Assembly: GCF_000282095.2 (NCBI RefSeq)
Contig: NZ_AKKC02000015.1
Location: 434,001-498,000, forward strand
Direction: 5' to 3'
DNA: 64,000 bases
From: Rhizobium sp. CF080
Lineage (GTDB): Bacteria; Pseudomonadota; Alphaproteobacteria; Rhizobiales; Rhizobiaceae
Shown here: one piece after another, positions 1-64,000 of the stretch
How the letters are laid out: every line of letters starts with the position of its first letter
How positions within the stretch are numbered: position 1 is the stretch's first letter
The notes under the pieces: generated by a model
The model's database searches: none
What the model was told of the DNA's origin: nothing
Seen by the model: only the letters and a program-made list of their open reading frames with translations
Made by a program: the position numbers and the translations under genes

Positions 1-2
1 CC

Positions 3-458
3 GGGACGCTAGTAGAGCCTACGGTTTCAATCAGAAGATATTGGAAGCATTTCTGGGCATATACGCTTCACTGGACTACGCCTGCGGGAACAACAGAATC
101 CTATCGGCTCAAAGAGCATCATGGACGAGAAATATACGCGACTGGTGAAAGCAAAGGCTTGGGTTCCCACTCCACTTTTATCCTTCACCCAGCGCATGCC
201 GTTCCCGTGAAAGTGGTGTCCGGGATGTACTTCTTTATGAACACAAGCCACCAATTCGTGGCAGGCCCATTTCTGATGTCTCGGCGAAAACTTAGCCGTG
301 AAGAGGTAGAGGCCCTTCTTAAGCCATCTGCAGCAACCTCTTCACAATATGAAGCCCAGGTGCGCTACTGGGCTTTTGAGAAGATGGAAAATGCTGGAAC
401 GAATGTGATTACCCTGAGGGATGGTCACGTTCCCAACGGCTCGAAGGACACAACATAA
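3..458 (+). CDS. Hypothetical protein, 5' end cut by window
   Basis: The frame is open from base 3 to the stop at 456-458, so the gene starts before the window. An internal TTG at 159 is a possible but less likely start. About 150 residues are visible, ending in a polar tail. I do not recognise the family. It reads rightward against the leftward late operon and precedes another small rightward gene, so it is probably phage cargo or an end-of-phage gene. Confidence 0.5.
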   Translation, partial: GTLVEPTVSIRRYWKHFWAYTLHWTTPAGTTESYRLKEHHGREIYATGESKGLGSHSTFILHPAHAVPVKVVSGMYFFMNTSHQFVAGPFLMSRRKLSREEVEALLKPSAATSSQYEAQVRYWAFEKMENAGTNVITLRDGHVPNGSKDTT

Positions 459-531
459 TAAAAAGATGTTGTCGTGAGGGCCGTCAGCACTACGATTGCG
501 TTAGAGACTCAATCTCAACTGGAGAGCAGAT

Positions 532-783
532 ATGTTCACTCTAGCCAGCGTAGAGTTCTTAGCCGAAGACGGTGCAGCAATTCGCCGCATTCAATTTGAG
601 ATTGACGGAGAGCGACCTCAGCTGCTGAGGGTCGATATACGACATCCACCTTTTGAGGCACTGGATGCCAGCATCCTCAAAGCGCATGACGAAATCTCCA
701 AGAGATGCGAATACATCCTTCACCACGCGAAGGATTCAGCCGAGCAATACAAGAAGAACCGATTCTGGCCAGATCAAAAATGA
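532..783 (+). CDS. Small hypothetical protein (83 aa)
   Basis: ATG at 532 is preceded by GGAGAG at a good distance. The product is a soluble, charged 83-residue protein with no membrane segment and no motif I recognise. Its last ten bases overlap the end of the convergent o-spanin gene (774-1052), so the leftward late operon ends here. Probably phage cargo of unknown role. Confidence 0.6.
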   Translation: MFTLASVEFLAEDGAAIRRIQFEIDGERPQLLRVDIRHPPFEALDASILKAHDEISKRCEYILHHAKDSAEQYKKNRFWPDQK

Positions 784-1052
784 CCGGACGACAGGGGACG
801 ACGGCGACAATAGCTGTCCCGGGCCGCGTTAGTGGCTCGATTTCCGAGCTGCGTTTCAAGTGTGTCACGGCTGGAATAAGTCGTCGGCTTCCATGCCCGA
901 CAGATGTCAAGAGCTATCGACTGTTCCGTCTTCGCCGCGTCAGTCCCGCCGGTAAGGGTCGTTTGGATCGACTGGCACGCGACCAGCACGCACGTCATCG
1001 CTAGCAGCAACGGCAGCATCCACGCGCTTGTGGTGAAGGTTTTCCAGCTCAT
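774..1052 (-). CDS. o-spanin-like lysis lipoprotein (Rz1-type)
   Basis: This 92-residue protein has an N-terminal hydrophobic signal ending in a lipobox (LVAC, Cys about residue 26), so it should be a lipoprotein. Its gene begins inside the i-spanin-like gene (940-1146) in another frame, which is the classic Rz/Rz1 layout. The region around residues 50-80 (ICRAWKP, then NNAAR-like) resembles small lysis proteins I know from rhizobial phages. Spanins join inner and outer membrane to finish lysis. It is the last gene of the late operon. Confidence 0.7.
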   Translation of the reverse strand: MSWKTFTTSAWMLPLLLAMTCVLVACQSIQTTLTGGTDAAKTEQSIALDICRAWKPTTYSSRDTLETQLGNRATNAARDSYCRRRPLSSGHF

Positions 1053-1146
1053 TGAGCACCGCCTTTTCGATATCGATCCGTTCAGCTCGCCGCGCGAAAT
1101 AGGCGGCGAGCTGCAGGATGAGTTTGAGTGCCGCCAGCCAGGTCAT
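940..1146 (-). CDS. i-spanin-like small membrane protein
   Basis: A 68-residue protein with one N-terminal hydrophobic segment (about residues 3-18) followed by a charged helical stretch, as expected for an inner-membrane spanin, though shorter than most Rz proteins. Its ATG overlaps the stop of the upstream holin gene (ATGA), so translation is probably coupled. The o-spanin gene starts within it in another frame. The role is inferred from topology and position after the endolysin and holin. Confidence 0.65.
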   Translation of the reverse strand: MTWLAALKLILQLAAYFARRAERIDIEKAVLNELENLHHKRVDAAVAASDDVRAGRVPVDPNDPYRRD

Positions 1147-1373
1147 GCGGGCTTGTTCGGCGGGAAGAAGTAGACGAAGCCCGTATTGACCACCGCCAGC
1201 ACGGCCCCAGTAATCTGCGCGGTCGTGAAGCCGAAGACGGTGCAGATCTGATCCAGGTCAGCGGTCGGGCCCGGAACGCATTCCGCGATACCCTTGGTGC
1301 CGAGCCAGACGAGCAGGATGGCGACCGCGTTACCGATGACGGCCGCAGCGAGCTTGCTGTAATTTCCAAACAT
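1143..1373 (-). CDS. Holin-like protein, two membrane segments
   Basis: Start ATG at 1373 has AAGGAA just upstream. The 76-residue product has two hydrophobic segments (about residues 8-26 and 52-71) joined by a short polar loop with two cysteines, and ends in PNKPA. Length, topology and position between the amidase and the spanins fit a phage holin, which opens the inner membrane at the end of infection. An upstream extension of the frame overlaps the amidase and is not needed. Confidence 0.7.
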   Translation of the reverse strand: MFGNYSKLAAAVIGNAVAILLVWLGTKGIAECVPGPTADLDQICTVFGFTTAQITGAVLAVVNTGFVYFFPPNKPA

Positions 1374-1390
1374 GTCAGTTCCTTTCGAGG

Positions 1391-2110
1391 TTAGAGCTTG
1401 GATTGCACCAGAGCGCGCATCTGATCGCCGATCGGGATCGCGCCTTGGATTGAGGTATCGAAAGGCAGGCGAGCGATATCCCACTTGCCCCTCTGCGTGA
1501 TCTTGAGGGTGATTTGCACTTCGGCGTGGCTGAGCACGGTCTTGCGATCGACCTGGATGCCGTAGCGCTTGCAGAGCTGGACCAGCACGTAGACCAGCGC
1601 GTTCCACTGCGCCCGCGTGATCGACTGCTTGCCGGCGCTGAACGGGTTTTCGATGGCACCCGCCATGCCACAGAGCGAGACTCCGATCGAGCCGGTGTTG
1701 CAGTTGAGGGTATGGGCCGCATATCCGGCCTTGGCCTTCGGCTCTGTGTTCAGCGCGATCGACGGCTTGCCGCGGACGAGCTTTCCGTCTCCCTCAATCA
1801 GGATGTGGTAGTGCTCGCGATCGAGGTCGTTCGCTTTGTTCTGCCCGGCCGTCCAATGGAAGATGATCCGGGAGATTTTCGCATCCGGCATCCAGTCGGC
1901 CGGGATGGTGAGGCCATCGGAAGCAGTCGTAGCCGGAACGTTCGCCACGGCCTCCGGAGGCTTGACACCTCGAAGCGTGGCCAGCTCGTCGAGCGCCTTG
2001 TTGACGGCGGTGACGCTCTCGGAACCGAAGTCCCCATCAGCGCCGAAGTGAGGGAGCGGATAGCCAAGCGCGATCAGGCGCCGCTGCAGAGCCTGCACGG
2101 TCATGTCCAT
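1391..2110 (-). CDS. Endolysin, N-acetylmuramoyl-L-alanine amidase
   Basis: A 239-residue enzyme predicted to cut the amide bond between muramic acid and the peptide. The N-terminal 40 residues look like a peptidoglycan-binding module (VQALQRRLIALGYPL, then DGDFG). From about residue 70 an Amidase_2 domain follows, with IIFHWTAG holding the first zinc His, EHYHILIE, a central TGSIGVSL strand, and VLSHAEV/KWDIARL near the end for the remaining ligands. ATG at 2110 has AGGATT upstream; a longer start at 2149 has no better site. It leads the lysis set. Confidence 0.85.
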   Translation of the reverse strand: MDMTVQALQRRLIALGYPLPHFGADGDFGSESVTAVNKALDELATLRGVKPPEAVANVPATTASDGLTIPADWMPDAKISRIIFHWTAGQNKANDLDREHYHILIEGDGKLVRGKPSIALNTEPKAKAGYAAHTLNCNTGSIGVSLCGMAGAIENPFSAGKQSITRAQWNALVYVLVQLCKRYGIQVDRKTVLSHAEVQITLKITQRGKWDIARLPFDTSIQGAIPIGDQMRALVQSKL

Positions 2111-2147
2111 TTTCGGAAATCCTAATTTAAAGGTGTTGCAAGGATGC

Positions 2148-2158
2148 ACTCGACTCCC
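2148..2158 (+). promoter_or_regulatory. Shared ACTCGACTCCC element, copy 1
   Basis: An 11-base element identical to the copy at 3953-3963 and one base different from 4582-4592. It lies 51 bases before the ATG of the small rightward gene at 2209 and 38 bases before the leftward endolysin start. No clear -10 box follows it in this copy. Confidence 0.4.
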
Positions 2159-2208
2159 GGGCGGGACGGTGTTTCACTTCGCGCCAGTGAGGTGTGAGGG
2201 ATCGAGTA

Positions 2209-2337
2209 ATGGTTTACGAGTGGGATGCGCGCCGGGCTCGACGTGCTAATGCAATCAAGATGATCTCGGCCCTGCTGGTCGGTGTGGTCATTGCCGCAGT
2301 TCCTGCCTGGATAGTGACCCGGGCGATCGATCTGTAA
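2209..2337 (+). CDS. Small membrane protein (42 aa), rightward
   Basis: ATG at 2209 to TAA at 2335-2337, with GAGGG about 8 bases upstream. The product has a basic N-terminus (ARRARRANAIK) followed by a single clear membrane helix (MISALLVGVVIAAVPAWIV). It lies alone between the endolysin and tail-fibre genes on the opposite strand, with the shared ACTCGACTCCC element upstream. I do not recognise it. A small inner-membrane moron is the most natural reading. Confidence 0.55.
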   Translation: MVYEWDARRARRANAIKMISALLVGVVIAAVPAWIVTRAIDL

Positions 2338-2370
2338 GCCCACAGATCAGCCGGCCTATGCTCAATAGGA

Positions 2371-2769
2371 TCAGAGCTGAGAAGCCGCGATGAAGAAGGC
2401 GTCGATCTGCGCTGCCTGGAAGCCCATGGCCTCAAATCCTGCCTGCATCATCGGCTCATTACGAACGAACGTGCCGCTGTATTCGTAGGCGACCTGGGTT
2501 GCCCTGTCCTGAGTGGCGATCCACGCGTTAACCGCATCAATCAGGTCGGTGGCGACAAGTTGGAGTTTGAACTGGCGCGCTGTGACACTTTCAGGAATGG
2601 GAAAGTACGGTAGAAATTCAAGCGCCCCAAAATCCCAGACTTGACCAGCTTGCTCCGGACCGGCCGGAACCTGCACTGCTCCGGAAAATGCGTCAGGCGT
2701 TTCTTCCTCCGGGCCATCATAGCTGCCGAGGTACCGTCCGGCCTCATCCACAAAGTATCGCTGGGTCAT
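2371..2769 (-). CDS. Tail-fibre partner / assembly-like protein
   Basis: 132 residues, starting at an ATG that overlaps the tail-fibre stop (ATGA at 2766-2769), so the two are probably co-translated. The N-terminus (RYFVDEAGRYLGSYDG) and a middle WIATQDRATQ stretch look like the short proteins that follow tail-fibre genes and help fold or cap fibres. No motif proves this; the call rests on position and general likeness. The frame continues upstream, but that part is antisense-like filler within the fibre gene. Confidence 0.55.
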   Translation of the reverse strand: MTQRYFVDEAGRYLGSYDGPEEETPDAFSGAVQVPAGPEQAGQVWDFGALEFLPYFPIPESVTARQFKLQLVATDLIDAVNAWIATQDRATQVAYEYSGTFVRNEPMMQAGFEAMGFQAAQIDAFFIAASQL

Positions 2770-3920
2770 TCGTAAGCCCTCACAACTGCTCTCCAGCTTC
2801 CTGGGGTTAAAGGCTGCGCAACGTTGGTGGATTTGTTGATCACCGTCATCTGCGTCTGCGGATATCGAAGGATCACGTTCGTGGCGTTCTTTTCGATGCC
2901 GGTACCGCCCAACCCGCCCACGCCAGACACGTTGAGGCTGTGCGTTCCGTACTGAACGACGTCGTTCACAGAATATCCCTGATCCGCAGTGGTACAGACC
3001 AGCTCGACCACGACGTTCGAAGGCATCGCTCCCAAGCCATGAGCAATCGTCGATGAAGAGCCAAGGGTGATTGTCTGTTGCGCGCTGACGAACCTGTCCA
3101 GACCAAGGTTGGCGCGCGCTGCGGCCGCCGTCGAAGCCCCGGTCCCGCCATCTGCGACAGCAAGGTCGGTGATGCCGGCCACCGAACCGCCAGTGATTGC
3201 GACGGCCGTGGCGTTCTGAGTGGCCATGGTGCCGAGGCCGAGTGAGGTCCTTGCCGTGGCACCGCTTTCTGCGACCCACGTCGTTCCGTCACCGACGATG
3301 ATGTTGCCGTTGGTTACGGCGAGACCAGCTATAGCGGTCAATGTGGCGGCGGATGCTTGAGCACCGATCGTTGTCCGTACCGTCGCGGCATCGGCATCGT
3401 CAAGGATGGTGCGTGCAAAAGCGGTCAGCGAGGTCACGCCCCACGTAGCCGCGCCTGTGCCATAAGCAATCTGGTTGGCCGCGATAGTGACCGCAGCGAA
3501 CGCCGTCAGATCGGCATCGAAAGCCTGGACGTTGGTCCCGATCACTAGGCCGAGCGTCGTCCTCGCCGCGGCGGCATCGGCATCATCGATCAGCGTCCGC
3601 CCATATGCACTTAGAGTCGTCACGCCCCATGTGGCCGCACCCGTGCCGTAGGGAATTTGGTTGGCTGCAATGGTGATTGAGGCGAGTGCCGTCAGGTCAG
3701 CATCATAGGCCTGAACGTTTGTCCCGATCACAAGTCCGAGGTTGGTTCTGGCGCCGCTTGCCGTCGTCGAACCCGTGCCGCCAGCGGTAACCGGGCGCGC
3801 GGCATTCGCGTCCGCGACGAGGTCGTCGATGAAGGCATTGTACGGCGCCGACTGGATAGTCGTGTTCGGCGTGCCTTTGGTGCCTGCTGGCTCAGCGTAC
3901 ACGCCTGCGGTTCTGGGCAT
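2766..3920 (-). CDS. Tail fibre protein with internal repeats
   Basis: 384 residues from ATG 3920, which has a strong AAGGAGA site; a start at 3983 would add an unlikely leader. The N-terminal 45 residues (TAGVYAEPAGT, YNAFIDDLVADAN) resemble virion-attachment segments of podovirus fibres. The middle holds about two and a half copies of a roughly 62-residue Gly/Ala/Thr-rich repeat (LGLVIGTNVQA, YGTGAATWGVT). The C-terminal 110 residues are a separate beta-rich domain, probably the receptor-binding tip. Expected to bind the host surface. Confidence 0.8.
   Translation of the reverse strand: MPRTAGVYAEPAGTKGTPNTTIQSAPYNAFIDDLVADANAARPVTAGGTGSTTASGARTNLGLVIGTNVQAYDADLTALASITIAANQIPYGTGAATWGVTTLSAYGRTLIDDADAAAARTTLGLVIGTNVQAFDADLTAFAAVTIAANQIAYGTGAATWGVTSLTAFARTILDDADAATVRTTIGAQASAATLTAIAGLAVTNGNIIVGDGTTWVAESGATARTSLGLGTMATQNATAVAITGGSVAGITDLAVADGGTGASTAAAARANLGLDRFVSAQQTITLGSSSTIAHGLGAMPSNVVVELVCTTADQGYSVNDVVQYGTHSLNVSGVGGLGGTGIEKNATNVILRYPQTQMTVINKSTNVAQPLTPGSWRAVVRAYE
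3361..3745 (-). repeat. In-frame repeats in tail-fibre gene
   Basis: Two long units about 186 bases apart (compare 3535-3555 with 3721-3741) plus a partial third. They encode matching peptides (VIGTNVQAYDADLTA and VIGTNVQAFDADLTA). Length change by recombination would be easy here. Confidence 0.75.
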
Positions 3921-3949
3921 TGAGTTCTCCTTGAAGTGAAAAAGCCCGC

Positions 3950-3979
3950 AAGACTCGACTCCCCAAAAGGTGCGATCAT
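3950..3979 (+). promoter_or_regulatory. Moron promoter candidate, copy 2
   Basis: The shared ACTCGACTCCC (3953-3963) is followed by GATCAT at 3974-3979. AAGACT at 3950-3955 with an 18-base spacer would serve as -35. The gene at 4007 starts 28 bases after the -10. It also lies 33 bases upstream of the leftward tail-fibre start, so the direction is not proven. Confidence 0.45.
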
Positions 3980-4006
3980 GCACAAAACACTTAGGAGCGC
4001 GGGACT

Positions 4007-4576
4007 ATGTATGACGCTAACATCACTGTTGAAGTACTGAGCCGGTTCGGCATTTCATCCACTCGCGAGGATGCCGTGGCACTTACGAAACTTTTGGTTC
4101 GCGAAGGGCAAAGCCCAGCTGATGATTATTTTAGTTCAAAATTTCCTCAGCAAATTGTCCTCTTTGGAGAAGAGCCAGCTGGTTTTTACATAAAGCCTCG
4201 CAACTTGGTTATAAACTGGCGAGACGTAATGGGGACGACTTTACCGAATGCTGTTTTTGCGTCTGTGTCAGCCGTTCAGCTTCCGTGGTTAACTCCCTTT
4301 GCGGTGCTCGCGATCATTTGGGACACCCATTGCAAAATGGTTGTCCCTCTTAAGGCCGAACAGGCAATCGTGTTGCGGTCCATATGGGAATGCGGCGCCC
4401 ATGCCAGTGAGGCGCAAATCTTAGAGATGATCACAAAACATGAGTGGTTAAACATGCAGTCCAAGCCGCCGTTCGATCTGACCGCATCGCTCGACAAATT
4501 GGCGACGGCAGGCCTCATTGAGATTGTCGACGGCACGGCCAGACTCATCGACAATATTGTTTTCGAGGCAGATTAG
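4007..4576 (+). CDS. Hypothetical moron protein (189 aa)
   Basis: ATG 4007 has AGGAG upstream. Base composition is visibly more A/T rich than the flanking virion genes, pointing to separate transfer. The N-terminal part (TREDAVALTKLLVREG) is helical. A middle hydrophobic stretch (FAVLAIIWDTHC) is too polar to be a sure membrane helix. The C-terminal 65 residues look like a small helical, winged-helix-like domain. Rightward between leftward virion genes, with a promoter-like element directly upstream. Function unknown. Confidence 0.65.
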   Translation: MYDANITVEVLSRFGISSTREDAVALTKLLVREGQSPADDYFSSKFPQQIVLFGEEPAGFYIKPRNLVINWRDVMGTTLPNAVFASVSAVQLPWLTPFAVLAIIWDTHCKMVVPLKAEQAIVLRSIWECGAHASEAQILEMITKHEWLNMQSKPPFDLTASLDKLATAGLIEIVDGTARLIDNIVFEAD

Positions 4577-4583
4577 GCCTGAC

Positions 4584-4611
4584 TCGACTCTCTGTTGGGT
4601 TGTGAGATAAT
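4584..4611 (+). promoter_or_regulatory. Moron promoter candidate, copy 3
   Basis: TCGACT (4584-4589) and GATAAT (4606-4611) with a 16-base spacer form the clearest promoter of the set. They lie within the shared ACTCGACTCTC element and 23 bases before the ATG at 4634. Confidence 0.55.
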
Positions 4612-4633
4612 CACCTACAACGAAGGGATACGG

Positions 4634-4930
4634 ATGATATCAAATACGGCTTGTAACGCCCTAGCGGGTGGGAGATGCCTTGAGCTTAGATACGACGGCT
4701 TCTCTCGCGTAGTCGAGGTCCATGCAGTCGGTACAACGAAGGACGGCAACGGTGTTATGCGTGTCTGGCAGATCCGAGGCGGCAGCAATAGCGGCGAGCG
4801 TCAGGGGTGGAAGGTGTTCCGGCTCGACGAAACATTCTCTGCCCATGTGATTGACGAAAAATCCAAAGCGCCCCGTAGCGGGTATGCGCGTGGGGACAAA
4901 ATCATGCAGTTCATAAAGTGCCAGATCTAG
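4634..4930 (+). CDS. Small WYL-domain-like protein (98 aa)
   Basis: ATG 4634 follows AAGGG. The product has the pattern I know from small WYL-like proteins: CLELRYDGFSRVVEVHAVG, then a VMRVWQIRGGS strand, WKVFRLDE and a final basic patch (PRSGYARGDK). WYL domains sense nucleic-acid or nucleotide ligands in bacterial regulators, often linked to phage or CRISPR control. Here the domain stands alone. It has its own promoter-like site and sits among other rightward morons. A leftward frame across it (4661-5002) is discussed as a finding. Confidence 0.65.
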   Translation: MISNTACNALAGGRCLELRYDGFSRVVEVHAVGTTKDGNGVMRVWQIRGGSNSGERQGWKVFRLDETFSAHVIDEKSKAPRSGYARGDKIMQFIKCQI

Positions 4931-5025
4931 CCCGCCACAGTCGCAAAGATTGCCCTCATGGAGTGCGCAATCGGATATGTGCTCGGTGATTGCCTCACTC
5001 ATTGTCTTCTCCTATGGTTGCGCTC

Positions 5026-5271
5026 ATGCAGATCGACCACGACCCACAGGAACCGTCACGAAAAGCGCTGAAAATCATCGGCGTCTTAACCGCTGTGGTC
5101 GTTTTGATTGTCGCCGTGCCGCTCACGATGGGCGTCAATTGGTCGGTGCGTCAGCTTCCTATCGAATTTGTTCTGCTGCTTGCCGGCGCTGCGATCGGCG
5201 TTTGGGGCGGCTTTTTCCTAGGCCGCCGAGACGCAATCCGTCAGTTCCGGACACCAGGCAGAGACGAGTAG
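5026..5271 (+). CDS. Small membrane protein, two segments (81 aa)
   Basis: ATG 5026 (alternative ATG 5014) opens an 81-residue protein with a polar N-terminus and two clear membrane helices (about residues 17-36 and 47-65), the second Gly-rich, ending with a basic tail. No good ribosome site is visible for either start, so expression may depend on the upstream moron. Its end overlaps the convergent end of the large virion gene by 31 bases. Unknown role; possibly superinfection exclusion, but nothing shows this. Confidence 0.5.
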   Translation: MQIDHDPQEPSRKALKIIGVLTAVVVLIVAVPLTMGVNWSVRQLPIEFVLLLAGAAIGVWGGFFLGRRDAIRQFRTPGRDE

Positions 5272-7292
5272 CCAGCCAGCCCGCCGCCCCTGATCAATCC
5301 GCTTACCGTCGCCTGACGCTGCTGATCGATTACGTTCTTTTGCCCGCGCTGGAGGATCGCCTCGACGATCTGGTCACGTGACGTCCCGGTGGCAACGCTC
5401 AGCTTGCCGATGTCCTCGGCCAGCTTCCCGGCGTTAGTCTCCGCATTGCCCTGCACCATGCGCTTGATGATCGATCGAGCGAGGCGGGCCGTCGTGCCGG
5501 CGATAGTAGCGTCAGACGGGACTTCCTGCCCCTTCGCAACTTCGTCGAGGAACTGGTTGAACCGGGTGCCCATCGCCGTGTCAGAGCCGCGGGTAACGCG
5601 ATTGGTGGTGTCACCGAACACTGTCTCGCGGTCGATCGCGTTCAGCACGTTATCGGCCGGCTCCTGGCCGAACAGCATCCCGAGCTTTTCCCGGTTCCAG
5701 TCGCCCTCCCCCCGAACAACTTTGCGCAGCGCGTTTGTGTCGTTCGCCTGGGTCCCGATCGCCCGATACACTTCCCCCAAAGCGCCCTGCCTCATGCGAG
5801 TCGGTACACCGGAAGGCCCGACCATCATTCCTTCCGGCAACGCTCCGGCGTTAAGCGCCTGATCGAGTTCGACCGGGCGCATCGCGCTTGCTTCATTGTT
5901 GAGAATCGGTCGACCTTGCCCCAGAGCTTCCCGCTGGCGAGCCAGCTCGTGGTATTGGGCATCGACCTCCTTGATCCGTGGCACAGAGGCTCGCAAGCCG
6001 TCGTCGATCATCTGGCGGGCTTCCGTCAGTGCGCCGATGACCTTATCGTCTGTCTCAGTCGTCAACATGCCATCGATAGCCTGCCTGGTTTGGAAGGCCA
6101 CGGAAGGATCGGCCGAGACATTGTTCTCGCCGAAATCGTTCATCATCGTGCGGACTTGCTGAAGCCGGCGCTGCGCATCGCCGCGCAATGTCGAAACGGA
6201 ATGATCAAGGTCGTCGGTGATTGGGGTAAAGTCGTAGGGCTCTCTTCCGGCCATGACCGGACCGTATTGCCGTGCAACCTGTCCCTGGCTGTCCCGGAGG
6301 CTTGCATCAATCCGCGATGGCACAGGATCAGGCCCTAGGCTGGTTTCGACGTCGGAACGCAGCCGCGTGTTCGCGAGGCCGGCGCGTTCGTTGAGCGGAT
6401 CCACGATCAGCCCGCCCGTTCCGGGCCGGGCGGCTGCGCCACGAGCAACGCCAAGCCATTCCGGCGAGACGTCGGCCAGCATCGCTTCCGGCCCCAGGTC
6501 GTCGAGTGAGGACCGATACCGCGCGACCTTGCTTGGATCGGACAGCTCATTGACGACATATTTGCGGGCCTGATCTGTCATCGATGAAAGGGCGTCATTG
6601 CTTTCGCCAAGGATTTTGCGGGTGAGCGCGGACACGGCCTTATTGGCGCCTGCTGCGACGGGCATGAGTGCGGGCCCGACGACAGCCCCAGTCAGGCCTT
6701 CTATTCCTGCCTGCTTGGCTCGTTCAGTAGCGCCGCCCTCACCCGCACCGAATCCCTGCACTAGACCGGTCGCCGCACCAGAGCCACCTGCAGATATCAA
6801 CCGCGCGCCCGTAGAAGCCCCCGTATTACCCAGCGCATAGTTGCCAATCACCGGCGCGGCCTTGAGAAGCGCCCCGCCCGATCCCACCCCGCCGGCAATC
6901 TTGAGGCCGGTCGAGACATACGGATGGTCGTTGTCGAACTCATCGTCTTTTCGGCGCTGGATGCCGAGCGCCTGGTCATATCGCTCGCCCCAGGTCGCGC
7001 CAGGGAGTTTTTCATACCCCTGGTCAGGCAGCATCGGGTCAACAAGCGGCGCCAGTGTCGCATTTGTCGCCGCGTTCAGCTCGTCGAGATAGGAGCCGAT
7101 ACCGAGCGCGCCACGCGCAACGGACCGGACGCCGCCCGCGATGCCGCCAGATCGCTTAGGCCGGCTCCCACGGCCACCGGCGGCCATCTGCTGGGCAATC
7201 TCGTTGACGGTCGCCTCCTGATCCTCCGCGGAGAGGGTCTTGAAGCTGTCATCGACCGTGACCTTGACGCCGTTGACGGTAAGGGTCGCCAT
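5241..7292 (-). CDS. Large internal virion / ejection-type protein
   Basis: 683 residues. ATG 7292 overlaps the upstream stop by one base (TAATG). The first 35 residues form a small module (MATLTVNGVKVTVDDSF, then SAEDQEATVNEIAQQM) that I recall from other phage and prophage internal proteins. Residues 50-230 are Gly/Ala-rich with several hydrophobic helices (VSTGLKIAGGVG, LTGAVVGPALMPVAAG), as in proteins ejected with DNA. The rest is helical. Last of three large structural genes before the tail fibre. The exact role is inferred from position. Confidence 0.6.
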   Translation of the reverse strand: MATLTVNGVKVTVDDSFKTLSAEDQEATVNEIAQQMAAGGRGSRPKRSGGIAGGVRSVARGALGIGSYLDELNAATNATLAPLVDPMLPDQGYEKLPGATWGERYDQALGIQRRKDDEFDNDHPYVSTGLKIAGGVGSGGALLKAAPVIGNYALGNTGASTGARLISAGGSGAATGLVQGFGAGEGGATERAKQAGIEGLTGAVVGPALMPVAAGANKAVSALTRKILGESNDALSSMTDQARKYVVNELSDPSKVARYRSSLDDLGPEAMLADVSPEWLGVARGAAARPGTGGLIVDPLNERAGLANTRLRSDVETSLGPDPVPSRIDASLRDSQGQVARQYGPVMAGREPYDFTPITDDLDHSVSTLRGDAQRRLQQVRTMMNDFGENNVSADPSVAFQTRQAIDGMLTTETDDKVIGALTEARQMIDDGLRASVPRIKEVDAQYHELARQREALGQGRPILNNEASAMRPVELDQALNAGALPEGMMVGPSGVPTRMRQGALGEVYRAIGTQANDTNALRKVVRGEGDWNREKLGMLFGQEPADNVLNAIDRETVFGDTTNRVTRGSDTAMGTRFNQFLDEVAKGQEVPSDATIAGTTARLARSIIKRMVQGNAETNAGKLAEDIGKLSVATGTSRDQIVEAILQRGQKNVIDQQRQATVSGLIRGGGLAGYSSLPGVRN

Positions 7293-9268
7293 TATTCAAC
7301 GCTCCACTGGACGCCGGTTCTCGTTTTAAACCCACCGTTCGGCGTCGAGCCTTCCGGGATCTTGTATTCGGCCAGCGGATTCTTCAGCTGCCGGATGCGC
7401 TGGCGCCCTTCGGCCGGCGTGATAGCCCGATCCGCGACAGCGTCGGCGATTTCGCCCATCTGCTGCTCATATTGGGCAATGCCGCGCATGGTTTGGAAGA
7501 TAAGCTGGTTGCCGCCTGGCTGGTTGATGATCCGCGGAAGTGAGGCACGGAACATCTTTATATCCCCGTCGGACATCGTGCCAGAACCTGGCAGGCGCTG
7601 TTCCGGAACCATCTTCTCAAGGAGAGCCGATGCAGCCTGAATGTCGCTTGTCCCCTCGCCAATCGGCACGCCCCAATCGCCCGCGAGCTTCTTGAATGCA
7701 CCCTCTGCCCCTTGGGGAACGTTGGCGAAGATGCTTTCCAAACGATCGATCTGCCCAAGTCGTCCACGGGCCTGCATGCCGGCATCGGACATTGCGGCGA
7801 AGGTTTCCGCGTTCTTCTTGTCGAGGTTTTCGAAGAACTTGTCGCCCTCTCCAGTGTTCACCGTGATGTTGGTGCCGTCCTTACCGCCCGTTAGCATGAA
7901 GTTGTTGTATTCCGGTGTGCCTGGTTTGAGGCCCGCCTGCTGTGCCCGGATGTTCAGAGCCCGAACTGATTCTGGTGTTTGGGTCGTTTTGTCATCCAGA
8001 GCCTTCAGTTGAGCCCGTTTGTAATCAAGACCGAGCTGATAATCCGGGTCGCTCGTCTTCTGCCAACGCTCGTACTCCTGACGAGCCTGCCAGATCTGCT
8101 GTTCCTGCTGCGCCTGATGCTGTTGCATCTGCTGCTGCATGACCAGACGGAGAGCTCCCTTCTGGCCTTCGTCGAGGAAAGGATTGCTGAGGATCTTCAG
8201 CATTTCCGGGTCAGGACGATAGGGTTGCGCGCGGGGCATCTGCGGCGGGGCGGCCTGTGCCATCTGCTGCGGAGGCACGGACGCGACCGGAGGCGCTGCG
8301 GCCACGTCGCGACTTGGCAGCGGCGGAAGGGCGGCGGCCTGCTGCTGCGGCAACGGCTTGCTGCCTGGCTGCACAGGGTTCTGGATAGGCAGGTTGGCGG
8401 CCTGCGCCGGGTTCTGCAGCTGCGGCGTCATCTGGTTGGCCGGCTGCTGGAAGTTGGGCGCGCTAACCATGGGATCGACATAGCCAGATGCAGGCACCTG
8501 AGCATCGATTGCTGCGGATGCCGGAGTAGCGGCGGCGGCCTGAGGACCAAGAGCATTCAGGAACTTTGATCCATATGCGCCCACCGATGTCCCGAGTGAA
8601 TCCTTTCGTCCGAGTTTGCCCACGCCGCCAGGACCGCCGATCCATGCCTGTGCAGCTCCTTCCGGACCATACTGCTGGACATAGCCGCCGAACTTCTTGT
8701 CGAAGATGGCGTCCTGCAGCTTGGGATCAGCCATGAATTCTTCTGGGGTGACCGCGCGGCCAAGGGCCTCTTGCGACCATGGGCCGATATTGGCCTCCAT
8801 GATCTGGTAGCGGCCAAGCGCGCGGCCAAGCTTCGGATGCGTTGGGCCGACGGCCGCATAGTCGCCGCTGCCAGCGCTTTCGATCGAGGCAATGGCATTG
8901 CGGTAGGCTTCGGGGCCTCCCGCCACCGATGGGCTGGTCGCCGCCATCTCATTGCCGGCATCCGTCGTGGTGGGCATGGAAGATGCGGCTGAAGAATTCG
9001 AGGAGGAAGGATTGCTGCCGCCAAGTATGCGCCCGAGGACGCTGTCAAACTGTGTGCTCGCCGCCTCCCTGCCCTCCCGGAGCCCTTTGTCGGCACGCCA
9101 CCGGCCAATACCCGACGCAGCGCCCATCAGCAACGCACCGATGCCTTCCGGCACGTTCTTCGGCTGCTGGCCGAGGATACGCTTCGCGAGCGCGTCAGCG
9201 GCCTCACGGCGGGACTGCAGGTCCTGATAGGTGAGACCCGTATTGCCCCCGAACAGATATCCGACCAT
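7292..9268 (-). CDS. Virion protein with lysozyme-like (SLT) domain
   Basis: 658 residues from ATG 9268, coupled to the upstream stop (TGATG). Residues 10-55 match the upstream small protein (RILGQQPKNVPEGIG against QIMGQPAQNVPQGAS). Residues about 110-225 look like a transglycosylase fold: AIASIESAGSGDY with the likely catalytic Glu, GRALGRYQIM, and an AAQAWIGGPGGV end. A long Gln/Pro/Ala-rich linker follows, then helical parts. It probably degrades peptidoglycan locally during DNA entry, like T7 gp16 or P22 ejection proteins. Confidence 0.7.
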   Translation of the reverse strand: MVGYLFGGNTGLTYQDLQSRREAADALAKRILGQQPKNVPEGIGALLMGAASGIGRWRADKGLREGREAASTQFDSVLGRILGGSNPSSSNSSAASSMPTTTDAGNEMAATSPSVAGGPEAYRNAIASIESAGSGDYAAVGPTHPKLGRALGRYQIMEANIGPWSQEALGRAVTPEEFMADPKLQDAIFDKKFGGYVQQYGPEGAAQAWIGGPGGVGKLGRKDSLGTSVGAYGSKFLNALGPQAAAATPASAAIDAQVPASGYVDPMVSAPNFQQPANQMTPQLQNPAQAANLPIQNPVQPGSKPLPQQQAAALPPLPSRDVAAAPPVASVPPQQMAQAAPPQMPRAQPYRPDPEMLKILSNPFLDEGQKGALRLVMQQQMQQHQAQQEQQIWQARQEYERWQKTSDPDYQLGLDYKRAQLKALDDKTTQTPESVRALNIRAQQAGLKPGTPEYNNFMLTGGKDGTNITVNTGEGDKFFENLDKKNAETFAAMSDAGMQARGRLGQIDRLESIFANVPQGAEGAFKKLAGDWGVPIGEGTSDIQAASALLEKMVPEQRLPGSGTMSDGDIKMFRASLPRIINQPGGNQLIFQTMRGIAQYEQQMGEIADAVADRAITPAEGRQRIRQLKNPLAEYKIPEGSTPNGGFKTRTGVQWSVE

Positions 9269-9576
9269 CAGAAAAGGCCTCCGTTTTTGCGGCCGCTTAG
9301 GAAATTGGCAAGCCCGGTCATGAGGGACGGATCGGCGCCGCCCGGAGCGGTCGGGAACGACGCATCCTTCTTCTGCCAATTGGCGAGCCCCATACCGATA
9401 CCGGCAGCAAGCTGGCTGGCGCCCTGCGGCACGTTCTGCGCCGGCTGACCCATGATCTGTTGCGCGAGCTGCGCCGCCATATGCTGACGTCGAACCGTGG
9501 GATCAGTCGGGTCCTGCTGCATATAGCCGTAGCGCTGGAACCCGCCGGCGCCTGGCTGCTGGGGAAATTCGTTCAT
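9268..9576 (-). CDS. Small virion protein paralogous to next gene's N-terminus
   Basis: 102 residues, Gln/Gly-rich, starting at an ATGA overlap with the upstream gene and ending in a TGATG overlap with the next. The central segment (RRQHMAAQLAQQIMGQ, then NVPQGAS and GMGLANWQKKD) aligns with residues 15-60 of the following lysozyme-like protein. It is therefore a stand-alone copy of that N-terminal module. A structural or assembly role is likely because of the tight coupling, but there is no direct evidence. Confidence 0.65.
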   Translation of the reverse strand: MNEFPQQPGAGGFQRYGYMQQDPTDPTVRRQHMAAQLAQQIMGQPAQNVPQGASQLAAGIGMGLANWQKKDASFPTAPGGADPSLMTGLANFLSGRKNGGLF

Positions 9577-10907
9577 CGTGCCGCACCTGCCTGGAAGAGC
9601 GCGCCATAATTAACGCGGCGATATCCGTCATTGCCCTTCCGGACCGCATCCGGACGAACCTTCTCGACTTCCTGCGCCATGACGCCGATCCGCTTTGGAG
9701 CGCTCTTCGGCTCGCCCTTGTACCGATACTCGTACAGGCCGCCGACCTTCTTGACGTCCTTTTTGGCGTCCTCGTCAGAAAGGCTGAACAGACTGCCGAT
9801 GCCCCCGAGCACTGACCCGAGGCCCGCCTGTTTTTGCTGGTAGGCGGCAAGGTCGTTCTGATACTTCTGGCTCACCAGCCCGGCATAATCGACGTTCGGC
9901 AGACTCTGGCCCTGCGTCGGCACAAAGTTCGGGTTATCGACAGGAGACCCCGCCAAGAGGGCCGAGATTTCATTGATCGGCTGGCTCCGCTCCGCATAGG
10001 CTTCGTTCAGATACTGTGCCCGGGCGGCGTTCTGGGCGTTGATCCGAGCCTGCTCGGCGTTGAACGTCTGATCCAGAAGCGCGTTGTTGGCCCCCGTCGC
10101 ACTGGTGTTGTTCTGGTACATCTGCTGATCGGCAGAATTCGCCAGTTCGACGTCGCCCATGTTCTGCGCATAGCCCTGCTGCTGAGCCGCGTTCTCGAAC
10201 GACGCCTTGTTTGCAGCGAGGCCAGCAAGCCGAGATTGTTCCTGCCCCGCGTTCAGGATCGCGCCGTAGCGAGCGTCATTCTCCTGGCGGGTCGCCGCGT
10301 CGATCGCACGGTTGTAGGCCTCCGAGCCGGGCTGAAGGCCCTGATTGATCAGCTTCGTTTCGAGCGCTTCCCGGCTCTGCGCCAGCTGCGGATTGATCCG
10401 CTGCATCAGCGCATCTTCGTATTTGCTCGTGTCGAAATCGATGTCGTAAGACTTGGTGATGTCACCGGCAGGACCGGCGCTCGTCTGAAGCTGAGGGCCC
10501 GCGCCGTATTGCTGATATGTCGGCGTCTTGAGCGAGGATGGGTCACCGGCAGCAGGGGCATCGTCGAGCGAGAACGGCGTACCGAGCAGGGTATCCAGCC
10601 GGCCGGACTGGTTTGCAGCCAGGGTCCCAAGATTTAGGTTCGCCTTGTCGGTCTGATCTTTGATCGCCTGCTGCTGCGGCGACAGGGTCTGCGTCACCGT
10701 CGTCGTCGGCACCTTGTAGGTCTGCCCCGTGGTCGGGTCAAAGATGTCACGGGACTCGCCATAGGTATAGTTCAGCGTTCCATCCGGCGTGACCTGATTG
10801 ATGTTGCCCAGGTAGGAGTTCGCAGTCGCCGTCGCGACATTGGTCGCAGTCTGCGCAGCTGCGGTTTCCTTGGGGTCCGGAGACTTGGGTGCGTTCTTAC
10901 CGCCCAT
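9573..10907 (-). CDS. Virion protein with S74-type C-terminal domain
   Basis: 444 residues. The N-terminus (GGKNAPKSPDPKETAAAQT) is typical of podovirus tail or internal proteins. The middle is a long Gln/Ala/Asn-rich helical region. The last 70 residues (LSDEDAKKDVKKVGGLYEY, IGVMAQEVEKV, RVNYGAL) match the peptidase S74 intramolecular chaperone domain, which trims and trimerises fibres and spikes. Here the usual catalytic Ser may be that in LSDED. It overlaps the GNAT gene by 11 bases. Confidence 0.7.
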   Translation of the reverse strand: MGGKNAPKSPDPKETAAAQTATNVATATANSYLGNINQVTPDGTLNYTYGESRDIFDPTTGQTYKVPTTTVTQTLSPQQQAIKDQTDKANLNLGTLAANQSGRLDTLLGTPFSLDDAPAAGDPSSLKTPTYQQYGAGPQLQTSAGPAGDITKSYDIDFDTSKYEDALMQRINPQLAQSREALETKLINQGLQPGSEAYNRAIDAATRQENDARYGAILNAGQEQSRLAGLAANKASFENAAQQQGYAQNMGDVELANSADQQMYQNNTSATGANNALLDQTFNAEQARINAQNAARAQYLNEAYAERSQPINEISALLAGSPVDNPNFVPTQGQSLPNVDYAGLVSQKYQNDLAAYQQKQAGLGSVLGGIGSLFSLSDEDAKKDVKKVGGLYEYRYKGEPKSAPKRIGVMAQEVEKVRPDAVRKGNDGYRRVNYGALFQAGAAR

Positions 10908-11388
10908 CTGCTGCCTTCCTTTGTGCGGCGCGTTCCCGCGCCAGTCGTCGAAGATTGTTTCCTGCCCACGCCTCGCGCGTCAGGACGAAGAGGTTTTCAG
11001 CTGCCGCCGGGCCACGAAGACGCGGGATGCGGTATCTATCAAAGCCGTAGGCCGTGAGCATGCGATGCTGTGCCGTGTCCTCGTCCGACACGCGCTGCAC
11101 CACCGCTTGGCAGCCGACAGAATTGAAGGGGTATCCGTACATGACGCTGAGAACCGGCCTCGTCAGCCAGCCTTTGATCCAGGCAGCGGCAGAGATTTCC
11201 ACGACACCGGCGTCGGGGTCATAGTTGTGATAGATGAGCCCCGCCGCGAGTTGGTCGCCGTCGACCACGGCAATCGCGCGACAGATCCCGAAAGTATGTC
11301 CCCCGCCCGGCCAAATTCGCTCCGCCACGAGCTCCGCCAACTGGTCGGTTGCTTCGCCCTTCGGGAGAAGCCCGCAGTTGAACGTCAT
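10897..11388 (-). CDS. GNAT-like acetyltransferase in structural operon
   Basis: 163 residues with the fold pattern of GNAT enzymes: a central beta strand (AIAVVDGDQLAAGLIYHN), a following strand (GVVEISAAAW) and a late helix (DTAQHRMLTAYGF). Similar small acetyltransferase-like proteins occur among tail genes of many podoviruses, where they may modify or assemble the tail; whether they acetylate is unclear. Coupled by ATGA to the upstream stabilisation gene. Confidence 0.65.
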   Translation of the reverse strand: MTFNCGLLPKGEATDQLAELVAERIWPGGGHTFGICRAIAVVDGDQLAAGLIYHNYDPDAGVVEISAAAWIKGWLTRPVLSVMYGYPFNSVGCQAVVQRVSDEDTAQHRMLTAYGFDRYRIPRLRGPAAAENLFVLTREAWAGNNLRRLARERAAQRKAADGR

Positions 11389-12992
11389 ACGCTCTGCTCA
11401 CCTGCGATGATCTGCAAGTTTCCGAGATCGAGCGCCACTCTCAGCGCCACCGGGCCGCCGGACACAACGACGGCGCCGATCGCGAGGGTGTCGCCGCTGG
11501 CGCGCACGTTCTGCCGGTATTCGTAGCGCTGGAGCGTGCTTGGATTGTCCCACATGGCGACGTCCCAGAGACCGACGTCCCATTCCGAAGATCCGGCATC
11601 ACCGACCGAGACGACATTGAAGGCCGGGATTGAGGTATCGCCGTTGGCGCGGGCAAAGAGGAGCAGCTCCGGTTTCTCGCGGGCCTTGATATACATCTGG
11701 CCCAAGGTCGCTTCCTTGCGCTGGCCGAACGCGCTGACGGCGCGGAACTGCGACAGATAGGAGGCGATGAATGGCAGGCCGTCGTCGGTGCCGTTGATGT
11801 CGCCCTGCCATACCGAACCGGCGAGCGAGCCGAAGAAGATGCTGCCCTGGATACTGCCGTAACATGTCGCTTTCCAGTTGGTGACGATCGACCAGGCCCA
11901 GGTCACCACGTTCAACATGAAGGTGGTGTCAGGCACGACAATGGTATTCGGGAAGGAAACCACGACCAGCTTCTGCTCCGGCCAATAGGTCATTGACCAG
12001 CCTGTCGGGGCCGCTGTCGCCGCAATGCTCCAGTCATCCTCGATCGGCCGCGACCGGGAGAACGACGACAAGGCATCCCCGTTTCTCTGAACGGCCTGCG
12101 ACATCGGGATGAGGCCCGATACTGTGGCGATCAGTACGTCGCCGCCGGCCTTGATGAAGGCATTCTTCCCAAGCGGCTTGCCGATCTGGTAGACGCCCTG
12201 GACGGTGAAATCCGTTGCACTGTCGGGATCGCTGCCTTGGAAGACGGCAACCTCGCCCTCAGTCGAGACGAAGACACAATATTCGTTCGGTCCTGTCCCG
12301 CTCTCGATCGACCAGTTGAAGCCCATCAGCAGCGATCCGCCGTTCTTCATCGTGCCGCCGAGCGGGAATACCTTTGCCGCGCCGGAGATGGCGGCTGCCG
12401 GCAAATAGTAGGCGTCCATAGTCCCGGCTTTGACAAAGAACTCACGGTTCTTGAACAGCCAGCCTTGCGAGAGCTGCGCCATCGTCGTCGAGTCAGGAAA
12501 GGTGATTGCTGGCGTGGTCCAGCTCGTACCGTCGAAAATCCTGCGGGAGTCTGCGCCATTGGTGGCGATCAGATAGGAGCCACCAGCATTCGAGTGCTGG
12601 AATGTCGCCCAGTCGCCACCGGTGAGGCCGCTCACCACTGCTGCGGTATTGGTCGGCGGGGCGGCCGGCGACGTCATGTCGTAGATCGCGTTCACCGTCG
12701 CCATGAACAGTTTCTCGGCGCCGCTATACTTGTAGGTGAAGGCGCTGACGAAATCCAAACCGCTGGCAATGACTGCCTTCTTGATCGAACCGCCTCGAAT
12801 GCGGGCGCCGGTCAATGTCGGCAGCCAGTTCCTCAGAACGGCTGCGGCCCCTGGCAGGTCGTCAGAAAGCGTCGTCGTGGTGTAGAGGCCCTTTGCCGGC
12901 GCCGGCAGCGTCAGAGGTGCGGACGCTTGCGGCGGAACGGCTTTCACCGGACCTCTGTTTGACTGCATCAGTCGCGACGGGCGGAGCTTCAT
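11385..12992 (-). CDS. Tail hub / DNA stabilisation protein (P22 gp10-like)
   Basis: 535 residues from ATG 12992, which overlaps the upstream stop (ATGA). The opening (PAPAKGLYTTTTLSDDLPGAA, NWLPTLTGARIRGGS) and the long run of short beta segments with aromatic ends resemble P22-type stabilisation and tail hub proteins that close the portal channel. A repeat-like beta-propeller is plausible from about residue 60 to 450. It lies between two small adaptor genes and the internal virion genes, the usual place for this component. Confidence 0.65.
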   Translation of the reverse strand: MKLRPSRLMQSNRGPVKAVPPQASAPLTLPAPAKGLYTTTTLSDDLPGAAAVLRNWLPTLTGARIRGGSIKKAVIASGLDFVSAFTYKYSGAEKLFMATVNAIYDMTSPAAPPTNTAAVVSGLTGGDWATFQHSNAGGSYLIATNGADSRRIFDGTSWTTPAITFPDSTTMAQLSQGWLFKNREFFVKAGTMDAYYLPAAAISGAAKVFPLGGTMKNGGSLLMGFNWSIESGTGPNEYCVFVSTEGEVAVFQGSDPDSATDFTVQGVYQIGKPLGKNAFIKAGGDVLIATVSGLIPMSQAVQRNGDALSSFSRSRPIEDDWSIAATAAPTGWSMTYWPEQKLVVVSFPNTIVVPDTTFMLNVVTWAWSIVTNWKATCYGSIQGSIFFGSLAGSVWQGDINGTDDGLPFIASYLSQFRAVSAFGQRKEATLGQMYIKAREKPELLLFARANGDTSIPAFNVVSVGDAGSSEWDVGLWDVAMWDNPSTLQRYEYRQNVRASGDTLAIGAVVVSGGPVALRVALDLGNLQIIAGEQSV

Positions 12993-13582
12993 CGATCCTC
13001 CTCGGTCGCAGCCGCAAGCGCCGCCTCGAATTCGGCAAGCGGGTCGTCGTAGTTCAGGCCCTTTTGCCGCTTCCACCGCCAGATGAGGTTCAGGACCAGA
13101 AGCCGTTCCGGGAAGACAGCGACATCATCGTCAGCAGTCCAGTCGGCTTTCTCGGTTCCGGTGCTGCCCAATATCCAGTTCTTGGAAACATAGGTGATAG
13201 TGGCGCCGACGGCATCACCGGCTGGTGAAAACGAGATGCCGGCCGTCGAGAGGTAATAATATGGCTGGACAGACGGCACCTGCAGCACCACGGCCCATTG
13301 CGACGGGCTCTTTACCGGGCGGGCGAAATCACCGGCTGCCGTGAAGACTGCGCCACCTTCGATCAGGCGGTCATAGTCCGCTGGGAACGTATAGGGCGAC
13401 ACCGACGCGACATCGGAGCGCTGAAGCGCCTTCCATGCGAACCGCTCAGCAATCTCCTGGCCGGCAAGCTTGGCGAGTTCAAGCATCGTCTGCGCGGCCG
13501 GATTGTTCGAACCGTAGACGCTGACGAAGCGATCGAGCGAAACAACGTCGCTGACCTCGTTGATTGCGGTCAAGACAGTCAT
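12989..13582 (-). CDS. Tail/neck accessory protein
   Basis: 197 residues, coupled on both sides by ATGA overlaps. The N-terminal half is helical (TMLELAKLAGQEIAERFAW), followed by beta-rich sequence (SPYTFPADYDRLIEGGAV) and a late helix. This is the pattern of short head-to-tail neck proteins in P22-like phages. Together with the next gene upstream it probably builds the ring below the portal. Family is not certain. Confidence 0.6.
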   Translation of the reverse strand: MTVLTAINEVSDVVSLDRFVSVYGSNNPAAQTMLELAKLAGQEIAERFAWKALQRSDVASVSPYTFPADYDRLIEGGAVFTAAGDFARPVKSPSQWAVVLQVPSVQPYYYLSTAGISFSPAGDAVGATITYVSKNWILGSTGTEKADWTADDDVAVFPERLLVLNLIWRWKRQKGLNYDDPLAEFEAALAAATEEDR

Positions 13583-14181
13583 GGCGTTACCCCGCTCAAG
13601 GTGACCTGGCCATTACCCCACCGCGCGCGATTGTCGGCGAGCGTCAATCCGGCCATCGCGTTTTCCTTCAGTGGACGGGCACCAGAGACAAGCTCGACGT
13701 TCTTGGCCCAGATCCCGATTTCCTCGACGAGCGCATAGAGGTAGGCGTCGGGGGCTTTCTCAAGCAGCCAGTTCGTCGGGTTGGTCCGCGTCAGGGGCGG
13801 GATGTTGGCGTAATAGGTCATGGTGAGATTGCCGTTCGCGGTCGGCCGCGCCATGATTGTGGTCCCGACGACGGCATAGCCCTGCGGATAGCCGCCGCGG
13901 TTCCGGTAGCGGTCGGTCAACGCAGACAAGGACCATGCGCCGATCGAGTAACCGTCGGGCGTCAGAACTTCACGCGCTTCGAGGAAATCCGCCGGCAGTG
14001 TCCCGTCACCATTGGTCAGGACGACGGTGCCAACAGTCTCCATATCTGCGATACGCAAGACACGGTTCATCTTGGCCTCAGCCAGGGCAACAAAGCGCGG
14101 GAAGAGATGAGCGACGTCATCGCGGCCCGAATACTCGCCTGCGTCGATCAGCAGGGAGGCATAGTCTGTGATAGCGGCCAT
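13579..14181 (-). CDS. P22 gp4-like head-tail adaptor
   Basis: 200 residues from ATG 14181 (TGATG with the upstream stop, GGAAGG site). It starts with ITDYASLLIDAGEYS and a helix (FPRFVALAEAKMNRVLRIADME), followed by LPADFLEAREVLTP and a beta region. This matches the adaptor family I recall as phage gp4-like or head-completion proteins that dock under the portal. A longer start at 14196 is possible. Position among the connector genes supports the call. Confidence 0.7.
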   Translation of the reverse strand: MAAITDYASLLIDAGEYSGRDDVAHLFPRFVALAEAKMNRVLRIADMETVGTVVLTNGDGTLPADFLEAREVLTPDGYSIGAWSLSALTDRYRNRGGYPQGYAVVGTTIMARPTANGNLTMTYYANIPPLTRTNPTNWLLEKAPDAYLYALVEEIGIWAKNVELVSGARPLKENAMAGLTLADNRARWGNGQVTLSGVTP

Positions 14182-14369
14182 CAGGCGACCTTCCATCCCG
14201 TTGCGTCTTGATACATGCGGCTTCGATCGGAGAGCCGCGCCATCTCTTCAGTCACTCGGCGGATTTCGTTGCTTGTCCGCTGATAACCGTGCGGGTCGTC
14301 CTCAAACGAGGGGCGGCCGGCCTCCAAATCATGGAGTTTCTGTCGGAGCCGAGACCAATCGGGGCTCAT
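14181..14369 (-). CDS. Small hypothetical virion-operon protein (62 aa)
   Basis: ATG 14369 overlaps the upstream stop (ATGA) and its own stop overlaps the next ATG (TGATG), so it is fully built into the operon. Highly charged and helical (EIRRVTEEMARLSDRSRM). No family recognised. Similar tiny genes between head and connector genes are common in this type of phage. Confidence 0.65.
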   Translation of the reverse strand: MSPDWSRLRQKLHDLEAGRPSFEDDPHGYQRTSNEIRRVTEEMARLSDRSRMYQDATGWKVA

Positions 14370-14689
14370 ACCCGGCCTTCGAAGGAGCGCCAGGCGCGAT
14401 TGTCGCTGCTGTTCAGCCACCGGCTCAAATAGGCGTCGTCACCCTCGCTCTGCGCCCGGACAAGGTTCTCGGAATGGGCTAGATTTGCGGGGATCGATGC
14501 GATTTTCACCCAATCGCCAAACTTGTTGCCGGAGGTCGCATTGCGGGTGAACTCATTCTCTTTGACGATATTATCGACCGGCATTTCGATGCGGAAAACC
14601 GTCTCGTCACCGTTGAAGTGTGACCACACGGTACGACCCGTCATCGGATCCCAGCTCAATAGCGTCCAGTTCCCATCTCTCACTTTCAT
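14366..14689 (-). CDS. Conserved phage protein before connector genes
   Basis: 107 residues from ATG 14689, with GGAG six bases upstream; a TTG at 14701 is a weaker option. The sequence (LLSWDPMTGRTVWSHF, PVDNIVKENE, GDWVKIASIP, and an end DNRAWRSFEGRV) belongs to a phage family I have seen next to connector genes but whose function I do not know. First gene of the leftward run after the rightward moron at 14773. Confidence 0.65.
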   Translation of the reverse strand: MKVRDGNWTLLSWDPMTGRTVWSHFNGDETVFRIEMPVDNIVKENEFTRNATSGNKFGDWVKIASIPANLAHSENLVRAQSEGDDAYLSRWLNSSDNRAWRSFEGRV

Positions 14690-14717
14690 ATGCGGCTCCA
14701 ATTCAGATGTAGGTCTA

Positions 14718-14745
14718 TGGACTCTTGTTAAAGTTGTGCGATCAT
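14718..14745 (+). promoter_or_regulatory. Moron promoter candidate, copy 4
   Basis: TGGACT (14718-14723) and GATCAT (14740-14745) with a 16-base spacer, the same design as copy 3. They lie 27 bases before the ATG of the secreted HExxH protein. GTGCGATCAT is shared with copy 2. Confidence 0.5.
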
Positions 14746-14772
14746 TCGCTCTGGATAAAGAAGGAGGGGGCG

Positions 14773-15807
14773 ATGGGCAGATCTTTTTTCCGAAGCTTTA
14801 TAGTTTCCGCAGTCATCGCTATTTTTAGCGCCACCGCGGTACTGGGAGGCGGCCTCATAGGCGACATCGTCAACAGCGTTGCTCCAGGTGTCGGGACCGC
14901 TCTCGATGATGTCCATAGGGGCATCAAAGAGACCGTTCCAGGGTACAAGCAGCTTGAAGAAGGTGCCTCAAAAACAGTCAATGAAACACTAGTGCAGGCT
15001 TCCGCTCCTGCTCTTCAAGAGGCGATAGCGCGGTCACGCGATGACGCTCTCCGACAAGGGGTACAACCTCTTCCTCCGAATATTCGCCAAAACCTCGTAG
15101 GGTTTATTCCCGATCACATCTTGAACATTGCGCGTTATCGGGTGCGTGGCGGTGGGGACTTGAGCCTGCAAGTAAACGCGATCCGCTACGGCGAAGCGGC
15201 GGCTATCACTCTTGACTATGTTATCGTCTTCAAGGAGCAAAACGACGCGCTGTACAATCCCGTCCTGTGGGCTCACGAACTCACGCATATCATTCAGTAT
15301 CAAAACTGGGGATTGAGGGACTTCTCGATACGTTATGTCCGCAGCAGTGGCTCCGTCGAAAAAGAAGCTTACGATGCTGAAGCTCGTTACGTCGCTTGGG
15401 CGGCTGTGCGAAACAGTCAGGCGGCACCTGCTGGTCCGACCAATCCAAACACTTTCAATCGTCCGCTCCAGGCTTTTGCGAACACGCAGCCTTCCAACAT
15501 CTGTGGAGCATCGACCGGGGCATGCCAAGTCAACGGATTTGCCCCCGTAGGCACCCCATGTTGGTGCGATACCTTTGCGGGACCGGCAGTAGGCTCTCTA
15601 ATCCCATCACAGTTTGCGGCCGCGCCCCAGCCTGCTCAGCCGCCCGGTTTTCCGCCGGGCTTTGTTACGGTAGGGTGCGGCTGCTGGGGGCCAATGCCCG
15701 CGCCGATAGTGCCAGCGGGGCAGTGTATGAGCGGCCAAGCTGCTCTCGCAGGATGCCCCGCAGCATGCGGTTTTGGCTCCCAAGCTTATGGTTACGTATG
15801 CCGATAG
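14773..15807 (+). CDS. Secreted DUF4157-like protein with HExxH motif
   Basis: 344 residues from ATG 14773, with a very strong AAGGAGGGGG site. Residues 1-24 form a signal peptide. Residues 130-215 match the DUF4157 pattern: AITLDYVIVF, then WAHELTHIIQYQNWG with a zinc-protease HExxH (His168, Glu169, His172), and a downstream VEKEAYDAEA Glu. The C-terminal third is Pro/Gly-rich with ten cysteines, so disulphides are likely outside the cytoplasm. It reads against the virion operon from its own promoter-like site. A lysogeny-expressed secreted metalloprotease is plausible; activity is not shown. Confidence 0.75.
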   Translation: MGRSFFRSFIVSAVIAIFSATAVLGGGLIGDIVNSVAPGVGTALDDVHRGIKETVPGYKQLEEGASKTVNETLVQASAPALQEAIARSRDDALRQGVQPLPPNIRQNLVGFIPDHILNIARYRVRGGGDLSLQVNAIRYGEAAAITLDYVIVFKEQNDALYNPVLWAHELTHIIQYQNWGLRDFSIRYVRSSGSVEKEAYDAEARYVAWAAVRNSQAAPAGPTNPNTFNRPLQAFANTQPSNICGASTGACQVNGFAPVGTPCWCDTFAGPAVGSLIPSQFAAAPQPAQPPGFPPGFVTVGCGCWGPMPAPIVPAGQCMSGQAALAGCPAACGFGSQAYGYVCR

Positions 15808-15814
15808 CAAAAAT

Positions 15815-16138
15815 TCAGTCGTCCTCGCCAAGCGGGATCTCTGCCTTGCCCTGGCTGATGAGCTGCTTCGCCTTGCTCATCGGCACCTCGACGACTTCGC
15901 CGGCGGCTTTGCGGTCACCTTCTTCCGGCCAATAGTCGAACTTGAGGCGGACTTCGACGGTCTTTTCCTTCGCTTTTTCCTTGGCCTTCGGTTTCGGATC
16001 CGCAATGATCGGGCTCGGCGAAGGTCCAGGCGTGATGCCATCGACTTCGGGCGGAGCCGCATTGTCAGGCACGATCGGCGCCTGTTCGGTGGTAGATGCC
16101 TGACTCGAGCCAAGCGGCTTGTTTTTCTGGTCTGTCAT
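15815..16138 (-). CDS. Pro/Lys-rich small virion-operon protein
   Basis: 107 residues. The first half is a disordered Pro/Ser/Lys stretch (PSPSPIIADPKPKAKEK). The second half is a compact domain (VEVRLKFDYWPEEGD, GEVVEVPMSKAKQLI) resembling small phage proteins near the capsid gene that may cap or join head parts. ATG 16138 has AGGAGAAA upstream. Function not known. Confidence 0.65.
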   Translation of the reverse strand: MTDQKNKPLGSSQASTTEQAPIVPDNAAPPEVDGITPGPSPSPIIADPKPKAKEKAKEKTVEVRLKFDYWPEEGDRKAAGEVVEVPMSKAKQLISQGKAEIPLGEDD

Positions 16139-16185
16139 GGAGTTTCTCCTTCAGGGAAAGAGGCGGCTCATCACCGCCCCCTCGG

Positions 16186-16623
16186 TTACGATACCGCCGC
16201 AGAGAACGGCGTGACTTCCGTACCTGTGCCGGAGCAGATGATCTGCACCTGCCAGGTATTCGCCGCGACGTCCTTCAGCTTGATACGGTCACCCTTGATG
16301 CCGCCCTTGGTAGAGCCGTTCATGGTGATCGTGTCGGTGTCGGCCGCGGTCTCGAAGCCGACGACAGTGTCGGCAGCGTCCTGTGCCATCAGGCATGCGC
16401 CGGTCATGATGTCGGCAGCGCGCGAAACCTGAATGATGGCGTTGTTCGACGTGATGGTCGTACCGATCACGACGTCGAACTCGGCACCGGAGCCGGTGGC
16501 ATCCGGCAGGGTGAGCGTCGAACCGGCGGCACGGTTGACGACGACCGTCGCCGGAGTGCCGTAGGTGGACGCGTTGAGGGCGAGCACAGCCGCCGTCAGG
16601 TTGAAGGGTAGAAAAGTAGGCAT
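16186..16623 (-). CDS. Probable head decoration protein
   Basis: 145 residues, rich in Thr, Val, Ala and Gly in alternating beta patterns (TVVVNRAAGSTLTLPDATGS, VVIGTTITSNNAIIQV), lying directly downstream of the major capsid gene. Such beta-rich proteins of this size in this place often decorate and stabilise the capsid. ATG 16623 follows AGGAGAG. No sequence motif proves the role. Confidence 0.6.
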   Translation of the reverse strand: MPTFLPFNLTAAVLALNASTYGTPATVVVNRAAGSTLTLPDATGSGAEFDVVIGTTITSNNAIIQVSRAADIMTGACLMAQDAADTVVGFETAADTDTITMNGSTKGGIKGDRIKLKDVAANTWQVQIICSGTGTEVTPFSAAVS

Positions 16624-16635
16624 GGTTCGCTCTCC

Positions 16636-17622
16636 TTAGCTCGATGCCGTGAGGCCGAAGAGGTCGGCAGCGATGCCGAGGCCCTTTTCGTTGCTGACCT
16701 TCAGCGTGCCTTCACCGATGATCACGCCCTTGTCGGCGTCACCGGTTTTCGCGACCTTCGTGTCTTCCTGGATCTTGCGGAGCCAGAGGAACTCAAGGAA
16801 GTCCGTGTCGAGGAAGAAGGCGTTGCGGGCGAGCGCCGCCGTCGACTGGATCGTGCTCGGATGCACCAGCACCTTGCCGAACGGTCCTTCGTAGAAGTCC
16901 GCCGTCGCGATGATGGTGTTGCGCTGACCCTTCGACTCGACGGAGTAGCGGAATGGGGCGACGTTCGCGTCCGACATGAAGGTCACGAAGACCGACTTGA
17001 CGTAGGCCGAACCGACGACGTGCTTGAACTTGGCGCCGTTGTTGAAGCCCTGCTGCATCACGCCGTCCATGATGGCCTTCGTGAACGCACGCTGCGTGCC
17101 GTTGGTTGCCGCGACGGTGAAGCCGGAGACAAAGCCACCGTTGGCACCACCGGCGCCGCGGGAGACGTTGCTGGTGATCCAGCTCGGAAGACCGCCCAGA
17201 CGACGGATAGCGCCGCCGACAGAGCCCTGGTTGGACACGATGGCGAATTCGGTGTCCTTGCGGATCTCGACGCCCTTCTTGGCCTTCTGGTACTTCCGCT
17301 TCTGGACCTTCCCGGCTTCGTCCACTTCTTCCTGCGTGCCGGAGATAATCCAGCTCTTGCGCAGGATCTGCGTGTAGTTGCCGACGCGGGAAGGAGCATC
17401 GATCTTGTCGAAATCGTACTCCTCACCTTCTTCCCGAGCGTTGTCGCCCGGTGCGGCGAGGTCGTCGGTTTCCCATTCGGGATGAACGGACTTCGCCTTG
17501 CCCTTCTCGATCATGGAGTAGATCGGGGTATCTTCCGGCGTGATGCGAGACACCACGTCGGACAGTTCTTCTCGGTTACCGACCGCGTTCGTCGTGCGGA
17601 CGGTGTTGGTGATGACAGCCAT
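16636..17622 (-). CDS. Major capsid protein, SU10/DUF5309 type
   Basis: 328 residues. The N-terminus (LSDVVSRITPEDTPIYSMIE) and HPEWETDDLA are hallmarks of the SU10-like major head protein family (DUF5309), as are QILRKSWIISGTQE and the FRYSVESKGQRN region. This is an HK97-fold capsid protein. It lies between scaffold and decoration genes, as expected. Length fits the family and there is no sign of a protease fold fused to it. Confidence 0.85.
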   Translation of the reverse strand: MAVITNTVRTTNAVGNREELSDVVSRITPEDTPIYSMIEKGKAKSVHPEWETDDLAAPGDNAREEGEEYDFDKIDAPSRVGNYTQILRKSWIISGTQEEVDEAGKVQKRKYQKAKKGVEIRKDTEFAIVSNQGSVGGAIRRLGGLPSWITSNVSRGAGGANGGFVSGFTVAATNGTQRAFTKAIMDGVMQQGFNNGAKFKHVVGSAYVKSVFVTFMSDANVAPFRYSVESKGQRNTIIATADFYEGPFGKVLVHPSTIQSTAALARNAFFLDTDFLEFLWLRKIQEDTKVAKTGDADKGVIIGEGTLKVSNEKGLGIAADLFGLTASS

Positions 17623-17675
17623 AATAGCCCTCGATGTTCAGGGATCAGGGATGGACCGTCGGACGGTGAAATCGA

Positions 17676-18659
17676 TCAGAAATCGATGTTCATCGCGTCT
17701 TTGAGCGATCCGGTTCTGGTCAACCGGGCCATTGCGTCCTGATTTTTCCGGGCCTGCTGGGCGTTCTGCCCACGAGCCTTGCCTTGCGGCACGGCCGGCG
17801 GTGCATTGTTCACCTTCTCCAAAGCCTTCTTCTTCGCTCGTTCAGCCTGCATGCCGAGACGGGCGTAGTGCGCCAGCTTGAAGTATCGGTGATCGGTGAC
17901 GTCCTGCATTTCCTCGTCCGACCAGCCGAGCTGACGAGCGGTTTCGAAGGCATCCTCGAAGAATGCTTCTCGCCCGTCTTCGGTGGCTGTCTGGGGGAAG
18001 GCTTCGGCGAGCTTCGCGCTTTCCGTCGCAAGGAGGGATTCGCGTTGCTCTTTCGTCAGTGCCCCAGCAACCTGCTTCGGACCGTTTGCCATTTCGAGGA
18101 TCTGGTTGACCCGCGTCGCCGCAACGTCAAAGACCGCCTTCTGGCGCGTGTATTCGGCAGGGTTCTGCATTGCCAGCATGTGCGAGGGCTCTGCAGGCAT
18201 CTGACTGATCAGGAAGTTCGCAATTGCCGTGGCCGTATCGACCACGCGGTTGGACATCTGCTCCAGTCCACGGCCTTTGTTGGCCACTTCCTGGGTCTTG
18301 AGGCGGTAGTCGCGCTCACGCAGGTAGCCGAGCTTCAGTTCCTTTACAGGAACCTGCTCGCCGCCTTTCAGTGTGACGAGGGTTTCGTCGAGCTTGTCGT
18401 CGGCTGCCGGTTCCCCGTCGCCGTCTTCATCGCCTTCGGTATCTTCGTCTGCGGAGCCGTCGGACTCTTGGCCGTCGTCATCGTTCTGATCGTCGGCCGC
18501 ATCCGTCTCGTTTGCGATCCCTTCGGCGCTTTTTGCCGGGTTGGCCTGTTCTTCTTCAGGCTCCCAGAAATTCAGCGTTGCGGGGTTGTCGATGTCCGAG
18601 GGTTCAACGGTTTTGCTCCCGCCGAGGTCCGGCAGGTTGGCACTTTCGTTCGTAGTCAT
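17676..18659 (-). CDS. Capsid scaffold protein
   Basis: 327 residues, very acidic in the first 90 (long runs of Asp, Glu, Ala), then helical. It contains LKGGEQVPVKELKLGYLRE, a motif I know from scaffold proteins of podo- and siphophages, and a basic C-terminus (KKKALEKVNN) that could touch the capsid. Lies just upstream of the capsid gene. It should guide procapsid assembly and then leave. Confidence 0.8.
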   Translation of the reverse strand: MTTNESANLPDLGGSKTVEPSDIDNPATLNFWEPEEEQANPAKSAEGIANETDAADDQNDDDGQESDGSADEDTEGDEDGDGEPAADDKLDETLVTLKGGEQVPVKELKLGYLRERDYRLKTQEVANKGRGLEQMSNRVVDTATAIANFLISQMPAEPSHMLAMQNPAEYTRQKAVFDVAATRVNQILEMANGPKQVAGALTKEQRESLLATESAKLAEAFPQTATEDGREAFFEDAFETARQLGWSDEEMQDVTDHRYFKLAHYARLGMQAERAKKKALEKVNNAPPAVPQGKARGQNAQQARKNQDAMARLTRTGSLKDAMNIDF

Positions 18660-18688
18660 GGTTTTCCCTTAGGGGCTTGGCACCGGCG

Positions 18689-18925
18689 TTATGCGGGTGC
18701 TCGATTTGCGCCAGCCTTTGCTTCCTCCGAGAGGTGGTTGAGCTTGCTGCGCAAATTTCGGATGGCGCGAACCTCTGCCGCGTGGGCAGCGCGCGCCTCA
18801 TGATCTGTTGCCTTTGCGTTCACACAGGCATTGATTGCCGCTGCCTCGATATCGTCGAGCAGCATGTTGAAAAGCGGATTGTCTCGAAGCGCGCGGGCAA
18901 GAGCGACCTTTTCAGCATCCCTCAT
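18689..18925 (-). CDS. Small helical protein between portal and scaffold
   Basis: 78 residues. The ATG overlaps the portal stop (ATGA). Mostly Ala/Arg/Glu helix (DHEARAAHAAEVRAIRNL). No family recognised, but the coupling shows it is a real member of the head operon. Confidence 0.65.
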   Translation of the reverse strand: MRDAEKVALARALRDNPLFNMLLDDIEAAAINACVNAKATDHEARAAHAAEVRAIRNLRSKLNHLSEEAKAGANRAPA

Positions 18926-20976
18926 CCGGGCATCCCCCCGAGCTGGGTTTGCATGATGTGGCCGCCTGAAAGAACTTCGGCCATGTTCTGGCGCTGCTTC
19001 AGATTGATTTCCTGATCGATCTGGTAGCGCTTCAGCTCACTCTCTTGCTGCAGGCGGGCCATCTCGATCCGTTCCTCGCTCTCGATCTTCTTCATGGCGA
19101 TGGCGTTGTCGGCTTCCATCTTGGCCTGCTGCTGCTTCACCTTCTCCATTTCCGGATTCGGCTTGTTGGCAGCGGCCGCCATCATCTTCTGGATCTTCGC
19201 CTCGTCCGGCTCGGTAAAGTACTGGTCGACGGAACGGAGGCCGGAAGCTTCGACCAGCTTTGTCAGGGCGTTGTAGACGTTCTTGGGCGTGACGAACGGA
19301 TTGTCGACGGCGCCGAGCTGCGACAGGAGCTTTTCTTGAAGCCCGGTGATCATCTGCATCATCATCATGTCGCGCTCACGGGTGCCGGCGCCGAGGCCGG
19401 TGTTGACCGTGACGTCCATGTCGCCGTTCCATGGGCGAGGATCGAAGGTCACCCACTTCTTGCGCAGGCGAACCGTGCGCGGGCGGTCCTGATGCTTGAT
19501 CGTGAGCTTCAGGAGGCCCTTGAACACTCGCACCAGGCCGCGAGCGATGGTGCGCGCCATAAGCTCCGTCTGGCCGATGCCCGATTGTTCGAACATGGCC
19601 GACGCCTTCGCCGTCATGTTCTGGAGAGCATCGGGAGGAAGCCCGCTCGATGCATCGGAGATGCCGGTCACATCGGCCATCTCCCGGTCGAAATAATCCA
19701 TCATCTGGAACGAGCTGGCGGCGACGAACGGCACCTGCGTGAACCCGAGCGCTGCCCGCACGTCTGTCCCCTGCGTCACCCTGATTGGCTTGCCGAACGC
19801 CGGGTTCAGCACCGCATCCGGGTTCACCACAGCCGTTTCGTCAACGATCGGCTGCGGCTTGTTCTGCCAATAGATGTTGTCGAGACTTTCACGGAGTAGA
19901 ACGGTCTTGACCTTCTGGCCTTCCATCGTGTCGTCGGCGATCGACGTGCCTTCGCGCTGGTGCGGCCGGCGCTCCGAAATGATATCGGCGAACGGGACTT
20001 CATCCCATTCCTCGTTTTCGAGCAGATAGTCTTCCTTGATACCGCCGGCATAAACCATGCGGCGAAGCTCAGCGATCCCGTCGTCGTCCTGATCGATCCG
20101 GACATAAAGCTCGTAATATTCGATCTCCTGCAGCGACTTGGCGAGCGTGCTGGAGTCGTCATTGATCAGATCACGGCGCCGAGTGGCCTCCTCGTCGTCC
20201 TGGTCGATCGTTGACCCGGCAATCGGTAGCTCGTCGATGACTGACCGGTCATAGCCAAGGGCGACCAGTTCGGAGCGACGGAGCCGCATGTTGATGCCCG
20301 TAAGAGGGCTTTCGATGATATCAAGCGCGTCCGGGTGAACCAGCAACTGTTCCGGAGGCACCGCACCAAGACGGGTTCGGCCCTTCTCACAACGCTTGCG
20401 GATCTTCACATCATAGACTGTCTGGGGCTGCGGCGGCTGGCCGTCGCCCATATCCATCGTCTCGACGCGCTGTTCCTGCTCCAGCACCGTCACGTCGTCG
20501 TCGGCGACAAGCTGCACCAGCGACATTTCGTCGAGGCCGGTGTGCTTCGTGACGATGACCGAGGCTTTCTTCTCGTACCACCAGCGAATGATGCCGTTGC
20601 GAAGCTTCAGCGCATCGTGGATCGCGTCCTCGACAGCTTCGTATCCATCGCTCTCCGGGAAGACGACATTGCTGATGTAGTCGGTCGCCTGCTCGGCAAA
20701 CGGCTCGTCGCCTTCGGCAATCGGCTGGTATTCGGCAATCTTGTCGTTGCCCAGGATCGTCCGGACCAGCGATGGCAGGACTTTCTTCACATGAGCGCGG
20801 ACGTCCCGGCTGACCACCTTGGACCGGCCGTCAATGACCGGAACGTCGTCCATCGTGCCGTCGAAGTATTCCGTCGCCTTGTCGCGGTCGATCGACAGCT
20901 GTTCCCGATAGCTCTCGCATTCCTTGACCAGGTTCGCGATAGTCGGGGTCAAACTGTCTTTCCTTTCGTCAGCCAT
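18922..20976 (-). CDS. Portal protein (P22-like)
   Basis: 684 residues from ATG 20976, coupled to the terminase stop (TGATG). It begins with TIANLVKECESYREQLSIDR and ATEYFDGTMDDVP, then GRSKVVSRDV and VLPSLVRTILGN, the usual start of this portal family. MVYAGG and ISERRPHQREGTSIAD lie in the middle. A Gln/Glu/Met-rich helical tail closes it, like the P22 portal barrel. Forms the twelve-subunit DNA channel and docks terminase. Confidence 0.85.
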   Translation of the reverse strand: MADERKDSLTPTIANLVKECESYREQLSIDRDKATEYFDGTMDDVPVIDGRSKVVSRDVRAHVKKVLPSLVRTILGNDKIAEYQPIAEGDEPFAEQATDYISNVVFPESDGYEAVEDAIHDALKLRNGIIRWWYEKKASVIVTKHTGLDEMSLVQLVADDDVTVLEQEQRVETMDMGDGQPPQPQTVYDVKIRKRCEKGRTRLGAVPPEQLLVHPDALDIIESPLTGINMRLRRSELVALGYDRSVIDELPIAGSTIDQDDEEATRRRDLINDDSSTLAKSLQEIEYYELYVRIDQDDDGIAELRRMVYAGGIKEDYLLENEEWDEVPFADIISERRPHQREGTSIADDTMEGQKVKTVLLRESLDNIYWQNKPQPIVDETAVVNPDAVLNPAFGKPIRVTQGTDVRAALGFTQVPFVAASSFQMMDYFDREMADVTGISDASSGLPPDALQNMTAKASAMFEQSGIGQTELMARTIARGLVRVFKGLLKLTIKHQDRPRTVRLRKKWVTFDPRPWNGDMDVTVNTGLGAGTRERDMMMMQMITGLQEKLLSQLGAVDNPFVTPKNVYNALTKLVEASGLRSVDQYFTEPDEAKIQKMMAAAANKPNPEMEKVKQQQAKMEADNAIAMKKIESEERIEMARLQQESELKRYQIDQEINLKQRQNMAEVLSGGHIMQTQLGGMPG

Positions 20977-22412
20977 CAAACAACCTTCTGCGGTGTGAAA
21001 TCCCATGAGCCGGCGGTCGGCTTAACGATGGCCTTGCGCAGCATCATGAGCGCGTACCGGGACGCTGAAATCGTATCGTCGCGCTCTTTGACGACCTTGC
21101 CGTCCTTGCGGTGATAGAGCCGACGTTCCTGAAGCCAGGCGCCGCAAGTGCGGAACACCTTGAACCGGCCGGTCTGCATCCGATCGAGCATGTCCATCAG
21201 ACCCGCCTCGACGCTGTTCGAACCGTCCACGAACGTTGCCCGCTCCGGCAGCATCTTCAGGCCCTGGGCCTTGTATTGAGTAGCCAGGTTCTCCCCGGCA
21301 GCCGTATCGTTGTTGCCGTCATGAGGCCATGCCCAAGGCATCCATATTCCCCAAGGCTTCAGCGCCGCGGCATGTATGATCGGTGTCGCCCTACTCTGCC
21401 GATAGTCCCGCGTCAGATAGACGATGTCGCTGTCCCGGTCCCATGCGAGGCTTGTTGCAGCCGTCGGGTGGTCCCAGCCGAAGTCCAGGCCGCCGATCTG
21501 TGGCCAGTGCTTTGGAATGAGAAACGGATCAACGACGATGTCGTCTTCCAGGATCGGGAAAATCAGGCCGGAGCCCAGCGTCGGTACGCCCTTCGTTCGG
21601 GCGTCCCGCTCATGGGCCGGGTAGCTGGCAATAATCCGCTGGCGATCCTCAGCAGAATAGTGCTCGGCATCTTCGATCGTCATAGTGATGACGGACCGAT
21701 CTTCCGAGACCTCCAGCAGATAGCGAGCCACGACTGCGCTCATTCCCTTGAGCGGCGTGAACGTGACGGCAATCAGCCCGCCCGTCGCGTTCGTTCTCGT
21801 GATCCCCTCGAAATAGACGTCCTCCGGCGGCTCTTCGTCGAACCAGACGTAATCGACCGTGTTTGCCTGCCATTTGCCGCGGCCCTGCTCATAGGCCTTA
21901 AACAGCAGCGTTGACGACCCGCCCGATACATGCCGAACCGTGACGCTATCGACCGCACCAGAGACGCCAGACCGCCGCGTGGTAGCGACGATGTCGGCCT
22001 TCGGAATATAGCCAGTGCCCCACTCCTCCTCGTTCATCGGAGGACCGATGAGAAGTCGCTGCACACCGTCGCGCGTCAGCTCGTAGGACTCGGAGCCGGC
22101 CAGCATCACGATAGGCCGCTTGAACCGCTTGCCGTTCCACCCTTCCGGATACCGACCAGTCAGATGCATCGCAGCTTCGGCTGCACCGGCCAGCGTTTTG
22201 CCAAGCTGGTTGCCGGCCATGAACAGGCGCTCGCGATAGGCGGCGCCGGCTAGATGGAATTCCTTCTGCTTTGCATAAGGCCTGTAGGAAGCGAGGCGAT
22301 TAGTGCGCCGTCTCCGGTCCATCTCTGCCAGCAGCTCGGCCTGCTCCCTCAGCATCAAGGAAAGGTCGGATCGCGGCGTCAAGGGTCCGGATGCGCTCAA
22401 GGAGCTGCTCAT
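20976..22412 (-). CDS. Terminase large subunit
   Basis: 478 residues. The ATPase has Walker A AGNQLGKT (66-73) and Walker B VWFDEE (188-193). The nuclease domain has GGLDFGWDHPTA with Asp309 and Asp313. It pumps DNA into the head and cuts it. The start is uncertain: ATG 22412 overlaps the small-subunit gene by 113 bases, while ATGs at 22355 and 22322 would overlap less but have no better ribosome sites. The stop is coupled to the portal start. Confidence 0.9.
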   Translation of the reverse strand: MSSSLSASGPLTPRSDLSLMLREQAELLAEMDRRRRTNRLASYRPYAKQKEFHLAGAAYRERLFMAGNQLGKTLAGAAEAAMHLTGRYPEGWNGKRFKRPIVMLAGSESYELTRDGVQRLLIGPPMNEEEWGTGYIPKADIVATTRRSGVSGAVDSVTVRHVSGGSSTLLFKAYEQGRGKWQANTVDYVWFDEEPPEDVYFEGITRTNATGGLIAVTFTPLKGMSAVVARYLLEVSEDRSVITMTIEDAEHYSAEDRQRIIASYPAHERDARTKGVPTLGSGLIFPILEDDIVVDPFLIPKHWPQIGGLDFGWDHPTAATSLAWDRDSDIVYLTRDYRQSRATPIIHAAALKPWGIWMPWAWPHDGNNDTAAGENLATQYKAQGLKMLPERATFVDGSNSVEAGLMDMLDRMQTGRFKVFRTCGAWLQERRLYHRKDGKVVKERDDTISASRYALMMLRKAIVKPTAGSWDFTPQKVV

Positions 22413-22689
22413 CCGTCAGGTCATCCATCTGGTTGATATTAACGTTCAGGTCCTTCGGCATCAGCGAGGCCACGACCTTCAAAAAATCCTGCGGGCGCTT
22501 CTCGATAACGGTCTGGATTGCGGCCGGTCCCTGGCTCTCCCAGGCGGCAAGCAGATCCTCAATGAAGGCCTCGCCCAACTTGCTGCGGGCACCCTTAGGT
22601 CTCCCCGGATTTCCCGGCTTGAACTGGTGCTCGACGGGGGGCTTACCCTTTCCCGTTTCCTTCCCGTTTTTTCGGGGATCGTCGGTCAT
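22300..22689 (-). CDS. Terminase small subunit-like (DUF5681)
   Basis: 129 residues. The N-terminal FKPGNPGRPKGARSKLGEAF is the DUF5681 signature, found in many phage genes directly before the large terminase. The rest is helical with an acidic middle (DDLTDEQLLERIRTL). Likely recognises phage DNA for packaging. First gene of the late operon; its 3' part overlaps the large-subunit reading frame. Confidence 0.75.
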   Translation of the reverse strand: MTDDPRKNGKETGKGKPPVEHQFKPGNPGRPKGARSKLGEAFIEDLLAAWESQGPAAIQTVIEKRPQDFLKVVASLMPKDLNVNINQMDDLTDEQLLERIRTLDAAIRPFLDAEGAGRAAGRDGPETAH

Positions 22690-22775
22690 GGCTCAGTCTT
22701 TCCCTTTGCGAGGGCATGTGCGAACTTCTCATGCCGTGCGTTCTTCAGGAACGGCATGGGTTACCGTGGGAGCAA

Positions 22776-23234
22776 ATGATTTTGACGATTTCGGATGTCG
22801 CCGCGTTTTATGCGGCCATTGTTGCCACTGGCGCCTTATTTCTTGAGGTCCGCCGATGGTTCGAGAGTGGCGTGCGGCTAAGGGTTAGCGCATCTCATCA
22901 ATACGACATGCCGGAAATGCGGCACCACATCATCGCGGCAGAAGTGTCCAGCATCGGTGATACGCCTACCACCATAACAGGGCTCGACATCTGGGGTTAC
23001 CCGTCAGTGCTCCATGCGTTATTTGGCCTATCCCGCACAAGGCTCGGCATATTCGACACAACCACATTCGCAACGCCTAAAGGCTTGCCCTATCAGCTCG
23101 CCCCTGGCGATCTGTGGAGCGGAGGTCTCGACTTTAATACGCGAGAGCTTTCAGACCCACGGTTTGCGATAGCCTACTTTGCCGTAAAGACAACGCGCTT
23201 CGACAGTCCGACTTTCCGACGCATTAAAATGTAG
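22776..23234 (+). CDS. Membrane-anchored moron protein (152 aa)
   Basis: ATG 22776 follows GGGAG. One N-terminal membrane helix (ISDVAAFYAAIVATGALFLEV) is followed by a soluble beta-rich domain (LRVSASHQYD, ITGLDIWGYPS). Such one-helix proteins are often phage exclusion or unknown accessory factors. It sits rightward between the NusG-like gene and the late operon. An upstream ATG at 22716 would put extra residues before the helix and lacks a site. Confidence 0.6.
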   Translation: MILTISDVAAFYAAIVATGALFLEVRRWFESGVRLRVSASHQYDMPEMRHHIIAAEVSSIGDTPTTITGLDIWGYPSVLHALFGLSRTRLGIFDTTTFATPKGLPYQLAPGDLWSGGLDFNTRELSDPRFAIAYFAVKTTRFDSPTFRRIKM

Positions 23235-23310
23235 GTTGCCCAATAGTGCATCCTATGCGAACCGGTCCATCGTCGGCTCATGGAACGGCTTGCTCTCCGA
23301 AATGTTCGCC

Positions 23311-23353
23311 GTAACGCGTTACGAACGTTACGCGAGTGTCATCGTAGCGTTAC
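23311..23353. repeat. GTAACGCGTTAC palindrome with half-sites
   Basis: A perfect 12-base palindrome GTAACGCGTTAC at 23311-23322 is followed by AACGTTACGC (23325-23334) and GTAGCGTTAC (23344-23353). A related TAACGTTACGC lies at 24368-24378, just upstream of the NusG-like gene. Possible regulator binding cluster. Confidence 0.4.
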
Positions 23354-23399
23354 AAGAGTTGCTTGGCGCCGAGTGACATGGGCAACCCGGGAGAGCGGA

Positions 23400-23666
23400 A
23401 TGGACGATAATACGCGACGTATGCAGCACCTAAGCAGCACACATGATGGGGCGGCAGCAGTTGCTGAAGAGGCCCTCTCTGCCCTAATCCATTGCCTGGG
23501 CGTTAAAGCCCTTCCAATCTTAGATGACATGGAAACCCGGCTGAATGACCGTTACAAGAATTCGGGAATACCCGCAGAACATGAAATGCGGCACGTCGAA
23601 GTAGTGAAGCCGGTTCTTGACGAGGTCACACGGTTGATCTCTAAAGCCAGAGCTCAACTGATATGA
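23400..23666 (+). CDS. Small hypothetical moron protein (88 aa)
   Basis: ATG 23400 has GGGAGAG upstream. Helical and charged (AVAEEALSALIHCLGVKALP, RHVEVVKPVLDEVTRLI). The GTAACGC palindrome cluster lies just before it, in what would be its promoter. An upstream TTG/ATG at 23280 would run through that cluster and gives an Arg-rich leader, so I prefer 23400. Function unknown. Confidence 0.5.
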   Translation: MDDNTRRMQHLSSTHDGAAAVAEEALSALIHCLGVKALPILDDMETRLNDRYKNSGIPAEHEMRHVEVVKPVLDEVTRLISKARAQLI

Positions 23667-23826
23667 GCGCAGGGTGCTGCTAGCGCCCTCAAATCTAAGG
23701 AGAGCCAGCGAGCAGAATTTTGGGCGCATTTCTGGACAGGGAGGAAAGCAACTAGCCTTCCCGTGGCCCCGTGGGTGATCCTTAGAACCCCATCTGCAAA
23801 TCAGGCCAAATCAAGTTGCGCACAAT
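23667..23826. other. Intergenic gap with no clear gene
   Basis: 160 bases between the convergent moron and NusG-like gene ends. Apart from a weak GGGTGC/GCGCCC hairpin near 23677 I see no gene, terminator or repeat. Confidence 0.4.
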
Positions 23827-24339
23827 CTAAGCCGCTAGGCGGAGATTTGCAATACTGAGTTCGATTTCGCGCATGTTCTCAACGCTTTCCACAATCGCCA
23901 TCACGGCGCGCTTGCCTTTGCCCTTGGCTCTGGTGACGCGGGCATAGGCGCCGGCCAGCGGGCCGGACTCGATCCGAACCCGGACATCGGGCGCGAATGA
24001 GGCGGCCGGTGGTGGCCGCAGGATATCGTAGTCGCCGCGGTTCTGCGCCTCGCAAAGCTCAATGACAGCCTTTGTCGGGATCGGGATCGGTCCATCGGAG
24101 CCGCCGAGGACGGCCTGAACGTGATCCATCTTGCGAAGGGCGTCGAAATCAGCCTCGCCATGTAAGGAGCCGAACACATAGCCGCTGAACAATGGAAACC
24201 GCCTCATTGACCAGCTTTTGGTCTGATAATGCATGACTTCCCGCCTGATGACCGGGGCAATCGCATCGATCCCGATTGCCTCCAGCTCATCGAGGGCTAG
24301 GGATTGGCGACCTGGAGCCGTCCTGAGAACATACCACAT
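23827..24339 (-). CDS. Phage NusG/RfaH-like transcription factor
   Basis: 170 residues, close to RfaH length. The start MWYVLRTAPGRQSLA matches the NGN domain opening (WYxVxT), FPLFSGYVFGSL (48-59) matches the conserved P(L)FPGYVF motif, and residues 118-145 (VRIESGPLAGAYARV) match a KOW motif. NusG-family proteins ride on RNA polymerase; specialised paralogs suppress termination in long operons. Here it is encoded immediately upstream of the roughly 22-kb late operon. That suggests late antitermination, but no target element is identified. Confidence 0.8.
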   Translation of the reverse strand: MWYVLRTAPGRQSLALDELEAIGIDAIAPVIRREVMHYQTKSWSMRRFPLFSGYVFGSLHGEADFDALRKMDHVQAVLGGSDGPIPIPTKAVIELCEAQNRGDYDILRPPPAASFAPDVRVRIESGPLAGAYARVTRAKGKGKRAVMAIVESVENMREIELSIANLRLAA

Positions 24340-24367
24340 TTTGAACCTCGACCGTCCCGTTATGATC

Positions 24368-24381
24368 TAACGTTACGCATA
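24368..24381. promoter_or_regulatory. TAACGTTACGC site upstream of NusG-like gene
   Basis: Lies 29 bases before the NusG-like start and repeats the core of the palindrome cluster at 23311-23353. Possible operator shared by the leftward NusG-like gene and the rightward moron. Confidence 0.3.
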
Positions 24382-24403
24382 GCACATTCTTGGAATCATT
24401 GCA

Positions 24404-24910
24404 CTATTCGGCCATCACGAGGCGGTATTCTTCCGACAGATAATCACCGGTTTCGTCCCGTGACTGTCCCGCCAATGTCATGTGAGCGATGCCCATCATC
24501 GAAAGTTCGTCGGCGCGCTCGTTGCCCGCGATCCCCGAATGGCCTTTGCACCAGATCAGCTTCAGGGGGTAGATCGTCAAAACCTCGTCCAGGGAGCGCC
24601 AGAGGACGGGGTTCTTGATCTCCTGCTTGCCGCGCTTCCAGCCCTTGGCCTTCCACTTGTGCCGCCAGTCGTTGCAGCCATCGACCACATAACGCGAATC
24701 CGACAGCAAGGCCGCCTCCCGGCCGGCACAGTTCACGGCCATCCAGGTCAGAGCCCGCAAGGCGCCTTCCAGTTCCATACGGTTGTTTGTGGTCTCGGGA
24801 TCGCCGCCGAACTCGCTATGGATCTCTGCGCCATCCTTATAGGCGACGAAACCCCAGCCGCCTGGGCCGGGGTTCGGTTCGCATGCGCCATCGCAATAGA
24901 CTTCGATCAT
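24404..24910 (-). CDS. rnhA: Phage ribonuclease HI
   Basis: 168 residues with all active-site residues in place: Asp7 (YCDGA), Glu46 (NRMELEGA), Asp71 (LLSDSRYV), Asp134 (NERADELS), and His124 in WCKGHSG. It cuts the RNA strand of RNA-DNA hybrids, useful for primer removal or resolving R-loops in phage replication. The GGWG and NNRMELEGAL blocks are textbook. Coupled by ATGA to the upstream zinc-finger gene. It is a second, phage-owned copy besides the host enzyme. Confidence 0.95.
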   Translation of the reverse strand: MIEVYCDGACEPNPGPGGWGFVAYKDGAEIHSEFGGDPETTNNRMELEGALRALTWMAVNCAGREAALLSDSRYVVDGCNDWRHKWKAKGWKRGKQEIKNPVLWRSLDEVLTIYPLKLIWCKGHSGIAGNERADELSMMGIAHMTLAGQSRDETGDYLSEEYRLVMAE

Positions 24911-25977
24911 TGAGCGCCCTTTCCAAATCCAGCGACAAAGAATGTGGAATCGGTGGCGGCCGGCAATGGCGAGAAGAGTTCCGGCGACAGCTCAAAATAC
25001 GCCGAGTGCTGGCCGTAATAGGATTTGCCCTTGAGAGAAAGCCAATTGCCCTTACGTCGGAATGAAAGGGTTTCAAAAGGCGAATTTCCCAGCGTTCCCC
25101 ACAACTCGAAGACCGCAAGGTTGTTGTCGTGCAGAAAGCGCCTGGCATCCGCTAGGTAGTCCCGCACTACTTTCATTCGTTGGACGGCAGAGACCATCTT
25201 TTGGCCGCGCGTCAAAATCTCTTCCAGGCTTTCGGCATCTTCATTCCCCGGCCGCCAGTCGGGCAAAGGGTCGTCAATGCTGTCCAGTGTCTTCAAGACC
25301 GCGCGGAGCTGAGCGGCTGGCCGATAAGTGTTCAGGAACTCGAAGCCGACAATCGTTCCCACCTGACGCGTTTCCCACACCTTTCGCCGCCGGCTGTCCC
25401 GGAGCCCCGTATCGATTTCTTCGGAAATCCGCCCGTTATTGAAGTTGAGCTCATGCCGGACGATGCTACAAAATTGCTCTGCCTCGTTTTCCAGACGGCT
25501 CCTCGCCGCTTCTATCGCCTTGGCGATCGGCAGAAGTGCATGGCCGACTTCCCGCAGTCTCGGCGCCCTATCCTGGAGCTCCGCCCAAATGCTGATAATC
25601 CGCTTGGCTTTGGATTCCCGCCGATAGACCACAGCAGCCTGACTGTATTCCTCACCAAGATGTCGGCGGGCGCAGTCGTGCCCGATGCACTGCACGGTTC
25701 TTTCTGCCGGGAACCATGCCAAAACTCCAATCTCAAATTTTGGCGATCCCGGGGAGCACAAGGGGCATGGCGCCAGGGCACCGTCGAAACGACGCGCTCG
25801 CGGAATTTTAAGTTCACCCGACAGCAGAACAATGCCGGCCATGTCGTGCGGCCGACAGGTCGATACGTTCTCGAAATTTTCTGGATAGCCGGTATCGGCC
25901 AAATGCTGTTTCCAACCTTCGACGAAAACCTCTTCCGGTCGCGTCTGAAAAATGGGGAAGTGCCGGATCTCGTTCAT
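24907..25977 (-). CDS. Zinc-finger-bearing hypothetical protein
   Basis: 356 residues. A likely metal site near residues 70-105 (CPLCSPGSPKF, CIGHDC) resembles a Cys4 or Cys3His finger. The rest is helical with many charged residues, then a beta-rich end. Similar genes sit in replication regions of rhizobial phages, but I cannot name a function; primase-like or DNA-binding roles are possible. It overlaps both neighbours by four bases. Confidence 0.6.
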   Translation of the reverse strand: MNEIRHFPIFQTRPEEVFVEGWKQHLADTGYPENFENVSTCRPHDMAGIVLLSGELKIPRARRFDGALAPCPLCSPGSPKFEIGVLAWFPAERTVQCIGHDCARRHLGEEYSQAAVVYRRESKAKRIISIWAELQDRAPRLREVGHALLPIAKAIEAARSRLENEAEQFCSIVRHELNFNNGRISEEIDTGLRDSRRRKVWETRQVGTIVGFEFLNTYRPAAQLRAVLKTLDSIDDPLPDWRPGNEDAESLEEILTRGQKMVSAVQRMKVVRDYLADARRFLHDNNLAVFELWGTLGNSPFETLSFRRKGNWLSLKGKSYYGQHSAYFELSPELFSPLPAATDSTFFVAGFGKGAQ

Positions 25978-26288
25978 GCCGCGCCTCCGTCAGGGTCTTG
26001 GCGCCAGCCGTATGTTTGCCGCGCCAGTTCATTTTCTACCGCTGTCCAAAACAGCCCGATTTCCAGATCGATCTCGGCTCGGCCTAGGCCAATCTTGCTC
26101 AAGCTTGCTTGCAACGCTTCGGTAACGACGAGCCGATAGTGGATGGCGCTCTTTTCAGTGGGTTTATCGAGAAGCTTGCTCGCCACGTCCCGGATTTTTC
26201 CGACCCTATTCACCAATGGGTAAGGGAGTAGCCGGCATGTTGGACGCCAGTCGAGTAAGGGCATGCTGTCTACGCCGCTCGTGCTCAT
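25974..26288 (-). CDS. DUF6074-like small protein
   Basis: 104 residues from ATG 26288, with AGGAGG upstream. The block PYPLVNRVGKIRDVASKLL, then HYRLVVTEALQASLSKIG and FWTAVENELARQ, matches a family I remember as DUF6074, common in rhizobial phages and plasmids. Function unknown. The promoter region just upstream carries a GCATTTCGG copy of the repeats discussed at 26397. Confidence 0.6.
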   Translation of the reverse strand: MSTSGVDSMPLLDWRPTCRLLPYPLVNRVGKIRDVASKLLDKPTEKSAIHYRLVVTEALQASLSKIGLGRAEIDLEIGLFWTAVENELARQTYGWRQDPDGGAA

Positions 26289-26383
26289 GCCATCGGCCTC
26301 CTGCCCATAATATGTAAAGCATTTCGGAAGTACGAAATAGGATTAACCATTGAAATCGCTGGATTTTTTGTCATCACAAAACC

Positions 26384-26977
26384 TCATCCAACCTTTCGCA
26401 TTTCGGGTTTCCGTAGTGGACGCATTTCGGTTTCCCGAAGTGGGGCATCTTTCTTCCGACCGAGCTTTTCCCGTCTTGTCTTGGCAAGCTTCCGGTCTAC
26501 CTCGTCCCATCTGACGCACTTATCCTTTGCGCACTTGCGCCATTCGTTCGTCGCTGGCGCACCTTCAAAATCGCCGCAAAACGTGAGGGTGTAGAGGTTG
26601 GGGTGGGCCGTTCCCGCCCCTGCCCTACCCCGCTTAATCTTGATGAGGCCCTTATATTCCAGCTCGTCAATTGCGTCCGCGACGTACTCTCCTGTTACGC
26701 CATGCTCGACAAACTGCTGATGGGTAACGATAAGCGAGCCATTCCGTAGGGCGCCATGGGAAGCGTGTTCGATGATGATCCGAAAAAACGCCCTGGAAGC
26801 GTTTGGGCTCATCGTCCTGAATGCTGGCGATGACAGAAGCTCGACCGTCATCCACTGCCAACGCTGGGAACTGTCTGCGCTGACTTCCCCTTGGGGTGGC
26901 TTGTTGTTCTTCCTCACCTGATTGTAAGTCTTGCCGCTAGAGGTTCGGCTCTTGTCACGTGGGTTGAACTCAGCCAT
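26384..26977 (-). CDS. Replication-initiator-like winged-helix protein
   Basis: 197 residues. Residues 40-110 (WMTVELLSSPAFRTMS, AFFRIIIEHASHG, LIVTHQQFVEHGVTG, AIDELEYKGLIKI) form a winged-helix domain as in phage and plasmid replication initiators. The basic C-terminal tail carries a tandem 8-residue repeat (PLRETEMR, PLRKPEMR) encoded by 24-base DNA repeats. This recalls lambda O, where the origin lies inside the initiator gene. The role is inferred. Confidence 0.6.
   Translation of the reverse strand: MAEFNPRDKSRTSSGKTYNQVRKNNKPPQGEVSADSSQRWQWMTVELLSSPAFRTMSPNASRAFFRIIIEHASHGALRNGSLIVTHQQFVEHGVTGEYVADAIDELEYKGLIKIKRGRAGAGTAHPNLYTLTFCGDFEGAPATNEWRKCAKDKCVRWDEVDRKLAKTRREKLGRKKDAPLRETEMRPLRKPEMRKVG
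26397..26444 (-). repeat. Tandem 24-base repeats, possible origin iterons
   Basis: Two adjacent 24-base units, each beginning CGCATTTCGG and ending near AGTGG, inside the 3' end of the initiator-like gene. A third related core (GCATTTCGGAAG) lies at 26319-26330, after the gene. This spacing resembles iterons of a theta origin. Confidence 0.45.
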
Positions 26978-27155
26978 GCACGGGCGCTCCGGTACGAATT
27001 GTTTGAGCTATCCTGCAGGCTTCGCAAGCCTGTAAGGCATTGAGCAAGAATTTCCCGCGAATGGCGGTTATTGGGTTTGGCGGCGGTACCGTCTGTTCTG
27101 AGAGCCAGCGCGCTGCGGCGCTAACCTTGCTGTCGTCCTGGAGATCAGCCATCAA
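26970..27155 (-). CDS. Small hypothetical early protein (61 aa)
   Basis: Its ATG overlaps the stop of the upstream winged-helix gene (ATGA at 27152-27155), and its stop overlaps the next start by eight bases. Helical with three cysteines near the end (LQACEACRIAQ is compact). No family recognised. Coupling marks it as part of the early operon. Confidence 0.55.
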   Translation of the reverse strand: MMADLQDDSKVSAAARWLSEQTVPPPNPITAIRGKFLLNALQACEACRIAQTIRTGAPVHG

Positions 27156-27478
27156 GCTGCCGCCCCCGTATTGTCTTCGAGGACTTCGACTTTCGAATGT
27201 AGCCGATATCGAGCGTGGGTCCCGGCAAACGTGCCGCCGTGCTTCTCGTGAACGGTCTCAATCGTGAAGCCCATCTTCTTGCGCAGGAGGTACGTGTAAT
27301 GGCTCCAGCGAGGGCCTGGCTGGTCGATCGGTGTACATCCCCTATCGCCAGCGTCGATAAGGTGTTTGAGTGCCCAGGCAGCCCTTCCATAAGCTGTGAT
27401 CTGCGGCCCATTGACCTCGTTATTGTCGTCCAAGCACTGGACTCGAAGCGAGTATTGCGGCTTAACTGGTCTCGTCAT
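27152..27478 (-). CDS. Winged-helix domain protein (108 aa)
   Basis: Start ATG 27478, with GAGGACC upstream. The core (ITAYGRAAWALKHLIDAG, then TYLLRKKMGFTIETV, HEKHGGTFAGTHARY) is a winged helix I have seen annotated simply as winged helix domain-containing protein in rhizobial phages. It probably binds DNA and regulates early genes or replication. An upstream extension to 27610 looks random. Confidence 0.6.
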   Translation of the reverse strand: MTRPVKPQYSLRVQCLDDNNEVNGPQITAYGRAAWALKHLIDAGDRGCTPIDQPGPRWSHYTYLLRKKMGFTIETVHEKHGGTFAGTHARYRLHSKVEVLEDNTGAAA

Positions 27479-27602
27479 CGACGGTCCTCGTATCGTTGGT
27501 GAAAGGGGAGCGCCGCGGCTTGCCGCGGTTGACGCTCGATAGAGGCAGTAGGGTTCTGTGCTTGCCGGCTTGGACCCTGCTGTCCTTCGTTTTTGGGGCT
27601 GA

Positions 27603-27785
27603 TCACGCAACCTCCCCGGAGCGCAACCGCTCCCATTCCAAAATCTTCCGCTGTTCGAAAAGCCTGCGTCTCTTAACGACCAGCGGCGTTGGGAACCGTA
27701 GATCTTCGTCGTGCACCCAACGCCACAGCGTTGTCGGAGAAATCTTGTAGCGATCCTGGACCTGTTGTGATGTGAAGTACTCCAT
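27603..27785 (-). CDS. AlpA/excisionase-like small HTH protein
   Basis: 60 residues from ATG 27785, with GAGGACG upstream. It is a single MerR-like helix-turn-helix of the AlpA/HTH_17 type: MEYFTSQQVQDRYKISPTTL, WRWVHDE, FPTPLVV, LFEQRKILEWERLR. Such proteins act as excisionase or activate integrase genes. It leads the leftward early operon and faces the rightward RHH-like regulator across a control region. Confidence 0.7.
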   Translation of the reverse strand: MEYFTSQQVQDRYKISPTTLWRWVHDEDLRFPTPLVVKRRRLFEQRKILEWERLRSGEVA

Positions 27786-27922
27786 GGCGTCCTCGTTAAC
27801 CAATGTTACAACATCACCATACTACATATCGAGAACGTTCGGGAACGGTCATGGAAGAAAAACCGTGATTAATCCACCAAAAACAGCGAATTTTGTGGAA
27901 AACTTTGGAAGGTTACCTGCTC
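27786..27922. promoter_or_regulatory. Divergent control region
   Basis: 137 bases between the AlpA-like gene (leftward) and the RHH-like gene (rightward). It contains a near-palindrome TGTTACAACA (27803-27812), a GAACGTTC palindrome (27833-27840) and a second GAACG at 27843. Promoters for both directions are expected here; none is fully convincing. Confidence 0.4.
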
Positions 27923-28495
27923 ATGCCTAGGAATAAATTCGGAGATGAACGACCAGATGAGGACGAAGTACGGAGCACTAGGCTACAAGTCCTTGTTACA
28001 GAGTCCGAGGCTGCGGCGATCGATAACTGGGGCGCCGGCAACAAACTCAAGTCAAAAGCCGAGATGGTAAGGCAGCTTTTCAAGATCGGCTTGGAGGCCG
28101 CCGATAAGGCCGACACGCTTGAGGAGCAGAAGTTGCACTTGTTAAATCTCAAACGTCGCGCGGCACGGGAGATTACGGGAGTGAACGCCCGCCTCCGAAC
28201 AACTCAGACGGAAGAGGAACGGACTCAGATACTTCGGCGAGGACTAGAGCTGATGGGCGATATCTTGATGGAACTAATCTTGGCGACTGCGGATATATCC
28301 ACCACGGCCACCAGGATAGTGGCACCAGCCATCAGCCGCCGCTCGAATCCAGAAGTTGAGACCGCCTTATATGCGGCGGGGTGGACAACCGCCCAAGGGC
28401 TCGATGAAGCATCCGAACAGGATATGCGCGAACGCCTTAGAGCTTTGCAGACACTTGCAGATCGGCAATCTGACTTAGGGGAAGACGACAAATAA
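27923..28495 (+). CDS. Ribbon-helix-helix-like regulator
   Basis: 190 residues from ATG 27923. Residues 27-68 (STRLQVLVTESEAAAIDNW, KSKAEMVRQLFKIGLEA) have the strand plus two-helix spacing of RHH/CopG DNA-binding domains. The rest is a long charged helical region that may oligomerise. It ends 10 bases from the convergent repressor gene. An early regulator or anti-repressor is a reasonable guess. Confidence 0.5.
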   Translation: MPRNKFGDERPDEDEVRSTRLQVLVTESEAAAIDNWGAGNKLKSKAEMVRQLFKIGLEAADKADTLEEQKLHLLNLKRRAAREITGVNARLRTTQTEEERTQILRRGLELMGDILMELILATADISTTATRIVAPAISRRSNPEVETALYAAGWTTAQGLDEASEQDMRERLRALQTLADRQSDLGEDDK

Positions 28496-28505
28496 CCGCT
28501 GCTGG

Positions 28506-28739
28506 TTAGGCCTTAGGCTTTGCCAGCCGGACACCAGCCCCGCCGCCGTTCTCGGCAATAAATGCAATACCAGCCTCTTCGAACGTCATTCGAAGCAGCT
28601 TCCGGTTCGAATCCCGCATCTCTCCGCCCTTCTCAAAGGCCCTGATCGAAACGGCGCTCAACAAGCTCCGTTCGGCAAGGTCGCCCTGCGTCCAGTCCAA
28701 AAGAGCACGCGCAGCTCGGCATTGTTCGGGCGAAATCAT
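28506..28739 (-). CDS. XRE-family repressor
   Basis: 77 residues from ATG 28739, with AAGGA upstream. A compact helix-turn-helix (CRAARALLDWTQGDLAERSLLSAVSIRAFEKG) followed by a short tail (FEEAGIAFIAENGG), a form common in rhizobial chromosomes and phages. It faces the rightward operon at 28866 across two CAAGTTA sites and probably controls it. Lacks a cI-type cleavage domain, so SOS cleavage is not expected. Confidence 0.75.
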   Translation of the reverse strand: MISPEQCRAARALLDWTQGDLAERSLLSAVSIRAFEKGGEMRDSNRKLLRMTFEEAGIAFIAENGGGAGVRLAKPKA

Positions 28740-28753
28740 TAACTTTCCTTTTT

Positions 28754-28812
28754 CACAAGTTAACTCTTGCAATCATTCTAATACGCGGTTATGTTTTTCG
28801 CAAGTTACATAC
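28754..28812. promoter_or_regulatory. Putative repressor operators
   Basis: CAAGTTAACTCTTG (28756-28769) is an imperfect palindrome, and CGCAAGTTACATACG (28799-28813) repeats its CAAGTTA core about 45 bases away. Both lie between the XRE gene and the rightward operon. Confidence 0.5.
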
Positions 28813-28865
28813 GAAAATAGAAACCGCAAGCGTTCTTGAGGAATATCAAGACGGGAGATGAGGGC

Positions 28866-29117
28866 ATGGTTAACGAAAAGAAACCGATCAACATCCGGAA
28901 CATGCTGCTCGTGCCGACCGGCCGCGGTGGCTACCTGCGCCTGTCCGAGGCATCGCTCGAAGTGATCTTGGAAAAATACGATCGGGTTACGGACCCTGAA
29001 CATAAGCCACTATCGCGAGAGGATATCATCGACGCCTTCAATGAGGCGGAGGAGCAGGCCAAGGCCTATGAAGCAATGCAAGCTGAAGAAGGGGTTGCAG
29101 CCCCTTCCCAGCTCTGA
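28866..29117 (+). CDS. Small hypothetical protein (83 aa)
   Basis: First gene of the rightward operon, ATG 28866 after GAGGGC. The block NMLLVPTGRGGYLRLSEASL reads like a DNA-sensing or phage accessory domain, followed by a charged helix (EDIIDAFNEAEEQAKAYEAM). No known family comes to mind. Control by the XRE repressor is likely from its position. Confidence 0.6.
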   Translation: MVNEKKPINIRNMLLVPTGRGGYLRLSEASLEVILEKYDRVTDPEHKPLSREDIIDAFNEAEEQAKAYEAMQAEEGVAAPSQL

Positions 29118-29146
29118 CCAAAACGAGCCCCTTGAAGGAAACGAAA

Positions 29147-29995
29147 ATGGCTAACACCAAAGCTATCACATCCACCGCCACTACGGAACCGGCCTTGAGC
29201 CGTCGCCAGATGCTCACAGGCTTCGCCGCAACTTCGGCATCCGTCGCCGTCCTCGCGGCTCCCTCCCCGGCCAAATCTGCAACTGCTGCCGCCCTGCCTG
29301 CCGAAAACCCGGATCTGCTGCAGGCCCATGCCCAACTGCTGGCAGCTCGCGCCGAGTATGCGGAAGCCGAGGCCGCGCTTGAATGGCTGGCAGACGAATG
29401 GAAGCATCTTTGGCCGCTTGCCCCGGAAGATCTGTTGGAAGGCGCGCACGCCGAGTCGCGATACGCAACACGAGACAACGCAGAGCGCGACATAATCGGC
29501 CGTCTCCTGATGCGGGATACCAGCGTTCTGACTAAACGGCTTAACAGGAGGCAGCGGGAGGCAATCCGCGTGACCTGCTTCCACCTGACTACAGCCGAGC
29601 AGGCGAAGGAGAGACTTGCGGATTGGGAAAACCACACGCCGACCGGTCGGACGGAAAAGTCGCTTGCTCGCAACCAAGCCTTTCGAACAGAAATGATCCA
29701 AAAGTATCGGGAGCGGTTGGTGCTGGCGCAGGCCTATGAGGCGGAAACCTCGCGGCTCCGCAAGGTGTCCGGCGTCAATGCCGCGAAGGAGCGTATATCC
29801 GACGCCAAAACAAAAATTGACAGGGCGGCGTCTAAAATCTCGCGCGTCCCGGCTTTCACTCCCGCAGGCCTCGCCATTAAGGCGAAAATCCTCACGGCCA
29901 GCCCCGTCTTCGCCTTGGAGATCAAGAGCAACGGCTTTCTCGGAGACACCGCGCGCCTGATCCAGGCTGTCATCGATATGGCAGGGAGGGCATGA
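29147..29995 (+). CDS. Tat-signal-bearing helical protein
   Basis: 282 residues from ATG 29147, with AAGGAAACGAAA upstream. Residues 18-45 (LSRRQMLTGFAATSASVAVL then AAPSPAKSA) look like a twin-arginine signal with a clear AxA-type end. The mature part is almost entirely charged helix (coiled-coil-like, AEYAEAEAALEWLADEWK). I know no named family. A Tat-exported helical protein expressed from the repressor-facing operon is unusual for a phage. Confidence 0.65.
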   Translation: MANTKAITSTATTEPALSRRQMLTGFAATSASVAVLAAPSPAKSATAAALPAENPDLLQAHAQLLAARAEYAEAEAALEWLADEWKHLWPLAPEDLLEGAHAESRYATRDNAERDIIGRLLMRDTSVLTKRLNRRQREAIRVTCFHLTTAEQAKERLADWENHTPTGRTEKSLARNQAFRTEMIQKYRERLVLAQAYEAETSRLRKVSGVNAAKERISDAKTKIDRAASKISRVPAFTPAGLAIKAKILTASPVFALEIKSNGFLGDTARLIQAVIDMAGRA

Positions 29996-30240
29996 ACATG
30001 AAGACCAACGAGGCCATTACGTCGGCTGACGTAGATCGCTCCTATCTCGTCCTCGCCCTGCTGCAGGTTACCCGCGATGCGGCGGATTTTCTCAATGACC
30101 ACGGCGACGAGCCGGACGGCCAGAAAGGGCAGCGCTCTGGCGCCATCGTGGCGGTTCTTAGCCATATCAGCGAACTGCAGGGAGAGTTGCACGGCGCGAT
30201 CGAACGTGCGACCCGCACCCCGGCTGGAGAAACCGAATGA
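29992..30240 (+). CDS. Small hypothetical protein (82 aa)
   Basis: ATG overlaps the previous stop (ATGA), and its own end overlaps the next start in the same way. Helical with an acidic middle (FLNDHGDEPDGQKG). No family recognised. Expression is clearly coupled to the Tat-signal gene. Confidence 0.6.
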   Translation: MNMKTNEAITSADVDRSYLVLALLQVTRDAADFLNDHGDEPDGQKGQRSGAIVAVLSHISELQGELHGAIERATRTPAGETE

Positions 30241-30710
30241 GCATCGCCCTCAAGAAGCGCAAGCAGCTCGACCAGTTCATGAGCCGCGTCATGGAGCCCC
30301 TTTCCGAGGGGGCTCTAACGGACTTCGAATATAACCGCATGCTCCGCGACGCGCGCCGGACGGCATGGCATAAGGCCGAGGCAACAGTCAGGCTTCATCA
30401 CGCGCGCCTCGAAATACATGATGCAATACTCCTCTTCGATCTGGTCGTTTCGGAGCAGCAGCTAACATCGGCGGATGAAGCTGACCACTACAGGAAACGC
30501 GATCGGATGCTTTACCGCATGAAATCGGCGACTGAGGACCAGATCAGGACACCCGCGCCTGATCGGGCAGCTATCGAATGGAAGAGGCGGCGGACGGCAG
30601 ATCTCTATTCGACCAATCGAATCACTCGGGAGGAGATTGACGACATCGTGGCGAACGACGAGGCTTTCCTTGCCTCCCATCCTGTCCGACAGCGAAAGCG
30701 GGTCCTATAA
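30237..30710 (+). CDS. Hypothetical helical protein (157 aa)
   Basis: Starts at an ATGA overlap. Strongly charged helices (MLRDARRTAWHKAEATVRLHHARLEI is long and amphipathic in design) and a basic C-terminus. Unknown family. Third coupled gene of the rightward operon. Confidence 0.6.
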   Translation: MSIALKKRKQLDQFMSRVMEPLSEGALTDFEYNRMLRDARRTAWHKAEATVRLHHARLEIHDAILLFDLVVSEQQLTSADEADHYRKRDRMLYRMKSATEDQIRTPAPDRAAIEWKRRRTADLYSTNRITREEIDDIVANDEAFLASHPVRQRKRVL

Positions 30711-30748
30711 AGAAACTATCGATTGGCAAAGCATTCAGGAATCTTCAC

Positions 30749-31333
30749 ATGATAGTTTACCACTATACGTCTTCGTGGCACCTGCCGTGGATACTGGCCA
30801 GCCGCGAACTAAGGCCGCCATCGCATAGTATAGCAGACTTTCCGAGTCCCGACTTCATCTGGGCTACTACTGACCCTAACGGAGACAACACGGCAACAGC
30901 CCGTACATCAAGTCGCGCCTATCGGAGCGGTGGGTTGCTCCAAGTGAGGTTTACGTTTGAGGCGGACGAGTTTTTCCCGTGGGACGACGTGCCCCATCGA
31001 CATCCTCAGTGGACGGAAAAACACATCAAAGCCCTCGAAGCCAGCTCGGGTAAATCGGACCCTAGGGCGTGGCGCTGCCGGCCTGAGGCATTAGATGTGG
31101 AGCGGGCTCTGGCAATAGACGTTCGTTCTTATAGCAACAACAAATGGCGAAGCGCCGGCAATCTCGACGTTCGCCAGGCGAAAAACATGGATGGGAGTTT
31201 GTGGCTTGTGATGCAGCTCGACGGCAAAGTCGTAGCTTCCAAGAGGTCATTGGCCAAGTTCGGGGCAGAAGCCTTCGAGGCGGGAACGATAGCCGTTCCA
31301 TTCGAGTCTCTCGCTGTCGCACAAAAAATTTAA
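30749..31333 (+). CDS. Possible ADP-ribosyltransferase-like moron
   Basis: 194 residues. The opening MIVYHYTSSWHLPWILAS followed by ELRPP and FIWATTDP resembles the start of ART-fold (DarT/KptA-like) proteins, where a His-Tyr-Thr strand binds NAD and a short helix leads to a Gly/Leu-rich turn. The expected later catalytic Glu is not certain; several Glu in the second half could serve. It is the last phage gene before the tRNA. A toxin, exclusion factor or unknown enzyme are all possible. Confidence 0.45.
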   Translation: MIVYHYTSSWHLPWILASRELRPPSHSIADFPSPDFIWATTDPNGDNTATARTSSRAYRSGGLLQVRFTFEADEFFPWDDVPHRHPQWTEKHIKALEASSGKSDPRAWRCRPEALDVERALAIDVRSYSNNKWRSAGNLDVRQAKNMDGSLWLVMQLDGKVVASKRSLAKFGAEAFEAGTIAVPFESLAVAQKI

Positions 31334-31342
31334 TGTTTTCGC

Positions 31343-31378
31343 AAGTCCGCTCGCTTCGCGAATGGAGCGGACTTTTTT
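31343..31378 (+). terminator. Rho-independent terminator
   Basis: AAGTCCGCTC (31343-31352) pairs with GAGCGGACTT (31365-31374), followed by a T run. It closes the rightward operon just before the tRNA and protects the phage end. Confidence 0.9.
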
Positions 31379-31385
31379 GCGCCGC

Positions 31386-31407
31386 CGTTACCCCGAGCGT
31401 TACCCCG
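31386..31407. repeat. CGTTACCCCG direct repeats near phage end
   Basis: Two copies of CGTTACCCCG (31386-31395 and 31398-31407), 12 bases apart, between the terminator and the tRNA 3' end. Their place at the phage end suits integrase arm sites, but this is unproven. Confidence 0.4.
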
Positions 31408-31452
31408 AAATTGCCATATCAGCTTTGATGGTTTCTATCTTCTTGAAATCAT

Positions 31453-31529
31453 TGGCGACCCCTGCAGGACTCGAACCTGCGACCTGCTGCTTAGAAGGCA
31501 GCTGCTCTATCCAGTTGAGCTAAGGGGCC
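31453..31529 (-). tRNA. tRNA-Arg (anticodon TCT), likely attachment site
   Basis: 77 bases including encoded CCA. The acceptor stem (GGCCCCT with AGGGGTC), D, anticodon (loop with TCT) and T stems fold normally. Its 3' end faces the prophage, the usual arrangement when a tyrosine integrase uses a tRNA and restores it on integration. Confidence 0.95.
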
Positions 31530-31573
31530 GATCTCGGCTGCAGCGCCCGGGGGAAGCCCGGGCGGCTAGAAAA

Positions 31574-31879
31574 TCAATGCGTCCAGGGCTGGGTGCGGCT
31601 GAAGCGGAAATTGTCGGTGTAGGAAACGATCTGGCGATTCGGATCCTTCGGTTGGATGACGCGGTATTCGATGCCTTCGCGCTTGGCATAGGCTTCCGCC
31701 TGTTCCTGGTTCTCGAAGGTCAGCTTGAGCTGCTGCTTCATGTCGCCCGAGGATGTGTAGCCAAGGATCGGATCGATGCGGCGCGGCTGTTCCTGGTCGA
31801 ATTCCAGCACCCAGAGATGGGTCTTGGCCTTGCCGGACTGCATGGCGGTCTTTGCGGGACGATAGATCTTGGCGGCCAT
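31574..31879 (-). CDS. NADH dehydrogenase accessory subunit, NDUFS4-like
   Basis: 101 residues. AKIYRPAKTAMQSGKAKT and WVLEFDQEQPRRIDPILGYT are the conserved blocks of the NDUFS4/18-kDa (ETC complex I) family, ending with YTDNFRFSRTQPWTH. In alphaproteobacteria this supernumerary complex I subunit sits in the peripheral arm. ATG 31879 is preceded by AGGA. A single chromosomal gene between two tRNAs. Confidence 0.9.
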   Translation of the reverse strand: MAAKIYRPAKTAMQSGKAKTHLWVLEFDQEQPRRIDPILGYTSSGDMKQQLKLTFENQEQAEAYAKREGIEYRVIQPKDPNRQIVSYTDNFRFSRTQPWTH

Positions 31880-31931
31880 TCCTGTAACGCTCCATGGAAT
31901 GAAACGGATGAGGAGCCTCACCTGAAAGCGT

Positions 31932-32008
<77 letters not shown>

Positions 32009-32111
32009 TTCCTACGTTGGTTGCGAGATACACGGTTCCCCCTTGTGCCGCAACAGCAAAATGGAACCGCGGTTACGCTAAAGCAAACAGGCTGAGGATA
32101 ACCCCGGAGGT

Positions 32112-32591
32112 TCACCACTGATTGCCGATGCGTTTGCTGATCACCTTGTCGCCCACCTTGATGCCGAGCGACTTCGATCGGCCGGCATTGAGTTCCAGCA
32201 CGAATTTCACCGGCCCGTGCGAATCGATGATGTCGCGCGAATAGGGCACTGCGTTCTCGCGGATATGCGAGATCGTGCCGTCGCCCTGGATGAACAGCAT
32301 GTCGAGGGGCAGGATGGTGTTCTCCATCCACATGGAGACCGGTCGCGGCATGCCGAAATCGAAGAGCATGCCGGCATCCGGCGCCATCACCTTGCGGTAC
32401 ATCAGCCCCCGCTCGCGCTGGGCGTCGGTGAAAGCGAGCTCGATCGTAAACTTGTAGGTCTGCCCGGCCGCGGTCTTGATCGAAAGCTCGTCGCGCGGGA
32501 AGGTCACGTCCTGCGCAACCGCACTACCCGCCAAGATGAGAAAAAGCGCCGCAAGGGCGCTTTTGAGAAAGGACGGAAACGAGATGCGCAT
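32112..32591 (-). CDS. DUF192 secreted protein
   Basis: 159 residues with a signal peptide (FLKSALAALFLILAGSAVAQ). The DUF192 core follows: FTIELAFTDAQRERGLMYR, MLFDFGMPRPVSMWMENT, PLDMLFI. Periplasmic or exported; function of the family is not settled. Its ATG overlaps the stop of the cold-shock gene (TGATG), so both are probably made together. Confidence 0.85.
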   Translation of the reverse strand: MRISFPSFLKSALAALFLILAGSAVAQDVTFPRDELSIKTAAGQTYKFTIELAFTDAQRERGLMYRKVMAPDAGMLFDFGMPRPVSMWMENTILPLDMLFIQGDGTISHIRENAVPYSRDIIDSHGPVKFVLELNAGRSKSLGIKVGDKVISKRIGNQW

Positions 32592-33169
32592 CAGTGCGAC
32601 CGGCTCACGGGATTGGGGTTGTCGGGATGGATTTCCGCTGCCATCAGACCCTTGTCACCCGGCCCGAACCGCACCAGCACGACCTGGCCGGGGCGCAGTT
32701 CGGTGAGACCGAAACGGCGCAGCGTCTCCATGTGCACGAAAATGTCCTCGGTCCCCTCGCCGCGCGTCAGGAAGCCGAAACCCTTGGTGCGGTTGAACCA
32801 CTTCACCAAGGCCCGTTCCAGGCCACTGGTTGCGGTCACCTGGACGTGAGTGCGCACCGGCGGCAATTGCGAGGGGTGGACGGCTGTCGACTGATCCATG
32901 GACAGGATGCGGAACGCCTGGTAGCCGCGGTCCCGCTTCTGGATCATCGCGACGATGCGCGTGCCTTCCAGAATGGTCTGGTATCCGTCCCGGCGAAGGC
33001 AGGTGACGTGCAGAAGCACATCCTGCATGCCGTTGTCGGGAACGATGAAGCCGAACCCCTTCGCCACATCGAACCATTTGACGACGCCAGTGATTTCGAT
33101 CAGCTCGACCGGCTCGCCCGGAAGCTCTTCGAAACTGCCAACGTCCTTCGATGACATTCTGTCTGCCAT
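32591..33169 (-). CDS. Double cold-shock domain protein
   Basis: 192 residues holding two cold-shock domains: about 24-85 ([27 protein letters not shown]) and 118-180 ([27 protein letters not shown]). Both keep the RNP1-like KGFGF and RNP2-like FVH/LLH motifs used to bind single-stranded RNA or DNA. Two-domain forms are common in rhizobia. Likely an RNA chaperone. ATG 33169 or 33157; the former is first in frame. Confidence 0.9.
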
Positions 33170-33391
33170 ATCCTGTCGGCCCCTCGATTACGCGTTACGA
33201 CGTGACGATCAACTGATTCTTAGAGGATAGATTAACATCCTGCTAACCATGCAGCGCAAGTCCCTGCCTTGGCTTTATCCACCTTCATCTCTATCTAGAG
33301 TGGCTTGCTCCAGGCTGGCGTCTGCGCCATATCCAGCACGGACCCGCACGGGGCTTATCGGCGACTGGATTTGTCGGAGGGAGACACCATA

Positions 33392-33832
33392 ATGCGTTAT
33401 CTTCATACCATGGTCCGGGTGAAAGACCTGGACGCTTCGCTTCATTTCTACACCACCGTTTTCGGCCTGAAAGAGATCCGGCGCATCGACAACGAGAAGG
33501 GCCGCTTCACGCTGGTCTTTCTCGCGGCTCCCGACGATCTCAGCGACGCCAAGGAAGTTCTCGCCCCCTGCGTCGAGCTGACCTACAATTGGGACACCGA
33601 GGATTATACCGGCGGACGCAACTTTGGTCACCTCGCCTATGAGGTCGATAACATCTACGATTTCTGCCAGCACCTTTCGGACAACGGCATCACCATCAAT
33701 CGTCCGCCACGCGAGGGCCGGATGGCCTTCGTCCGTTCGCCGGACGGCATTTCGATAGAGCTCCTCCAGAAGGGCGACAACCTCCCCGTTGCCGAACCCT
33801 GGGCTTCTGCACCGAATATTGGCAGCTGGTAA
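33392..33832 (+). CDS. gloA: Lactoylglutathione lyase (glyoxalase I)
   Basis: 146 residues. ATG 33392 follows GGAGGGA. It detoxifies methylglyoxal by joining it to glutathione as S-lactoylglutathione. The VOC fold metal ligands are visible: His5 ([10 protein letters not shown]), Glu in CVELTYNWD, His in [10 protein letters not shown] and Glu in ISIELLQK. The length matches the E. coli-type nickel enzyme. A strong hairpin follows. Confidence 0.95.
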
Positions 33833-33839
33833 GATTTTT

Positions 33840-33877
33840 CAACGCGGCGGTTTCTTTTTTACTCAACCGCCGCGTTG
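33840..33877. terminator. Strong hairpin after gloA
   Basis: CAACGCGGCGGTT and AACCGCCGCGTTG form a perfect 13-base stem with a T-rich loop. There is no T run after it in either direction, so it may act as a pause or mRNA-stabilising end. Confidence 0.6.
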
Positions 33878-34000
33878 CGTCCCGCAACCTTGCGTCAGGC
33901 TAACCTCGCGACGGCCCGCCTGCCCCAAACGGCTTGTCCGTGCCGCTCTTCCGCGAGATGCTCGACATGATGATTCGCGGCATGACGCCCGCGAAACGAG

Positions 34001-34564
34001 TTGACGGGGCAAACCTTGCCGAAAACGCTTTTCCTTCGTTCGAATGTCCGCATGACGCTGGCGATCGCCTGTCTTTCCGCCTTGACGCTCGGCGGCTGCA
34101 CCACCATGAAAAAGACGGCCGACGCCACGACGCCCGCGCCGCGCACCACGGTGCCGGCCAGCGCCAGGGGCATTCTTGCCAAGGGCGGCACCACCGCCTC
34201 GAACCGCCATGTCAATCCGGCGATCTCAAAGGCGCAGCAACAACAGGCCCAGCCACCAGCCGCAACGGCGCAGGCTGCCGTCCCCACTCCCGAAAATACG
34301 TTCCCACCAGCGCCTGCACAGCCGCAGCAGGCCTCGATCGCGGGTCTTGCGACGCAGCCGACCGGCGTGCGCGCCGACAGCGGCACGATCTTTTCGTCAA
34401 ACCCGCCGATGGCCGCCGCTGCACCATCCGGCAACGGTCCGGTTCCGGCCAACCTGCCGAGGCGGAATTTCAACGCGACCACCGCCAGCGTCTACAGTGC
34501 CCAGCAGGCGACGCCTGCGGCCGCCTGCGGCGCAGACGCACAAGGCAATCCTTTAAGCTGCTGA
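34001..34564 (+). CDS. Pro/Ala/Gln-rich lipoprotein
   Basis: Up to 187 residues. A lipobox (TLGGC) ends the signal MTLAIACLSALTLGGC. After it comes a low-complexity Pro/Ala/Gln region and a C-terminal part with two cysteines (PAAACGADAQGNPLSC). The start is uncertain: TTG 34001 gives a basic leader, ATG 34052 is closer but has no ribosome site. Probably an outer-membrane lipoprotein of unknown role. Confidence 0.6.
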   Translation: MTGQTLPKTLFLRSNVRMTLAIACLSALTLGGCTTMKKTADATTPAPRTTVPASARGILAKGGTTASNRHVNPAISKAQQQQAQPPAATAQAAVPTPENTFPPAPAQPQQASIAGLATQPTGVRADSGTIFSSNPPMAAAAPSGNGPVPANLPRRNFNATTASVYSAQQATPAAACGADAQGNPLSC

Positions 34565-34639
34565 TTCGGCGCGATTTTCGCTTGGGTGACCGGCAACAGA
34601 AGGACCGTCATTTTTTTGTAAAAAAGATGGCTTTGGCGC

Positions 34640-34667
34640 TTGCGGGAAAGAAATCCCCTCTCTATAA
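34640..34667 (+). promoter_or_regulatory. Promoter of first tRNA-Glu
   Basis: TTGCGG (34640-34645), 16-base spacer, CTATAA (34662-34667), 18 bases before the tRNA. The same layout recurs at 34872. Confidence 0.75.
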
Positions 34668-34685
34668 GAGCGCCACGAAGCGCAG

Positions 34686-34760
34686 GCGCCCTTCGTCTAT
34701 CGGTTAGGACACCAGATTTTCATTCTGGGAAGAGGGGTTCGACTCCCCTAGGGCGTGCCA
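34686..34760 (+). tRNA. tRNA-Glu (anticodon TTC), copy 1
   Basis: 75 bases with CCA. Acceptor GCGCCCT pairs with AGGGCGT by wobble rules; anticodon loop TTTTCAT gives TTC; T arm GTTCGACTC is normal. Confidence 0.95.
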
Positions 34761-34871
34761 CTTCCACCTCCCCCAAGCTTTTGTTTTTATTCCTGTATCC
34801 AGCTTTCGCATGCCGTTTTTCAGCCATGCGATTTTTTGCGTATGCAAGCGCTGGAAAATGCAATTTTGCGC

Positions 34872-34899
34872 TTGCGGGATAGAAACACCCTGACTATAA
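34872..34899 (+). promoter_or_regulatory. Promoter of second tRNA-Glu
   Basis: TTGCGG (34872-34877), 16-base spacer, CTATAA (34894-34899), 21 bases before the second tRNA; near copy of the first promoter. Confidence 0.75.
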
Positions 34900-34920
34900 G
34901 GGCGCCACCACGAAGCGCAC

Positions 34921-34995
34921 GCGCCCTTCGTCTATCGGTTAGGACACCAGATTTTCATTCTGGGAAGAGGGGTTCGACTCCCCTAGGGCGTGCCA
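34921..34995 (+). tRNA. tRNA-Glu (anticodon TTC), copy 2
   Basis: Same 75-base sequence as copy 1. The pair, with promoters, is a tandem duplication about 235 bases apart. Confidence 0.95.
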
Positions 34996-35045
34996 CTTCC
35001 TCTCTCCGCGAACAGCAGATTTTTTCCGAAAAATCAGAACGTTCC

Positions 35046-36878
35046 TCACGGCGCCTTCACCGCGTCGAGCAGGCGAAGCTGCATACGCCGGGTGCCCTGC
35101 CATTGGTCGGCACTGAGGCAGCCGGCGGCGTGGATCTGGGCGCCCCGGGAATTGAGCAGCATATTGCCGAGCGGCGTTTCGGCGGCGCGAAAGGCTATGC
35201 CTTCCAGGCGCGAGCCGTCGGCCGCCTCCAGCGTCACCTTGATATGAGCGGTCCCGACCAAGCGGGCATCCTTCAGCCGGTGGGCGGGGATGGCAAAGAC
35301 CGGCTGTGAATGGCCCGAACCATAGGGGCCGGCCTGTTCGAGCAGGTCGAAGAGTTCGAGCGTCGCGCCGGAGGCCGAAAGCGCGCCGTCGATCTTCAGC
35401 ACGTGATTGGCGACCAGTGCCGGCACGCCCTCGCCCGCCATCTCCTCGAAGAAGGCGCGCAGGCGGCCTAGATTGCTGCGCTCGACCGTCAAGCCGGCTG
35501 CCATGGCGTGGCCGCCGCCCTTGACGAGCAGGCCGGCATCCACCGCCGCGCGCACCATGCGGCCCATGTCGAAACCGTTGATCGAACGGCCGGAACCGGT
35601 CCCCTTGCCGGACGGATCGAAGGCGATCGCGAAAGCCGGCCGCTTGAATTTCTCCTTCAGCCGCGCCGCGATCAGCCCGACGATACCCGGGTGCCACTTG
35701 TCGCGCGCCGTGACGATGACGTTGGCCCCCTCGCCGTTGCCGTATTCGGCAAGCACTTCGGCCTCCGCCTCGGCGAGCATGGCAGCCTCCATGGCCTGCC
35801 GCTCGCGGTTGAGGTCGTCCAGCCGGCCGGCGATCACCTCCGCCTCGATCGGATCCTCGAGGGTCAGCAGGCGGCTGCCGAGCGCTGCATCGCCGATCCG
35901 TCCGCCGGCATTGATGCGCGGGCCGATCAGGAAGCCGAAATGATAAGGCGTCACGGGGCCGCCAAGCCCCGCCTTGCGGAACAGCGCCGAAAGCCCGGCA
36001 TTGCCCATATGGCGGGCCGCAAGCAGGCCCTTGACCACATAGGCGCGATTGAGGCCCTTCAGCGGCACCACGTCGCAGACGGTCGCCAGCGCCACGATAT
36101 CGAGCCAGGCGAGCAGGTCGAGCGATTTGGCGCGCGGATCGCCAAGTTGCCGCATGTGGCGCGCGGCGGCGACCAGAACCAGGAAAACGACGCCGGCGGC
36201 GCAGAGATGGCCCTGGCCCGAGAGATCGTCTTCGCGGTTCGGGTTGACGAGCGCCAGGCATGGCGGCAGTTCGTGGCCGAGCTGGTGATGGTCGATGACC
36301 ACGACGTCACAGCCCTGATCGCGCGCCGCAGCAAGCGCATCATGGCTGGTCGAGCCACAGTCGACGGTGACGATCAAGCTTGCGCCATTGGCTATCAGCT
36401 GGCGGATCGCCGTCGGATTGGGGCCGTACCCCTCGAAGATGCGGTCGGGAATATAGATTTCCGCCTCGACGCCGAAATGGCGGAGAAACCGGTAGAGCAG
36501 CGCGGAGGAGGATGCTCCGTCGACGTCGTAATCGCCGAAGATCGCGACCTTTTCCTGCCTGGCGATCGCATCGGCGAGCCGCATCACCGCCTTCTCGCAA
36601 TCGGTGAGCGTGTAAGGATCCGGCATCAGCGAGCGGATAGTCGGATCGAGGAAGGCGGGTGCGTCGTCCAGTGCAACCCCGCGGCCGGCAAGCACCCTGG
36701 CGACGAGATCGGGGATGCCGTGGATCTGGGCGATCGCCAGCGCGCGGTTCTGGGCCGCCTGATCGAGACGCGACACCCAGCGCTGGTCGCCCGCGGAGCG
36801 TTCGACGCCGAGGAATGCGCGCGGGACGGGATCAACCGTTTCCACTGTCGACGAAAGCGCGGAGAAAATTCTGGTCAT
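35046..36878 (-). CDS. recJ: Single-stranded DNA 5'-3' exonuclease RecJ
   Basis: 610 residues. DHH phosphoesterase motifs are clear: VAIFGDYDVDGASSSALLY with the DxD, IVTVDCGS, VVIDHHQLG (DHH), and a DHHA1 part with MAAGLT and GGGHAMAAG. It digests single strands in recombination and mismatch repair. Length is normal. ATG 36878 precedes IFSALSSTVETVDPV. Last of the leftward aminotransferase-hom-recJ run. Confidence 0.95.
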   Translation of the reverse strand: MTRIFSALSSTVETVDPVPRAFLGVERSAGDQRWVSRLDQAAQNRALAIAQIHGIPDLVARVLAGRGVALDDAPAFLDPTIRSLMPDPYTLTDCEKAVMRLADAIARQEKVAIFGDYDVDGASSSALLYRFLRHFGVEAEIYIPDRIFEGYGPNPTAIRQLIANGASLIVTVDCGSTSHDALAAARDQGCDVVVIDHHQLGHELPPCLALVNPNREDDLSGQGHLCAAGVVFLVLVAAARHMRQLGDPRAKSLDLLAWLDIVALATVCDVVPLKGLNRAYVVKGLLAARHMGNAGLSALFRKAGLGGPVTPYHFGFLIGPRINAGGRIGDAALGSRLLTLEDPIEAEVIAGRLDDLNRERQAMEAAMLAEAEAEVLAEYGNGEGANVIVTARDKWHPGIVGLIAARLKEKFKRPAFAIAFDPSGKGTGSGRSINGFDMGRMVRAAVDAGLLVKGGGHAMAAGLTVERSNLGRLRAFFEEMAGEGVPALVANHVLKIDGALSASGATLELFDLLEQAGPYGSGHSQPVFAIPAHRLKDARLVGTAHIKVTLEAADGSRLEGIAFRAAETPLGNMLLNSRGAQIHAAGCLSADQWQGTRRMQLRLLDAVKAP

Positions 36879-36966
36879 GGAGCGCTTTTAGCGTATCGCG
36901 AGAGCGAGAGGAATCGATTTGACGGGATCGCCGGATGGATTTGGCCATCTTTCGGTTGCCGGTCGA

Positions 36967-37194
36967 TCACAGCATCGACCAGACGAATGCCGCGCCGCTG
37001 ATGCCGGCCGCCGCCGCGAAGAACACAAGCAGGAAAGCAAAGCTCCGCCGCCCGTCGAAACCGTCACCGCTCGCCTGATCGTTGGCGTGGATAAGACGGC
37101 AGCCATGCGGCCTGGGGCCGGTCTCGCCGAGTTTCAGACGGTACCCCTTGTTCCGCGTGTTGATTTTCCGCGTATTCATAGCCCGCGTCTTCAT
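36967..37194 (-). CDS. Small one-helix membrane protein (75 aa)
   Basis: From ATG 37194 (upstream GAGGAGG is a little far) the product has a basic N-terminus (NTRKINTRNKGYRLKLGE) and one C-terminal membrane helix (SFAFLLVFFAAAAGISGAAFVW). A TTG start at 37236 is possible. It fills the space between hom and recJ. No known family. Weakly supported but the helix and site argue for a real gene. Confidence 0.4.
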   Translation of the reverse strand: MKTRAMNTRKINTRNKGYRLKLGETGPRPHGCRLIHANDQASGDGFDGRRSFAFLLVFFAAAAGISGAAFVWSML

Positions 37195-37364
37195 GGCGAT
37201 CGCGCAAGCCTCCTCGACCGTGATTGCCACTGACAATCTACGTCCGGAGGCCCCTCAGCGGCCACCCGGAGAGCCTTTGCGGCATTCATTTTCGCAGACG
37301 TTCCCGAAAGGTTCCTGCGTTTCCCACAGGAAACAGCAGGACCGGTTTTCGAATCGAGCGTTCT

Positions 37365-38687
37365 CTAGAAAGCCTTGGGCCGCTCGATGCGAATCACCTG
37401 GGGCTCGCCGACGAGATAGCTCTCGGCCTTGATCGCATCGACCGCCTTGCGCACCGAATCCTCGGTGGTCGCGTGCGTGACGAGGATGATGGTCTTCGGC
37501 GTATCTGCCGCGGCATCCGGCTTGGATCGCTGCATGATCGATTCCAGCGAGATGCCGTTTTCCGCCATGCGAGCTGCGATGCTGGCAAAGACGCCGGTGC
37601 GGTCGGCAACCGTCAGGCGGATGAAATAACCGCCCTCGTGGCTCTGCATGCGGGCGCGCTTGTAGGGCGCCAGGGCCGCGGCCGGGGTGCCGAGAACCGG
37701 AACACGCTGCGCGCCCGGGCTGCTCTTGGCGATGTCGGCGATATCGCCGAGAACGGCGGACGCGGTCGCATTGCCGCCGGCGCCGGGGCCGACCATCAGC
37801 AGTTCGCCTAGAATATCGGATTCGATCGCCACCGCATTGGTGACGCCGTCGACCTGGGCGATGACCGAGTCATGCGGCACCATGGTCGGATGGACGCGCT
37901 GCTCGATACCGCTGTCGGTCAGCTGGGCGACGCCCAGCAGCTTGATGCGGTAGCCGAGATCGGCGGCCGCATGAATGTCCTCGATCGAGATATTGCTGAT
38001 GCCCTCGAGATAGATCTCGTCGGCGGCGATCTGGGTGCCGAAGGCGAGCGTCGTCAGGATGGCGAGCTTGTGGGCCGTGTCGTTGCCCTCGATGTCGAAG
38101 GCGGGATCGGCTTCGGCGTAACCGAGCCGCTGCGCTTCCTTGAGGCAATCGGCGAATGACAAGCCTTCCTTCTCCATCCGGGTCAGGATGTAGTTGCAGG
38201 TGCCGTTCATGATGCCGTAGACGCGCGACACGGTATTGCCGGTCAGGGACTCACGAAGCGCCTTGATGACCGGAATGCCGCCGGCAACGGCGGCTTCAAA
38301 ATTGAGAAGCACGCTCTTTTCTTCGGCGATCTTGGCAAGTTCGACACCGGACGCTGCAAGCAATGCCTTGTTGGCGGTCACCACGTGGAGACCACGGGTC
38401 AGCGCTGCCTTTACGGAATCCGCAGCAGCTCCCGAGGCGCCGCCCATCAGTTCCACGAAGACGTCGATATCGGCCTCGTTGGCCATCTTTTCCGGTGTGT
38501 CGAACCAGGTGATGCCGGAAATATCGATGCCGCGGTCGCGCGACCTGTCGCGTGCCGTCACTGCCGTAATCTCGATCGCCCGGCCGCATGTCGTTGCCAA
38601 TTCATTCGCACGGGTCTGGATGATCCGGACGAGCGAGGCACCCACAGTGCCGAGACCCGCAATGCCGACTTTGAGGGCGTCTGCCAT
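37365..38687 (-). CDS. hom: Homoserine dehydrogenase
   Basis: 440 residues. NAD-binding GIAGLGTVGASLV at the start; the catalytic block GGIPVIKALRESLTGN and GIMNGTCNYILTRM are standard; a C-terminal ACT domain (YFIRLTVADRTGVFASI, ISLESIMQ) should give feedback control by threonine. Reduces aspartate semialdehyde to homoserine for threonine and methionine. ATG 38687 has AGGAAGAA upstream. It follows the aminotransferase gene by about 60 bases. Confidence 0.95.
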   Translation of the reverse strand: MADALKVGIAGLGTVGASLVRIIQTRANELATTCGRAIEITAVTARDRSRDRGIDISGITWFDTPEKMANEADIDVFVELMGGASGAAADSVKAALTRGLHVVTANKALLAASGVELAKIAEEKSVLLNFEAAVAGGIPVIKALRESLTGNTVSRVYGIMNGTCNYILTRMEKEGLSFADCLKEAQRLGYAEADPAFDIEGNDTAHKLAILTTLAFGTQIAADEIYLEGISNISIEDIHAAADLGYRIKLLGVAQLTDSGIEQRVHPTMVPHDSVIAQVDGVTNAVAIESDILGELLMVGPGAGGNATASAVLGDIADIAKSSPGAQRVPVLGTPAAALAPYKRARMQSHEGGYFIRLTVADRTGVFASIAARMAENGISLESIMQRSKPDAAADTPKTIILVTHATTEDSVRKAVDAIKAESYLVGEPQVIRIERPKAF

Positions 38688-38714
38688 GCTATTCTTCCTG
38701 ATTGCCTGGGAGGT

Positions 38715-38750
38715 GGCGGCCCGTCCGGGCCGCCGGAAATTCTATTCCGG
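38715..38750 (-). terminator. Hairpins between aminotransferase gene and hom
   Basis: GGCGGCCCG with CGGGCCGCC (38715-38734) and CCGGAA with TTCCGG (38733-38750). No T run, so attenuation or RNA processing is more likely than full stop. Confidence 0.45.
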
Positions 38751-39968
38751 TCAGCGGCGCGTGTTGAGCGAGATGACGTTGTGCATCGTCTCGTCGGCCG
38801 TCGACAGGAACTTCTTGATGTTGCGGGCCGCCTGGCGGATGCGGTGCTCGTTCTCGACGAGCGCCAGGCGAACGTAGTCGTCGCCCATCTCGCCGAAGCC
38901 GATGCCAGGGGCGACCGCAACGTCAGCCTTCTCGACGAGCAGCTTCGAAAACTCGAGGCTGCCGAGATGGCGGAACTTTTCCGGGATCTTGGCCCAGGCG
39001 AACATGGTGGCTGCCGGCGGCGGCACTTCGAAACCGGCCTTGCCGAAGCTGTCGACCATCACGTCGCGGCGGCGCTTGTAGACGTTGCGGACTTCCGCGA
39101 TGTCGGAACCGTCGCCGTTGAGCGCATGGGTCGCGGCGACCTGGATCGGCGTGAAGGCGCCGTAATCGAGATACGACTTCACGCGGGTGAGCGCCGAAAT
39201 CAGCCGCTCGTTGCCGACCGCAAAGCCGATGCGCCAGCCGGGCATCGAGAAGGTCTTCGACATCGAGGTGAATTCGACAGCGACATCGATGGCGCCTGGA
39301 ACCTGCAGCACGGACGGTGGCGGCTCGCCGTCGAAATAGATTTCCGAATAGGCAAGGTCGGAGAGCACGATGATGTCGTGCTTTCTCGCAAAGCTCACGA
39401 CCTCTTTATAGAAGTCCAGCGAGGCGACATGCGCCGTCGGGTTGGACGGGTAGTTGAGGATCAGCGCCAGGGGCTTCGGGATCGAGTGCTTCACGGCGCG
39501 TTCGAGCGGCGGGAAGAAACTGTCGTCCGGCTCGACCGACATCGAACGGATCACGCCGCCCGCCATCAGGAAGCCGAAGGCATGGATCGGATAGGTCGGG
39601 TTCGGGCACAGGATGACGTCGCCCGGTGCGGTGATCGCCTGCGCCATGTTGGCGAAGCCTTCCTTGGAGCCCAGCGTCGCAACGACCTGGGTATCCGGGT
39701 TGAGCTTCACACCGAAACGGCGGGCGTAATAGGCGGCCTGGGCGCGGCGCAGGCCGGGAATGCCCTTGGACGACGAATAACGGTGGGTGCGCGGGTCCTG
39801 GACCACTTCGCACAGCTTGTCGACGATCGCCTTCGGTGTCGGAAGATCGGGATTGCCCATGCCGAGATCGATAATGTCCGCGCCACCCGCTCGCGCGCTG
39901 GCCTTCAAACGGTTGACCTGTTCGAAGACGTATGGCGGCAGGCGTCGGACTTTATGAAACTCTTCCAT
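38751..39968 (-). CDS. Class I aminotransferase (AlaC-like)
   Basis: 405 residues from ATG 39968, with GGGGAGAAAG upstream. PLP-dependent fold: IIDLGMGNPDLPTP, YSSSKGIPGLRRA, YPSNPTAH, LSDLAYSEIYFDG and the Lys in SMSKTFSMPGWRIGF. This group in alphaproteobacteria includes alanine and related transaminases and lies next to hom. The exact amino acid used cannot be told from sequence alone. Confidence 0.85.
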   Translation of the reverse strand: MEEFHKVRRLPPYVFEQVNRLKASARAGGADIIDLGMGNPDLPTPKAIVDKLCEVVQDPRTHRYSSSKGIPGLRRAQAAYYARRFGVKLNPDTQVVATLGSKEGFANMAQAITAPGDVILCPNPTYPIHAFGFLMAGGVIRSMSVEPDDSFFPPLERAVKHSIPKPLALILNYPSNPTAHVASLDFYKEVVSFARKHDIIVLSDLAYSEIYFDGEPPPSVLQVPGAIDVAVEFTSMSKTFSMPGWRIGFAVGNERLISALTRVKSYLDYGAFTPIQVAATHALNGDGSDIAEVRNVYKRRRDVMVDSFGKAGFEVPPPAATMFAWAKIPEKFRHLGSLEFSKLLVEKADVAVAPGIGFGEMGDDYVRLALVENEHRIRQAARNIKKFLSTADETMHNVISLNTRR

Positions 39969-40096
39969 CTTTCTCCCCGTGGAGGGCGCGCAGCGTCGAA
40001 CGCGACGCGCCGGTGTCGCATGATTGGCGATTTTTTGCTTTGCGACCAAAAGCGCCGAAACGCAAGTGCTATTTGCCGATATGAGGTTGGGTCGGA

Positions 40097-40498
40097 CTAC
40101 TTGGCGATGTTGGCCAACGCGTCCTTGCCGTGCTCGGCGGCGAGCTTGCGATATTCGGCAACCCGGCGCTGGTACTCGGCTTCCGAGATGGAGCCCGACC
40201 TGCGCTGGCGGGCGAGCGACGCAAGGCGTGGCTCGGCCTTGTTGTAATCCTCATCCTCGATCTGCTCGGCTGCGGCACGCAGCGTCGGATCGAAACTCGG
40301 ATAGGTGCCGGTGTTGCGCCTGGCGACCGGACCGGGTGGCGGCGCGGTGTTGGTCTGAGCGATGACGGCCGGCGGTGCGGTGTTTGGAATGCCGTCATCC
40401 AACGCAAACGTGTTGCTGTTGCAGCCGGCCAGCAGAGAGAGCGCGCCAAGACCGATAAAAACCGGTAAGCTGCCGATCCGATGCCTCAGTTTTTCCAT
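40097..40498 (-). CDS. Small lipoprotein
   Basis: 133 residues. Signal and lipobox (VFIGLGALSLLAGC, Cys26). A Pro/Thr-rich linker follows and then a helical domain (AAAEQIEDEDYNKAEPRLAS, ISEAEYQRRVAEYRKLA) that resembles SHOCT-like or other short helical modules. Divergent from phaC with about 120 bases between. Probably outer-membrane or periplasmic; unknown role. Confidence 0.75.
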   Translation of the reverse strand: MEKLRHRIGSLPVFIGLGALSLLAGCNSNTFALDDGIPNTAPPAVIAQTNTAPPPGPVARRNTGTYPSFDPTLRAAAEQIEDEDYNKAEPRLASLARQRRSGSISEAEYQRRVAEYRKLAAEHGKDALANIAK

Positions 40499-40621
40499 TT
40501 CCGTAACCCAGTTTCCGTCATCGACCAAATGCACCCGAAGGCGCCGATCGCTGGCACTTGTATTCGCTTTCAGGCACAATGTACAAACGAAAACAACTAA
40601 CAATCTGTGGGGAGGTCGTGC

Positions 40622-42469
40622 GTGGCGGAAAAGACCGAGGATAAGGGGCAGGCCGGCCAGGAATTTCCCGGATTCGATCCCAAATCGGTCGAGGCCTATG
40701 TGGTCAAGGACCCGCAGGCGCTCGCCATGAACTTTGCTCGGGCGCTGGAAAACCTCGGTAAAGCGGCATCGGAATGGCTCGGGCCGCGCGAACGGGGGCA
40801 GATCACCGATTCGGTCGCAGACCCGGTGACCGACCTCGTGAAGACCCTTTCCAAGGTCACGGAATACTGGATTTCGGATCCGAAGCGGACGCTCGAGGCG
40901 CAAACCTTGCTCTTCTCCAGCTATATCGGCATCTGGACGCGCACGCTCAATCAGTTTTCGGGGCAGCCCGTCCCGCCTGAAGCCGATACCCTGCCGAAGG
41001 ACAAGCGTTTCGCCGACGACGACTGGATGAAGAACCCGTTCTTCGCCCTCCTGCGGCAGCTCTATCTGGTCACCGCCTCCTGGGCCGACAAGCTGGTCAA
41101 CGAAGCCGAAGGGCTCGACGAGCACACGCGCCACAAGGCCGCCTTCTACGTGAAGCAGATCACCGCCGCCCTTTCGCCGGTCAATTTCGCGCTCACCAAT
41201 CCGGAAGTCTATCGCGAGACAGTCGCCAGCAACGGCGCCAACCTGGTGGCCGGCATGAAGATGTTTGCCGAGGACATCGCCGCCGGAGGCGGCGACCTGA
41301 GGCTGCGCCACACCGACGCGACCAAGTTCGCGATCGGCCGCAACATGGCGCTGACGCCGGGCAAGGTGATTGCCCAGAGCGAGGTCTGCGAGGTCATCCA
41401 GTACGACCCCTCCACGGAAACGGTGCTGAAGCGCCCTCTCCTCATCTGCCCGCCGTGGATCAACAAGTTCTACATCCTCGACCTCAACCCGCAAAAAAGC
41501 TTCATCAAGTGGTGCGTCGACCAGGGCCACACGGTGTTCGTGATCTCCTGGGTCAATCCGGACGAGCGGCATGCAAGCAAGGACTGGGAATCCTACATGC
41601 GCGAGGGGATCGACTTCGCGCTGACGACGATCGAGAAGGCGACCGGCGAACGCCAAGTGAACGCGATCGGCTATTGCGTCGGCGGAACGCTGCTTGCCGC
41701 AACGCTTGCCTATCACGCGCAGAAGAAGAACAGCCGCATCGCATCGGCAACCTTCCTCACCACCCAGGTGGATTTCACCCATGCGGGGGATCTCAAGGTC
41801 TTCGTCGACGAGGAGCAGATTTCGGCGATGGAAAAGCAGATGAATGCGATCGGCTATCTCGACGGTTCGAAGATGGCGACCGCCTTCAACATGCTGCGCG
41901 CTTCGGAACTGATCTGGCCCTATGTGGTCAGCAACTACCTGAAGGGCCAAGAGCCGATGCCCTTCGACCTGCTCTACTGGAATTCCGACAGTACGCGCAT
42001 GGCGGCCGCCAACCACGCCTATTACCTGCGTAACTGCTATCTCGACAACAATCTGAGCAAGGGCCAGATGAAGCTCGCGGGAAAGACGATCTCGCTGAAG
42101 GACATCAAGATCCCGGTCTACAATCTCGCCACCCGGGAGGACCATATCGCCCCGCCGAAATCGGTCTTTCTCGGCTCCTCGCTGTTCGGCGGTCCTGTGG
42201 ATTTCGTGCTGACCGGTTCGGGCCACATCGCCGGCGTCGTCAATCCGCCCGACAAGCAGAAATACCAGTACTGGACCGGCGGCAAGGCCGAAGGCCAATA
42301 CGAGGACTGGATGACGAGCGCCGAAGAGAACAAGGGATCCTGGTGGCCGCACTGGCATGCCTGGGTCGAGGCCAAGGACGACGAGCGCGTGCCTGCCCGC
42401 AAGCCGGGCGGCAAGGCGCTGAATGCGATTGCCGATGCGCCCGGCACCTATGTGCTGGAACGCATCTGA
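40622..42469 (+). CDS. phaC: Class I poly-beta-hydroxyalkanoate synthase
   Basis: 615 residues from GTG 40622, with GGGGAGG upstream. It polymerises hydroxyacyl-CoA into storage polymer on granules. The N-terminal part ([15 protein letters not shown]) and the lipase-like box GYCVGG (Cys near 353) are class I features. The catalytic Asp is in [10 protein letters not shown] and the His in [12 protein letters not shown]. Length fits rhizobial enzymes. sfsA follows only 12 bases later. Confidence 0.95.
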
Positions 42470-42481
42470 TCCTATTCGCAG

Positions 42482-43210
42482 ATGCGCTTCGATCCCCCAC
42501 TGGTGCCTGCCACCCTCCTGCAGCGCTATAAGCGCTTCCTGTTCGACGCCGTGCTCGAGGATGGCACGCCGTTTACCGGCTCCTGCCCGAATACCGGTTC
42601 GATGCGCGGGCTGACGACGCCGGGCTCGAAAATCTGGGTGTCGCTGCATGACAGCCCGACCCGCAAATACCGGCACATGTTCGAGATGGTCGAGGTGGAC
42701 GGCGAGTGCATCGGCATCAATACCGGCCTGCCGAACCGGCTCGCGGAAGAAGCGATCCGCGCCGGACTGATCCTAAGCCTTGGCGGCTATGAGACGATCC
42801 TGCGCGAACAGCGCTACGGCAGAAATTCCCGCATCGACTTCCTGCTTCTGGGCGGCGAGCTGCCGAATGCCTATGTGGAGGTGAAAAACGTCCACTTCTG
42901 CCGCGAGCCGGGATTGGCGGAATTTCCCGACACCGTCACCAAGCGCGGCGCCAAACATCTGGAAGAACTGGGCGACATGGCGGAGGCCGGTCACCGGGCG
43001 GTGATGATCTACCTCATCCAGCGGCACGACTGCTCGCGTTTCCGTATCTGCGGGGATCTCGACCCATTCTATGCGCTCGCCTTCGAGCGCGCCAAAGTCC
43101 GCGGCGTCGAGGCCTATGCGGTGCATTGCCGCGTTTCGCCGGACGAAATAACGCCTGCGGGGCTGATCCCTGTCGAGGATCTTGGCTATCGCTTTTCGGC
43201 CGCCTTATAG
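42482..43210 (+). CDS. sfsA: SfsA, sugar fermentation stimulation homolog
   Basis: 242 residues. Family blocks: [62 protein letters not shown] and IYLIQRHDC. The VEVKN core suggests a nuclease-like fold. Originally a regulator of maltose metabolism in E. coli; true role unclear. Its end overlaps the convergent toxin gene by 25 bases. Confidence 0.9.
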
Positions 43211-43467
43211 ACCGCGTCTCGATCTCGCCGGCCGACGGCGATCACCAGTACGACTAGTTGCGTATCTCGAACCTCATAGACGAGGCGATAGCCAATCGCG
43301 CGCAGCTTAATCTTGTAACGGTTCTTGGATCCATGAAGCTGGGCGGCAGCGACGCGCGGATTTTCGAGACGCTCGGTCAATTTCTTCTTGAACTGCTCAC
43401 GGATATTCGAGTCCAGCTTGCGCCATTCCTTTAGCGCAACATCCAGAAACGCGAGCTCATAGCTCAT
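43186..43467 (-). CDS. RelE-family toxin
   Basis: 93 residues typical of RelE/ParE mRNA interferases: [27 protein letters not shown], then [18 protein letters not shown] and a C-terminal [16 protein letters not shown]. The basic residues in the last strands (Arg, Lys, Tyr) are those used to cut ribosome-bound mRNA. Overlaps the antitoxin gene by 11 bases, the usual TA layout. Confidence 0.85.
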
Positions 43468-43705
43468 CCAGCGTTACCTTGATGACAGTCTCGCTTGCGC
43501 GGCTGTCGGCCAGTGCGTTCAGCTCAAGGTCTTCCAACCGGTCCATCATCGCTTCGTAAGCCTTTGCAGGCACACAGTAGAAGGCGGGCTCGTTGCGATT
43601 GAGGATGGCGACGGGAGCTCCGTCTCCTGCTGCGACGGTACCCATAGGATTGCGCTTCAGTTCGGAAACGCTGGCCGTGACTTCGGCGAGGACGATGCTG
43701 ACCAT
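43457..43705 (-). CDS. RelB/StbD-type antitoxin
   Basis: 82 residues. ASVSELKRNPMGTV and PVAILNRNEPAFYCVPAKAY match the Phd/YefM-StbD antitoxin N-terminus, followed by a toxin-wrapping helix (MMDRLEDLELNALADS). Start ATG 43705. It should repress its own promoter with the toxin. Forms the upstream partner of the RelE gene. Confidence 0.85.
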   Translation of the reverse strand: MVSIVLAEVTASVSELKRNPMGTVAAGDGAPVAILNRNEPAFYCVPAKAYEAMMDRLEDLELNALADSRASETVIKVTLDEL

Positions 43706-43880
43706 GGTGGCTCTGATGCTCCAATTCGTACCTTATATAAACCTATGAGAAGCACTTTAAAAGACTCGCTTCAGATCATCCCGTTCGGATTGTCGGGAAG
43801 AAAAGCGCCGAAATCTCCGATCTAGATGGACGAACCGGGCTCGGCTGCTTTATGAACGGAGAGATTGCGAGAGAAGAACC

Positions 43881-44717
43881 ATGGTCAACTATATCGAGGC
43901 GGTTTCCGCCCCCCTGAAGAATACGGGTGCGATCCGCCTCTACACTGCGGAAGACTTTGCCGGCATGCGCAAGGCCTGCCTGCTGACGGCCCGCTGCCTC
44001 GACGAGCTTGCTTCGATCGTGCAGCCCGGCGTCACCACCAACGCCATAGACCGCTTCGTCTTCGAGTTCGGCATGGACCATGGCGCGCTGCCGGCGACGC
44101 TGAACTATCGCGGTTACACGAAATCATCCTGCACCTCGATCAATCACGTCGTCTGCCACGGCATTCCGGACGACAAGCCGTTGCGGGAAGGCGATATCGT
44201 CAATATTGACGTCACCTATATCCTAGACGGCTGGCACGGGGATTCGAGCCGCATGTATCCCGTCGGGCAGATCAAGCGCGCCTCCGAGCGCCTGCTCGAA
44301 GTCACCTATGAATGCCTGATGCGCGGCATCGAGGCGGTTCGTCCCGGCGCCCGCACCGGCGCGATCGGCGAGGCGATCCAGACCTATGCGGAAGCGGAGC
44401 GCTGCTCGGTGGTGCGCGATTTCTGCGGCCATGGCGTCGGCCGGCTTTTCCACGACTCGCCGAACATCCTGCATTACGGCCGCGCCGACGAAGGCCCGGA
44501 ACTGAAGGAAGGCATGATCTTCACCATCGAGCCGATGATCAATCTCGGCAAACCGCATGTGAAGGTGCTGTCCGACGGCTGGACGGCGGTCACCCGCGAC
44601 CGGTCGCTGTCGGCGCAATACGAACATGCGATCGGCGTCACCGCCACCGGCTGCGAGGTCTTCACGCTCTCGCCTGGAGGCTTCGACCGGCCCGGCCTGC
44701 CGCCGCTTTCGAGGTAA
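43881..44717 (+). CDS. map: Type I methionine aminopeptidase
   Basis: 278 residues. Removes N-terminal Met. The metal ligands are visible: Asp in IVNIDVTYI, Asp in WHGDSSRM, His in GHGVGRLFHD, Glu in FTIEPMIN and Glu in QYEHAIGVT. KSSCTSINHVVCHGIP and TNAIDRFV are characteristic. radC starts 4 bases after its stop region. Confidence 0.95.
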   Translation: MVNYIEAVSAPLKNTGAIRLYTAEDFAGMRKACLLTARCLDELASIVQPGVTTNAIDRFVFEFGMDHGALPATLNYRGYTKSSCTSINHVVCHGIPDDKPLREGDIVNIDVTYILDGWHGDSSRMYPVGQIKRASERLLEVTYECLMRGIEAVRPGARTGAIGEAIQTYAEAERCSVVRDFCGHGVGRLFHDSPNILHYGRADEGPELKEGMIFTIEPMINLGKPHVKVLSDGWTAVTRDRSLSAQYEHAIGVTATGCEVFTLSPGGFDRPGLPPLSR

Positions 44718-44720
44718 CGG

Positions 44721-45524
44721 ATGGCCAACCGCTCCGCTCCTCCACCGGACGAACAGACGTCCTTCATCGAGGACGAGCGCGGTTTTTTCTCCGAACAGCT
44801 GACCAAGCCGAAAGCCATCAAGAAACCGGTATCCACGGACGATGACGAGCCGGCGGCGCATTACCACGGCCATCGCGAACGCCTCAAAACCAAATATCGC
44901 GAACATGGCGATACCGGGCTCGCCGACTACGAGATCCTTGAACTGCTGCTGTTCCGATCGATCCCGCGCCGCGATACCAAACCGCTTGCCAAGGCGCTGA
45001 TCGCCCGGTTCGGAACGCTTGCCGGCGTTCTGGGCGCACCGTTCGGATTGCTGCAGGAGGTCAAGGGGGTCGGCGAGGCGGTGGCGCTGGATCTCAAGCT
45101 CGTCGCGACCGTCGGCCAGCGGATGCTGAAAAGCGAGCTGCGCGGAAAGCAGGTGCTCTCCTCCTGGTCTTCGGTCATCGACTATTGCCATGCGGTGATG
45201 GCCTACGAACCCCGCGAGCAGTTCCGCATCCTGTTTCTCGACAAGCGCAACGCGCTGATCGCCGACGAGGTGCAGGGCCACGGAACCGTCGACCACACGC
45301 CGGTCTATCCACGTGAAGTGGTGCGCCGGGCGCTTGAGCTCTCGGCGACAGCTCTTATTTTGGTCCACAATCACCCGAGTGGTGACCCCACCCCTTCCCG
45401 CGCCGATATCGACATGACCAAGACGATCGTCGACACCGCGAAGCCTCTCGGCATCACGGTGCACGACCATATCATTATCGGCAAGGACGGGCATGTCAGC
45501 CTGAAGGGTCTCAGGCTGATCTGA
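44721..45524 (+). CDS. radC: RadC-family protein
   Basis: 267 residues. The JAB/MPN metalloprotein motif [16 protein letters not shown] is intact, and the N-terminal helix-hairpin-helix part ([34 protein letters not shown]) is present. Once linked to DNA repair; the true activity is unknown. Directly downstream of map, convergent with the epimerase gene. Confidence 0.95.
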
Positions 45525-45535
45525 GTTTCGTGGCT

Positions 45536-46423
45536 TCAGGCCGCGAAGTAGGCTTCCCGATCGAGATCGGCAATCAGACCCGGCAGCGTGGGTTGCCAAC
45601 CGAGCTGTTCCCGGGTCCAGGCACTCGAAGCCCTGTTGTTGATTTGCGCAAAATGCGCAAACCAGCCGAAATGTTCGGCCGTCTCGTCGTGGGATTTAGC
45701 AACGACGGGCAGGTTCAGGCGTTTTCCGATCACGCCCGCGATGTCCCGGAACAGAATGCCCTCTTCGTCCACCGCGTGATACCGGCCACCCGCGACGCCC
45801 TTTTCCAGCACGAGCCTGTAGAGGCGGGCGGCATCGAACCGATGCACCGCAGGCCACTGGTTCAGCCCCTCGCCGACATAGGCCGAGGAGCCCTTCTGGC
45901 GGGCCATGTTGATGAGGATCGGAACGAAGCCATGATCGCCGTCGCCATGCACCGAAGGCGGGAGCCGGATGACCGAGACGCGCGGACCCGATGTCACCGA
46001 CAATGCAGTCTGTTCCGAAACGCGCGGAACGGAGGCGCCATAGGCGGGCGGCGTCTCTTCGGTCACCAACTGGCCCGGTGACAGAAGGCCGGTACCGGAA
46101 GTGACGATCAGGGGACGGTCGGTGCCGGCAAGCGCATCGCCGAGCGCTTCGATGGCGCGCCGGTCGATCTCGCAACTCTCCTTGAACTTCGAGAAATCAT
46201 GGATGAAGCCCGTGTGGATGACGGCGTCCGAGGCGGCGGCTCCGCTTTTCAGACTGTCCAGATCCTCCAGGGTGCCGCGGTGGATATCGGCGCCGGCGGT
46301 CGTCAGCGCCGCGGCGGAGGCAGCCGAACGGGCAAGCCCGAGAACCCGATGGCCCGCCTCGATCAGTTCCTTGACGACGGCCGAGCCGACAAACCCGGTC
46401 GCGCCGGTTACAAAAACACGCAT
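45536..46423 (-). CDS. NAD-dependent epimerase/dehydratase-like (extended SDR)
   Basis: 295 residues from ATG 46423, with AGAGGA upstream. Rossmann start [22 protein letters not shown] strand; the catalytic block is unusual, since the region [10 protein letters not shown] and the following PPAYGASVP do not give a clear YxxxK, so it may be an atypical SDR. Divergent from the MmyB-like regulator at 46522, which probably controls it. Confidence 0.8.
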
Positions 46424-46521
46424 GATAGTCCTCTTCAGTTGTCTGACGAGGCTGTGATAGGGTTTTCCGAATGGCAAAAAAGCCGTGACGACTTACTGGT
46501 ATAAGCACTAACAGGCTGAGC

Positions 46522-47361
46522 ATGCCGACAATTGAGGACGAAAATCTTCTCGGAAACTATCTGAAGGACCGCCGCGCGAAACTCAGCCCGGCCGCCTTCG
46601 GCATTCCCGCGACACGCCGGCGCACGCCCGGCCTCCGGCGCGAGGAGGTGGCACAGCGCGCCAATGTCAGCGCCACCTGGTACACCTGGCTCGAACAGGG
46701 CCGCGGCGGCGCGCCATCCGCGGATGTGCTGGACCGGCTCGCCAAAGCGCTTTCGCTGAACGACGCCGAGCGGGAGCACCTTTTTCTGCTGGCGCAGCAC
46801 CGGCCGCCCGAGGTCCGATACGAGCATTCCGAACCGATCACGCCGCAGCTGCAACGGGTGCTGGATTCGCTGGAGTTCAGCCCGGCCCTTGTCAGGACCG
46901 CCCTGTGGGACATCGTCGCCTGGAACGATGCCGCTGCGATCACGCTGACCGACTATGCCAAGCTTGCGCCCGAACAACGCAACATCCTCAAACTTCTCTT
47001 CGGCAACTCGCCTGCCCGCGCGCATATGATCCATTGGGAAAGAGATGCCCGCTCCGCCGTCGCTGCTTTCCGCTCGGAAACGGCACGGGCCGGAAACACC
47101 GAAAAGGTCCAGTCGCTGGTCGCCGAAATCAGCCGATCGAGCCCGGAATTCGCGGCCATATGGCGGGATTACGCGGTTCAGAATTACGGAGAAGGTCTCA
47201 AGCACGTCCGCCATGCGACGGCAGGAGACCTCGCGCTCGAATACTCATCCTTTGCCGTCGACGGCCGGCCGGACCTCGGCCTCGTCATCTTCAATCCGGC
47301 GACCGCGGACGATGCGCAGCGGCTGAAGGCGCTGATCGCGAGCCGCAGGGCGGCCAAGTAG
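46522..47361 (+). CDS. XRE regulator with MmyB-like ligand domain
   Basis: 279 residues. The N-terminal HTH (LGNYLKDRRAKLSP, RTPGLRREEVAQRANVSATW, YTWLEQGRGGAPS) and the C-terminal MmyB-like domain (ALWDIVAWNDAA, NILKLLFGN, DRSS-like SSPEFAAIWRDYAV) are clear. Such regulators commonly repress a divergent oxidoreductase gene, which fits the SDR at 45536. Confidence 0.9.
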   Translation: MPTIEDENLLGNYLKDRRAKLSPAAFGIPATRRRTPGLRREEVAQRANVSATWYTWLEQGRGGAPSADVLDRLAKALSLNDAEREHLFLLAQHRPPEVRYEHSEPITPQLQRVLDSLEFSPALVRTALWDIVAWNDAAAITLTDYAKLAPEQRNILKLLFGNSPARAHMIHWERDARSAVAAFRSETARAGNTEKVQSLVAEISRSSPEFAAIWRDYAVQNYGEGLKHVRHATAGDLALEYSSFAVDGRPDLGLVIFNPATADDAQRLKALIASRRAAK

Positions 47362-47382
47362 CTGCCCTGCTTCTTGGCCCAT

Positions 47383-49205
<1,823 letters not shown>

Positions 49206-49209
<4 letters not shown>

Positions 49210-49970
49210 TGGGGCTTCCAGGGGGTGGCAAAGGAGGCCGATGCGCGGCCTTCCGCCTCGCGGGCGGCTTCCAGCTCGGCGATCTTCTGGTCGATGACGC
49301 GGCGGTCGGTCATGCCGTGCGGGTTTTCGCGGGTCGGCATGGTTTCGGCGACATGCAGGAAACGCTCCTGCGCCACCGCATAGAGCCGGCGCAGTTCGCC
49401 GAGCGGATCGGTGTGGTCGTCGGCATTGATGCGCAGCCAGGGGTAATCCTGGTCGCGATAGAGAACCATGGCGGCGGACTGCTTGCCGCGCTTGTCGCCG
49501 CCGGCTGCCTCGCCGGCATCCATCGCGGCGAGCAGGCGCTCGGCAAGCGGCGCGCCTTCTGCCGCCTTTTCCTTGTAGACCCGCAGCGTCTCGGCGATCA
49601 CCTGCGGCCCGGCCAGCATGTTGCCAGCGACGGAGACGTTGTCGCCGACCAGATGGCCGGCCCAGTCGACGCAGATCTCGCCGGTATAGGCGGCATTGCG
49701 GCCATTGGCGTCGATCAGATGGAACTGGCGCTGGCGCCGGCCGTCATCGCGCGCCGTCAGCGTCTCGATGATCTCCTGCGGGCTCCTGCCCTCTTCCAGC
49801 AGTTTCAGTCCGTCGGTACCGTAGAGCGGGCTGACGAAGGCCTGGGTGGCGACGGCCCCCACCCTGCCCTTGATATGCGGGACTGCGGCGCCGACCGCGA
49901 AGAAGCGGCTGGCAACCGAGATCCCGAAATGACCCGTTTGCGGATCGCGTGCGACGATCGACCATGTCAT
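49206..49970 (-). CDS. DUF1028 protein
   Basis: 254 residues. [44 protein letters not shown] and [10 protein letters not shown] are the DUF1028 pattern, related to N-terminal nucleophile-type hydrolases. The family often stands beside peptide transporters and peptidases. Here it lies between gamma-glutamyltransferase and the ATPase, suggesting a peptide- or amide-cleaving role. Confidence 0.9.
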
Positions 49971-49973
49971 GGC

Positions 49974-51758
49974 TTATCTCCCGACCGCGTAGGCTTGCAT
50001 CAGGCGCGGTGTTGCCGCCGCCCGCAGCAATCCGTCCGCATCGCGGCGCGCCGCGGTCAGCCGGCCGACGCTCCAGGGATCGGCAACGGTGATCTGGTGG
50101 CCGCGGCGGCGCAGCTCGGCGAGCACGTCGGCGCCGATATTGCTTTCGACCATGATGTTTCCCGGCTGGCTAGTGCGTGGATAGAAGGAGCCCGGGAAAT
50201 GGGTGGTGTGGAACAGCGGCATGTCGATCGCCGCCTGCAGGTTCGGCTTGTGGTGGACGTAACGCAGGAAGAACGGCAACTGCCACTGGTCCTGCTGGTC
50301 GCCGCCGGGCGTGCCGAACACCAGCGTCGGGCGACCCTGATGCAGGGCGAGCGACGGAGTGAGTGTCGTGCGCGGACGTTTTCCCGGTTCGAGCGAGGTT
50401 GGCAGGCCGGGCTTCAGCCAGAACATCTGGGCGCGGGAGTTCAGCGCGAAACCGAGGCCGGGCACGATCGGCGACGACTGCAGCCAGCCGCCGGAGGGCG
50501 TGGTGGAGACCATGTTGCCCCAGCGGTCGATGACGTCGATATGCACCGTGTCGCCGCGCTTTTCGGTGAGATGCGACATGGTCGGTTCATAGACCGCGCC
50601 CTTGCCGCTGACTTCCGCCAGCATACCTATGGTGAGATCGAACTGGTGGTCGTAACCGGGCACACGTCCTGGCCGCAGATCGAGCGAGGCTTCCTTGCCG
50701 ATCAGCTTGCGGCGCTCGGCATTGTAGCCTTCCGACAGGAGATATTCGGTCGGGATCTGCGCGAAATCCGGATCGCCGTAATAGACTTCGCGGTCGGCGA
50801 AGGCGAGCTTCATGGCCTCGACGACGACGTGCACGAAATCCGGTCCGGCCGGATCCATCGCCGAGAGATCAAAGCCCTTCAGCAGGGCCAGCGACTGCAG
50901 GAGCACCGGCCCCTGCCCCCAGGCCGGCGTCTTGGCGACGGTCCAGTCGTGATAGTCATAGGTCTGCGGCGCCTCGACGGTCGCCCGCCAGTTGGCCATG
51001 TCGTCGGCGGTCAGCACGCCCTTGTGGCGGGCGCCGCTCGCATCCATCACCTCAGCCGTCGAGACATAACGGTCGATCGCCTCGGCCACGAAGCCTCGGT
51101 AGAAGGCATCGCGGGCCGCTTCGATCTGGTTTTCGCGGCCGGTCCTGGCTTCGGCCTCGGCGATGAGGCGCTTCCAGGTGTCGGCGAGCACCGGGTTTTT
51201 GAAATTGCTCTGCGCCTCGGGCGCCACGCCGCCCGGTAGCCAGGTCGCGTAGGAGGTCGGCCATTCCGTCTCGAAGAAGCTCGCCAACCCCTTGATGGTC
51301 GCGGAAACGCGGGCAAGCATGGGATGACCGTGCTCGGCGTAATAGATCGCCGGCTCGAGCACGTCGCGGACGCTCATCGTGCCGTAATCGCGCAGCATCA
51401 GCATCCAGCCGTCGAAGGCGCCGGGGATGACGGTCGCGAGCAGGCCGTCGCCGGGGATCAGCTTCAGCCCTTCTGATGTGTAGTGCTCGATGGTGGCACC
51501 AGCCGGTGCAGGCCCCTGGGCGCAGATGACTTCGACCTTGTCCTTCTTCACTGAGTAGAAAACGGCCGGCATATCGCCGCCGGGGCCGCAGAGATGCGGT
51601 TCGACGATCTGCAGCACGAAGCCGGTTGCAACCGCCGCATCGAAGGCGTTGCCGCCCTTTTCGAGAATTGCCATGCCGACGGACGAAGCGATCCAGTGGG
51701 TCGAGGTAACGACCCCGAATGTGCCGAGGATTTCCGGCCGTGTGGTGAATTCAGTCAT
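49974..51758 (-). CDS. ggt: Gamma-glutamyltransferase-family enzyme
   Basis: 594 residues from ATG 51758, with AAAGGAAC upstream. The GGT self-cleavage site is visible: GDTVHIDVIDRWGNMVS, with Thr as the likely nucleophile, then TPSGGWLQSS, GFALNSRAQMF, KRPRTTLTPSLAL and FGTPGGDQQDQWQ. No signal peptide is seen, so it may act in the cytoplasm on imported peptides. Cuts gamma-glutamyl bonds such as those of glutathione. Confidence 0.9.
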   Translation of the reverse strand: MTEFTTRPEILGTFGVVTSTHWIASSVGMAILEKGGNAFDAAVATGFVLQIVEPHLCGPGGDMPAVFYSVKKDKVEVICAQGPAPAGATIEHYTSEGLKLIPGDGLLATVIPGAFDGWMLMLRDYGTMSVRDVLEPAIYYAEHGHPMLARVSATIKGLASFFETEWPTSYATWLPGGVAPEAQSNFKNPVLADTWKRLIAEAEARTGRENQIEAARDAFYRGFVAEAIDRYVSTAEVMDASGARHKGVLTADDMANWRATVEAPQTYDYHDWTVAKTPAWGQGPVLLQSLALLKGFDLSAMDPAGPDFVHVVVEAMKLAFADREVYYGDPDFAQIPTEYLLSEGYNAERRKLIGKEASLDLRPGRVPGYDHQFDLTIGMLAEVSGKGAVYEPTMSHLTEKRGDTVHIDVIDRWGNMVSTTPSGGWLQSSPIVPGLGFALNSRAQMFWLKPGLPTSLEPGKRPRTTLTPSLALHQGRPTLVFGTPGGDQQDQWQLPFFLRYVHHKPNLQAAIDMPLFHTTHFPGSFYPRTSQPGNIMVESNIGADVLAELRRRGHQITVADPWSVGRLTAARRDADGLLRAAATPRLMQAYAVGR

Positions 51759-51777
51759 GGATATAGTTCCTTTCAAA

Positions 51778-52653
51778 TCATGCTTCGCGCGGGTCGAGCG
51801 CATCGCGCAGGCCATCGCCGAGGAGATTGAAGCCAATGACGACGAGGAAGATCGCCGCACCCGGCCACATCGCCATCCAGGGAGCCTGGCTCAAGAAGTT
51901 CTTGGCAACGTTCAGCATCGAGCCCCAGGAGGGGGCTGGCGGCTGCTGGCCGAGACCAAGGAAGGAGAGGCTCGCCTCGGCGATGATCGCGGTTGCGATC
52001 GTCAGCGTCGCCTGGACGATGATGGGTGCGAAAACGTTGGGCAAGATGTAACGGAGCATGATTTCAAAGTGGTTCAGGCCGACGGCGCGCGCGCCTTCGA
52101 CATAATCCTCGGTCTTGACCGCCAGCACCTGGCCGCGAGTCAAACGCACGAAGATCGGCATCGCGGACAGGCCGATGGCGATCATCGCATTCATCAGGCT
52201 CGGGCCCAGGAATGCCGCAAGCGCGATCGCCATGATCAGGAAGGGCATGGCGAGCAATGCCTCGGTGATGCGTGAGATCACCATATCCACCCAGCCGCCG
52301 AAATAACCAGAAATCAGCCCGAACGGTACGCCGATGCCGACCGCGATGGCGACGGAGAACACCCCAGCCATCAGCGAGGCCCGGGCGCCCCAGATCATGC
52401 GGGACAGGATGTCGCGACCGAGATCGTCGGTGCCGAGCCAGTACATGGCCGAGGGCGCCTTGCGGATCGCCGTCCAGCTCGTGGCAACGGGATCGATGAT
52501 CGGCAGGATCGGCGCGCCGGCTGCCAGGATGGCGAAGAACAGCACGATGACGGCGCCGACGAGCGCGCTCCGGTTCTTCTTCATCTTGCGCCAGGCGCGG
52601 CTCTTGTCGCGCTTGGCGGCCGCCACGGGCGGTGCTTGGTCGATCGTGGTCAT
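51778..52653 (-). CDS. Peptide ABC permease, DppC type
   Basis: 291 residues. Six membrane helices; the N-terminal extension and first helix (SALVGAVIVLFFAILAAGAP), HWLGTD-like YWLGTDDLGRDI, and the EAA loop EGARAVGLNHFEIMLRYILPN. Start overlaps the DppB stop (ATGA). Inner-membrane partner of the next gene. Confidence 0.95.
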   Translation of the reverse strand: MTTIDQAPPVAAAKRDKSRAWRKMKKNRSALVGAVIVLFFAILAAGAPILPIIDPVATSWTAIRKAPSAMYWLGTDDLGRDILSRMIWGARASLMAGVFSVAIAVGIGVPFGLISGYFGGWVDMVISRITEALLAMPFLIMAIALAAFLGPSLMNAMIAIGLSAMPIFVRLTRGQVLAVKTEDYVEGARAVGLNHFEIMLRYILPNVFAPIIVQATLTIATAIIAEASLSFLGLGQQPPAPSWGSMLNVAKNFLSQAPWMAMWPGAAIFLVVIGFNLLGDGLRDALDPREA

Positions 52654-53597
52654 AGGGTGGCCCTCAGACGCGGATTGAGCAGGACATAAAGGACGTCGGC
52701 AATCAGGTTCATCAGGATGAAGCCGACCGCCGTGCACAGCACAACGCCCTGCACGACCGCATAGTCGCGGTTGAAGACGGCATCGACGATCAACTTGCCG
52801 AAGCCCGGGATGGTGAAGATCTGTTCGGTCAACACCGCGCCGGCCAGCAGTTCGCCGAACAGCAGTGCCGACAGGGTCACGACCGGCAGCAGCGCATTGC
52901 GGAAACTGTGGCTGAGAATGACTTCCCGCGGAGAAAGCCCCTTGGCGCGGGCGGTGCGGATATAGTCGGCACTGAGCACGCCGATCATCGCCGAGCGGGT
53001 ATGGCGCATCAGGGTCGCGGCGAGCGCATTGCCGAGCACGAAGGCCGGCATGACCATGGTCTGCAGGGACCGGACGGGATCGACGAAGATCGACTCGAAG
53101 CCGGAGGCCGGAAGCCAGCCGAGCTGCACCGAGATCAGCAGGATGAGCATGATGCCGAGCCAGAAATTCGGGATCGACAGGCCGGTCAGCGCCAGCACGT
53201 TGGCGATGTAATCGATGAACGTGTTCTTCTTGACCGCCGCCAGGATGCCGATCGGAATGCCGATCACCATGGCGAAGAACATCGCCATGACGGCGAGCTG
53301 GATCGTCACGGGCAGCTTCTGGAGGATCAGTTCCAGGACCGGCTGGTTGGTGCGCAGCGAGATACCGAAATCGCCCACCAGCACGCCCCCGAGCCAATAG
53401 AAATACTGGAAGATGACGGGATCGTTGAGTCGGTATTTATTGCGCAGGAATTCGATGACGGCAGGATCACGCTCCTCGCCGGCCATGGCCAGAATGGGAT
53501 CCCCGGGCAAGAGTTTCTGCAGTGAAAAGACAAAAATGGAGATGATCAGCAAGGTCGGGATGGCGACCAGCAGACGCTTTCCGATGTAGACAGGCAT
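52650..53597 (-). CDS. Peptide ABC permease, DppB type
   Basis: 315 residues. Starts MPVYIGKRLLVAIPTLLII, with PGDPILAMAGEE, GDFGISLRTNQPV, and the EAA loop TARAKGLSPREVILSHSFRNA. All are standard for DppB. Lies 85 bases downstream of the binding-protein gene. Confidence 0.95.
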   Translation of the reverse strand: MPVYIGKRLLVAIPTLLIISIFVFSLQKLLPGDPILAMAGEERDPAVIEFLRNKYRLNDPVIFQYFYWLGGVLVGDFGISLRTNQPVLELILQKLPVTIQLAVMAMFFAMVIGIPIGILAAVKKNTFIDYIANVLALTGLSIPNFWLGIMLILLISVQLGWLPASGFESIFVDPVRSLQTMVMPAFVLGNALAATLMRHTRSAMIGVLSADYIRTARAKGLSPREVILSHSFRNALLPVVTLSALLFGELLAGAVLTEQIFTIPGFGKLIVDAVFNRDYAVVQGVVLCTAVGFILMNLIADVLYVLLNPRLRATL

Positions 53598-53682
53598 GAC
53601 GCCGTCCCCCGTTGAGCAACATTGTTACACAGTGATGCAGGAAAAGTGCCGCATGGGTCCACTCCCATGCGGCACGGGAGGC

Positions 53683-55191
53683 TCAGCCTTTCTTGACGCC
53701 TTGCAGGCGGATCATGCCGTCAGGACTGGGCACGAAACCTGTGACGTTCTTCTTGTAAGCCCAGATCCACGACTGATGGCCGAGATAGATGACCGGCATG
53801 TCTTCGTTGAGGATCACGGAAGCTGCATCGTATTTCTGCTTGCGGACCGCATCGTCGGTCGAGGCGCGTGCTTCGTTGAGCAGCTTGTCGACGTCCGGGT
53901 TGCAGTATTTCACGTCGTTGATGCCACCCTTGCAGGTGATGAACTGATGGATATTGCCATCAGGATCGACGCGGCCGGACCAGTCGGAACGGCTGAGCTG
54001 GAAGTTGCCGCGGGTCTGCTCTTCGAGCAGGGTGGCGAACTCGGTGGACTTCAGGCTGACGTCGAAGCCGGCTTCGGCGACCATCGACTGCAGGATCTGC
54101 ATCATCTGCTGAGCGACCGGGTTGTTCGGGATCTGCAGTTCGACCGGCACGCGGTCGAAGCCGGCGGCCTTGATCAGAGCCTTGGCCTTGGCGACGTCGC
54201 GGGCCGGAACCGGGATCGCCTTGTTGAACCACGGGCTGTTTGGCGGGAACGGCTGGTTGCCGCCGACGGCCGTGCCTTCATAAACGATCTGGTTCATCGC
54301 ATCGCGGTCGATCGCCAGCGAGAAGGCCTGGCGCAGGCGCTTGTCCTTACCGAACGGATTGTCGGCGCGCGCACCGTTGCCGACATTGGCGTAAAGCGCC
54401 ATGTAGCCGATATTGACGGTCGCATCGTATTTCAGGCCTGAATTGCCCTTGACGGCAGCAACATCGGTCGGAGCCAAGCGCTCGATGAAGTCGAGGTCTC
54501 CCGACTGCAGGTTGGCGAGGCGCACGGTCGTATCCGGGATCGGCAGATAGGTGACCTTGTCGACGAAGATCTTGTCCTTGTCCCAGTAATCCTTGAACTT
54601 CTCGAGCACGATGCGGTCCTGCTGGACGCGCTCGACGAACTTGAACGGACCGGCGCAGACCGGCTTCGAACCGAAATTGGCGCCGAGCGCCTTGGCGGCG
54701 GTCGGAGAGACGATCATCCCGGCGCGGTCGGAAAGCTGGGCGAGCAGCGTCACGTCCGGGGCCTTCAGCGTGAACTTGACTTCCAGCGGGCCAGTCGCCT
54801 CGACCTTGGCGACGGAGGTCAGCTCGCTCTTGCGGCGGGATTCAGGCAGGGTCATGTTGCGTTCGATGGTGGCAGCAACGGCTGCGGCATCGAGCGGGGT
54901 GTCGTCGTGGAACTTGACGCCCTGCCGGATTTTCATGGTCAGTTCCTTGCCGTTGGCGGACCACTTCCACTCGGTGGCGAGCTGCGGAACGATCTTCAGG
55001 TCGGGCGAAACGTCGACCAGCTTGTCGCACAGGGCGGTATAGACGATACGGCCGACGAAGGTGCGGGACTGGGCCGGGTCGAGAACGTCGGCATCGTCCT
55101 GGAGGCCGATCCGCAAATCAACTGCAAGCGCCGGAAAGGCGAAAAGCGCGCCGGCCAGCAGCGCTGTGGTAAGCCTGGTAAGTCGCATCAT
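53683..55191 (-). CDS. Peptide-binding protein of the ABC transporter
   Basis: 502 residues. Signal peptide (LTTALLAGALFAFPALA), then the family 5 solute-binding pattern: VDLRIGLQDDADVLDPAQS, NGKELTMKIRQGVKFHDDTP, KAPDVTLLAQLSD, FSLAIDRDAMNQIV. Periplasmic receptor that delivers di-/oligopeptides, here probably glutathione-like or gamma-glutamyl compounds by context. First structural gene after the regulator. Confidence 0.95.
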   Translation of the reverse strand: MMRLTRLTTALLAGALFAFPALAVDLRIGLQDDADVLDPAQSRTFVGRIVYTALCDKLVDVSPDLKIVPQLATEWKWSANGKELTMKIRQGVKFHDDTPLDAAAVAATIERNMTLPESRRKSELTSVAKVEATGPLEVKFTLKAPDVTLLAQLSDRAGMIVSPTAAKALGANFGSKPVCAGPFKFVERVQQDRIVLEKFKDYWDKDKIFVDKVTYLPIPDTTVRLANLQSGDLDFIERLAPTDVAAVKGNSGLKYDATVNIGYMALYANVGNGARADNPFGKDKRLRQAFSLAIDRDAMNQIVYEGTAVGGNQPFPPNSPWFNKAIPVPARDVAKAKALIKAAGFDRVPVELQIPNNPVAQQMMQILQSMVAEAGFDVSLKSTEFATLLEEQTRGNFQLSRSDWSGRVDPDGNIHQFITCKGGINDVKYCNPDVDKLLNEARASTDDAVRKQKYDAASVILNEDMPVIYLGHQSWIWAYKKNVTGFVPSPDGMIRLQGVKKG

Positions 55192-55280
55192 TATGTATAT
55201 TCCTCTCTTGTTTTTTGGTTCCTGTTTTTAGTCTTGGCCGGTTTTCCGGCTTCTGGTGGTGGCGGCCATACGACGGCCGT

Positions 55281-56021
55281 TCAGCTTACCTGGCTCAGCG
55301 GCCCCGGTTCCGTGGAACCGAGGGACGTCGCCCGGATCAGCCGCTCCTGGAGCATCAGCAGATGTTCGCGCATCGCCTCCCCCGCCCGCACCGGATCACG
55401 GGCGGCGATCGCCTCGATGATGCTCTGGTGCTGGGCAAAGGAGATGTTGACCGCATTGCCGCTCGAACGGGCAAGCTCGCGGATCGCCCGCCATGCCTCG
55501 TCCTGACGGACACGGTTGATGACGTCGAAGATCGACAGGAAAAGCTGGTTGCCAGCGCTCTGGGCAATCAGCCGGTGCAGCGTCCCGTCCCAGAGTTCGC
55601 GGGCGTCGGCATCGCTGCTCTCGATGATCTTCAAGGCGATCTCGTGCATCTTGGCGATATCCGCCGGCTTGGCACGCATTGCCGCGAGCTGGGCGAGCTG
55701 CGGCTCGATCCTCAAACGGACTTCCATGATCTCCATGAAATCCGTGCCGGCGACGATCGCGCCCAGATGGTTGCTCCAGTCGCTCGGCCGCTCGCCGATA
55801 AAGGTGCCCGAACCCTGGCGGCGCCAGATGAGGCCTTCGGATTCAAGCACTTCGAGCGCACGTCGCACAGCGCGACGGCTGATGCCGAGCATATCGGTCA
55901 GGGTGCGCTCGGTCGGCAGACGGCCTTCCGAACCGAGTTCCCCCGCCCTCAAAAGCTCTCTTAGGCGATCCAGCGCATAGCTCGAATTGTCGTGAGCCTC
56001 GCCTGCTTTCCCCTGTACCAT
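55281..56021 (-). CDS. GntR/FadR-type regulator
   Basis: 246 residues from ATG 56021 (TTG 56033 possible). Winged HTH: YALDRLRELLRAGELGSEGR, LPTERTLTDMLGISRRAVRR, LEVLESEGLIWRRQGSGTFI. C-terminal FCD domain with metal-like His residues (MHEIALKII, LHRLIAQSAGN, HQSIIEAI, REHLLMLQ). Upstream of the transporter cluster in the same direction; likely its ligand-responsive repressor. Confidence 0.9.
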   Translation of the reverse strand: MVQGKAGEAHDNSSYALDRLRELLRAGELGSEGRLPTERTLTDMLGISRRAVRRALEVLESEGLIWRRQGSGTFIGERPSDWSNHLGAIVAGTDFMEIMEVRLRIEPQLAQLAAMRAKPADIAKMHEIALKIIESSDADARELWDGTLHRLIAQSAGNQLFLSIFDVINRVRQDEAWRAIRELARSSGNAVNISFAQHQSIIEAIAARDPVRAGEAMREHLLMLQERLIRATSLGSTEPGPLSQVS

Positions 56022-56237
56022 TTTCCGTACCAATTTTTAATTGGTTCGAATGGACGGCATTTGCCAGCGTCCGTCAAGTTAATTTTTCGGCAATTCTTGC
56101 AGTGCACAAAATTCGTGCATCCAGATTGAAATCAAGGCTTGGACGGGCCGCAATCAAAACTTTAGAATAGGCGGCTACAAAGGGATTCGTGAGTGCTGCC
56201 GCATCGCGGCAGCCGTCAGATTCGGAGCGGAGCATCC
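56022..56237. promoter_or_regulatory. Divergent region between regulator and sthA
   Basis: About 216 bases. Two TGGTAC/GTACCA-type half-sites (near 56015 and 56027) at the regulator start may be its operator. The rest is A/T-rich, probably holding both promoters. No gene seen. Confidence 0.35.
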
Positions 56238-57722
56238 ATGAACCAATACGACCTCATCGTCGTCGGCAGCGGACCGGCCGGTCGCCGCGCCGCCATTCAG
56301 GCAGCCAAACTCGACAAGAAGGTTCTGGTCGTCGAACAGGGCAAAAGGGTCGGCGGCGTTTCGGTCCATACGGGCACGATCCCCTCGAAGACGCTGCGCG
56401 AAACCGCGCTCAACCTGTCGGGCTGGCGCGAACGCGGCTTCTACGGCAAGGCCTACCGCGTCAAGCAGGAGATCAGCGCCGAGGATCTGCGGCGTCGTCT
56501 GCTGATCACCCTCGATCACGAGGTGGAGGTGCTGGAGCACCAGTTCGCCCGCAACCGCGTCCAGAGCATCCGCGGCAAGGCGACCTTCGTCACGGCCGAC
56601 ACGATGGCGATCGCCAAGGATGACGGCGACGTCATGCACGTCATGGGCAAATCGATCCTGCTTGCGGTCGGCACAAAGCCTTTCCGCCCCGATTACATTC
56701 CCTTCGACGGCAAGACGGTTCTCGACAGTGACGAGCTTCTGGAAATCGAACAGCTGCCGCGGTCCATGGTCGTGATCGGCGCCGGAGTCATCGGCATAGA
56801 ATACGCCACGATCTTCAGTGCACTGGATGCAGCCGTGACGGTCATCGACCCGAAGCCGACCATGCTCGACTTCATCGACAAGGAGATCGTCGAGGACTTC
56901 ACCTATCAGCTGCGCGACCGCAACATGAAGCTGCTGCTCGGCCAGAAGGCCGAAAAGGTCGAGCGCCTGCCCGACGGCAAGGTTTCGGTGGAGGTCGACA
57001 GCGGCCGCCGCATCATCACCGACATGGTTCTGTTCGCCGCCGGCCGCATGGGCGCCACCGATGCGCTGAACCTCGCCGCAGCCGGCCTCGAGGCCGACAG
57101 CCGCGGCCGCCTCAAGGTCAACCCGGAAACCTTCGAAACCTCCGTCAAAGGCATCTATGCCGCCGGCGACGTCGTCGGCTTCCCGAGCCTTGCCTCGACC
57201 TCGATGGAACAGGGGCGCGTCGCGGCGCGTGTCGCCGTCGGCGCGATCGCCAAGGAACCGCAGAAGTATTTCCCCTACGGCATCTATGCCGTCCCGGAAA
57301 TCTCCACCTGCGGCCTCACCGAGGAGGAAATGAAGGAGCGTGGAATTCCCTATGAATGCGGCATCGCCCGCTTCCGCGAGACCTCGCGCGGCCATATCAT
57401 GGGCCTCGATACCGGCCTGCTGAAGCTGATCTTCTCCTTGAAGACCCGCCGCCTGCTCGGCGTCCATATCGTCGGCGAAGGCGCGACCGAACTTGTCCAC
57501 ATCGGCCAGGCGGTGCTGAACCTCAAGGGCACGGTCGAATATTTCGTCGAGAACACGTTCAACTATCCGACCCTTGCCGAAGCCTACAAGATCGCCGGCC
57601 TCGACGCCTGGAACCGCATGGGTGAAGGCCCGAAGGAAGCGGTGGCTCCACAGGTGGAGACCGTGGCGACGGTTAAGGCCGAGACCGCGACAGCTGAGAA
57701 GAAAAAAGCCGCCTCCAAGTGA
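56238..57722 (+). CDS. sthA: Soluble pyridine nucleotide transhydrogenase
   Basis: 494 residues from ATG 56238, with CGGAG upstream. Passes hydride between NADH and NADPH. FAD site YDLIVVGSGPAGRRAA; the usual redox disulphide is absent (GGVSVHTGTIPSKTLRE), which is how this family differs from lipoamide dehydrogenase, though even the single Cys of E. coli SthA is replaced by Val. NAD site VIGAGVIGIEYA, FAD site IYAAGDVVG. A Lys/Ala-rich tail of about 25 residues is extra. Confidence 0.95.
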   Translation: MNQYDLIVVGSGPAGRRAAIQAAKLDKKVLVVEQGKRVGGVSVHTGTIPSKTLRETALNLSGWRERGFYGKAYRVKQEISAEDLRRRLLITLDHEVEVLEHQFARNRVQSIRGKATFVTADTMAIAKDDGDVMHVMGKSILLAVGTKPFRPDYIPFDGKTVLDSDELLEIEQLPRSMVVIGAGVIGIEYATIFSALDAAVTVIDPKPTMLDFIDKEIVEDFTYQLRDRNMKLLLGQKAEKVERLPDGKVSVEVDSGRRIITDMVLFAAGRMGATDALNLAAAGLEADSRGRLKVNPETFETSVKGIYAAGDVVGFPSLASTSMEQGRVAARVAVGAIAKEPQKYFPYGIYAVPEISTCGLTEEEMKERGIPYECGIARFRETSRGHIMGLDTGLLKLIFSLKTRRLLGVHIVGEGATELVHIGQAVLNLKGTVEYFVENTFNYPTLAEAYKIAGLDAWNRMGEGPKEAVAPQVETVATVKAETATAEKKKAASK

Positions 57723-57728
57723 GGCGGC
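57708..57728 (-). terminator. Second hairpin at sthA stop
   Basis: GCCGCCTC with GAGGCGGC around the sthA stop codon. The T run follows only on the minus strand (A run at 57702-57707), so it would stop leftward transcripts from rpsD. Confidence 0.6.
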
Positions 57729-57772
57729 TCCTCTCGTGACCAGATGCCTCAGATAGGCGACCAGCCGAAAAC

Positions 57773-57805
57773 AAAAAAGCCGCCCCGAAAGGCGGCTTTT
57801 CTTTT
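57773..57805. terminator. Bidirectional terminator between sthA and rpsD
   Basis: AAAAAAGCCGCC, a CCGAAA loop, then GGCGGCTTTTCTTTT. The stem has T runs on both strands, so it ends both genes. Confidence 0.9.
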
Positions 57806-57836
57806 GTGTCGCGGAAACGCCCCGAGGGGCATTTCA

Positions 57837-58454
57837 TCAACGCGAGTAAAATTCGACGACCAGCTGCGGTTCCATGATGACGGCGTAAGGAACGTCCGTC
57901 AGGCCCGGAACGCGGGCGAAGGTGGCAACCATCTTGTTGTGGTCGACTTCGATATAGTCCGGAACGTCGCGTTCAGCGAGCGAAACGGCTTCGAGAACCG
58001 TGACGAGCTGCTTGGACTTCTGGCGGACTTCAATGACGTCGCCGGCCTTGCAACGGTAGGAACCGATGTTGACGCGAACGCCGTTGACCGTGACGTGGCC
58101 ATGGTTGACGAACTGGCGGGCAGCAAAGACCGTCGGAACGAACTTGGCACGGTAGACGATCGCGTCGAGGCGCGATTCGAGCAGGCCGATCAGGTTCTCC
58201 GAAGTGTCGCCCTTGCGGCGGTTGGCTTCGTCATAGATCGAACGGAACTGCTTTTCGCGCAGGTCGCCGTAATAGCCCTTGAGCTTCTGCTTGGCGCGCA
58301 GCTGCACGCCGAAGTCGGAAAGCTTGCCCTTGCGGCGCTGGCCGTGCTGGCCGGGGCCGTATTCGCGGCGGTTCACCGGGGACTTCGGACGGCCCCAGAT
58401 GTTTTCGCCCATGCGGCGGTCGATCTTGTATTTGGACGATTCGCGCTTGCTCAT
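57837..58454 (-). CDS. rpsD: 30S ribosomal protein S4
   Basis: 205 residues. [59 protein letters not shown] and the S4 RNA-binding domain ([19 protein letters not shown]) are standard. It nucleates assembly of the small subunit. In this group rpsD stands alone rather than in the alpha operon. Confidence 0.98.
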
Positions 58455-58522
58455 CGTATTTCCTTATCAAATGGTTACACCGACTTGTTGCCAAGCCGGA
58501 TCAAGGAAACACGCCCTCCTCT

Positions 58523-58542
58523 GAGCTCTGATTTAAGAGCTC
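58523..58542. repeat. Inverted repeat in rpsD leader
   Basis: GAGCTCT, six bases, AGAGCTC: a perfect 7-base stem about 70 bases upstream of rpsD. The 298-base gap 58455-58752 otherwise holds no gene I can see. Confidence 0.4.
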
Positions 58543-58752
58543 TGACAGGTCTCTCACGAAAGCGTCCGGAGAAAACCACGGGACATGTCAGTGAAACACC
58601 GGGTCTTTCGGCCCGGCGTTGGCGCGGTGTTTAGGCGGATGTCACAGGAATGTCAACTGCACCGCGCCCTTAACCTTTTAGCAAGGCTGTCTGCAGGCTT
58701 TTTTGACGCGGCGAGGCGTTGGGACCATCTTAAGGAGAGGAGGTGTTGTGTC

Positions 58753-58998
58753 ATGAAATCGAAACTCTGGAGCAGCCCGATCAGGATTGAAAACCCCGAA
58801 ACCGGCACGGTCCGCACCGTCAAGACGGTACGCGATGCGAAAACCGTCCTCGACCGCTTCTGGCCAGCCTATCACGGCAGTCAGCATCATCTCGCGGAAC
58901 AGGTCTGCGACGAGGCGTTGAAGGGGAAATCGAAGCCTTCGGAAGCCCGGCGCGCCTTTATCGCCGCGGCGGTGGAAGCGCATTTTCACATCCACTGA
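58753..58998 (+). CDS. DUF982 protein
   Basis: 81 residues from ATG 58753, with GGAGAGGAGG upstream. IRIENPETGTVRTVKTVRDAK and VLDRFWPAYHG, then KPSEARRAFIAAAVEA, match DUF982, a family almost limited to rhizobia and relatives. Function unknown. Its end lies 4 bases from the convergent ATPase gene. Confidence 0.9.
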   Translation: MKSKLWSSPIRIENPETGTVRTVKTVRDAKTVLDRFWPAYHGSQHHLAEQVCDEALKGKSKPSEARRAFIAAAVEAHFHIH

Positions 58999-59002
58999 AG
59001 GC

Positions 59003-60517
59003 CTATTCGGCAGCGAGCCTCGCCTCGCCCTCATCCGGTGCGTCGGCACTACCTGACGCGGTTTCCGCCTGCAGATCCGGGAAGGCAACGATGCGCTTGC
59101 CCGAAAAGTCCGCATGCACGACGATCAGGCCCTGTTCCTCGAAATAACCGAGCAGGCGGCGGGCGCGACGTGCCGAATGAGTGCCGTAGGCTCGGGCGAT
59201 CCGCGCATCCGACGGGCATGGCTCGCCTGATATCGCCGCCTTCGCCATCAGCAGGAAAACGCCCTGCAGATCATCCGAAACACCCGATGACAGCGACAGC
59301 GCCGTCGCCCAGGCTTCGCTTGAAGCGGTTTCCATATCGACGCCCGAGCGGGCGATCGCCGTGCGGCGGCGGAATTCGCCGAGCGACAGCGGCGGTCCGG
59401 GCAGGCGCCGCATCCGGGCGCGCACCAGAAAATCCTGATAGAGAACGGAATCCGTCCGGTAGGCGGATTGCACATCATCGAGAATCTCCGACAGCACGGC
59501 TGACAGCCGCTCCTCGCGCTCCTCAGTGGACAGTTCCGGCTGGGCAATGCGCGGCTCGTGCGGCGCCGGCACGGCAGCGGGCGTCGAGCGCGACAGTTCT
59601 GCGAGGATGTCGGTCGTGGGCCTTGGCGCCGGCGGGGCACGGCGGACGGTCGGCCGGGTGAATTCTTCGGGGTCCGGCGTGAAGATCAGGTCTTCGACAT
59701 CCTGCGGCGCATCCGGCAGCGGCATAAGCTTGGGGCTGGAAGAGCGGGCCGAGGTCTCGACCGTGCCGATGACGATCGGCAGCGGGCGACGCGACAGGGC
59801 CGGGCCGAGGGCGACGAAATTGCCGCGTTTCAGGTCACGGAACATTTCCGCCTGGCGACGGTCCATGCCGAGCAGATCGGCGGCTCGCGCCATGTCGATA
59901 TCGAGGAAAGTGCGGCCCATCAGGAAGTTCGAGGCTTCCGCTGCGACGTTCTTGGCAAGCTTTGCAAGGCGCTGGGTGGCGATGACGCCGGCAAGTCCGC
60001 GCTTTCGACCGCGACACATCAGGTTGGTCATGGCGCCGAGCGAAAGCTTCCTGGCATCTTCCGATACATCGCCGCCGACCGACGGCGCGAACATCTGCGC
60101 CTCGTCCACGACGACCAAGACCGGATACCAGTATTCGCGATCGGCATCGAACATGCCGTTCAGGAAGGCCGCCGCCGCCCGCATCTGTTCTTCGAGATCG
60201 AGGCCTTCCAGCGTCAGAACGCAGGAGACGCGATTCTTGCGGATACGATTGGCGATGCCGGCAAGCTCGGCCTCGCTGCGCTCGCCATCGACGACGACAT
60301 GGCCGAATTTTTCAGACAGCGTGACGAAATCGCCTTCCGGATCGATCACCACCTGTTGCACCCAGGGCGCGGACTGTTCCAGCAGGCGGCGCAGGAGATG
60401 CGACTTGCCTGAGCCGGAATTGCCTTGGACGAGCAGACGGGTCGCCAGAAGCTCCTCGATATCGAGCTTGGCCGGATCGCCCCCGGACACAATTCCCATA
60501 TCGATGCCGACCTGCAA
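59003..60517 (-). CDS. HerA/DUF87-type ATPase
   Basis: 504 residues. Walker A VQGNSGSGKSHLLRRL, Walker B VLVVVDEAQMFAPS, and IATQRLAKLAKNVAAEASN match the FtsK/HerA superfamily (DUF87). The C-terminal 100 residues form a winged-helix-like part (ISGEPCPSDARIARAYGTHS). It is a single chromosomal gene; DNA pumping or a signalling role are both possible. No nearby NurA is seen. Confidence 0.85.
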   Translation of the reverse strand: MQVGIDMGIVSGGDPAKLDIEELLATRLLVQGNSGSGKSHLLRRLLEQSAPWVQQVVIDPEGDFVTLSEKFGHVVVDGERSEAELAGIANRIRKNRVSCVLTLEGLDLEEQMRAAAAFLNGMFDADREYWYPVLVVVDEAQMFAPSVGGDVSEDARKLSLGAMTNLMCRGRKRGLAGVIATQRLAKLAKNVAAEASNFLMGRTFLDIDMARAADLLGMDRRQAEMFRDLKRGNFVALGPALSRRPLPIVIGTVETSARSSSPKLMPLPDAPQDVEDLIFTPDPEEFTRPTVRRAPPAPRPTTDILAELSRSTPAAVPAPHEPRIAQPELSTEEREERLSAVLSEILDDVQSAYRTDSVLYQDFLVRARMRRLPGPPLSLGEFRRRTAIARSGVDMETASSEAWATALSLSSGVSDDLQGVFLLMAKAAISGEPCPSDARIARAYGTHSARRARRLLGYFEEQGLIVVHADFSGKRIVAFPDLQAETASGSADAPDEGEARLAAE

Positions 60518-60636
60518 TGCACTTACCTCGTATGCTGTCTCTTCGCGTTGACCGTTGAGGCCGCGACTCCAGAACCCTAACAGAGATCGGGATTCGTTTC
60601 GCCGGGCAAGATCGAAAATGCACAGGCCTTTGGCGG

Positions 60637-61047
60637 CTACTCGAAATTGAGCTGCCAGGAGACGCCGAAACGATCCTGCAGCCAGCAGAATTTCCGGCTG
60701 AAACCGTAATTGTCGAGCGGCATCAGGAACATCCCACCCTCGCCCAAGCTTGCTGCCAGCCGCTCGAGTTCCTCTTCCGTTTCACATTCCACGAAAAAGG
60801 AGAAGGACGGCGTGAAATCGAAAAGATGCTTGACCGGGCTGTCGATGCAGACAACCTGCTGGCCCGCAAGCTCGAATGTGGCGCGAAACACGCTGCCTTC
60901 CGGCCCCGCCTCGCCCGGTCCATAGCGCCGGATATCGATGATCCGGCCCGCCGGCAGCACCGACGTGTAGAAGGTGATCGCCTCCTCGCAGGTGCCGCCC
61001 TGAAACATCAGGAAGGGTCGGACGGATTTCACTGGACCAGACATCAT
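60637..61047 (-). CDS. VOC-family (PhnB-like) protein
   Basis: 136 residues. RPFLMFQGGTCEEAITFYTS, GQQVVCIDSPVKHLFDFTPS, SFFVECETEEELERLAASL and a final FCWLQDRFGVSWQL match the PhnB/3-demethylubiquinone-methyltransferase-like VOC family. Substrate unknown. Just downstream of a LysE exporter. Confidence 0.85.
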   Translation of the reverse strand: MMSGPVKSVRPFLMFQGGTCEEAITFYTSVLPAGRIIDIRRYGPGEAGPEGSVFRATFELAGQQVVCIDSPVKHLFDFTPSFSFFVECETEEELERLAASLGEGGMFLMPLDNYGFSRKFCWLQDRFGVSWQLNFE

Positions 61048-61056
61048 TCTCTTCCT

Positions 61057-61689
61057 TTACGAAGCTGCCCTTCGGTAGAGCGCCAGCGACCCCGCGAGCG
61101 CCAGAAGCGCGCCGCCGCAGAGCCGGTCGAGCCAGAGCGCCCCTTTCTTCTTCAAGAGGTGCACCGCACGTGAGCCAAGCAGCGCATAACCGAACATGAC
61201 GGCGAAATCGATCAGCGCGAAGACGAGCGCCAGGATCGCATATTGCGGGAATTGCGGCGCATCCGGTGCGATAAATTGCGGCAGAAAGGCCGAGAAGAAC
61301 AGGTATCCCTTGGGATTAGTCACAGCGACGAGGAAGCTTTTCAGGAAGATTGACGTTGCGGAACCCGAACCGGCCGCGGCATCGCCTGCCGTTACGTCAA
61401 GCGAGCCTTTCGAGCGCAGAAGCATGAGCCCGAGAAACGCGAGATAACCGGCACCCAGCCATTTGACGACCGAGAACCAGAATTCGGAGGCCGCGAGCAG
61501 CGCGCCGAGGCCGAGCGCCACCGCGCCGATCAGCACGAAATCGGAGATCATCGCGCCGGCCATGCCCGGCAGCGCGCGACGAAGGCCGTAGCGCGAGCCG
61601 TTGGTGAGCGCCAGGAGAACGGTCGGCCCGGGTGTGGCGATGCCGATCAACGCGACGATCGCAAAGGCAAGCAGGGTAACGTCACTCAT
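61057..61689 (-). CDS. LysE/RhtB exporter
   Basis: 210 residues, about six membrane helices. IATPGPTVLLALTNGSRYG is the family signature; FLKSFLVAVTNPKGYLFF and a C-terminal KKKGALWLDRLCGGALLALAG follow. Exports amino acids or homoserine-lactone-like compounds; substrate unknown. One of two such genes around the GFA gene. Confidence 0.9.
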   Translation of the reverse strand: MSDVTLLAFAIVALIGIATPGPTVLLALTNGSRYGLRRALPGMAGAMISDFVLIGAVALGLGALLAASEFWFSVVKWLGAGYLAFLGLMLLRSKGSLDVTAGDAAAGSGSATSIFLKSFLVAVTNPKGYLFFSAFLPQFIAPDAPQFPQYAILALVFALIDFAVMFGYALLGSRAVHLLKKKGALWLDRLCGGALLALAGSLALYRRAAS

Positions 61690-61699
61690 CGCTCTTCTC

Positions 61700-62071
61700 C
61701 TACCAGAGGTGCCGGCCGTCTATGACCGTATGCGGCCATTCCTCGGCGTCGAAATCGTCGAACAACCGCGCATTCACGGCGATACGCCGGGTCTTGCCGT
61801 CCCAGGTGCCGTCCTGCTGGAAATCCGGGCTGTCGCTATAGGTGGTGCAGCCGCAGGTGCCGCAGAAATGATGCGCCACCGTTTTGGTGTTCCAGCGATA
61901 GACCCTATCGCTCGCGGCATCGGAGGTGACCTTCACCTGCTTCGGCTCGTAATAGGCATGCAGTGAGCCGCGCCTGGAGCAGAAGGTGCAGGTGCAACGG
62001 GTGAGTGCCTGCGGCAGTTCACCCTTGATCTCGAAAACGGTCTCGCCGCAATGGCAACGCCCGGTGATCAT
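61700..62071 (-). CDS. GFA-family zinc protein
   Basis: 123 residues from ATG 62071, with GAGGAAGAG upstream. Zinc sites CHCGE, CTCTFCSRRG and HHFCGTCGC identify the GFA/CENP-V fold (glutathione-dependent formaldehyde-activating-like). True substrate unknown. Sits between two LysE exporters. Confidence 0.9.
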   Translation of the reverse strand: MITGRCHCGETVFEIKGELPQALTRCTCTFCSRRGSLHAYYEPKQVKVTSDAASDRVYRWNTKTVAHHFCGTCGCTTYSDSPDFQQDGTWDGKTRRIAVNARLFDDFDAEEWPHTVIDGRHLW

Positions 62072-62094
62072 CAACTCTTCCTCCCCGATGACGC

Positions 62095-62733
62095 TCAGGT
62101 GGCCGCGCGCTTGAAGCCGACAGACAGCAGCCCGGCGCCGATCATCAGCGAACCGCCCGTGCGGTTGACGATCCGCTGGACCTTCGGCTTGCGGATCGTG
62201 TTGCGTGCCATCGAGGCAAGCACACCGTAGAGTGTGGCGTTCAGTGTTGCGAGTACCAGGAAGGTCACTTCGAAGACGGCCATCTGGAAGAACAGCGGCT
62301 GGCTGAGGTCGAGAAACTGCGGCAGGAAGGCCACGAAGAAGACGATGCTCTTCGGGTTCAGCGCCGTTACTACGTAGGTGTGCAGGAAAATCTTGAGCGG
62401 TTTTACCGAAGCCACCTCCGCCTCGCTCACCTCGGCGGCCCGTTCTGAAACAGGCGCGCGCCAGAGCTTGATGCCGAGATAGATCAGGTAGGCGGCGCCC
62501 ACCCATTTCAGCACGGTGAAGAGCGCAGCAGAGGTCGCAAGCAGCGCGCCGAGACCGAGCATGGAGGCGGTCATCGCGGTGAAATCGCCGAGCGCCACGC
62601 CGGCGACTGTGGCGGAGGCCACCTTGCGGCCATGGCTCAGCGCATAGGAAATGACGAGCAGGATCGTCGGCCCCGGAATGGCCAGGAGAACCGACGAAGC
62701 GGCGACGAAGGCGAGCCAATGTTCAAGCGACAT
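62095..62733 (-). CDS. LysE/RhtB exporter, second copy
   Basis: 212 residues. LLAIPGPTILLVISYALSHG, then LGALLATSAALFTVLKWVGA and TALNPKSIVFFVAFLPQFL. A diverged paralog of the exporter at 61057 with a different N-terminus. Probably exports another small amine or amino acid. Confidence 0.9.
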   Translation of the reverse strand: MSLEHWLAFVAASSVLLAIPGPTILLVISYALSHGRKVASATVAGVALGDFTAMTASMLGLGALLATSAALFTVLKWVGAAYLIYLGIKLWRAPVSERAAEVSEAEVASVKPLKIFLHTYVVTALNPKSIVFFVAFLPQFLDLSQPLFFQMAVFEVTFLVLATLNATLYGVLASMARNTIRKPKVQRIVNRTGGSLMIGAGLLSVGFKRAAT

Positions 62734-62801
62734 GCGAATGTTCCTCCACAGAATGAAGGGAGCAAGCCATCGAATTTTTCACTTTGCAAGCGGTGTTTTA
62801 T

Positions 62802-63269
62802 TCAGCCCTCACGCACCCAGCGATAGAGAACGTCGGGCTCCTTTTCTTCGTTGGCCGCGCCATCTGTCTGCCTGATCTCTACAAAGCCGCGTGCTTCATA
62901 GAAACGGCGGGCGGCAGCATTGCGCTGGAAGGTCCAGAGAAAAAGCTGCGAATGAGACCCTTTGGCGATGTCCAGCAGCCGGGAACCGATCCCCTGCCCC
63001 TGCACGCCCGGCAGGATATAGAGCTGGTCGATCCAATCCTCGCGAAAGGCGATAACGCCGAGCAAGGTGCCGTCCCTTTCGGCGCCCCAGATATCGCAAG
63101 TCGCAGAGAGATGCCCTCTCCAGTATGCGCGATCCTCCTCCGGTGTGTGGAGCTGAGCCAGCCAGGGCAGCCGCTCGTCGAAGGATGCACGGTGGACGCT
63201 CGCGGCGGCCGTCATATCGTCACGGCAAAGTTTGCGGATGAAGGCCGTCATTCTTTCAGCTCCAGCCAT
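62802..63269 (-). CDS. GNAT acetyltransferase
   Basis: 155 residues from ATG 63269, with GGAGG upstream. FIRKLCRDDMTAAASVHRAS, VIAFREDWIDQLYILPGVQG, the CoA loop GQGIGSRLLDIA, and NAAARRFYEARGFVEI are textbook GNAT. Substrate unknown. Confidence 0.95.
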   Translation of the reverse strand: MAGAERMTAFIRKLCRDDMTAAASVHRASFDERLPWLAQLHTPEEDRAYWRGHLSATCDIWGAERDGTLLGVIAFREDWIDQLYILPGVQGQGIGSRLLDIAKGSHSQLFLWTFQRNAAARRFYEARGFVEIRQTDGAANEEKEPDVLYRWVREG

Positions 63270-63326
63270 AGAGTCCTCCATGAGAGGCCCCGGCGGCAAG
63301 TCCGCCGGAGACCCATCCTAGTCCTT

Positions 63327-63563
63327 TCACAGCCGGATATCCCAAGGGCTGAACCGGACGTTTCGGCGGTCGTCCTCGAGTTCGGGGAACCCGATATCGC
63401 GGCGCATCCGATTGGAGAGATCAGAGACTTGGTTTCGTTCTTGACGACCTCTCCAGGCTGTCAGGAGCAGTGCACCAGCAGTCTTCCAGACGCCATGTTC
63501 GCGGCAGAGTTCACGAACCGCAGCCGAAAGGGTATCAGCAACTTTAAATTGTGATTCACGCAT
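63327..63563 (-). CDS. DUF1127 protein
   Basis: 78 residues. The motif VSDLSNRMRRDIGF near residue 50 defines DUF1127. Small Arg-rich proteins of this family in rhizobia affect phosphate and RNA metabolism. Here a longer N-terminal extension precedes the domain. Confidence 0.85.
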   Translation of the reverse strand: MRESQFKVADTLSAAVRELCREHGVWKTAGALLLTAWRGRQERNQVSDLSNRMRRDIGFPELEDDRRNVRFSPWDIRL

Positions 63564-63710
63564 GATTTTCCGTCCCGGCGCATGTCGCGACCAGGTCCTC
63601 TGAGATGAAGAAAGACGTGCGGATGCGGACGAGGAAACGCGGTAAATCGCTTCGTCAGCCGGTCACGTCAGATCAATGGGAAAAGTGCCAAAAACGGCGG
63701 AAATCCAGCC

Positions 63711-63815
63711 TTATACAGCCTGGAAGCACATGCCGGCCGGCATCGATGTGCGATACACCGAGGCCACAATAGCCGTTCCGCCAGAAAGGCGCATAAACAT
63801 GGTAATGGACTTCAT
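63711..63815 (-). CDS. Very small ORF (34 aa)
   Basis: ATG 63815 follows a strong AGGAGGCG site. The product MKSITMFMRLSGGTAIVASV then YRTSMPAGMCFQAV is short, with a hydrophobic middle. Base composition drops in this region. It may be a real small protein or leader peptide. Nothing else is seen from 63816 to 64000. Confidence 0.4.
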   Translation of the reverse strand: MKSITMFMRLSGGTAIVASVYRTSMPAGMCFQAV

Positions 63816-64000
63816 TTCACGCCTCCTGTGTTCGATTTGCGGAATAGATAAATAATACACGAGATCGCCCGACGAGCAAGCGCACAATCGCGAATTGTAA
63901 CCATCACCAAGAAAGCGTGGCAAATAAGCCACATTGCTCGATAGCACTCAGGCCCTCAGCCCAAAACCCTGCATCAGGCGGCGAGTGGCGAAATCGGGAT

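Follow-up and report, generated by a model that had tools for sequence, protein, structure and literature searches.

What does a NusG-type protein do in a phage when its gene lies ahead of the late region, in the slot where lambda carries Q? The question is raised by a prophage of Rhizobium sp. CF080, found in a 64,000-nucleotide stretch of contig NZ_AKKC02000015.1 (hereafter the window; coordinates count from its first letter). Phage antitermination is known to proceed through N, Q, Nun-related and P7-like proteins or through put RNA. As for the NusG paralogs studied so far, those treated in the available excerpts of two papers (PMC12691694, PMC7819879) act on host or plasmid operons. We found no phage-encoded NusG paralog in the accessible parts of the open-access literature, and an earlier report may exist elsewhere. 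No open-access paper was found on the NusG-like gene of a Rhizobium phage with a terminase, and the word 'phage' has no occurrence in the main text of PMC7593976.

The NusG paralog and its surroundings

The gene and its neighbours are arranged as follows.

24404 to 24910, minus strand: RNase HI gene, just upstream of the paralog gene; the order is the same in the metagenome phage L002
23827 to 24339, minus strand: NusG paralog gene (NGN + KOW), 170 aa, ATG to TAG
22716 to 23234 and 23280 to 23666, plus strand: two rightward ORFs, variable cargo between leader and terminase genes
1391 to 22689, minus strand: late region, the presumed target, with genes for a probable TerS, TerL, portal, scaffold, major head, tail, fibre and lysis

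The initial annotation had read the product as an NGN plus KOW protein, which was borne out by Pfam, PHROG, AlphaFold2 and Foldseek. The 170-aa protein matches PF02357 (NusG) with 43.8 bits (cut-off 22.2, E 3.9e-11), and PHROG 6386, 'transcription antiterminator', matches residues 2-167 (E 2.3e-28). Among NCBIfam models the top score belongs to UpxY (50.9 bits, cut-off 100); LoaP gives 36.3 bits (cut-off 125), RfaH 30.2 (cut-off 144.5) and the housekeeping nusG model 19.2 (cut-off 135.7). As all four stay under their cut-offs, the paralog belongs to the superfamily but falls outside these named subfamilies. Structure modelling and a search against NusG, RfaH and LoaP, the check proposed with that annotation, gave an NGN-like fold: the AlphaFold2 model (19-row alignment, mean pLDDT 86.9, pTM 0.61) predicts an N domain resembling NGN and, at the C-terminus, a KOW of five strands. 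Foldseek against the PDB placed NusG (E 1.4e-9 and 1.7e-8) and recruited RfaH (2.4e-8) first, with full-length query TM-scores of just about 0.3-0.6; against viral models, it returned matches named RfaH and NusG from uncultured phages. Elsewhere in this genome, PF02357 matches only the housekeeping NusG, to which the paralog is 22% identical. The NGN and KOW domains, beside a separate housekeeping NusG, confirm the protein as a NusG paralog, probably a specialised one. No close relatives of it were found in a search of genome contigs. The Phe of the housekeeping KOW motif SIFGR matters for the contacts of E. coli NusG with Rho and NusE; at this position the alignment has Val in the window paralog, Leu in L002 and Phe in locus L064, so that the residue gives no simple indication of a lost Rho contact.

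Read leftward, the late genes extend from 22689 to about 1391, and their Pfam and PHROG matches comprise TerL, an SU10-like portal, scaffold, major head, structural and tail proteins, an amidase, a tail fibre and an endolysin; by position, the first gene probably encodes TerS. The paralog gene had been described as lying directly upstream of a leftward late operon of about 22 kb. The leftward late region holds, at about 21 kb, but strict adjacency does not, as 1137 bases with the two rightward ORFs separate the paralog gene from that of TerS. Neither ORF has a PHROG family or a Pfam match above cut-off. On the late strand, this gap of the window contains no ORF longer than 70 aa, so that the first 1.1 kb or so of a late transcript from upstream would be largely untranslated, and Rho acts on RNA of this kind. 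A 68-base stretch just before terS (22709-22775) recurs at 82% in the cargo of L002 (7493-7560), upstream of further cargo, and is perhaps a recombination point for cargo exchange. Within the late region, an acyl-CoA N-acyltransferase (PHROG 4470, host take-over category) is encoded at 10897-11388 on the minus strand.

Upstream of the paralog gene, Pfam and PHROG identify the RNase HI gene, two genes annotated without function and a weakly replication-like gene. The intergenic stretch between the RNase HI gene and nusG (24340-24403, minus strand) looks near-identical to that of L002, although the paralogs are 65% identical. It contains TGCTATGC, which resembles an extended -10 and is perhaps nusG's own promoter or an operator.

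Among viral contigs, only L001 and L002 matched. The former is the same prophage (99.98% identical over 6332 bases), while L002 shares the gene order and has about 2.7 kb of different, opposite-strand cargo. A search with TerL yielded matches in 490 loci; the 80 best served for the analysis. Among these, 42 loci have at least 6 kb upstream of TerL; an iterated profile found a NusG-like gene there in 23 of them (one, L097, is doubtful at 18 bits), and there is none near TerL in the other 19, so the paralog is dispensable to this terminase type. Pfam NusG was found in four of six records of the NusG-bearing group (not in L045 and L097) and in one of the 19 others, L060 (25 records, perhaps fragments), where it sits in an 86-kb record far from the TerL region. 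Two proteins are each common to 14 of the 19 relatives without NusG: PHROG 15385, a 206-aa protein of unknown function (e.g. L075:685-1302, L092:1535-2086), and a protein with a DnaA_C-type helix-turn-helix. They are possible alternative late regulators.

The counts given below refer to 68 NusG-like genes: that of the window, 24 from the TerL search, 14 from an alignment search of the main group and 29 from genomes. The alignment search gave 28 loci, 14 of which were added; the others (L116, L118, L119, L120, L122, L127, L128, L132, L133, L137, L138, L140, L141 and L143) were dropped because they repeated a contig of the TerL search or had a leader equal to that of another locus. The genome loci are the best 29 beyond the window's own. 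A NusG-like match (E up to 1e-3) occurs in 111 of 297 genomes of the bacterial family, and many weaker matches resemble housekeeping NusG in their range. L001, L037 and L084 were left out of the 68 as the same sequence as the window, L002 and L082, respectively.

The promoter-like gene end and the leader element

The end of the paralog gene and the adjoining bases contain the following features, all on the minus strand.

23847 to 23852: -35-like hexamer TTGCAA, within the coding end of the paralog gene
23824 to 23829: -10-like hexamer TAGATT, which opens with the stop codon and is spaced 17 nt from the -35
23715 to 23817: leader element, the predicted first ~100 nt of late RNA, with the start placed from the -10 spacing
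23806 to 23812: 5' box GATTTGG, which may pair with the 3' box (a suggestive case, without significance in the window by itself)
23772 to 23792: helix TGGG (23792-23789) / CCCA (23775-23772)
23742 to 23762: main hairpin, GGGAAGGC [TAGTT] GCTTTCCT
23715 to 23727: 3' box GCGCCCAAAATTC, end of conservation

The last eight codons of the paralog gene, together with its stop codon, form a sigma-70-like, promoter-like sequence, TTGCAA-N17-TAGATT. The hexamers of the window agree with the consensus in part only, and a generic promoter scan reported no promoter in this stretch. The arrangement recurs among relatives, many of whose genes end in TTG-N3-N17-TAGATT or a similar sequence with the -10 starting on the stop codon: a slot consisting of TTG and, 17 nt after the hexamer, the TA of the stop codon is filled in 39 of the 68 NusG-like genes and absent there from 29. 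When the proteins are clustered at 70% identity, 12 of 38 clusters have it, with every member in each of those 12; one of their loci, L023, has no recognised leader. Among other ORFs of at least 150 codons in the same loci, TTG occupies the slot in 19 of 1743 and TTG with the TA stop in 3 of 1743, some of these six-frame open frames not being genes. A first control (5/1745) contained nusG copies, whose removal gave the latter figure.

About 100 nt are conserved right behind the promoter motif, and conservation stops after the 3' box. An ops-like element had been suggested between 22690 and 23830. A conserved element is indeed present, at 23715-23829, but it does not have the short form of ops; it looks like a promoter followed by a structured leader of about 100 nt, and its logic looks closer to that of LoaP, put or qut than to the short ops of RfaH. 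Rfam gave no match up to E 1 in 22600-24600.

Covariation statistics were taken from three alignments, A2 (14 rows), A5 (27 rows, window and L002 included) and A6 (12 rows, second phage family, see below); an alignment of 21 diverse leaders, A1, was left out because distant hairpins were misplaced in it. In A5, the three helices are paired in 95.1% of cells, and pairing falls to 48-59% when the partners are slid by 1-3 columns. Cells changed on both sides number 16 versus 4.4 in shuffles, counts that kinship among the aligned rows inflates. For paired cells, doubly changed cells and the covariation score, none of 500 shuffles reaches the observed value; pairs changed on both sides (43/500 shuffles) and further pair types (208/500) are unexceptional. 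The corresponding figures in A2 are 2/500 for paired cells and 124/500 for pairs changed on both sides. The TGGG/CCCA helix is almost invariant and thus provides little evidence from covariation.

The main hairpin was also assessed by its position, since the significance of hairpins in the last 62 nt was weak. All 17 representatives have a stem at a distance of 16-21 nt before a 3' box of the type CCAAAATTC, with stems as diverse as GGGGAA/TTCCCC, ACCGCC/GGCGGT, GTTGGC/GCCAAC and GCGGAT/ATCCGC; the combined p is 5e-9 for 3' boxes placed by eye and families that are incompletely independent. Taken singly, the hairpins are weak, with p values of 0.015-0.081. A closing helix between the 5' box (GATTTG) and the 3' box is suggestive: within-family pairing beats between-family pairing across 16 families (105/50000 permutations), and the same test reaches significance neither in the window by itself nor in the largest family. 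An earlier run (2/20000) had used 21 rows, some from related families, with one box misplaced. The leader of the window is one of the weaker cases, with a hairpin p of 0.054 and a closing helix that falls short of significance.

A covariance model built from 14 sequences was run on 79 sources (L001, L037, L084 and L116 onward excluded) and gave 19 matches, 18 of them behind nusG ends, including its 14 own members. The matches to non-members are L085 and L069, behind nusG genes, and L082 and L083, behind a truncated nusG end; the weak one in L074 (E 0.5) is taken to be a chance match. Among the best 80 of the 490 TerL matches, none of the 19 relatives without NusG near TerL matched the model, a zero that is partly due to its reach, as it misses the most distant leader types. 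No element was recognised in ten of the 68 loci (L014, L018, L020, L021, L025, L027, L029, L032, L033 and L097).

In L082 and L083, an intact nusG and its leader are followed downstream by a truncated C-terminus of nusG and, behind it, a second leader copy (at about 5340-5534), as if this copy were the trace of a cassette exchange that left an older cassette behind a newer one. In L079 and L087, inspection by eye shows tRNA-like sequence just after the element.

As for named phages, the isolated Rhizobium phage RHph_TM3_3_3 has the paralog gene, the promoter motif TTGAAA-N17-TAATAT and a first-family element, followed by a tRNA, small genes and the terminase; the tRNA is a tRNA-Met gene in its cargo (L144, 1347-1422). 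No leader was recognised in Bradyrhizobium phage ppBjS10J-1, and a stretch of L064 had no blastn match among named phages.

A second phage family and its terminators

Thirteen genome loci from the same bacterial family (L008 and others) constitute a second family with a NusG-like gene. Its nusG genes have CTTGC in their last 30 nt (13/13) and mostly end in TGA (11/13), and they are followed by a different leader with a long hairpin. In A6, which comprises 12 of the 13 loci (without L023), the paired cells, doubly changed cells and covariation score of the outer stem are reached in none of 500 shuffles. In L147, the one locus of this family tested against PHROGs, the downstream TerL, portal and major head belong to PHROG families unlike those of the window.

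An intrinsic terminator starts 133-196 nt after the stop codon, on the leader strand, in 8 of the 13 loci, where 0.3 would be expected; on the opposite strand, terminators occur in 1 of 13. In the window family, terminators are not enriched (3/45 versus 1.4 expected), and the window itself has none. These counts cover 45 and 13 loci, the ten without a recognised element being left out. The record of Nostoc phage Nsp-JY10 (L146, PP395642.1) contains a rhizobial leader of the second type with a terminator; given this leader, its host label may be questionable.

A candidate late antiterminator and its alternatives

We consider it probable that the NusG paralog is the late antiterminator of this phage, occupying the slot of lambda Q and loaded via a structured RNA leader. 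In favour of a role at the late operon are the conserved synteny, the promoter-like gene end, the covarying leader and the terminators behind the analogous leader of the second family. What can be read from the sequence itself is the protein type, the gene order, the promoter-like motif and the covarying leader, with the terminator in the second family. In this reading, host RNA polymerase would start late transcription at a promoter embedded in the end of the paralog gene, and the first ~100 nt of the late RNA would fold into the leader element. The paralog, made beforehand, would be loaded on the polymerase through the leader RNA and would exclude host NusG. In the window family, the loaded paralog might then blunt termination that Rho or NusA assists while the polymerase crosses the cargo in the untranslated leader; in the second family, it might blunt the intrinsic terminator just behind the element. 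The polymerase would thereby reach the structural and lysis genes.

In lambda, the Q gene is laid out with pR', qut and tR'. The rhizobial arrangement may resemble it in the succession of antiterminator gene (here a candidate), late promoter (here a promoter-like motif), loading site (here putative) and late operon (see also PMC6606751 and PMC7171158), and in the second family a terminator, the possible counterpart of tR', stands behind the leader in 8 of 13 loci. However, only NusG-type families match the paralog, not Q. Moreover, the site bound by Q is promoter DNA; the covarying part here lies in the predicted transcribed leader and the promoter-like motif inside the gene end.

LoaP of Bacillus velezensis is likewise a NusG paralog that adjoins its long target operon (dfn, mln), and the portion of PMC12691694 available describes a small RNA hairpin in the 5' leader that is needed and bound, together with a leader terminator. 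In the predicted late RNA of both rhizobial families, covarying hairpins lie in the candidate 5' leader, to which the paralog may bind. LoaP differs in serving host antibiotic operons rather than a phage; the element here is larger and the candidate promoter lies in the end of the paralog gene. UpxY of Bacteroides capsule operons, the best NCBIfam match, also stands for NusG paralogs acting on leaders of adjacent operons, in the excerpts at hand, but the UpxY leader is upstream of its gene, whereas here the leader is downstream of the paralog gene. GafZ of the Caulobacter GTA is another alphaproteobacterial antiterminator of a head-tail gene cluster; according to the available part of PMC11150451, it works with host NusA, NusG and NusE, and it is not presented there as a NusG paralog.

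An RfaH-like mode of action, in which a short element in the non-template DNA recruits the paralog at a pause and the RNA folds are of little import, is unlikely. The paralog and RfaH share the superfamily, the NGN and KOW domains and a similar length, and recruited RfaH is among the best Foldseek matches; RfaH also acts on long operons, with ops-type recruitment as its known route (PMC7819879, in excerpt). However, the KOW of the paralog is modelled as a beta barrel, as opposed to the alpha hairpin of free RfaH, and a structured leader stands in place of the short ops. The covarying stems, of at least six pairs, span more than a transcription bubble, which is shorter than such stretches, and this fits RNA better than a melted DNA strand. 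Their sequences differ between families while their position is kept.

Distinctly unlikely is a leader that is a self-acting, put-like RNA or a small RNA, with the paralog serving another step such as early transcription. There is a precedent in HK022, whose put RNAs, of about 70 nt with two stem-loops, work without a phage protein, one of them just 3' of a phage promoter, as the structured RNA would be here (PMC9378689, in the part available). Nevertheless, put acts alone and on early genes, whereas here a cognate NusG paralog is encoded alongside and the genes are late; wherever recognised, the element is right behind a nusG end, and it was not found in the tested relatives without NusG.

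It is quite improbable that the TTG-N17-TA pattern simply results from conservation of the KOW C-terminus, with Leu-Glu or Val-Asp near the end, and is no promoter. Many members do have such ends, and the uniformity of the last nine codons is only moderately unusual (0.89 versus 0.73 elsewhere, a value reached by 2 of 114 other stretches). However, the window and L002 build the hexamer TTGCAA from other residues, Ile-Ala-Asn, and L082, L087 and L079 have the pattern despite an unrelated C-terminus. In L046, L069, L074 and L022, where a small ORF follows nusG, the pair adjoins the element and not the stop; furthermore, the leader starts at the expected distance.

Conserved non-coding DNA close to terminase genes is often a packaging site, yet it is very improbable that the block is a cos/pac site or another DNA signal, with the paralog acting elsewhere, as it adjoins the nusG stop and not terS (1.3-5.1 kb from nusG stop to TerL start in the 24 loci measured), has its second copy in L082 and L083 behind a truncated nusG end, forms covarying stems that suggest RNA, and gave no model match in the 19 similar-TerL relatives without NusG, where very distant forms may have escaped the model.

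Returning to a paralog loaded through leader RNA, a promoter in the gene's 3' end and a loading RNA at the 5' end of the transcript would allow gene, promoter and RNA to move between phages as one cassette. We are inclined to extend this reading to rhizobial temperate phages with at least two types of head genes: their late operons would be run by a NusG paralog that replaces Q, with the late promoter in the 3' end of the paralog gene and an RNA of about 100 nt that loads the paralog, the three moving together. As the named phage RHph_TM3_3_3 has this arrangement, the proposal is testable. If it is true, these phages would offer a naturally occurring collection of covarying leader RNAs, with their cognate proteins, for the study of target choice by NusG paralogs, and phages would also enlist the universal elongation factor family for lytic control.
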